From the IMG/VR virus record IMGVR_UViG_3300030389_002778, positions 1 to 24,286 of that record: 24,286 nt of DNA; one strand, written 5' to 3'. The notes beneath the pieces are model-generated. The model saw only the letters and a program-made list of their open reading frames with translations, did not search any database and was not told the origin of the DNA. Made by a program: the position numbers and the translations under genes. This stretch comes from a virus. Below, piece after piece: positions 1-24,286 of this stretch (positions are counted from its first letter, which is position 1; each line of letters opens with the position of its first letter).

Positions 1-2138
1 TCTTGTGCCATTACTGAAACTGGAACTTCATTGTCGGGATAATGTTCTGGATTGTAACTCCAGTTACCACTGATTGCCTGATCAAAGAATTTTTGCATCA
101 CGGAAACAATATTTATATAACCAGTATTGTTAGGCATTTCCCATAAAAGGGTATAATTATTTTTTAAAGTTCCATATTGAGGGACAATTTGTTTAAGAGG
201 CCCTTTCTTTGACTTCTTAGTGGACAGGTATCCTCTAGGTGGCTCGATTCCATTTGTTGCGTTTGACACAACGGAACTGCTCTCCGAAGGCATTTGTGCG
301 GACAAAGTGCTGTTCCTGACTCCGTGTTCCAAGACAAGTGACCTAAGAGAATCCCAATCATATTTTAAATTGTTTGGCACAAGTTCATCGACATCTTTTT
401 TATAAGTGTCTATGGGAAGTATCCCCTGTGCATATTTAGTCCGAGAAGAATATTCACAAGCACCCTTTTCTCTAGCAAGGTTCACCGTGGACTTAATTAA
501 ATTATATTGGAATGCTTCTGTTAAATCATGTACCAACTGCCATGCTTTTGGATCTTGATATCTGACTCCTTGCTTGGCAAGATAGTGTGCAAGACCTATG
601 AAACCAATACCAAGGGATCTACGTGCCTTAGTTGCGATTTCTGCTGCTCTGACGGGGTATCCTTGAAAATCAATAAGTTCATCGAGAGACCTAACACTAA
701 GATCACAAAGACTTTCGAGATCGGATAGATCACGTATCTTACCGATATTAATAGCAGAAAGGATGCAGAGAGCAATTTCACCAGTTTGGTCATCGATATG
801 TTGTATAGGTTTGGTTGGTAATGTGATCTCCTGACATAGATTACTCATCTCCACTTTATCAACAAATGAAGAATGAGTATTGCAGTGATCAATATTCATT
901 AAATATATTCTACCAGTTTCTGCTCTTTCTTTCAATAGGGCAAGAATTAATTCTTGCGCTCTAATAGTTTTTCTTGGTATTCCATCGTCTGCTTCATAAG
1001 CAACATATAACTCATCAAAGGATGCAGTGCCAAAAGCATCATACAACCCAGGAACAGAATGAGGACTGAATAAACTAATGCTCTCATCATCAATAAACCT
1101 CTGATAAAATAATGAACTCAACTGAATACTATAATCAAGTTTACGAACTCGATTGTCTTCGGTGCCTTTGTTGTTTTTAAGGACTATGATGTCCTCTATT
1201 TCTTGGTGCCATATGGGGAAGTGGACAGTCGCTGATCCACCACGGATGCCATTTTGAGTGCAACATCTGACAGTGCTTTCAAACTTTTTGAGGAACGGTA
1301 CAACACCTGTGTGTTGAACTTCCCCGTCTCTGATTTTAGCGTTGATGCCACGGATGCGACCCGCGTTGATACCGATACCCGCCCTCTGTGCAACATACTT
1401 GCCGATAGCCATATCACTGCTAAAGATGCTATCGAGGGTGTCATCAATATCCACAAGAACACAGCTGGCATACTGTCTAAGAGGGGTACGGACTCCCGCC
1501 ATGATCGGTGTTGGTATGTTGATTTTGTGTTTGGAAATGGCATCGTAATACTTTTTAACGTAATCTAATCTAGTTTCTTGTGGATATTTAGAGAAAATTG
1601 TAGCAGCAATTAACAAATACATGAACTGAGGAGTTTCATATAACTTACCAGAACTACGATCTTGAACTAAGTACTTGTCTACAATCTGTCTAAGACCTGC
1701 ATAAGTGAACAAATAGTCACGATCATGGTCTATGAATGATTGCAACTTAGAAAATTCTTCATCAGAATATGTGCTTAATATTTCACTATCATATATTTTC
1801 TTATCGACACAATCGACAACATGATCTTTAAGATTTGGTAATTCATGTATTCTACCAAATAAATTTTTTCTCAGTGCAAATAAAAGAAGTCTTGCAGCGA
1901 CAAATTGATAATTAGGATGATCTAAATCAATAAGATCACTTGCAGAACGAATCAATATCTCCTGTATCTCTGCGGTGCTTATACCATCATAAAACTGTAT
2001 TCCTGACTGAATCTCTACCTGACTCGCAGAGACCCCTGCAAGACCCTTACATGCCTCTTCTACCATGACATGCATCTTTTCTAGATTGAGTGGTTGGATT
2101 GAACCATTCCTTTTGACTACTTTTGTGCCGTTACTCAT
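1..2138 (-). CDS. nrdA: Ribonucleotide reductase class Ia large subunit, C-terminus cut by the window edge
   Basis: Reduces ribonucleoside diphosphates to deoxyribonucleotides for phage DNA synthesis, together with a small NrdB subunit not seen here. I translated 712 open codons from the ATG at 2138; the frame runs off the window. An N-terminal ATP-cone (about residues 4-95) starts with VVKRNGSIQPLNLEK. Catalytic cysteines are visible: C226 in YASCVLVD, C435 in NLCQEI and C458 in ALCILSA. The 23-residue spacing of the last two equals that of E. coli C439/C462. N433 and E437 flank the active cysteine, and the substrate loop NATNGIEPPRGY is present. The family is about 750-760 residues long, so roughly 40-50 residues with the C-terminal redox cysteines lie outside. 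The ATG overlaps the primase stop by 4 bases (ATGA). Confidence 0.97.
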   Translation of the reverse strand, partial: MSNGTKVVKRNGSIQPLNLEKMHVMVEEACKGLAGVSASQVEIQSGIQFYDGISTAEIQEILIRSASDLIDLDHPNYQFVAARLLLFALRKNLFGRIHELPNLKDHVVDCVDKKIYDSEILSTYSDEEFSKLQSFIDHDRDYLFTYAGLRQIVDKYLVQDRSSGKLYETPQFMYLLIAATIFSKYPQETRLDYVKKYYDAISKHKINIPTPIMAGVRTPLRQYASCVLVDIDDTLDSIFSSDMAIGKYVAQRAGIGINAGRIRGINAKIRDGEVQHTGVVPFLKKFESTVRCCTQNGIRGGSATVHFPIWHQEIEDIIVLKNNKGTEDNRVRKLDYSIQLSSLFYQRFIDDESISLFSPHSVPGLYDAFGTASFDELYVAYEADDGIPRKTIRAQELILALLKERAETGRIYLMNIDHCNTHSSFVDKVEMSNLCQEITLPTKPIQHIDDQTGEIALCILSAINIGKIRDLSDLESLCDLSVRSLDELIDFQGYPVRAAEIATKARRSLGIGFIGLAHYLAKQGVRYQDPKAWQLVHDLTEAFQYNLIKSTVNLAREKGACEYSSRTKYAQGILPIDTYKKDVDELVPNNLKYDWDSLRSLVLEHGVRNSTLSAQMPSESSSVVSNATNGIEPPRGYLSTKKSKKGPLKQIVPQYGTLKNNYTLLWEMPNNTGYINIVSVMQKFFDQAISGNWSYNPEHYPDNEVPVSVMAQ

Positions 2139-3106
2139 ATTTTTTTCCAGTAATTGAATTTAATTTTTGCTTTTAATCCAGAATATGTGTTTGATTCTAA
2201 CACATTCATTACATTATGTCCACGAAGTATCATATCATTTACATCTTTTTGTTCGATGTTGGGTGGCCATATGACTACTTGATCTCCTCTATCAATTGTT
2301 TTGGAGATTCTGTTGACGATTTCTCGGTTGCGAGGTTCATTATCAAAAACCCAAATATAATTGCTCCAACCAAACGTCCGAATATCAATATCGGAGCCAC
2401 ACATAGCAACGCTGTTTTCCACGAAGGTGGAATCGAAGGGACCTTCAACGATGTAAATAGGTTTTTTAGTTTCGATCTGATCCAATCCATAGATTTTTGG
2501 TGCTTCTTCATTTAACATCACAGTGATATATTTAACAGAGTTAGGACCTAGGGATCTTCCTTGGAATCCAATCAGTTCACTGTTTGTATCGTACATTGGT
2601 ATAATGATTCTACATTCGTCCTTAACAATATTACTAAATGTTTGCTTTTGTGTATTTACCCACTCTTGAAACTTCTGTGCGAAGTAAAATTTACTAGGAT
2701 TTAATCTTCTTCTTTCAAGATATTCTCTTGCTATTGGAACATCTGATGCCTTGGGAAGATCTAATTTTTTCTTAAATACTGGTTTTTTAAATTCAAACTT
2801 TGGTTCTTCAAAAATTGATCCTTTACCTGTATTACGTTCTTTAAATTTCTCAAATATGTATTGTTTATAAAGAACTGGATCAAGTGTTTTTATAAAATTA
2901 CTTAAAGTTGATGAAGCACCACAATTATGGCACTTAAAATTCATATCTGCTTTTAATGGATATATGTAACCTCTTGCTTTGTTCTTATGTTTCTGAGAAT
3001 CACCACAAATCGGACAACGAAAATTAAATAAATTAGCTTTGACTCTTTTAAATTTTGGAAGTCTTGATGAAATAAGACCAATATATTTGGAATCAATTAT
3101 ATCCAT
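2135..3106 (-). CDS. 61: DNA primase, T4 gp61-like
   Basis: Makes RNA primers for lagging-strand synthesis with the gp41 helicase. At 323 residues it is close to T4 gp61 (342). An N-terminal zinc-binding domain is seen as C31-P-I-C34 and C59-H-N-C62. A Toprim domain follows: E221 in YIVEGPFDST, then D255 in WVFDNEPRN, and an acidic KDVNDM segment at 287-292. The ATG overlaps the preceding gene's stop by one base (TAATG) and the stop overlaps the nrdA start, so the three genes appear coupled. Unusually, it lies about 9 kb downstream of gene 41, separated from it by virion-like genes. Confidence 0.93.
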   Translation of the reverse strand: MDIIDSKYIGLISSRLPKFKRVKANLFNFRCPICGDSQKHKNKARGYIYPLKADMNFKCHNCGASSTLSNFIKTLDPVLYKQYIFEKFKERNTGKGSIFEEPKFEFKKPVFKKKLDLPKASDVPIAREYLERRRLNPSKFYFAQKFQEWVNTQKQTFSNIVKDECRIIIPMYDTNSELIGFQGRSLGPNSVKYITVMLNEEAPKIYGLDQIETKKPIYIVEGPFDSTFVENSVAMCGSDIDIRTFGWSNYIWVFDNEPRNREIVNRISKTIDRGDQVVIWPPNIEQKDVNDMILRGHNVMNVLESNTYSGLKAKIKFNYWKKI

Positions 3107-3579
3107 TATTCACCGAATTTATGTATGACTGGTTTGTCTCTTGTAAGTGCGTTGTATAGGTCTATGTTAGTTGCACAAGACACTGGATAGAACTCTGCAC
3201 TTGGATCAAACCCATCATATCTCTTTGCTTGGTTTATGACAATTGAACCATTCTCTCCTGATACTGAACGATGAAATGTACCACGAGGTATCATTAAGGC
3301 ACCACTGGTACGATTTAGATGCACTATGTGATATGGATATTTCCAATTATAGTTAACTAACTCAAAAGTTCTTTCACCTGATACAACTCGATTATAGTCG
3401 TCTTGAAAACTATGATTATAAAATTGCTTTGCTCCAACACTATCATTTGGTGGTGATATGGCAGCACCCGTATGCACTACAAGGTCTGCAGCATTTGATT
3501 CATCAACTGATATATCATAAAAGATAACATCCTCTGTCTCACGGAAGACACGATGCTTCTTAAAATTCACGTCACTCAT
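3106..3579 (-). CDS. Cupin-like protein of unknown function
   Basis: 157 residues, no signal peptide or membrane segment. The stretch LMIPRGTFHRSVSG (about residues 95-108) looks like the second cupin motif: a glycine, then P-x-G-x-x-H followed by a short hydrophobic strand. A double-stranded beta-helix (jelly roll) is therefore likely, possibly binding a metal or a small molecule. I do not recognise a specific enzyme family; the cupin call is inference from a motif. It sits directly upstream of primase in a coupled pair (TAATG). The start ATG at 3579 follows the 3589-3975 gene after a 9-base gap. Confidence 0.75.
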   Translation of the reverse strand: MSDVNFKKHRVFRETEDVIFYDISVDESNAADLVVHTGAAISPPNDSVGAKQFYNHSFQDDYNRVVSGERTFELVNYNWKYPYHIVHLNRTSGALMIPRGTFHRSVSGENGSIVINQAKRYDGFDPSAEFYPVSCATNIDLYNALTRDKPVIHKFGE

Positions 3580-3588
3580 TACAAGTAA

Positions 3589-3975
3589 TTACTTTTCTAT
3601 TATTATACTTGATTGTGTTGATGGTGTCAATGTACCTTTTACAAATCTCTGTCCAATCGGTGATACTACAAAACTAATTATCGTTAATGCACCTGCGATT
3701 GTCCACATCTTCTTCTCTATAACCCTCAAACGATTATCTACGAGTAATATATCTCTCTCACATCCTTTCTTAATACTTTCTGCGTGACGATCTAATTTTT
3801 GATCTACCTGCTCTATCTTCTCAAACAATACTGCATCAATACGGTCTTGCTTATCTAACTTCTCATTATGAACAGCAAGAAGTTGACCCATCTTTACAGA
3901 ATTTTCCTGTAGAGATTCGACAACTTTTTCTAATCTTTCGAGTATAGCAGCATTTACGTTCGTATTGTCATCCAT
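3589..3975 (-). CDS. Coiled-coil protein with a single C-terminal membrane segment (XhlA-like layout)
   Basis: 128 residues. Residues 8-88 are heptad-rich and charged (for example ILERLEKVVESLQ, and IEQVDQKLDRH), predicting a long coiled coil. A hydrophobic segment follows at about 91-106 (WTIAGALTIISFVVSP), and the tail is short and polar. This order, helix-rich region then one membrane helix near the C-terminus, resembles the XhlA family of phage lysis-associated membrane proteins, but I see no diagnostic sequence identity. A role in lysis or membrane anchoring is inference. Its ATG lies 8 bases inside the upstream gene's end. Confidence 0.78.
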   Translation of the reverse strand: MDDNTNVNAAILERLEKVVESLQENSVKMGQLLAVHNEKLDKQDRIDAVLFEKIEQVDQKLDRHAESIKKGCERDILLVDNRLRVIEKKMWTIAGALTIISFVVSPIGQRFVKGTLTPSTQSSIIIEK

Positions 3976-4168
3976 TTTTCTTATTGGTCAACCACATTTT
4001 ACGTGATCCTCTCCCACTGTATATGTATCTTTTCTTCTGTTTTACAGGAGGACTATCGGGTGGTAGACCTGCAATATTACCACTACTTGCATTATTTGTA
4101 GGCACTCCAGCAGATGCCATCTCTTCTCTAAGATCACGAATCTTCTTAATAATTTTGTTAATATCCAT
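3968..4168 (-). CDS. Small basic protein of unknown function
   Basis: 66 residues from the ATG at 4168, chosen because it forms a TAATG junction with the upstream stop; the in-frame extension to 4195 would intrude into that gene. The N-terminus is a short charged helix (MDINKIIKKIRDLREEMAS). A Pro/Gly/Ser-rich linker follows, then a basic aromatic C-terminus with YIYSGRGSRKMWL. The conserved look of the tail suggests a binding surface, but I do not recognise the family. Membrane segments are absent. Confidence 0.65.
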   Translation of the reverse strand: MDINKIIKKIRDLREEMASAGVPTNNASSGNIAGLPPDSPPVKQKKRYIYSGRGSRKMWLTNKKNG

Positions 4169-4539
4169 TATAGTGAACGTAGTTGAGATAAGCACTCAGG
4201 ATCTTCTTCAATATCATTAATTTCAGTTTTTGGAAACTCTGGTATTCTTCCTAAAAAAATTAGAAAACTTTTAATACTTGGCCAGAGATCTCTTTCTAAA
4301 TTATAAAATAATATGGGCACAGCTGCCTCATTAAACACATTAAACAATACTGTTAAATGATTAAGTATCAGATGAACTTTAAGCTCACCATTATTTTGAT
4401 ACCTTTTTAACAATCGTTTAATATACTTAATTCGTTTCAGATCATCCTCAAAGTCTTCCTTTGTGACAGATTGTGGATTATCATAGAATTTTATAGCAAA
4501 GAGCATGTAATTGCTCTCATTCAATTCATCGAATTTCAT
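4168..4539 (-). CDS. Helical protein of unknown function
   Basis: 123 residues, starting MKFDELNESNYMLFAIKFYD. The composition (many L, I, F, K, E) predicts an all-helical soluble fold. A charged run at about 26-46 (KEDFEDDLKRIKYIKRLLKR) is followed by a hydrophobic helix, VHLILNHLTVLFNVF, that is too punctuated by polar residues to be a clear membrane segment. I believe similar proteins occur in marine T4-like phages, but cannot name a function. It is coupled to the next gene by TAATG. Confidence 0.75.
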   Translation of the reverse strand: MKFDELNESNYMLFAIKFYDNPQSVTKEDFEDDLKRIKYIKRLLKRYQNNGELKVHLILNHLTVLFNVFNEAAVPILFYNLERDLWPSIKSFLIFLGRIPEFPKTEINDIEEDPECLSQLRSL

Positions 4540-4554
4540 ATTAAATCATATTAA

Positions 4555-5097
4555 TTATTCAGCAGTTGGATATGCAATACCATGTGATCCAGTTTGTATG
4601 CCTGATGCTGCAACAAGTATTTCACTTTTAACTCTAAGAGTACCGTCATGTTGCAGATATGTAGTAACACCAACCCAACCTGCTCCACTGGTTCTGTAAG
4701 CACTACTTGCACCATCAAAAGCATCAGAGGTGTTGTTGCTTATACCATAAACTATTTTATCATATCCATCGTTTTTTGCATTTTCACTGTAACTAAAATC
4801 ACCTACAGTAGATGATGGAAGTTCACTTAATTTGTACTGAACACCTGAAATTGCTGCTCCTGTTAAACCTGCAGTTGATCCAATAGTGACTGATGTTGTG
4901 CTGGCAACACTTGCAATTACAGCGTCACCAAAGTAAGTTCCTCCACTACCACGAACACCGAATCTTATGACATCACCTTCCGTGCCGAAACCGACTGTCC
5001 CAAAGGTTGTTCCTGACCCAGTAACTACTTTTGTGTCATAATCTAAACTTACGGTTCCTGACGATTCAAGGTTGTCATTGTTTCCCCATAGAGACAT
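4555..5097 (-). CDS. Putative virion structural protein (beta-rich)
   Basis: 180 residues, starting MSLWGNNDNLESSG and rich in G, S, T and V, with repeated short strands and turns such as VVTGSGTTFGTVGFGTEGD. This composition is typical of phage neck, tail or capsid-decoration proteins. There is no catalytic motif, signal peptide or membrane segment. A perfect T4-type late-promoter octamer lies 33 bases upstream, consistent with late expression of a virion protein. The exact place in the particle cannot be told from sequence. Confidence 0.78.
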   Translation of the reverse strand: MSLWGNNDNLESSGTVSLDYDTKVVTGSGTTFGTVGFGTEGDVIRFGVRGSGGTYFGDAVIASVASTTSVTIGSTAGLTGAAISGVQYKLSELPSSTVGDFSYSENAKNDGYDKIVYGISNNTSDAFDGASSAYRTSGAGWVGVTTYLQHDGTLRVKSEILVAASGIQTGSHGIAYPTAE

Positions 5098-5129
5098 GTT
5101 TTTTACCTATAAAAATCTTTTTCTTTAGA

Positions 5130-5137
5130 TATTTATA
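5130..5137 (-). promoter_or_regulatory. T4-type late promoter (TATAAATA)
   Basis: The minus strand reads TATAAATA, the T4 late-promoter octamer recognised by sigma gp55 with the sliding clamp. It is in the intergenic gap 33 bases before the ATG of the structural gene at 5097. It sits inside a small imperfect palindrome, AGATATATAAATATCT (5127-5142). This is the best late-promoter match in the window. Confidence 0.75.
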
Positions 5138-5148
5138 TATCTCCAATA

Positions 5149-5343
5149 TTAACGTGATTTGATTGCCTTCTCTACCTGTGCAAATAACTTATCGTCTGCA
5201 TCAGTTTTGGTCAATTTAACTGCCTTTCCTATAATTACAAGGCATATGTCGATTAATTTTTCTCCGAGTTCTGCGTCGTCTGGAATCTTATTTACAGCAT
5301 CACTAATAATCTTTGATGCGAATGGTAATAAAAATGAAAGCAT
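5149..5343 (-). CDS. Small amphipathic/hydrophobic protein of unknown function
   Basis: 64 residues. It begins with a hydrophobic N-terminus (MLSFLLPFASKIISDAV), then a polar turn NKIPDDAELGEK, a second hydrophobic helix at about 30-44 (LIDICLVIIGKAV), and a charged tail ending VEKAIKSR. Two short helices could associate with membranes, but neither is long enough to be a clear transmembrane segment. A holin-like or scaffold-peptide role is possible, with no diagnostic motif for either. It lies among the virion-like genes. Confidence 0.6.
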   Translation of the reverse strand: MLSFLLPFASKIISDAVNKIPDDAELGEKLIDICLVIIGKAVKLTKTDADDKLFAQVEKAIKSR

Positions 5344-5375
5344 GATTATAAAAAGTATACTATATTATATAGCAA

Positions 5376-6332
5376 CTAATCATAAACTTTTTTACCTGCT
5401 TTAATTCTACCTGTTCCTTTCTTGTCGTAAAACTTAATGCCCTTTTCTTTTTTATCTTTATAGGCAGCCATGGCATTCATCTCTCTCTGCCTTTCTTTGT
5501 TTTTTGCCACTCTTGCTGATGATTCTTTTGCTTTGTTTACAAAATGCTTATATGTTAACTGTTCTTTAAAATTCTTAGGTTTCTGACCTTTTTTCTTCAT
5601 ACTGATTGCGATAGCAGCCTGTTGTGCAGGGTTTGCTGCTTCGTTCATTTTTTTGGTTTTCTTTTTCATCGAGTTGATGAACTTTCTGTAGACTGCTGCC
5701 TCAGAGGTTTTACCCATTTCTCTTGCTCTTTGCTCCATAGCAACTGCCGCTTGAATCTTATGAGCATGAGATCTTGAAGAATTACGTATTTTTGAGACAG
5801 ATGCTTTAGCAGTAGCCACGTTCTTAAAACCGAGTCCGTGAATAGTTCCTTTAGGATTTTCATCTGTATACAAGTCAGAGTGTTTTTTTGAGTTAGCAGG
5901 TTGACCCTTCTTTCTTGGTATGCGAGGATTTGACTCCTCTTTTATTTTATTTAATCCAGGATATTCAGTTGTATCATTAGGATCATGAGGAATTTCATTT
6001 CCGTTTTCATCAAAGATTGGAACTTCATTACCATCAGGATCTAAATTATGATGCTCCTTATTCATTTTTTTCTCAAGAGTTTTTGCTTGAGCCTTATGCA
6101 TCTTTGAGGAATTCTTTAATTGCTTCACAATTTTTTTAATCTGAACATCCTCCTTTGTTACCTTTTTCTCAGGAAGACCTTTATGTTTTGTGGATGCAAA
6201 CTTTTTCACATCACTTTTTTTCATGTCTGCGGCTGCCTTTGCAGTCTCAGGTGTTGTTGGTGCTTGCTCTCCTTTTTGTATGGCACGAACAATTCCAAAA
6301 AATTTTTGTTGTTTCTTAGATAATGCTGGCAT
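5376..6332 (-). CDS. DUF3008-domain lysine-rich protein, probable internal virion or prohead protein
   Basis: 318 residues, very rich in K and A. Residues 1-57 match the small DUF3008 family: MPALSKKQQKFFGIVRAI at the start, then DVKKFASTKHKGLPEKK. A low-complexity acidic linker follows (about 93-125, DPDGNEVPIFDENGNE). A second conserved-looking helical block spans about 160-230 (GTIHGLGFKNVATAKAS, and HAHKIQAAVAMEQRAREMGK). The tail is strongly basic. DUF3008 usually stands alone at about 60 residues, so this is a fusion. Its charge, the absence of enzyme motifs, and its neighbours suggest a DNA-contacting capsid-internal or scaffold role (inference). The start overlaps the upstream stop (TAATG). 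Confidence 0.8.
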   Translation of the reverse strand: MPALSKKQQKFFGIVRAIQKGEQAPTTPETAKAAADMKKSDVKKFASTKHKGLPEKKVTKEDVQIKKIVKQLKNSSKMHKAQAKTLEKKMNKEHHNLDPDGNEVPIFDENGNEIPHDPNDTTEYPGLNKIKEESNPRIPRKKGQPANSKKHSDLYTDENPKGTIHGLGFKNVATAKASVSKIRNSSRSHAHKIQAAVAMEQRAREMGKTSEAAVYRKFINSMKKKTKKMNEAANPAQQAAIAISMKKKGQKPKNFKEQLTYKHFVNKAKESSARVAKNKERQREMNAMAAYKDKKEKGIKFYDKKGTGRIKAGKKVYD

Positions 6333-8170
6333 TATTTTTTACCCATATCCATAACAGCCTTGCCATATTTCTTTTTGACAAGTTCAAGTGCAGAAGGTCC
6401 TGTGTTTACCTTCTGTGTCTTTTTCATTTCTGCACTTGGTGGATATGAAGTTCCATCCTTCTTGTCCTTCGCAGGTTTTACCATTCCACGATCTCTTGCG
6501 ATATCGTATCCTTCCTCACCTAAATTAAAGTTTTTTTTTACTATTAAGTTTAGAGAATCTAATGCTGACTGAACTGTTGGATTTACTTCTTCTTTCTTCA
6601 TATTAGCAGTATGCTTTGGATTCTTTTTAGGATCTCTTAGTTCTTGTCTTCTAGAACTATGATGATCTATTCTCTGTTTAGCACTCATCTTATAACGAGG
6701 TGTCTTCAAAGGTGTCTTTCCATCCTTCTTCATGGTAACTTTCTCATCTCTTTTCTTATAATGCCCTTCAGCACCAGAATCATAACCACTTCTGGATTTT
6801 ATAGGATTACTTTTGTTTCTAGCATATCCAAATGACTTAGGACCACCACCTGTTTGAGGTCCACCTTGAGTTGCTGCTGATCGATTACGACTTTGTTGTG
6901 ATTGAGATAAATTATAACCTGCTCTTTCATTCTTACCAACACCTCCACGATCCTTTCTATTATGCCTTGCTCTAGCTAGTGTTTTTGCTCTATCATATGC
7001 TTTACTAGCAAGTTTATCAGGATCTTCTGTAATAGATTCTCCTTCTGGTTCATGAGATGCCATGATTTCTTTTCCTGCACCAGAAGATACTGCCTGAATT
7101 TTCTTACGCAATACCATTTTTTTAATTTGGTTTGCTTTCTTTTCCTGAGTTTCGATTGACTTATCCTCTTTATCACCACCATTTGCACCATACATCTCAT
7201 CAACTAATTCACCGTTTAGTTTAAATGACATGTTTAGACCTTTTGCTCTTAACTTATTCTTCATAAGATTTACAAGAGTAGGCATGGATCTTGGATCATC
7301 ACCTTCTTTAGGTTTTAAATCCTTCATTGCATCAAAACTACCTTCATCCTCTTCACCCTTTTTCTTATCATTATGTTTCTCTTCTTTCATATCAGGGTTA
7401 ATTTTGATTTTATTCTTACCTTTCATTACATCCATTTTTTTAGTATTCGCATCAACCTTATCAGTCTCTGCAACTTCACCGATAAACTCTTCTTTTGCCA
7501 TTGCCTTACCAATAGCCTTACGACGATTCATAAGATATGAGTCTGTCTTATCTTTCTTACCGTCATTATTGATATCACCATCTTCTTTTCCAACTGGATC
7601 TAAACCTTTACCTGATTTTGTTTTTGCGGTCTGTTCACCTTTTTTCTTTTCACCTTCATATGGAGTTCCATATCCAGTCATTTCGACAGATGTAATATTT
7701 GGATTTTTTCTTAATTCTGAAATCTTATCACGAGTTGCCATACGAACATATGACTTACCAGTCTTCTTATCTTTAACACGAATCTTATACTTACCACCTT
7801 CAGACTCTTCCTTTATCTCATCTTCGTGTGGAATTGTATTACCATCTTTATCTTTCTGATGATGCTCTACAAATGCTTTATTAACTAATTTTGAAATACT
7901 ATTTGACACGTCTACAAAATCATACTCTTCACCAACTAACATTTTTTTAGCCAACTGCTTTACATTACCAGGTGCAGGTGACTTTCCAAGTTGAGACAAG
8001 TATGCTCTTTTTAATGAAACTGGATCTGCTTTCTGACCATCCTTAAAACCTTGCTTGACTTTATATCTAACATCATACGCAAGTTGACGTGCAGATTTAC
8101 GAATTTTATCGGCAGCACCCACTCCAGGTTGTACTGGTTTTGCAGCATCTTCAGATATTATGTTACCCAT
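6332..8170 (-). CDS. Large lysine-rich modular protein with an EF-hand-like loop, probable internal virion or core protein
   Basis: 612 residues from the ATG at 8170; a TTG at 8182 would add four residues, and the ribosome-binding context does not decide between them. Low-complexity K/E/D-rich linkers join several modules. A beta module at about 125-185 contains KYKIRVKDKKTGKSYVRMAT and ISELRKNPNITSVEMTGYG. An EF-hand/dockerin-like loop, DINNDGKKDKTD, lies at about 199-210. A G/R/S-rich stretch (NLSQSQQSRNRS, QGGPQTGGGPKS) spans about 420-460, with conserved-looking C-terminal helices after it. There is no catalytic motif. It overlaps the upstream nucleotidyltransferase by 8 bases, and candidate late-promoter octamers lie 27-38 bases upstream. 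Confidence 0.8.
   Translation of the reverse strand: MGNIISEDAAKPVQPGVGAADKIRKSARQLAYDVRYKVKQGFKDGQKADPVSLKRAYLSQLGKSPAPGNVKQLAKKMLVGEEYDFVDVSNSISKLVNKAFVEHHQKDKDGNTIPHEDEIKEESEGGKYKIRVKDKKTGKSYVRMATRDKISELRKNPNITSVEMTGYGTPYEGEKKKGEQTAKTKSGKGLDPVGKEDGDINNDGKKDKTDSYLMNRRKAIGKAMAKEEFIGEVAETDKVDANTKKMDVMKGKNKIKINPDMKEEKHNDKKKGEEDEGSFDAMKDLKPKEGDDPRSMPTLVNLMKNKLRAKGLNMSFKLNGELVDEMYGANGGDKEDKSIETQEKKANQIKKMVLRKKIQAVSSGAGKEIMASHEPEGESITEDPDKLASKAYDRAKTLARARHNRKDRGGVGKNERAGYNLSQSQQSRNRSAATQGGPQTGGGPKSFGYARNKSNPIKSRSGYDSGAEGHYKKRDEKVTMKKDGKTPLKTPRYKMSAKQRIDHHSSRRQELRDPKKNPKHTANMKKEEVNPTVQSALDSLNLIVKKNFNLGEEGYDIARDRGMVKPAKDKKDGTSYPPSAEMKKTQKVNTGPSALELVKKKYGKAVMDMGKK
7541..7576 (-). other. EF-hand-like calcium-binding loop inside the lysine-rich protein
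   Basis: The 12 residues DINNDGKKDKTD place acidic or amide side chains at loop positions 1, 3, 5, 9 and 12, with glycine at position 6. That is the canonical spacing of EF-hand and dockerin calcium loops. Position 12 is D rather than the more usual E, which is allowed in dockerin-type loops. Only one loop is seen. Confidence 0.6.
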
Positions 8171-9362
8171 TTTTTGTGTCAATTTTCTTTTTTCTATATT
8201 TATTTATGAAATGTTTGCCGTAAGAACTTCCAGGCACCATTGTCTCTACATATTTACGATGTGCATCAGTTCCAACTAATCTCTGATCTGCAGGAACTCC
8301 TGATATTTCTGTACCATTTACAACTGATTCTGATACATCTTTTATCCATGATTTAAACATAATTTTATCTTCAGTAACACATATTAAATAACTTGTTCCT
8401 CTACGAATAATTTTACCAACTAAACCAGTGTTAACGTTCTCTACAATTTCTCCAATATTAAATATCTTTTTATTAATATAATTTTCTCTTAAATTTTTCC
8501 AATCAAACTTAGGTGCGATCTGCCATAAATTCCAACCCTCTTTGATGTTCATTCCTTTTCTTACATTGTTAAATAAGTCTTTTGCCATCTTCTTATTCAT
8601 CGAAGTTGGAACACCTCTTAAGAAACCTTCGAAATCATTCTCTGCTGCTGCCTTTCTTTGTTTTGATGCGGACATACCAGATACATCATCAGAATCGGCA
8701 TCACGATCACCAGCAGAACGAACTTCGATGTTATCAAAATTATAAAGTTTACCGTTGTAAGTTCCAGTAAGTTTTTCAAACTCTCCAACACGATCACTAC
8801 CACCTACAATTCTTACGTTTGTATATCCATCAGTGTGTGCCTTCTTCAATACATCGAAGATGGTGCGATTTGCTGCATCATTTACAATCTTATCTTTATG
8901 CTTTGGAAACATCTGCTGCATTACAGATACTTTCATATCAGCATCTAATGGATTCTTTTTCTTATCTTGACTTCTTGATGGTACGATTACATAGTCTCCA
9001 TCATCAGATGATGTTGCTACAGTATCTAAAAGTTTTTCATGTCCTGTAGTCGGTGGATTAAATCTACCAAAAGCGATCGTTAAAGTTCCCTTTGTTTTCT
9101 CTACCTCTGGTGGAACCAACTCTATTGGTTTATCTTGTTGAGGTTCTGGTTGTGATAATTTCTTTTCTTTCTCTGACTGTGGTGGATCTTGCTGACCTAT
9201 TCTCTGCCTTTTATTAAAAAACTTAAGTTGTCCTTTTTCTGTCTTAGCTACAAATTCACCTTTTTTATCATACCATCCTCCATGACCATCACTCTTCAAA
9301 CCCATACGTGTGGCTTGTTGAACGGCAAGAGATTCGGTAAAAAATTGGAAAAACGATTTCAT
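8163..9362 (-). CDS. Nucleotidyltransferase (cytidylyltransferase/NMN adenylyltransferase-like fold) with a capsid-targeting-like N-terminus
   Basis: 399 residues. The catalytic core is at about 93-250. It has the (H/T)xGH phosphate-binding motif as T105-T-G-H108 in AFGRFNPPTTGH, a central GGSDRVGEF at 187-195, and a variant of the ISxTxxR motif as SGMSASKQRKAA at 228-239. The substrate (nicotinamide mononucleotide, a CTP-linked head group, or another) cannot be told. An SH3/KOW-like beta module sits at about 300-345 (GEIVENVNTGLVGKIIRRG). The N-terminus MKSFFQFFTE closely resembles the T4 capsid-targeting sequence of internal proteins (for example MKTYQEFIAE), followed by a linker rich in Q, K and E. 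The ATG overlaps the previous stop (ATGA). Confidence 0.85.
   Translation of the reverse strand: MKSFFQFFTESLAVQQATRMGLKSDGHGGWYDKKGEFVAKTEKGQLKFFNKRQRIGQQDPPQSEKEKKLSQPEPQQDKPIELVPPEVEKTKGTLTIAFGRFNPPTTGHEKLLDTVATSSDDGDYVIVPSRSQDKKKNPLDADMKVSVMQQMFPKHKDKIVNDAANRTIFDVLKKAHTDGYTNVRIVGGSDRVGEFEKLTGTYNGKLYNFDNIEVRSAGDRDADSDDVSGMSASKQRKAAAENDFEGFLRGVPTSMNKKMAKDLFNNVRKGMNIKEGWNLWQIAPKFDWKNLRENYINKKIFNIGEIVENVNTGLVGKIIRRGTSYLICVTEDKIMFKSWIKDVSESVVNGTEISGVPADQRLVGTDAHRKYVETMVPGSSYGKHFINKYRKKKIDTKNG
8197..8208 (-). promoter_or_regulatory. Candidate late promoter (CATAAATAAATA)
   Basis: Two overlapping late-promoter-like octamers, CATAAATA (8201-8208) and AATAAATA (8197-8204), end 27 bases before the ATG at 8170. 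They lie inside the end of the upstream gene. The first base departs from T4's TATAAATA; marine T4-like phages appear to accept other bases there. The same dodecamer occurs before the gene starting at 10911. Confidence 0.45.
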
Positions 9363-9583
9363 CGATAAAGTTTTGATGTTACTTTTCTTTCGTTGGCGAT
9401 AAGATAGTTGATGAGATTTTGCCTCATAATAATATATTTATCCTTGTTACGTTTACGTTTTTCAGAAGTAATCGTCTTATCAATAGTTGTAAAACAATGA
9501 TATAAAAAGTCATTGAAGATTTGTTTTCTATTTCTTGACCGAGGTTCAAAGGATTGAATCAGTTGTTCAATTGTTTTTTTCAT
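9359..9583 (-). CDS. Small basic protein of unknown function
   Basis: 74 residues, strongly basic (RSRNRK, SEKRKRNKDK) and predicted helical, beginning MKKTIEQLIQSFEP. No zinc-binding or catalytic motif is seen. The charge suggests nucleic-acid or capsid-interior contact, but this is inference. Both ends overlap neighbours by 4 bases (ATGA at 9580-9583 and at 9359-9362), tying it into a three-gene coupled set with the 443-residue protein and the nucleotidyltransferase. Confidence 0.7.
   Translation of the reverse strand: MKKTIEQLIQSFEPRSRNRKQIFNDFLYHCFTTIDKTITSEKRKRNKDKYIIMRQNLINYLIANERKVTSKLYR
9435..9442 (-). promoter_or_regulatory. Weak candidate late promoter (GATAAATA)
   Basis: The minus strand reads GATAAATA, one base off the T4 late octamer, 73 bases before the ATG of the nucleotidyltransferase gene at 9362. 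It lies within the coding sequence of the 74-residue gene, so it may be chance in AT-rich DNA. Confidence 0.25.
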
Positions 9584-10911
9584 TCTAGTTTAAAATAAGG
9601 ACCTGAAATAATTGACTGAGATGAAGCATAGAGAAGTAAATCATTACATACTTGATCTTTTGTTTTTTTATTTGAGATAGAATTAATAATATCAATTAAT
9701 TCTATACAAAGTGCTTTTTGATAAAAATATCCAACATCTTCACCCTTTTTTTGTTTACTAACAATCATTTCATTATACTTTTTCAGATTAAAGGATTTGA
9801 CATTTTTCTTCACACCTCTTTCAACAAAACTAGCAACCTGCAACTTTTTATTACCATTTTTTATTTTAGTAGGATAATCCTTTGGTAGTTGATTAATTCC
9901 ATGTAATTTAAAAATTAAATTAGCAGATCCCATTCCTATTTTTCCTTGATTTGCTGCTGATCCTTTTACTTCTCCTTGAAATCCAGTAAGAGCTTTGGGA
10001 CCATCAAAACCTCTGAATTGTATTTTAGTGCTCTCTTTAAATACCATATAACAATCTGCAGAATCTTGTGTCATTTCAAATTTACTAAATTCCTTCTCAA
10101 CACCATCCTTTGAGTCAACATTGATCTTATTTAACTTTGCTGAATTTTTAATTTGTTTTAATGATATTCCAAACATAGTTTTATTCAATAATCTATCCAT
10201 CATGCACTGATTTAATCCTTTTAAAGACTTCTCCTCCTCCAAACATTTAGGATCATAATCTTTAGTTGTTATATAGATATCTGCTGGTGACCATTTGTTA
10301 ATATCTATTCTAACTCCTTCTATTTTTTTAATTCTTTTAAATTGATTTTCTATATGTTCAACAACTTTATCTCCCCTATGAAAAACAATTCCCTTAGATT
10401 TAAGATCACCAAATGTTTTGTACAATAGATTTGCACCTTTAACTGATGATTGAACCCAAGGATCAGACATATTTAAAATATTTTCTACACTATCATCTAT
10501 ACTGAATAAATCTTTAGCATCATTTATACTTTGTGGGGTTACATCAGCAGATGTAATGGTGCTACCTTTATTAAATGCAACAGCAGCATAAACTGCTTGA
10601 CCACCCTCAACTTGTTTGGTGAATTCCGACCCAAGACCTGATCCTCCACCTGATTTAGATTTAAAATAAATTAAAATTTTATCTCTTGCTGATTTTTTTA
10701 TAAAAATAGGATCTACACTTGAAACTCTATGTGGTTCTATTTTTACGTTATCTGCACCAAATTTATTTTTAAAATTTTCAAATATCTCAGATCTAGTTGA
10801 TACTCGATCATCAACAGTTACTTTAATTTTTGATTTTGATTCTATTTTAATAGAGGAATCCCCAACAATTTTTCCTAATACAATTAAAATTTCCGAATCA
10901 GAAATATCCAT
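9580..10911 (-). CDS. Large protein of unknown function, possible divergent nuclease fold
   Basis: 443 residues, no signal peptide or membrane segment. The middle has WSPADIYI (D211) followed about 38 residues later by MFGISLKQIK (S250-L-K252). A D...(S/E)xK pair flanking short strands resembles the core of PD-(D/E)XK nucleases with serine in place of glutamate, but this is weak motif evidence. An N-terminal Gly/Ser-rich stretch (KSGGGSGLGSEFTKQVEGGQ, about 86-105) and the VYAAVAF segment look conserved. I do not recognise a named family. A candidate late promoter lies about 20-30 bases upstream. Confidence 0.75.
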   Translation of the reverse strand: MDISDSEILIVLGKIVGDSSIKIESKSKIKVTVDDRVSTRSEIFENFKNKFGADNVKIEPHRVSSVDPIFIKKSARDKILIYFKSKSGGGSGLGSEFTKQVEGGQAVYAAVAFNKGSTITSADVTPQSINDAKDLFSIDDSVENILNMSDPWVQSSVKGANLLYKTFGDLKSKGIVFHRGDKVVEHIENQFKRIKKIEGVRIDINKWSPADIYITTKDYDPKCLEEEKSLKGLNQCMMDRLLNKTMFGISLKQIKNSAKLNKINVDSKDGVEKEFSKFEMTQDSADCYMVFKESTKIQFRGFDGPKALTGFQGEVKGSAANQGKIGMGSANLIFKLHGINQLPKDYPTKIKNGNKKLQVASFVERGVKKNVKSFNLKKYNEMIVSKQKKGEDVGYFYQKALCIELIDIINSISNKKTKDQVCNDLLLYASSQSIISGPYFKLE

Positions 10912-10917
10912 TGCTAA

Positions 10918-11121
10918 TTACTTTTTGAAGTATTTATTTATGATGTCTATCTGATCTTGATACTTAGCGATCATATCTAATTCTCCTTCGATTGCTTCTA
11001 CAATGTTTGAATGTTCTCCAATGCCCACAGGATTTGCAAGATATACTTCAATGTTTGCTTTGTGTTTAGCAATATCACCTTGTGCATGTGCGAGTAATGC
11101 TTTGATTAATTGTTCTCTCAT
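10918..11121 (-). CDS. Small helical protein of unknown function
   Basis: 67 residues: MREQLIKALLAHAQGDIAKH, then EVYLANPVGIGEHSNIV, then a second helix with EGELDMIAKYQDQIDIINKY. The pattern is two amphipathic helices joined by a PVGIGEHS turn, which suggests a helical hairpin that could oligomerise. There are no membrane or catalytic features. Its location beside probable late genes makes a head-assembly accessory role conceivable, but the sequence alone does not show it. An AATAAATA octamer lies 19-27 bases before the ATG. Confidence 0.72.
   Translation of the reverse strand: MREQLIKALLAHAQGDIAKHKANIEVYLANPVGIGEHSNIVEAIEGELDMIAKYQDQIDIINKYFKK
10931..10942 (-). promoter_or_regulatory. Candidate late promoter (CATAAATAAATA)
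   Basis: Overlapping octamers CATAAATA (10935-10942) and AATAAATA (10931-10938) end 19 bases before the ATG at 10911. They fall in the last codons of the upstream gene. The identical dodecamer precedes the gene starting at 8170. Confidence 0.4.
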
Positions 11122-11139
11122 TGAATTAAAAAATCTGAT

Positions 11140-11316
11140 TTATTTATTGGTATCACCTTCTGGTAAACCATAACTCTTATAATACAATTGTTGTTTCAAA
11201 AAATCAACCTGAGCTTTCAATTGCTTGTTTTCTTCTTCAAGTTGTTTGATGTGTTCTTCGTAAACAGTAATCATGTCCTCTAATTTTTCAAGTTTTACTT
11301 CCTTATCCCAATCCAT
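11140..11316 (-). CDS. Short coiled-coil protein of unknown function
   Basis: 58 residues from ATG 11316 to TAA 11140. It starts MDWDKEVKLEKLEDMITVYE and continues with heptads such as HIKQLEEENKQLKAQVDFL, then a short tail YYKSYGLPEGDTNK. Residues 5-45 are an almost uninterrupted heptad pattern, so a parallel coiled-coil dimer is likely. It fills what would otherwise be a 230-base gap between the MazG-like gene and the gene starting at 11121, in the same strand and style as its neighbours. There is no clear Shine-Dalgarno sequence. Confidence 0.7.
   Translation of the reverse strand: MDWDKEVKLEKLEDMITVYEEHIKQLEEENKQLKAQVDFLKQQLYYKSYGLPEGDTNK
11141..11148 (-). promoter_or_regulatory. Weak candidate late promoter (AATAAATA)
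   Basis: The minus strand reads AATAAATA 19 bases before the ATG at 11121, overlapping the stop region of the coiled-coil gene. It is one base off the T4 late octamer. In DNA this AT-rich, chance occurrence is possible. Confidence 0.3.
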
Positions 11317-11350
11317 TATATCATAGTATTATCCCTATTTTACATTTAAT

Positions 11351-11812
11351 TTACCTATCGTCAACTGCTCTGTTCTCTGAGTAATGCACATCAAAGTCTC
11401 CACCAGGATATCTTTTCTTTAACTTCTCAACGTTACCTTCAATCACTTCATCAAGTGAAACATGCAATGCTTTACATGCTTGCATCACGTACCACATAAC
11501 ATCTCCCAACTCAATAATAAGATGCTCCCGATTATCATGATTCCAAGGCTTACCCTGAAAAACCATTTTCTTAACGATCTCCATGAATTCACCACCTTCA
11601 GCACTGATGCCAACAGCAGCAGTAAGAAGCCTGTGAATATTGGAACCTTCTCCGTCAAGGGTACTAAGACTCTTAAGGAAAGATTGATAATCTTTACTGG
11701 GATCGGATGTGACACCATCCACGAATAAAGCATACTTATCCAAGTCAACTTTTGCTCCTGCATAATTGATATGTGGTTGTTGATTGTTGTGTGTGTTAAA
11801 ATCTCCAGACAT
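11351..11812 (-). CDS. mazG: MazG-like nucleoside triphosphate pyrophosphohydrolase
   Basis: 153 residues. MazG-type enzymes hydrolyse NTPs or dNTPs (in some bacteria also affecting ppGpp) and are recurrent in marine cyanophages. The all-alpha MazG core is at about 55-135. Metal-binding acidic residues are E72, E75 and E78 in SAEGGEFMEIVKK, then E101 and D104 in LIIELGDVMWYV, giving the E-x-x-E ... E-x-x-D pattern. The C-terminus KKRYPGGDFDVHYSENR is typical of short phage MazG-like proteins. The substrate cannot be told. It lies just after the replication genes in transcription order, consistent with a role in nucleotide metabolism. Confidence 0.88.
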   Translation of the reverse strand: MSGDFNTHNNQQPHINYAGAKVDLDKYALFVDGVTSDPSKDYQSFLKSLSTLDGEGSNIHRLLTAAVGISAEGGEFMEIVKKMVFQGKPWNHDNREHLIIELGDVMWYVMQACKALHVSLDEVIEGNVEKLKKRYPGGDFDVHYSENRAVDDR

Positions 11813-11814
11813 AA

Positions 11815-12138
11815 TTAAATTTTTTGTGAATTACTTTGAGGTAGTTCCTCCATCTCAAGTTCAAATGGAAGTCTTTCTTCTGCTTTAGGTAATCCTCTTT
11901 GACCTGATAACTCACCGTCATGTTCTGCAGTAACATCAACAATATATGGTGGTAATGGTTTCGGAGCATCTATCCTTCTGTAAGTGAACTTTTCATTCTG
12001 ATACTTTTCATGTAATTCTACAGTTCTGATAGCATATTCTTCATGACTACAATCACAATACTGCTTACCCTTATCATCAAATACTCTGTAAAAAGGATAC
12101 ATGTGATCAGAAATACGACCTCCGTGTGGATTAGACAT
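11815..12138 (-). CDS. Protein of unknown function
   Basis: 107 residues. The N-terminal half looks folded, with aromatic and charged residues in YPFYRVFDDKGKQYCDCSHE and KFTYRRIDAPKPLPPY. The C-terminal half is acidic and probably disordered (AEERLPFELEMEELPQSN). A CDCSHEE segment at about 28-34 could bind a metal, but only two cysteines and one histidine are present. No family was recognised. It starts 3 bases after the upstream stop and ends 2 bases before the MazG-like start, so the three are probably co-translated. Confidence 0.72.
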   Translation of the reverse strand: MSNPHGGRISDHMYPFYRVFDDKGKQYCDCSHEEYAIRTVELHEKYQNEKFTYRRIDAPKPLPPYIVDVTAEHDGELSGQRGLPKAEERLPFELEMEELPQSNSQKI

Positions 12139-12141
12139 AAT

Positions 12142-12366
12142 TTACTTTGTAAGATAAAGAATAATAAGACCAGGAATTATGATGAAAAACTGTGGAAGAA
12201 AATTCAAAATGATAGCACGTTCTCCTGATTTAAAACCAACGTAGACCCATCCAGCAGCACCAATCATTTGAAGTATGCTATTCCAAGGAGTCCATCCCAT
12301 CACATGGAAAACCATCGCAATAAGGATTATGGTCGCACTTGACCATTTAACTCTTTGAACTATCAA
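12142..12366 (-). CDS. Small membrane protein, two or three membrane helices, TTG start
   Basis: 74 residues. Hydrophobic segments lie at about 10-24 (ATIILIAMVFHVMGW), 31-45 (ILQMIGAAGWVYVGF) and 52-71 (IILNFLPQFFIIIPGLIILY), joined by short charged turns (KSGERA). I see no ATG in frame before the second half of the first helix. The plausible start is TTG at 12366, overlapping the helicase stop as TTGA. The layout resembles small two- or three-helix phage membrane proteins of unknown function; I cannot assign it to holins. Confidence 0.65.
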   Translation of the reverse strand: MIVQRVKWSSATIILIAMVFHVMGWTPWNSILQMIGAAGWVYVGFKSGERAIILNFLPQFFIIIPGLIILYLTK

Positions 12367-13739
12367 AATTTAAATTCAGCAAATGACTTTTTAGGAACTT
12401 TATCCTCTTTATTATACTCCTCTTCCTTTCCATTGTCAAGAATATCTTCTTGTGCCTTTTGCTCACAGTCATATAATCTCATTTTAGCACGATCAATTCC
12501 AATAACAAATCTCTTGAAGATTGTAGGATCATTGTATCGATTCTTAAGTTGTTTCACCATTATCTGATTTAACCCCTCAAGTTCCTCCGTACTAATAAGA
12601 GCAAACATAAGGTCAGCAGTGGCAGGTAAACCAAAGGACTCGCTTGTGTCAGTAAGATCGACATCACTACTACCATAGCCAGAACGAGTCGTCTGAGTAG
12701 CGGAGACGATAGGTACATTAGCCTCAACTGCAAGACCACGGAGTTCTTCTGCAATCGCTTTAATATATGAGTAAGAATTGACATTGGATCCTGTTCTGTA
12801 ACGTGACGATGCACATATATTTAAATAATCTACAAATATTATATCAGGTCTGAAAGATTTTTTCAACAAAAGTTCACTTAATAAAGTCTTAAAATGTCCA
12901 CTATGTGCACCTGCGGTTGGATATTCTTTAATAATCAAGTGACCTTGTGTTTTCTTTGACACAGCAGTCACTTTATTTTCAAACATTGTCTTTGGTAAAT
13001 CAGTTAGATTCTGTATTGAGACATCTAAAAGGTTTGCATCAATTCGTTCAGCAATTTTTTCCTCTGCCATTTCCATTGTAATGTAGAGTACGTTCCTCCC
13101 TTGGAGCAACACGGAGCTAGCAAAATGGCACATGAATAAAGACTTCCCGACACCCGTACCAGCAAGTGCGATATTAAGAGTCTTATTAGGTAAACCACCT
13201 TTCGTAATTTTGTTAAAATACTCCAAATCAAACGGAATTTTTTCTTCTTTCTTGTGGTAGAAATCATACCTATCTTCGTAGTTTAGTAAGTAATCGTGCC
13301 CTATATTATTATCGAAAGAAACAGCCAAAGCGTCAGACAAAATGCTAGGAATAGCATCCCTTCCTTTCTTGTCATCTTTTCCATCTGCTAACTGAATTGA
13401 TTCCATGAGTGCTAAGTATATAGCACGATCACGACACCATTTTTCAGTAGTATCAATCAACCACTGATCATCAACAACAGATTTAATAAGAGATTGATTT
13501 ATCTCATGAATGTTTTTTACTTCATCATCATTTAAATCAGTTCGATTATCAACCTCAATATTTAGTGCTTCAATTGAGATTGAAGAATCATACTTAACAA
13601 TAAATGAGGTTATCTCTTCAAATATTACTTTTTCATTTCGATCTTCAAAATAATCAGGTTGAATAAACGGAATAACTTTGCGAGCATACTCTTCGTTGTG
13701 TATTAAGTTTTTAAGAATTGTTGATTCAATTCGTTCCAT
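12363..13739 (-). CDS. 41: Replicative DNA helicase, T4 gp41-like (DnaB family)
   Basis: 458 residues (T4 gp41 is 475). This hexameric helicase unwinds the fork and works with primase gp61. The N-terminal helical domain is at about 1-150. The RecA-like core has Walker A AGTGVGKS at 193-200, TMEMAEEKIAER (a DnaB-type motif) at 221-232, Walker B DIIFVDYLNI, and VSATQTTRSGYGSSDVDLTD as motif III. KQLKNRYND supplies the arginine/lysine finger region. The acidic tail is short. The ATG at 13739 overlaps the end of uvsX by 14 bases. Confidence 0.95.
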   Translation of the reverse strand: MERIESTILKNLIHNEEYARKVIPFIQPDYFEDRNEKVIFEEITSFIVKYDSSISIEALNIEVDNRTDLNDDEVKNIHEINQSLIKSVVDDQWLIDTTEKWCRDRAIYLALMESIQLADGKDDKKGRDAIPSILSDALAVSFDNNIGHDYLLNYEDRYDFYHKKEEKIPFDLEYFNKITKGGLPNKTLNIALAGTGVGKSLFMCHFASSVLLQGRNVLYITMEMAEEKIAERIDANLLDVSIQNLTDLPKTMFENKVTAVSKKTQGHLIIKEYPTAGAHSGHFKTLLSELLLKKSFRPDIIFVDYLNICASSRYRTGSNVNSYSYIKAIAEELRGLAVEANVPIVSATQTTRSGYGSSDVDLTDTSESFGLPATADLMFALISTEELEGLNQIMVKQLKNRYNDPTIFKRFVIGIDRAKMRLYDCEQKAQEDILDNGKEEEYNKEDKVPKKSFAEFKF

Positions 13740-14733
13740 AAGAAAAAGTCTTCTTTGATATTTCGTCTAGTTTATTCATTATATCATCTGTAAAATATTT
13801 TTCAGGTTCTGCGTATATATTTTTCGCATATATTTTTTTACCATCCATCTCATATCTTCCAGCAACATTCTTCCAAAGACCACCAAGTTCTCCTAATTCA
13901 AGAAGACCATAGTAACGATCAAGTCCTCTTTCATCATAGTAGAGTCTTATTTCTACTTGTTGATTTTCTTTGGAGAGTCTACTTTTAGCCGTCTTAGCTT
14001 TAATAATGTTTCCAACAACCTCTGTCTTATCCTTTTCCTTTTTCTTGCTGAGATAAATGATTGTAGACGCGGCATACTTGAGGCCACTGCCGCCTCCCAT
14101 TTCTTTAGTTGGGATATAAGATCCGATGACATCGTAAGTGTGATTTGTAACTATAAGTGGAATATTTGCTTGACCAAGTTTTAAGGTAAGCATACGAAAT
14201 GCACCTTTCACAAGTTGAGATTTGGTCATATCTCTTACTTGTTTATCGTTAAGTGCATCAGTAATTTCTTTCTCTGTGGAAAGCATACCTAAAGAATCTA
14301 ATACAAACATGCAGGGTTTGCGATTCTCTTCTTCTGTCTTCAAGTATATATCAACTGCACGAAGTGCCTTACTTCGAAACTCTTCGATTGTAACAACATT
14401 TACAACAACAAGTCTCGTTTGATCAATTCCACGAGATGCAAGTAATCCCTTGGTGATTGCTGCTTCAGTATCAAAATAGAGGCAATACCCATCAGGATTA
14501 GTGTCCAAAAAGTTCTTGACAATAGCAAGGGAAAAATAAGTTTTTCCAGTAGAAGTCTCACCAGCAATGGCAGTGATCTTATTAGTAGAAACGCCACCAT
14601 AAACGGAACCACTAACAAGCGCATTGAAGATATAACTTCCTGTATCAATGAATCTTTCTGTTTCATCTATGTCTGCTGCAATCTGGGTGTATTCATCACC
14701 AATTTCTTTTACTATCTCTTTTAAAAAATCCAT
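13726..14733 (-). CDS. uvsX: RecA-like recombinase UvsX
   Basis: 335 residues, shorter than T4 UvsX (391). It forms filaments on single-stranded DNA and drives strand exchange for recombination-dependent replication. Walker A is GETSTGKT at 58-65. A Walker B-like strand reads CMFVLDSLGML, and IPLIVTNHTYDVIGSYIP matches the RecA motif after it. MGGGSGLKYAASTIIYLSKK is the expected loop and strand near DNA-binding loop 2. The stop is followed by a helicase gene that begins inside its last codons. The ATG overlaps the polymerase stop by one base (TAATG), making 43-uvsX-41 a coupled core operon. Confidence 0.95.
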   Translation of the reverse strand: MDFLKEIVKEIGDEYTQIAADIDETERFIDTGSYIFNALVSGSVYGGVSTNKITAIAGETSTGKTYFSLAIVKNFLDTNPDGYCLYFDTEAAITKGLLASRGIDQTRLVVVNVVTIEEFRSKALRAVDIYLKTEEENRKPCMFVLDSLGMLSTEKEITDALNDKQVRDMTKSQLVKGAFRMLTLKLGQANIPLIVTNHTYDVIGSYIPTKEMGGGSGLKYAASTIIYLSKKKEKDKTEVVGNIIKAKTAKSRLSKENQQVEIRLYYDERGLDRYYGLLELGELGGLWKNVAGRYEMDGKKIYAKNIYAEPEKYFTDDIMNKLDEISKKTFSYGTN

Positions 14734-17234
14734 TATGTAAAAAATAATTCAAGGTTTACAGTTTTTTCAACATTCCACCCAATAGCATCAAGGATTGCTT
14801 TAAGTGGTTCTACAAAGCTCTTCTCAAATTGTAGATCATAATCTATGTATTTGTCAAGTCCAAGTTCTCTTGGAAAGTCTTGAATGAATGATATAACATT
14901 CTCTTGTATTATATTTGGTCTTCGAAGATATATGAATTTTAATTTCTCACCATTATTAATCAAAGAATACTTATTGTCTAATTTCCTTTTCTTCACATAA
15001 TGATTAAAAAGAAGTGCTCCTCTTATATGTATTGGTGTCCCTTTTGCATAGATTGTAGATGATGCCTGATACTTACGAACATTAGATGCAGTTCTTGGAA
15101 ATGCAATATCTTCTGGTGGTAAAGTTTTAAACTTTGCACGACAATCGTCAATAAACTTAATTACATCTTCTTCGGTTCCATTCATCATCAACTTAAGTCC
15201 ATCTTTAATCATAGTGCGACAAGGTGCAGGAGTCGATGACTTGACTGCCTCAATACCCATCATCTTAAGTTTTGGTTCCTCATATCTTACACCTTCACTA
15301 TCCCATACATTCAAGATGTATCTTTTCTTTGCTGTCCAGATACCACGTTCTGCGATATTCTCACGTTTCATGAACATCTTTTGATCATAAGCATTTACAT
15401 AGTTGGCCAACGTTTCATAAGAACTTTCAATATACTTTTCAAATTCCACCTCACAGATCTTATTAAGGAACGACACAATGCCTTCAGTAGTTTTCTCTCT
15501 CCCTTTGTATATGACCTCCACCAAAGGACCAAGGTTAAGGTAGATAGAATCAGTATCACTAGCAATGACATAATCAACATCCTCCGTTTTTAGTATTTTG
15601 TTAATGAACGCATTCATTTTGTTTTCAATCCATCTGATTGATACCTGTCCAGATAGAGTGATGGCCTCTGCGTTCGCAAGTTTGTAATAACGAAAGTATT
15701 GATTACCAATAGCACCATAAGCAGAGTTAAGTTGGATCTTCCGTGCCATTTGGATATTATTGCACCTTGCGATCTCCTTTTCCAACTTCTTGGTTTTTGT
15801 TTTTTCATATTGTTGTTTTGCCTCCAACATTTTCTTTTTGTAAATGGTTCGATCTTTGTAAATCTTTTCCATTAGTTCTGGTAAGAAACCACGAACATCC
15901 TTACGATACATCGCACCATTCGCACATACAGCATTATCCTTATACATTTCAAAGGTAATGTCTTCAGAAAGTATCTTATCGACAGTAACTGATGGATGTC
16001 TTTGATCAAGTAAAGTTTCTGGAGAAATATTATACTGCATAATCAAATGCGGATATAGACTATTCAAGTCAAAAGAAACCACCCAATCATACTTGCCTGG
16101 TATTGGTTCTTTTACATATGCACCTGCATACTTTTCAGATTTATTTGACCTCTCTTTTGGAGGTATAACAATATTTCTTTTCTTCAGATAGTTGTAAATA
16201 ATTGTATCCCACATACGAACCTGAGAGAATACGTCAGCATAATTTGCTTTAGCATCATATGCCATAACAATTGCAAGTTCAATCAGTTTCATTTTATCTT
16301 CCAAACGGTCAACAAGTTCTACGTCAATGATGTTATATTCTACAAACTTCTGCCAACCTTTTGTATAGAAGTCCTTGAATGTATCAAACTCTGAGTGATC
16401 TAATTTCTTTTGCCCCAGTTCAACACTTGCAATATAATCCAAACGATATGACTCTTGTGCCTTATATGTAAACTTTTTATAAAGATTCAAATAATCAAGT
16501 TGAGTAATACCACCAATATCATATGTAATGTTCTTACGACCAGCAATATAAAGTTCATCTTCAGTCACCAAACCCCAAGGTGATAATCTCTTCTTTAATT
16601 TCTCTCCAAGAACACGATCAAGTCTACGTGTAAGATAAGGTATATCATACAATTCACTATTCCATCCAGTAATAACCTCTGGTGTATTATCTTCAATCAT
16701 CCACCAGTGAATAAAATCATTTAGTAATTCATACTCACTATTGAATCCTTTGTATATTACATTCTGTTGTTTATTATTGAAAGGTCCTTGACCCCAAGTG
16801 CGAATCTGTTTTGTATTATAATCCTGTATTGAAATAAGTAATATCTCCTGAGAAGCAGATTCTACATCAGGGAATCCATTCTCAGATTTAACCTCTATGT
16901 CTAAAGTGGTAATCTTGATTTTATTAACATCAAATTTAATTTCTTCTTCGGGATATTGTTCTGAGATATATTGATAGATATATCGATCATTACCATACAC
17001 CTTAAAGTTTTCTACCTCAGAATATCTCTTGATAAACTCACGACAATCTCTCACAGTACCAGGTTCGACTGCCTCAACAGCTTCACCATCCAATGTTTTA
17101 TATTTTGTTTTTCTTTTTGATGGAACAAAAAGGGTTGGATAGAACTTCTCACGAGTCATGAAATGTTTACCATTCTCATAACCACGAACTAAGAAATTAT
17201 CTCCAACCATTTGGACGTTGGTGTAAAACCTCAT
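14733..17234 (-). CDS. 43: DNA polymerase, family B, T4 gp43-like
   Basis: 833 residues (T4 gp43 is 898), in one uninterrupted frame. Exonuclease motifs: D112-I-E114 (Exo I), WNSELYDIPYL with D197 (Exo II), and Y300-x3-D304 (Exo III). Polymerase motifs: FDLNSLYPHLI with D389 (A), QLNSAYGAIGN with N503 (B), and ASDTDSIY with D560 and D562 (C). KKRYILNVWD fits the KxY motif. The protein ends NLELFFT, like the hydrophobic C-terminal peptide with which T4 gp43 binds its sliding clamp. It is coupled to the small upstream gene and to uvsX by TAATG overlaps. In T4, gene 43 is translationally autoregulated; here the leader lies one gene upstream. Confidence 0.97.
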   Translation of the reverse strand: MRFYTNVQMVGDNFLVRGYENGKHFMTREKFYPTLFVPSKRKTKYKTLDGEAVEAVEPGTVRDCREFIKRYSEVENFKVYGNDRYIYQYISEQYPEEEIKFDVNKIKITTLDIEVKSENGFPDVESASQEILLISIQDYNTKQIRTWGQGPFNNKQQNVIYKGFNSEYELLNDFIHWWMIEDNTPEVITGWNSELYDIPYLTRRLDRVLGEKLKKRLSPWGLVTEDELYIAGRKNITYDIGGITQLDYLNLYKKFTYKAQESYRLDYIASVELGQKKLDHSEFDTFKDFYTKGWQKFVEYNIIDVELVDRLEDKMKLIELAIVMAYDAKANYADVFSQVRMWDTIIYNYLKKRNIVIPPKERSNKSEKYAGAYVKEPIPGKYDWVVSFDLNSLYPHLIMQYNISPETLLDQRHPSVTVDKILSEDITFEMYKDNAVCANGAMYRKDVRGFLPELMEKIYKDRTIYKKKMLEAKQQYEKTKTKKLEKEIARCNNIQMARKIQLNSAYGAIGNQYFRYYKLANAEAITLSGQVSIRWIENKMNAFINKILKTEDVDYVIASDTDSIYLNLGPLVEVIYKGREKTTEGIVSFLNKICEVEFEKYIESSYETLANYVNAYDQKMFMKRENIAERGIWTAKKRYILNVWDSEGVRYEEPKLKMMGIEAVKSSTPAPCRTMIKDGLKLMMNGTEEDVIKFIDDCRAKFKTLPPEDIAFPRTASNVRKYQASSTIYAKGTPIHIRGALLFNHYVKKRKLDNKYSLINNGEKLKFIYLRRPNIIQENVISFIQDFPRELGLDKYIDYDLQFEKSFVEPLKAILDAIGWNVEKTVNLELFFT

Positions 17235-17500
17235 TAGGATGTCAATTTAATATACTTGTCACGTAACTCACCCTTTGGTTCGACAAATGTAAGTGCATCA
17301 CCCGACCTCATCATTGTAACAGATTGATTGCTAAAGTCCAACCATGGTTCCAGAGTATATGTCTCTTCTGTTTTAATTAACTTAAAAGGACTAATTATCT
17401 TGCAATCTGGTTCACCAGGTATATCACCAAACACCTCTTCAACTTCTGATATTAAAATAACACCACTCGGCAAAATAATACATTGTATATTCTTTTCCAT
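17234..17500 (-). CDS. Small beta-rich protein of unknown function, first gene of the polymerase operon
   Basis: 88 residues from the ATG at 17500; a TTG at 17509 would add three residues. Alternating strands such as IQCIILPSGVILISEVEEVF and KIISPFKLIK look like a small beta-barrel (Sm or SH3-like), but no motif settles it. The end reads VEPKGELRDKYIKLTS. No Shine-Dalgarno sequence precedes the ATG; the stretch before it is A/U-rich and follows the pseudoknot candidate, so translation may be controlled there. TAATG overlap couples it to gene 43. Confidence 0.8.
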   Translation of the reverse strand: MEKNIQCIILPSGVILISEVEEVFGDIPGEPDCKIISPFKLIKTEETYTLEPWLDFSNQSVTMMRSGDALTFVEPKGELRDKYIKLTS

Positions 17501-17523
17501 TTGTTTCAATCAAATATTTTTGT

Positions 17524-17569
17524 GGTAGATTCCTATCGCCGCTGATCCTGAACCTACCAAAGGGGATCA
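17524..17569 (-). promoter_or_regulatory. Candidate H-type pseudoknot in the leader of the polymerase operon
   Basis: On the minus-strand transcript, TGATCC (17569-17564) pairs with GGATCA (17548-17543), six base pairs. GGTAGGTTC (17558-17550) pairs with GAATCTACC (17532-17524), nine pairs including one G-U. The second helix starts inside the loop of the first, so the order is A-B-A'-B', a pseudoknot. Loops are 5, 1 and 10 bases. It lies 23 bases before the ATG at 17500, separated by an A/U-rich stretch. Pairing was found by eye. Confidence 0.55.
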
Positions 17570-17597
17570 CCGCAGTCAGTATTTATTTGACACATAT

Positions 17598-17625
17598 ATT
17601 ATACCATAAAAAAAGGGTTCGTCAA
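17598..17625 (-). promoter_or_regulatory. Sigma70-type promoter embedded in a terminator, upstream of the polymerase operon
   Basis: The minus strand has TTGACG (17625-17620), a 16-base spacer and TATAAT (17603-17598), preceded by TGG to give an extended -10. Transcription would start near 17591-17593, giving a leader of about 90 bases before the ATG at 17500. The -35 box starts in the loop of the terminator hairpin at 17615-17631, and the T-tract forms part of the spacer. Confidence 0.75.
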
Positions 17626-17631
17626 GAACCC
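17608..17631 (-). terminator. Rho-independent terminator after the 354-residue gene
   Basis: Minus strand: stem GGGTTC (17631-17626), loop TTGAC, stem GAACCC (17620-17615), then seven T (17614-17608). It starts 8 bases after the stop of the gene ending at 17639. It overlaps a promoter for the next operon. Confidence 0.85.
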
Positions 17632-17638
17632 CTATATT

Positions 17639-18703
17639 TTAGTAATCATCTATATCAATCAATACTTTTGAGTCCCATTCATCCGCATGATCTACAATAA
17701 ACTGTGGAATACAACCTTTAATTTTATAATGTTCAGATAAATTAATATTTTTAAATGTCATACCTCTTCTGTCTCCAACTACTTTGTACATGAGTCTAGC
17801 ATATCTTTCAAGATCTGTTAGAAATTTAGTTTTCTTCTTTCTCGCTTCTGAAGGTAATCTTCTCTTTGTGTAGAGTATAATATCTACTGGAGTTTGTAAT
17901 CCATGCTCCAATACTGCCTCGCAAAAGGCACGACATGAATATGTATCTGAATCCATAGAAAATAAAAAAGTTGTCTTATTATCTACTGGAATGTGAAATT
18001 CTTTATTTAATATTTCTTGCCAAACTTTTCTCTCCTTTATACGAACTGCATTTTCACCTTCAGCATATCTTTTTAATATACCTTCTAAAATGAGAGTAAC
18101 ATTTCTTGGAGCGAAGTACATGCCAATCTTTAATCTAGTTTTTAACCAATCAAGTATGTCTACTTCATTTGGTTCTAATTCACCTTTACCTATTAAACTC
18201 AAACCCGATGTGATAACGTCTTCTCTAGTTCCTTTAGTTGCAGGATCATGTTTAAGATTTGCTAAAACACCCGCACTGATTCTTGCGAGTTCACCAGGTT
18301 CAATCTTTTTAAGATTGATCCAAGGTATTCGTTTCTCCTTGTTTCGTATTCCTGCTATTGCTCGACCTCTACCTTCTACAGGAAGTTGTTTTCCGTTGGA
18401 ATCTTTTGATCCCATACCTGGTTCGTGTTTTGTCTTATAACCACTTACGGAATAACTATTTTGTAGTGCATCAATTCTATCGTCAGCATTACCCTCTTCT
18501 CTGACACCATCATTAGACCACACATCATCTAATTCATCTACGTCTTCCTGAAGATCAAGTGAACTTAAACTTTGGAATTCATATCCTTCTGGTATATCTA
18601 CTTCTCTATTTTCATACTCTGAGAGATTAATCTCCCCAACTCCGTTAAAACCTGGTAGTTTTTTAGGACCTACAATGTCCTGTGCTTTAATAGTGTACTT
18701 CAT
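17639..18703 (-). CDS. ParB-like domain protein of unknown function
   Basis: 354 residues. At about 75-130 the order is DDRIDALQNSYSVSGY, then KQLPVEGRGRAIAGIRNKEK and RIPWINL. This resembles the ParB/sulfiredoxin-like core (a leading helix, then a G-R-x-R box, a helix and a strand ending IPW), which in ParB binds nucleotide and DNA. The rest includes helical and mixed segments, such as DILDWLKTRLKIGMYFAPR and VDIILYTKRRLPSEARKKK, that I do not recognise. The function is therefore open: DNA binding, nuclease or partition-like. It has its own promoter (18780-18807) and terminator (17608-17631), so it is probably a single-gene transcript, with an untranslated leader of about 70 bases. Confidence 0.78.
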   Translation of the reverse strand: MKYTIKAQDIVGPKKLPGFNGVGEINLSEYENREVDIPEGYEFQSLSSLDLQEDVDELDDVWSNDGVREEGNADDRIDALQNSYSVSGYKTKHEPGMGSKDSNGKQLPVEGRGRAIAGIRNKEKRIPWINLKKIEPGELARISAGVLANLKHDPATKGTREDVITSGLSLIGKGELEPNEVDILDWLKTRLKIGMYFAPRNVTLILEGILKRYAEGENAVRIKERKVWQEILNKEFHIPVDNKTTFLFSMDSDTYSCRAFCEAVLEHGLQTPVDIILYTKRRLPSEARKKKTKFLTDLERYARLMYKVVGDRRGMTFKNINLSEHYKIKGCIPQFIVDHADEWDSKVLIDIDDY

Positions 18704-18779
18704 TTTAATTCGATTGCGTTAGCGTTTGACTTCTACTACACGGTGCCTAAACGATGTGGTTCAAAGTTGTATATTATAT

Positions 18780-18807
18780 ATTATACCATAAAAAAATAGG
18801 ATGTCAA
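18780..18807 (-). promoter_or_regulatory. Consensus sigma70 promoter embedded in a terminator, upstream of the ParB-like gene
   Basis: The minus strand has a perfect TTGACA (18807-18802), a 16-base spacer and a perfect TATAAT (18785-18780) with an extended -10 TGG. The layout matches the promoter at 17598-17625 base for base in spacing. The gap 18704-18779 downstream is the untranslated leader of the gene starting at 18703; I see no open frame in it. Confidence 0.82.
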
Positions 18808-18816
18808 GCATCCTAT
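18790..18816 (-). terminator. Rho-independent terminator after the 109-residue gene
   Basis: Minus strand: stem ATAGGATG (18816-18809), loop CTTGA, stem CATCCTAT (18803-18796), followed by T-tract 18795-18790 (the last base of the 3' arm is also T). The TAG stop of the upstream gene (18815-18813) lies inside the 5' arm. The same bases carry the -35 box of the next promoter. Confidence 0.85.
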
Positions 18817-19142
18817 AAAATTGCTTTCATAATGTACTCTGTGCTTAGAATCGGATCATTTCCTAGAAGATCTAATTGTAACTCATCTGCATCCACATAT
18901 ACATCATCCTTATCTTTACGACAATGATGCCAGTAATATGTGCCATCCTCTCTTTTATAAAAGTAACTGGTATTGTGTGAGTCTAAAGTAAACAGAGCAA
19001 CAACATGAGGATATTCAATCTTACGATTTGGATCTGGTCTACATGACTTACCCATGTCAGCATACATGGGTCTTGCCCCACTACCATGAGGAGTGGGCAA
19101 GTCTCTTCCATGTGATCCAAATAAATCGTATCCTTTAACCAT
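18813..19142 (-). CDS. Protein of unknown function, co-transcribed with Hsp20
   Basis: 109 residues. An N-terminal stretch rich in G, P, H and R (GSHGRDLPTPHGSGARPMYAD) is followed by strands in EYPHVVALFTLDSHNTSYFY and REDGTYYWHHCRKDKDDVYVD. There is no membrane segment. Several histidines and two cysteines (WHHC, KSCRPD) could bind a metal, but no known spacing is met. The ATG overlaps the Hsp20 stop by one base (TAATG), and a terminator begins within its stop codon, so hsp20 and this gene form a two-gene unit. Confidence 0.75.
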   Translation of the reverse strand: MVKGYDLFGSHGRDLPTPHGSGARPMYADMGKSCRPDPNRKIEYPHVVALFTLDSHNTSYFYKREDGTYYWHHCRKDKDDVYVDADELQLDLLGNDPILSTEYIMKAIL

Positions 19143-19573
19143 TAAAGATAATCTTTTCTTGCATGATGATCTGGTACTATCTTACCCAACTTAACGGTAA
19201 GGAGTCCATCTTTGAATTGAACCTCTCTGACTTCAACATCGTCTGATAGTGTCCAGGCTCTTGAGAAAGATCTTTGAGCCAATCCCTGATGGACATACTC
19301 GGATCCTGTCTCCTTCGTTTCTTTTTGTCCCTCAACAATAAGTTTTCCATATTCAGTATAAACCTTAAGTTCTTTTTTAGTGAATCCAGCAAGTGCAATT
19401 TCAAGCAATGACTCAACATTATTTACCTGAATTAAATTGTAGGGTGGATAGTTTGTTGTGGTTTCGTAAGAATTAAAAAATCGGTCTAGATAATCATCCA
19501 TACCTATACCGTTCTTTGAAATTATTTTCATCAACTCTGGTAAGTTTGCAGAGTGATACCTTTGTAAGTTCAT
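19142..19573 (-). CDS. hsp20: Small heat shock protein (Hsp20/alpha-crystallin family)
   Basis: 143 residues from the ATG at 19573, chosen because AAGGAG lies at 19583-19578, four bases before it; longer in-frame starts have no such site. The alpha-crystallin domain is at about 42-130: YNLIQVNNVESLLEIALAGF, KELKVYTEYGKLIVEGQK, and FSRAWTLSDDVEVREVQFKDGLLTVKL, which shows the usual end pattern (D-G-x-L-x-V-x-L). Such holdases bind unfolding proteins, and phage copies are common in marine T4-like viruses. The G-A-x-x-x-D-G-x-L signature is close (EVQFKDGLLTVKL). The tail lacks a clear I-x-I motif (KIVPDHHARKDYL). Confidence 0.92.
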   Translation of the reverse strand: MNLQRYHSANLPELMKIISKNGIGMDDYLDRFFNSYETTTNYPPYNLIQVNNVESLLEIALAGFTKKELKVYTEYGKLIVEGQKETKETGSEYVHQGLAQRSFSRAWTLSDDVEVREVQFKDGLLTVKLGKIVPDHHARKDYL

Positions 19574-19643
19574 AGTTCTCCTTAGTAAGCGAGTGTTTAA
19601 TGTGGATCCTTTCGGCATCCAATACTATTTAACCATAAAACGC

Positions 19644-19672
19644 AAAAAAAAGAAGGGTGGTTAACCCCCCTT
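19644..19672 (-). terminator. Hairpin terminator between the microprotein and hsp20
   Basis: Minus strand: stem AAGGGGGG (19672-19665), loop TTAA, stem CCACCCTT (19660-19653) with one mismatch, then C and eight T (19651-19644). A T-run also flanks it on the plus strand, so it could act both ways, though no plus-strand gene is seen. The bases following it (TTTTATGGTTAAATA on the minus strand) echo the promoter sequence of the two hybrid modules but lack a good -35 box. Confidence 0.78.
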
Positions 19673-19699
19673 TTTTTCTAAGAATTCATTGGTTTGCTC

Positions 19700-19858
19700 C
19701 TATTCTAGAAGTGATCTACATTCTAATGCACATGATTTATCCCCGTCTTTACATTCAACAATACACTCAAAGTAATCATCGATTGGGTCTGAGTTGGATA
19801 AATTGAAAGGAACCCAAGAGTTCAAATTGTTGAATGATATTGGATTGTGCATAGGCAT
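19700..19858 (-). CDS. Twin-CX3C microprotein of unknown function
   Basis: 52 residues from ATG 19858 to TAG 19700, beginning MPMHNPISFNNLNSWVPFNL. The acidic C-terminal half has four cysteines, C32, C36, C43 and C47, in a C-x3-C-x6-C-x3-C pattern. An alternative start at the third codon (19852) has better spacing (9 bases) from the strong GGAG on the minus strand (AAGGAGACG). The frame stops 28 bases before a terminator and is preceded by a promoter candidate, so it forms a complete small transcription unit. The pattern suits a helical hairpin held by disulfides or metal; the function is unknown. Confidence 0.72.
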   Translation of the reverse strand: MPMHNPISFNNLNSWVPFNLSNSDPIDDYFECIVECKDGDKSCALECRSLLE

Positions 19859-19894
19859 CGTCTCCTTATATACTCATTATTATGTATGAAAGAA

Positions 19895-19923
19895 TTTATA
19901 CTTATATGAGGATTTCTTAACAA
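19895..19923 (-). promoter_or_regulatory. Candidate sigma70 promoter for the microprotein
   Basis: Minus strand: TTGTTA (19923-19918), a 17-base spacer and TATAAA (19900-19895). Matches to the consensus are 4/6 and 5/6. A start near 19888 would leave about 30 bases before the ATG at 19858, including AAGGAG. The -35 box overlaps the loop of the hairpin at 19912-19931. Confidence 0.45.
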
Positions 19924-19931
19924 AAAGAAAT
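19912..19931 (-). other. Hairpin just after regA
   Basis: Minus strand: ATTTCTT (19931-19925), loop of six bases, AAGAAAT (19918-19912); seven pairs. It begins 2 bases after the regA stop. No T-tract follows, so it is not a good intrinsic terminator, but it may stabilise the regA mRNA end or pause polymerase. Confidence 0.45.
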
Positions 19932-19933
19932 GC

Positions 19934-20365
19934 CTAGTCGGTCTTTTTCTTCTTACTTCCGATATTATATTTTGTCTCTAATATCCAATCACCTTTATCT
20001 TTGTAAGACAGAACTTTAATCTGATTTAAGGGTGCTATATTTTGTATTTTATCGGCACTAATAATACTAACCAAACCCCAATCAACTAAAAGTTGAATAA
20101 TACGATTACGTCTTTGCACATCATTTACAGTTAAATTTGCATGCTTACCATCAAGTGCAAACAATTCTTTAAAATGAACAATATAATATCTTCCTTGCTT
20201 ATGTAGTATATGACATGATTGATATATCTTCTTTTCTTTTCTTGATGCGACACCAATTCTTGTTAGAGTTTCTCTGACTTTCAGGAAATCATCAGGTTCA
20301 CTTAGTAAAATTTCCACCATCTGATCAGATGTCCAGTTCACCTCTGGTTCTTTAACCACACTCAT
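19934..20365 (-). CDS. regA: RegA translational repressor
   Basis: 143 residues, longer than T4 RegA (122) by a leading segment (MSVVKEPEVNWTSDQ) and a basic tail (SKKKKTD). The core matches T4 RegA closely: PDDFLKVRETLTRIGVASRK, then KKIYQSCHILHKQGRYYIVH and FKELFALDGK. RegA binds single-stranded regions near the start codons of early phage mRNAs and blocks initiation. A strong GGAGG site lies seven bases before the ATG at 20365. The stop of gene 62 overlaps the start by 4 bases (ATGA), as in T4 where regA also follows 62. Confidence 0.96.
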   Translation of the reverse strand: MSVVKEPEVNWTSDQMVEILLSEPDDFLKVRETLTRIGVASRKEKKIYQSCHILHKQGRYYIVHFKELFALDGKHANLTVNDVQRRNRIIQLLVDWGLVSIISADKIQNIAPLNQIKVLSYKDKGDWILETKYNIGSKKKKTD

Positions 20366-20748
20366 TTCGATCCTCCAGTTTCAAATTTCGATTTTATAAA
20401 ATTAAGTTGTTCTTTGGAAAGAATTTTTAGAATCTGTTTTGCTTTTTCGTTACTATAACCATAATAACGTTTTACATAATCTAGATTTTTGATTTCATCC
20501 TTACGAAGCCAAGGAGAAAATCTTTTCTTAACTCTGAGGGTATTTATAAAAAAGTCATATTGCATCTTCTTCGGTAAGAAATTATACTTATTCATTTCAT
20601 TTGCAAACATGATTGCATCAAGATGTCCAGAAAAACAACGGTTAATAATATAAGGCGAATAACTTTTTTCAACAGATGGGTCTTCATCCATTAAGTTTTT
20701 CTTTGTTTGGTTAATTGAGTTCAACCAATCTTTTAGTTCAAGTTTCAT
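20362..20748 (-). CDS. 62: Sliding-clamp loader small subunit, T4 gp62-like
   Basis: 128 residues (T4 gp62 is 187). It partners the gp44 ATPase to load the sliding clamp. The segment SYSPYIINRCFSGHLDAIMF and MQYDFFINTLRVKKRFSPWL are conserved features of T4-like gp62. KDEIKNLDYVKRYYGYSNEK follows. There is no ATP-binding motif, as expected for this subunit. Its location directly before regA fits T4 order, but here an HNH gene and a methyltransferase gene lie between it and 44. The ATG is 11 bases inside the end of the HNH gene. Confidence 0.92.
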   Translation of the reverse strand: MKLELKDWLNSINQTKKNLMDEDPSVEKSYSPYIINRCFSGHLDAIMFANEMNKYNFLPKKMQYDFFINTLRVKKRFSPWLRKDEIKNLDYVKRYYGYSNEKAKQILKILSKEQLNFIKSKFETGGSK

Positions 20749-21562
20749 TTAAATACTTTTTTCTTCTGTAGTGGTTTTGTAAAGTTGTTACCCTACGCAA
20801 ATTATCTAAACAATTATTTGTGGGATCATTATCTATATGGTCTATAAAAACAGTATCCCTTACCCACTGTTTAAATGATTCTGGAGCTTTATCCCAATCA
20901 TCTTTTAATTGATCTGGAGGGTATTCATCAATTGGTTTCCAAGTGTCCATAACTGCACTATGAGTAGCTATTCTAACAGATGAATTGGAAGATTCCTTTC
21001 CATCTGTTGTCCTATAAATATAATCTTCAAAAAAATCTGGAGGAAGACCAACTTTAAATGATGTTGATAAAACTTTTTTTTTAGAATTTGAGGTGCCCTC
21101 TGGTTTATTAATAATAATTTTTATTTCAGACGGTTGCTTTCTTCTAGTTGAAATAATTTTACCATACTTTGAAACAAAATATCCTGGTATTACTTTGTTC
21201 TTTTTTACTAAAGGTTTAAATTCATCTTCATACATTGAATTTATAAGTTTAATATCACGTTGAATTCTTTCAGGATCATCAACATAATAAGGTTTCTGAT
21301 ATGGTACATAAACCCATTTACCATTTTCTTTGATATATCTCTGACCACCTTTACAGGTAATAATAGATCCATCTGGTTTTAAAGGAGTTTTTCTTGTTTG
21401 CGAACACTGTTTACAAGTATGTTTGTAATACCTTTTCCATTCACCATTTAAACGAAGTTGTCTACCACTTTTTGCAAAATCAATTATGGGTTTTTCAACT
21501 CCACATTTTTTGCAAATTCTAGTATCAATCGTTTGTGCACAAAAATCAAGTTTCATTTTCAT
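20738..21562 (-). CDS. HNH endonuclease, probable freestanding homing endonuclease
   Basis: 274 residues. A zinc ribbon has C17-K-K-C20 and C50-K-Q-C53. The middle contains IPGYFVSKYGKIIS (about 135-148), which resembles NUMOD4-type modules often joined to phage HNH enzymes. The HNH domain is at 239-264: FIDHIDNDPTNNCLDNLRRV with H242, N254 and H264 near TLQNHYRRKKY. Such enzymes cut a cognate site and spread by repair. Its placement between clamp-loader genes is typical of homing genes next to core genes. It is coupled by TAATG to the methyltransferase and overlaps gene 62. Confidence 0.88.
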   Translation of the reverse strand: MKMKLDFCAQTIDTRICKKCGVEKPIIDFAKSGRQLRLNGEWKRYYKHTCKQCSQTRKTPLKPDGSIITCKGGQRYIKENGKWVYVPYQKPYYVDDPERIQRDIKLINSMYEDEFKPLVKKNKVIPGYFVSKYGKIISTRRKQPSEIKIIINKPEGTSNSKKKVLSTSFKVGLPPDFFEDYIYRTTDGKESSNSSVRIATHSAVMDTWKPIDEYPPDQLKDDWDKAPESFKQWVRDTVFIDHIDNDPTNNCLDNLRRVTTLQNHYRRKKYLNET

Positions 21563-22443
21563 TATACAAGTAGTTGTTCAAGTGGTGATACTGGGTATAT
21601 ATTATAATTTGTTATTAATAATTCTGTCTTTACATTCTCATCTGTTCCCTTGTCTCCACGATGAGCCATCGAATATCTTAATTTCCATTCCTCAAGATTA
21701 TAATTTTTATACATTTCTTTTAATCGATCATTAACATTGTAAGTAATCATAAATTTATGAATACAATTATAAACCTGATCTGCAAATATTTCATGGTCAA
21801 ATGACTTATGCATCTCACGATTCTTTCCATATAAAAAATCTTTAATGTCGTATGGTGGATCTAGAAATATAAATGTATCATCTGATCCTTTCTCTATCAT
21901 CAATTCAGAATAATCCACATTAGTTATTTTCCAATTCTTAATTAACTTTGAAAAATCTTTCAACTTATCAGCACCAACTAAAGAGAAATTAGAGTTAGAT
22001 GCTGTTTGTGAAAAGGTGCTGTTTTCTGTAAGACCAGAATAACTACACTTATTCATAATGAAAAATGCAACTGCCTTTTCAAAGTCATCATAAGTATCAA
22101 TCTCCTCCTTATACTTATTGAATAAATCTTTTGCTTTTGCTGTTACCTTATCTGGATCACCTTCATCAAGAGTATTCTGTTTTTCTTCACGTACTCGTTC
22201 AGATAAATCCTCACCTCTATCTCTAAGTTGAACCCAGAAATTATACAAAGGCACATAAAGATCATTAATCCAAACTGGTATGTCTGGATTAGATTTAGTA
22301 ATATCTATCGCAATCGACCCTCCACCTATGAATGGTTCACGATACTCAGAAATAATTTTAGGATACCATTGAGAAAGTGTTTTGATTGCTTTTGATTTAC
22401 CACCAGGATATCTTAAAGGTGTTTTGAGAGATTTAATTGACAT
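21562..22443 (-). CDS. dam: DNA adenine-N6 methyltransferase, Dam/D12 class
   Basis: 293 residues from the ATG at 22443, which overlaps the previous stop by one base (TGATG); a TTG three bases upstream is less likely. The order of motifs fits the D12 class: PLRYPGGKSKA near the N-terminus (PGGK at 13-16), EPFIGGGSIAI (36-46, AdoMet-binding), and the catalytic DPPYD at 195-199. T4 Dam and E. coli Dam methylate GATC; the target here is unproven. A downstream HNH gene is coupled to it. It may protect phage DNA or the HNH target, or mask sites from host enzymes. Confidence 0.93.
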   Translation of the reverse strand: MSIKSLKTPLRYPGGKSKAIKTLSQWYPKIISEYREPFIGGGSIAIDITKSNPDIPVWINDLYVPLYNFWVQLRDRGEDLSERVREEKQNTLDEGDPDKVTAKAKDLFNKYKEEIDTYDDFEKAVAFFIMNKCSYSGLTENSTFSQTASNSNFSLVGADKLKDFSKLIKNWKITNVDYSELMIEKGSDDTFIFLDPPYDIKDFLYGKNREMHKSFDHEIFADQVYNCIHKFMITYNVNDRLKEMYKNYNLEEWKLRYSMAHRGDKGTDENVKTELLITNYNIYPVSPLEQLLV

Positions 22444-22652
22444 CAATATAATCTATCACCATACCTTTTTAAATCATCTTGTTCTTGTATGATAGTAAAA
22501 ACTTCTGTTAGATCAATGACACTCTGAGTCATTAGACGATAACCTATTCCAAGGTAGATTTGACCTGCGATAACAGCAGCAGTGGCTGCACCCCAGAAGA
22601 TATAATATTTGTTTGATTTGACTTGATGTTTTAGTTTTGACATGTTTTTCAT
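22443..22652 (-). CDS. Small single-pass membrane protein of unknown function
   Basis: 69 residues from the ATG at 22652 (a second ATG at 22643 is possible; a TTG 45 bases upstream is less likely). The N-terminus is basic (MKNMSKLKHQVKSNK). A hydrophobic span at about 16-36 (YYIFWGAATAAVIAGQIYLG) follows, then an amphipathic acidic tail (SVIDLTEVFTIIQEQDDLKR). The positive-inside rule places the N-terminus in the cytoplasm. No family was recognised. It lies between genes 44 and dam. Confidence 0.7.
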   Translation of the reverse strand: MKNMSKLKHQVKSNKYYIFWGAATAAVIAGQIYLGIGYRLMTQSVIDLTEVFTIIQEQDDLKRYGDRLY

Positions 22653-22710
22653 TTTAAATAATTTAATAACGATAGTATAACTAGAAGTGTTAGACAAATT
22701 TGATTATATG

Positions 22711-23652
22711 TCATTTAAATTCACACTCCACCATAATTTCGGTTAAACAAGCTAGCAAATTAATTTCCTGATCTGCTACGAAGGCAATTTGATATTGATA
22801 CTTAGCGATAATAAGCACAGCAGCAGGAATACTAGAGTTGTTAAGGGTGCCATAAAGAGCATCGTAAATACGCCGCAACAGTACAGCAGGATCATTATCC
22901 AAATTATCAACCGTCCATTTACGAACCGCAGAAAAGTTTTTTTGTTTAAGGTTTTTGATAAGTTCATCAACTGATACATCTGAAAAGGTTACTAATATTC
23001 CACTATCTATTTTTCCACTGACTGAATATCTCTGACACTCATTTAACACTCTCCTCCAATCAGGAAAGTGTTTATTAATTAATTCAATTATAACTTTTTT
23101 ATCAGACTCTACTCTCTCAGTTTCTAGAATATAATTAATTCTAGAAAAAAATTGTGCTGCTATTGCTGGTTTGTCTTTTTTATTAATTGAGAAGTCAACA
23201 ACAGAGCAACGAGAATGTAGTGGCTCAATAATCTTGTTTTTGTAGTTGCAGGTAAAGATAAATCTACAGTTTCTGGAGAACTCCTCAATAGACGCTCTGA
23301 GAAGGAGTTGTACGTCGGAAGTGGTATTGTCTGCTTCGTCAATGATAATGACTTTATGTTTCGACTGACTTGTAAGAGAGACTGTAGATGCGAAGTTCTT
23401 TGCGTTCGTCCGAACCGTGTCAAGAAAACGTCCTTCATCCGATCCATTAATGACATAGTAATCTGCTCCTAATTCATTACATAATGCTTTTGCCACAGTG
23501 GTCTTACCAATACCTGGTGGACCTGAAAGTAACATATTTGGTATCTCACCTGCGGTTAAAAAATCCTGAAAGGTTTTTTTGATACTCTCAGGTAAGATAC
23601 ATTCTTCAATTGTTTTGGGTCTGTATTTTTCAACCCATATAAAATCACTCAT
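22711..23652 (-). CDS. 44: Sliding-clamp loader ATPase subunit, T4 gp44-like
   Basis: 313 residues (T4 gp44 is 319). This AAA+ subunit loads the sliding clamp with gp62. Walker A is GPPGIGKT at 44-51, Walker B IIIDEAD at 102-108, sensor 1 TCNY at 134-137, and the SRC arginine-finger motif at 147-149 (LHSRCSVVDF). The N-terminal FIWVEKYRPKTIEECILP is typical of RFC/gp44 proteins. A helical collar domain fills the C-terminus. The start overlaps the previous gene's stop by 4 bases (ATGA). The nearest partner 62 lies about 2 kb downstream. Confidence 0.95.
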   Translation of the reverse strand: MSDFIWVEKYRPKTIEECILPESIKKTFQDFLTAGEIPNMLLSGPPGIGKTTVAKALCNELGADYYVINGSDEGRFLDTVRTNAKNFASTVSLTSQSKHKVIIIDEADNTTSDVQLLLRASIEEFSRNCRFIFTCNYKNKIIEPLHSRCSVVDFSINKKDKPAIAAQFFSRINYILETERVESDKKVIIELINKHFPDWRRVLNECQRYSVSGKIDSGILVTFSDVSVDELIKNLKQKNFSAVRKWTVDNLDNDPAVLLRRIYDALYGTLNNSSIPAAVLIIAKYQYQIAFVADQEINLLACLTEIMVECEFK

Positions 23653-23873
23653 TTAAAACCTTTTTTAGATTTTGGTTTATCAATAACCTCAATAACTGGT
23701 GAATTAAACCCTCGTCTATTCCACCAATACTCTTGGACTTCATCCCAAGATTTTACCACAAAAGAATTATCTTGGCAAACTATCCTATAGTAATGACGAT
23801 CATAAGGTTCATCACTTGTTTGTGAAAAATATCTGGGATCATTTTTTTCAATCAGATTAGTCATCGTGATCAT
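23649..23873 (-). CDS. Small protein of unknown function
   Basis: 74 residues from ATG 23873; an ATG three codons in (23864) would shorten the overlap with the upstream gene from 17 to 8 bases and is about as likely. The sequence mixes aromatic and charged residues (YDRHYYRIVCQDNSFVVKSW, DEVQEYWWNRRG) and ends basic, PKSKKGFK. This suggests a small soluble alpha/beta domain. No family was recognised. It is coupled to gene 44 by an ATGA overlap. Confidence 0.72.
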   Translation of the reverse strand: MITMTNLIEKNDPRYFSQTSDEPYDRHYYRIVCQDNSFVVKSWDEVQEYWWNRRGFNSPVIEVIDKPKSKKGFK

Positions 23874-24120
23874 CCCAAGGATCTGCTAATCCTTTGTTTG
23901 CAAAGAATCCTTTATAAATTCCATATGCTGCTAATAGAACAGTAATGACTGCAATTGATATTCCAAAGGTATAATTTGGATTAAATGTAAAGTGCGGAAT
24001 TAGTGTATCATTACACCTAGCAATTTTTTCTGGATCATTCCAAGTACCAGGTAATGTATAAACTGGTGGACATGCGATAAATAAATCTCTTATCGCATAC
24101 ATTTCACTTCCTAATGTCAT
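23857..24120 (-). CDS. Small single-pass membrane protein of unknown function
   Basis: 87 residues. A leading segment with three cysteines or prolines of note (FIACPPVYTLPG, IARCND) is followed by a hydrophobic helix at about 52-70 (FGISIAVITVLLAAYGIYKG) and an acidic tail ending DPWDDHDD. The leader lacks a clear cleavable signal peptide. A GGAGG site lies eight bases before the ATG at 24120, which overlaps the previous stop as ATGA. No family was recognised. Confidence 0.72.
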   Translation of the reverse strand: MTLGSEMYAIRDLFIACPPVYTLPGTWNDPEKIARCNDTLIPHFTFNPNYTFGISIAVITVLLAAYGIYKGFFANKGLADPWDDHDD

Positions 24121-24286
24121 TCGTTAGACCTCCATTGTTTTCTCATTGTAACATACTTTTCGTCTTTTGCAGCCTTGTCTCTCATTTTTTTGAAAACAGT
24201 TGCAGAACGGGACTTTTCACAGTGTAGTGCGGTTGGCGACTGCGGTGATACGGAACCATCGCTAGCGTACTTCTTTCCACTAGGAT
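24117..24286 (-). CDS. Unknown gene, C-terminal part only
   Basis: The last 56 codons are open in the frame ending TGA at 24117 and run off the window. The peptide includes SGKKYASDGSVSPQSPTAL, then HCEKSRSATVFKKMRDKAAK, and ends RKQWRSNE. It is basic and probably helical. It does not look like the sliding clamp gp45, which often precedes gene 44. It overlaps the following start by 4 bases. Confidence 0.6.
   Translation of the reverse strand, partial: PSGKKYASDGSVSPQSPTALHCEKSRSATVFKKMRDKAAKDEKYVTMRKQWRSNE

Follow-up and report, generated by a model that had tools for sequence, protein, structure and literature searches.

Is the H-type pseudoknot ahead of the DNA polymerase (gp43) operon in IMG/VR virus record IMGVR_UViG_3300030389_002778 a switch for that operon, or is it an RNA with an independent function? 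The primary production of the oceans is shaped by T4-like cyanophages, whose non-coding RNAs, apart from tRNAs and a handful of predicted motifs, are to our knowledge almost entirely undescribed. An earlier note on the window (the whole stretch of DNA analysed, 24,286 nt) had suggested that it may be an autoregulatory site, bound by gp43, by the small protein encoded upstream of it or by some other replication protein, on the model of the T4 gene 32 leader, where an H-type pseudoknot is followed by an A/U-rich stretch before the start codon. Comparison with homologues in other phages leads us to a different answer: the element is probably an RNA with its own job rather than a DNA polymerase gene switch, and we rate it as a new family of predicted phage structured RNA.

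Structure and covariation of the pseudoknot

The pseudoknot at 17524-17569 lies on the minus strand, which the earlier note had left unnamed, and its interleaved helices of 6 and 9 bp (one G-U pair) and loops of 5, 1 and 10 nt are all as that note described. From 5′ to 3′ on this strand, the first arm of H1 (TGATCC, 17564-17569) is followed by the 5-nt loop L1 (CCTTT, 17559-17563), the first arm of H2 (GGTAGGTTC, 17550-17558), the single A of L2 (17549), the second arm of H1 (GGATCA, 17543-17548), the 10-nt loop L3 (GCGGCGATAG, 17533-17542) and the second arm of H2 (GAATCTACC, 17524-17532). An A/U-rich stretch then leads to an ATG at 17500 with no Shine-Dalgarno sequence, again as described.

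On the window sequence alone, the pseudoknot does not stand above chance: with loops relaxed, 6+9 H-type pseudoknots also turn up at several other positions of the window, and six shuffled strands contained nine of them. Nested folding z-scores of the element were unremarkable (-0.1 to -1.7), and nested folding programs cannot show H1. The reality of the pseudoknot therefore depends on homologues rather than on single-sequence folding.

In 51 diverse homologues, 99.9% of the cells of the two helices were paired, compared with 83.1 ± 0.8 in shuffles, and the covariation score was 0.555 versus 0.227. Sliding the partner by one column lowered pairing to about 50%. Two-sided changes were present in 12 of the 15 pairs, comprising all 6 pairs of H1 and 6 of the 9 pairs of H2. 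Shared ancestry of the homologues makes the shuffle control overstate significance, but the solutions are so diverse (TGATCC/GGATCA, TTATGC/GCATAA, TTACTC/GAGTAA and TGCTTC/GAAGCA for H1; GGTAG, CCTGG, GATAG, GACGG and CAGGG types for H2) that they are hard to explain otherwise, and the covariation is credible despite this kinship. Nor is the pairing an artefact of having required it in the search, since both helices can be drawn in 160 of 171 viral sites fetched by the unpaired motifs alone, and the other 11 seem to be unrelated sequences. One pattern scan of bacterial and archaeal genomes (84,980 species) returned 66 chance sites that carry these unpaired motifs and in no case form both helices, and we rejected a host origin of the element on this result. 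The earlier note had asked whether homologous leaders preserve both helices; across the 51 homologues they do, and the pseudoknot that it had placed in the 5′ leader of the gp43 operon is genuine and conserved. We consider this H-type fold, with its two covarying helices, close to certain.

Across homologues, there is hardly any change in the loops UGCGR, CCUU and GCGGCKAUAG. L3 occurs as GCGGCGATAG in 73 and as GCGGCTATAG in 27 of 100 paired sites and in no other form, with its inner four bases left free in the search. In L1, the CC and the following T's are near-invariant and the length of the loop tracks that of H2.

Two resemblances were considered and set aside. The string CUGCGG...CCUU recalls the 3′ end of 16S rRNA (helix 45 plus the anti-Shine-Dalgarno), but the intervening part covaries and only two short motifs remain. 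A tRNA-like 3′ CCA end was rejected because the last bases of H2 vary along with H2.

A 5′ hairpin, an upstream promoter and the predicted RNA start

Three features went unmentioned in the earlier note: a 5′ hairpin, a promoter and the independence of the element from the polymerase operon. Upstream of H1 stands the linker TGCGG (17570-17574, minus strand), invariant apart from its last base: among 100 paired sites it reads TGCGG in 93 and TGCGA in 7, with no other form, and it too was left free in the search. The linker is preceded by a hairpin, P0 (GTCAAATAAATACTGAC, 17575-17591, minus strand), which in the homologues varies in length and ends directly at TGCGG. Further upstream on the same strand lie a −10 hexamer TATAAT with a preceding TG (extended −10, 17598-17603) and a −35 hexamer TTGACG (17620-17625), which together match 11 of 12 positions of the sigma-70 consensus with a spacer of 16. 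The predicted transcription start, 17591, is 6 nt past the −10 hexamer. The gene upstream (17639-18703) ends in an intrinsic terminator on the minus strand (17613-17633; 8-bp stem, 5-nt loop, T run) whose loop holds the −35 hexamer, a compact layout that recurs in sister contigs. In some phages, promoter and P0 are encoded in the end of the upstream coding sequence.

The same arrangement is found across the family. Promoters matching at least 10 of 12 positions were detected in 110 of 128 sites by a search independent of P0, compared with 1.8% in shuffles, and the first base of the P0 stem lies exactly 6 nt past the −10 hexamer in 115 of 128 sites, a count for which the stem nearest 6 was taken among several possible ones. 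When the RNA start was placed from the promoter, its first five bases paired with the five bases preceding TGCGG in 95, 98, 98, 93 and 83% of distinct cases, the arms having been placed without use of pairing. P0 shows 58 two-sided changes versus a shuffled mean of 15, and a 1-nt shift abolishes the signal. The 6-nt rule implies that the RNA should start blunt, with P0, and the first base of P0 is most likely the first transcribed base. For a discrete RNA, the 5′ end is thus well predicted from the promoter and P0, and a putative 3′ end is taken from the tRNA spacing.

A blunt 5′ end could serve the transcript that follows. P0 and the pseudoknot might shield it from 5′-dependent decay or aid translation without a Shine-Dalgarno sequence, and this is consistent with a 5′ end that P0 leaves without unpaired bases, with an A/U-rich downstream mRNA leader that lacks a Shine-Dalgarno sequence and with the induction of host RNase E in cyanophage P-SSP7 infection (PMC10989914). 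However, a generic stabiliser would be expected many times per genome and the element occurs once; it would leave the near-invariant loops unexplained; and a tRNA, which often follows the element, requires neither kind of help. We give such a role only a small chance.

Distribution and genomic neighbours

blastn searches with the surrounding kilobase and with 81 bases around the element recovered copies in P-SSM2, P-SSM5, ACG-2014f, S-SKS1, S-B43, S-SCSM2R, SynMITS9220M01 and single-cell marine viruses, and their locations bear no relation to the flanking genes. Pattern scans of IMG/VR returned at least 160 sites, at least 125 of them distinct, and the family is larger than this. Using a covariance model built from the family found in these same searches, we counted a single copy in each of the 8 GenBank carriers and the 8 IMG/VR carrier contigs searched, with next-best scores near noise. 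The model did not find the element in 14 cyanophages (P-SSM4, Syn9, S-PM2, P-SSM3, P-HM2, S-CREM1, S-RSM4, P-RSM4, S-SSM7, Syn1, P-SSM7, S-CRM01, S-SRM01 and S-SCSM1), a count in which strongly diverged copies could be missed; the phages tested for copies are a non-random sample. At gathering and at relaxed thresholds, no Rfam 15 family matched the element, either in the window or in 27 homologous loci, and we found no description of it in the full-text literature covered, which leaves aside subscription papers and preprints. The element is common in marine viromes and present in the cultured phages P-SSM2, S-SM2, Bellamy, S-SKS1 and ACG-2014f, so that a strongly covarying RNA family new to Rfam can be tested immediately.

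What follows the element differs between phages. Among the matches listed, a tRNA gene begins 1-5 nt after H2 (mode 3 nt) in 66 of 125 distinct sites, and the tRNA is Arg(UCU) in 49, Pro(UGG) in 16 and Lys in 1. At the remaining sites, the element stands ahead of Sm-like genes with gp43, of purM (P-SSM2), of gp32 or of other genes, such as those for a Phd-like antitoxin and a 73-residue phrog_552 protein. In two contigs (L015 and L051) the tRNA gene beside the element looks interrupted, with an HNH endonuclease gene after it, which suggests a homing insertion in tRNA-Arg.

This placement bears directly on the autoregulatory model. The element does head the Sm-like/gp43 operon in the clade of the window, it precedes gp32 in two contigs (L161 and L195), and it shares with the T4 gene 32 leader an H-type pseudoknot followed by an A/U-rich unstructured leader. 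In contrast to that leader, it carries P0 and conserved loops and often stands before tRNA genes, and it does not keep to the leader of one replication gene across relatives, as the T4 gp43 and gp32 sites would lead one to expect. It occupies the head of the gp43 operon only in the window's own clade, and in some carriers, S-SM2, SynMITS9220M01 and S-SKS1 among them, 20-31 kb separate it from gp43. Placement thus follows neither gp43 nor gp32, tRNA contexts dominate, and the element is wholly missing from many cyanophages. Autoregulation by gp43 or another replication protein, as the earlier note had it, appears already largely refuted by comparative placement, and we regard it as very improbable. 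We also rejected the element as a mark of a long replication operon, as gp43 lies downstream in P-SSM2 (at about 4.5 kb) and not in other carriers. A replication-origin primer, which a promoter with a structured RNA in single copy might recall, is unlikely because about half of the sites run into tRNA genes and not into an easily melted region.

In the window, the first gene downstream (17234-17500, minus strand) encodes an 88-aa Sm/LSm-like protein of phrog_483 and the second (14733-17234, minus strand) encodes gp43 (phrog_262, E 0). The profile of the 88-residue family matches PDB 3BY7, a cyanophage Sm-like protein, with E 9e-8, and an AlphaFold2 model (pLDDT 90) retrieves PDB 3BY7 with a TM of 0.83, followed by Lsm/Sm proteins. 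Paralogues of 105-114 aa stand ahead of the 88-aa gene in sister contigs. The suggestion that this protein may bind RNA is therefore a reasonable one, and because Hfq is absent from most Prochlorococcus strains (PMC2518516), Sm-like proteins carried by phages are of interest. However, the family also precedes gp43 in phages without the element, such as P-HM2, so nothing ties the protein to the RNA, and the two are not linked elsewhere.

The downstream genes also bear on another reading, in which the element would be a compact pseudoknot riboswitch that binds a ligand and is built like SAM-II or preQ1-I. Conserved loops across an H-type pseudoknot and a position in 5′ leaders would suit such a switch, and a riboswitch function has been proposed for manA and wcaG, two motifs of these phages (PMC2864571). 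Yet the genes that follow the element share no function or pathway, about half being tRNA genes; no Rfam riboswitch matched even at relaxed thresholds; and no alternative terminator or hairpin sequestering a Shine-Dalgarno sequence was seen near the sites. The chance of a riboswitch is slim.

A terminator-like hairpin lies within 110 nt downstream in just 4 of 122 sites. The RNA therefore almost always shares a transcript with something else, and this would fit a cis role as well. Another strong promoter, which would serve the next gene, was found within about 30 nt in 12 of 56 non-tRNA sites, where 0.1 were expected, so that this gene need not depend on the transcript of the element; the match in the window itself (10 of 12) is probably due to chance. 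At some non-tRNA sites, a TGCCAG...CTGGCA hairpin precedes the second promoter. In the clade with a 71-73-residue phrog_552 protein downstream (L128, L134 and L154), this hairpin and a second consensus promoter directly follow the element, which gives the RNA the look of a self-contained unit.

A candidate trans-acting RNA and comparable systems

Single-copy occurrence, an invariant core and the lack of a fixed downstream gene argue that the RNA works as a product and not as a gene switch. We tentatively favour, as a reading that falls a little short of probable, a cyanophage structured RNA gene that would be transcribed early in infection by the host RNA polymerase from its sigma-70-type promoter and act in trans. 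The blunt hairpin would protect the 5′ end. With tRNA genes so close, RNase P cleavage at the tRNA could readily provide the 3′ end, which otherwise could arise by an endonuclease cut in the A/U-rich leader and trimming to the pseudoknot. The product, of about 68 nt, would act through its conserved single-stranded loops on a putative host or phage protein or RNA, and in the window it would have been placed ahead of the Sm-like/gp43 operon without any need to regulate that operon. Conservation of the loops even when they are left free in the search supports this reading, whose RNA start, 3′ end and abundance are all deduced from sequence, and patchy presence across cyanophages weakens the case for an essential role. 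A broader proposal, possible but on balance doubtful, is a new class of trans-acting viral small RNAs with a blunt hairpin-pseudoknot, early expression and a 3′ end cut from a tRNA precursor by host RNase P, which may work with phage Sm/LSm-like proteins on host RNA polymerase, RNA decay or antiviral defence.

The main rival to a trans-acting RNA is action in cis in the manner of HK022 put, in which nascent P0 and the pseudoknot would stay on RNA polymerase and make it resist downstream pauses and terminators. putL, about 70 nt long and located just past an early promoter, works without any phage protein (PMC9378689), and the element likewise is a phage-encoded RNA of similar size with a structured extreme 5′ end, right after a promoter that the sigma-70 consensus would class as early. 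It appears to begin at the first transcribed base, and its co-transcription with the genes that follow would suit such a role. However, put RNA consists of two stem-loops with a triplex and without a pseudoknot, whereas the element is a hairpin with a covarying pseudoknot; HK022, which has a lambdoid host, carries two copies on its early operons, whereas the element is present once and on operons that differ between phages. A terminator scan of the window found one weak hit on the element's strand in the first 5 kb of the operon, and in 12 of 56 mRNA sites a second promoter stands directly after the element. We judge put-like action unlikely, if far from negligible.

Small structured RNAs also serve as antitoxins. 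ToxI is a pseudoknot RNA, and abiF (RF03085) is an RNA antitoxin family in other bacteria. Unlike type III systems, the element is a single unit without tandem repeats or an adjacent toxin gene and has varied neighbours. In the Rfam search abiF did not match the element, and we rejected the element as an abiF RNA because S-CREM1 carries abiF and lacks the element. The abiF-type sRNA of S-CREM1 (L406:2032-2068) lies 4 nt before tRNA-Gly (PMC9964418). No abiF toxin gene is annotated in the 4 kb viewed, and a counter-defence decoy is possible.

The manA RNA motif (RF01745), another structured RNA that T4-like cyanophages carry, occupies mRNA leaders or, in other phages, sites between tRNA genes, and it was single copy in all six genomes in which we found it. 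It differs from the element in its length of about 192 nt and in fold and sequence, with no mutual match, and the two coexist in ACG-2014f, P-SSM2 and S-B43. Placement beside tRNA genes in single copy and independently of any one gene, as seen for the element and for manA, suggests that some motifs described as cis-regulatory in these phages are free RNAs released by tRNA processing. In ACG-2014f (L001:1215-1425), S-B43 (L004:1632-1842) and S-CREM1 (L406:1716-1930), tRNA genes flank manA on both sides at a distance of about 1-2 nt, and this RNA, which is catalogued as cis-regulatory, may be an excised free RNA.
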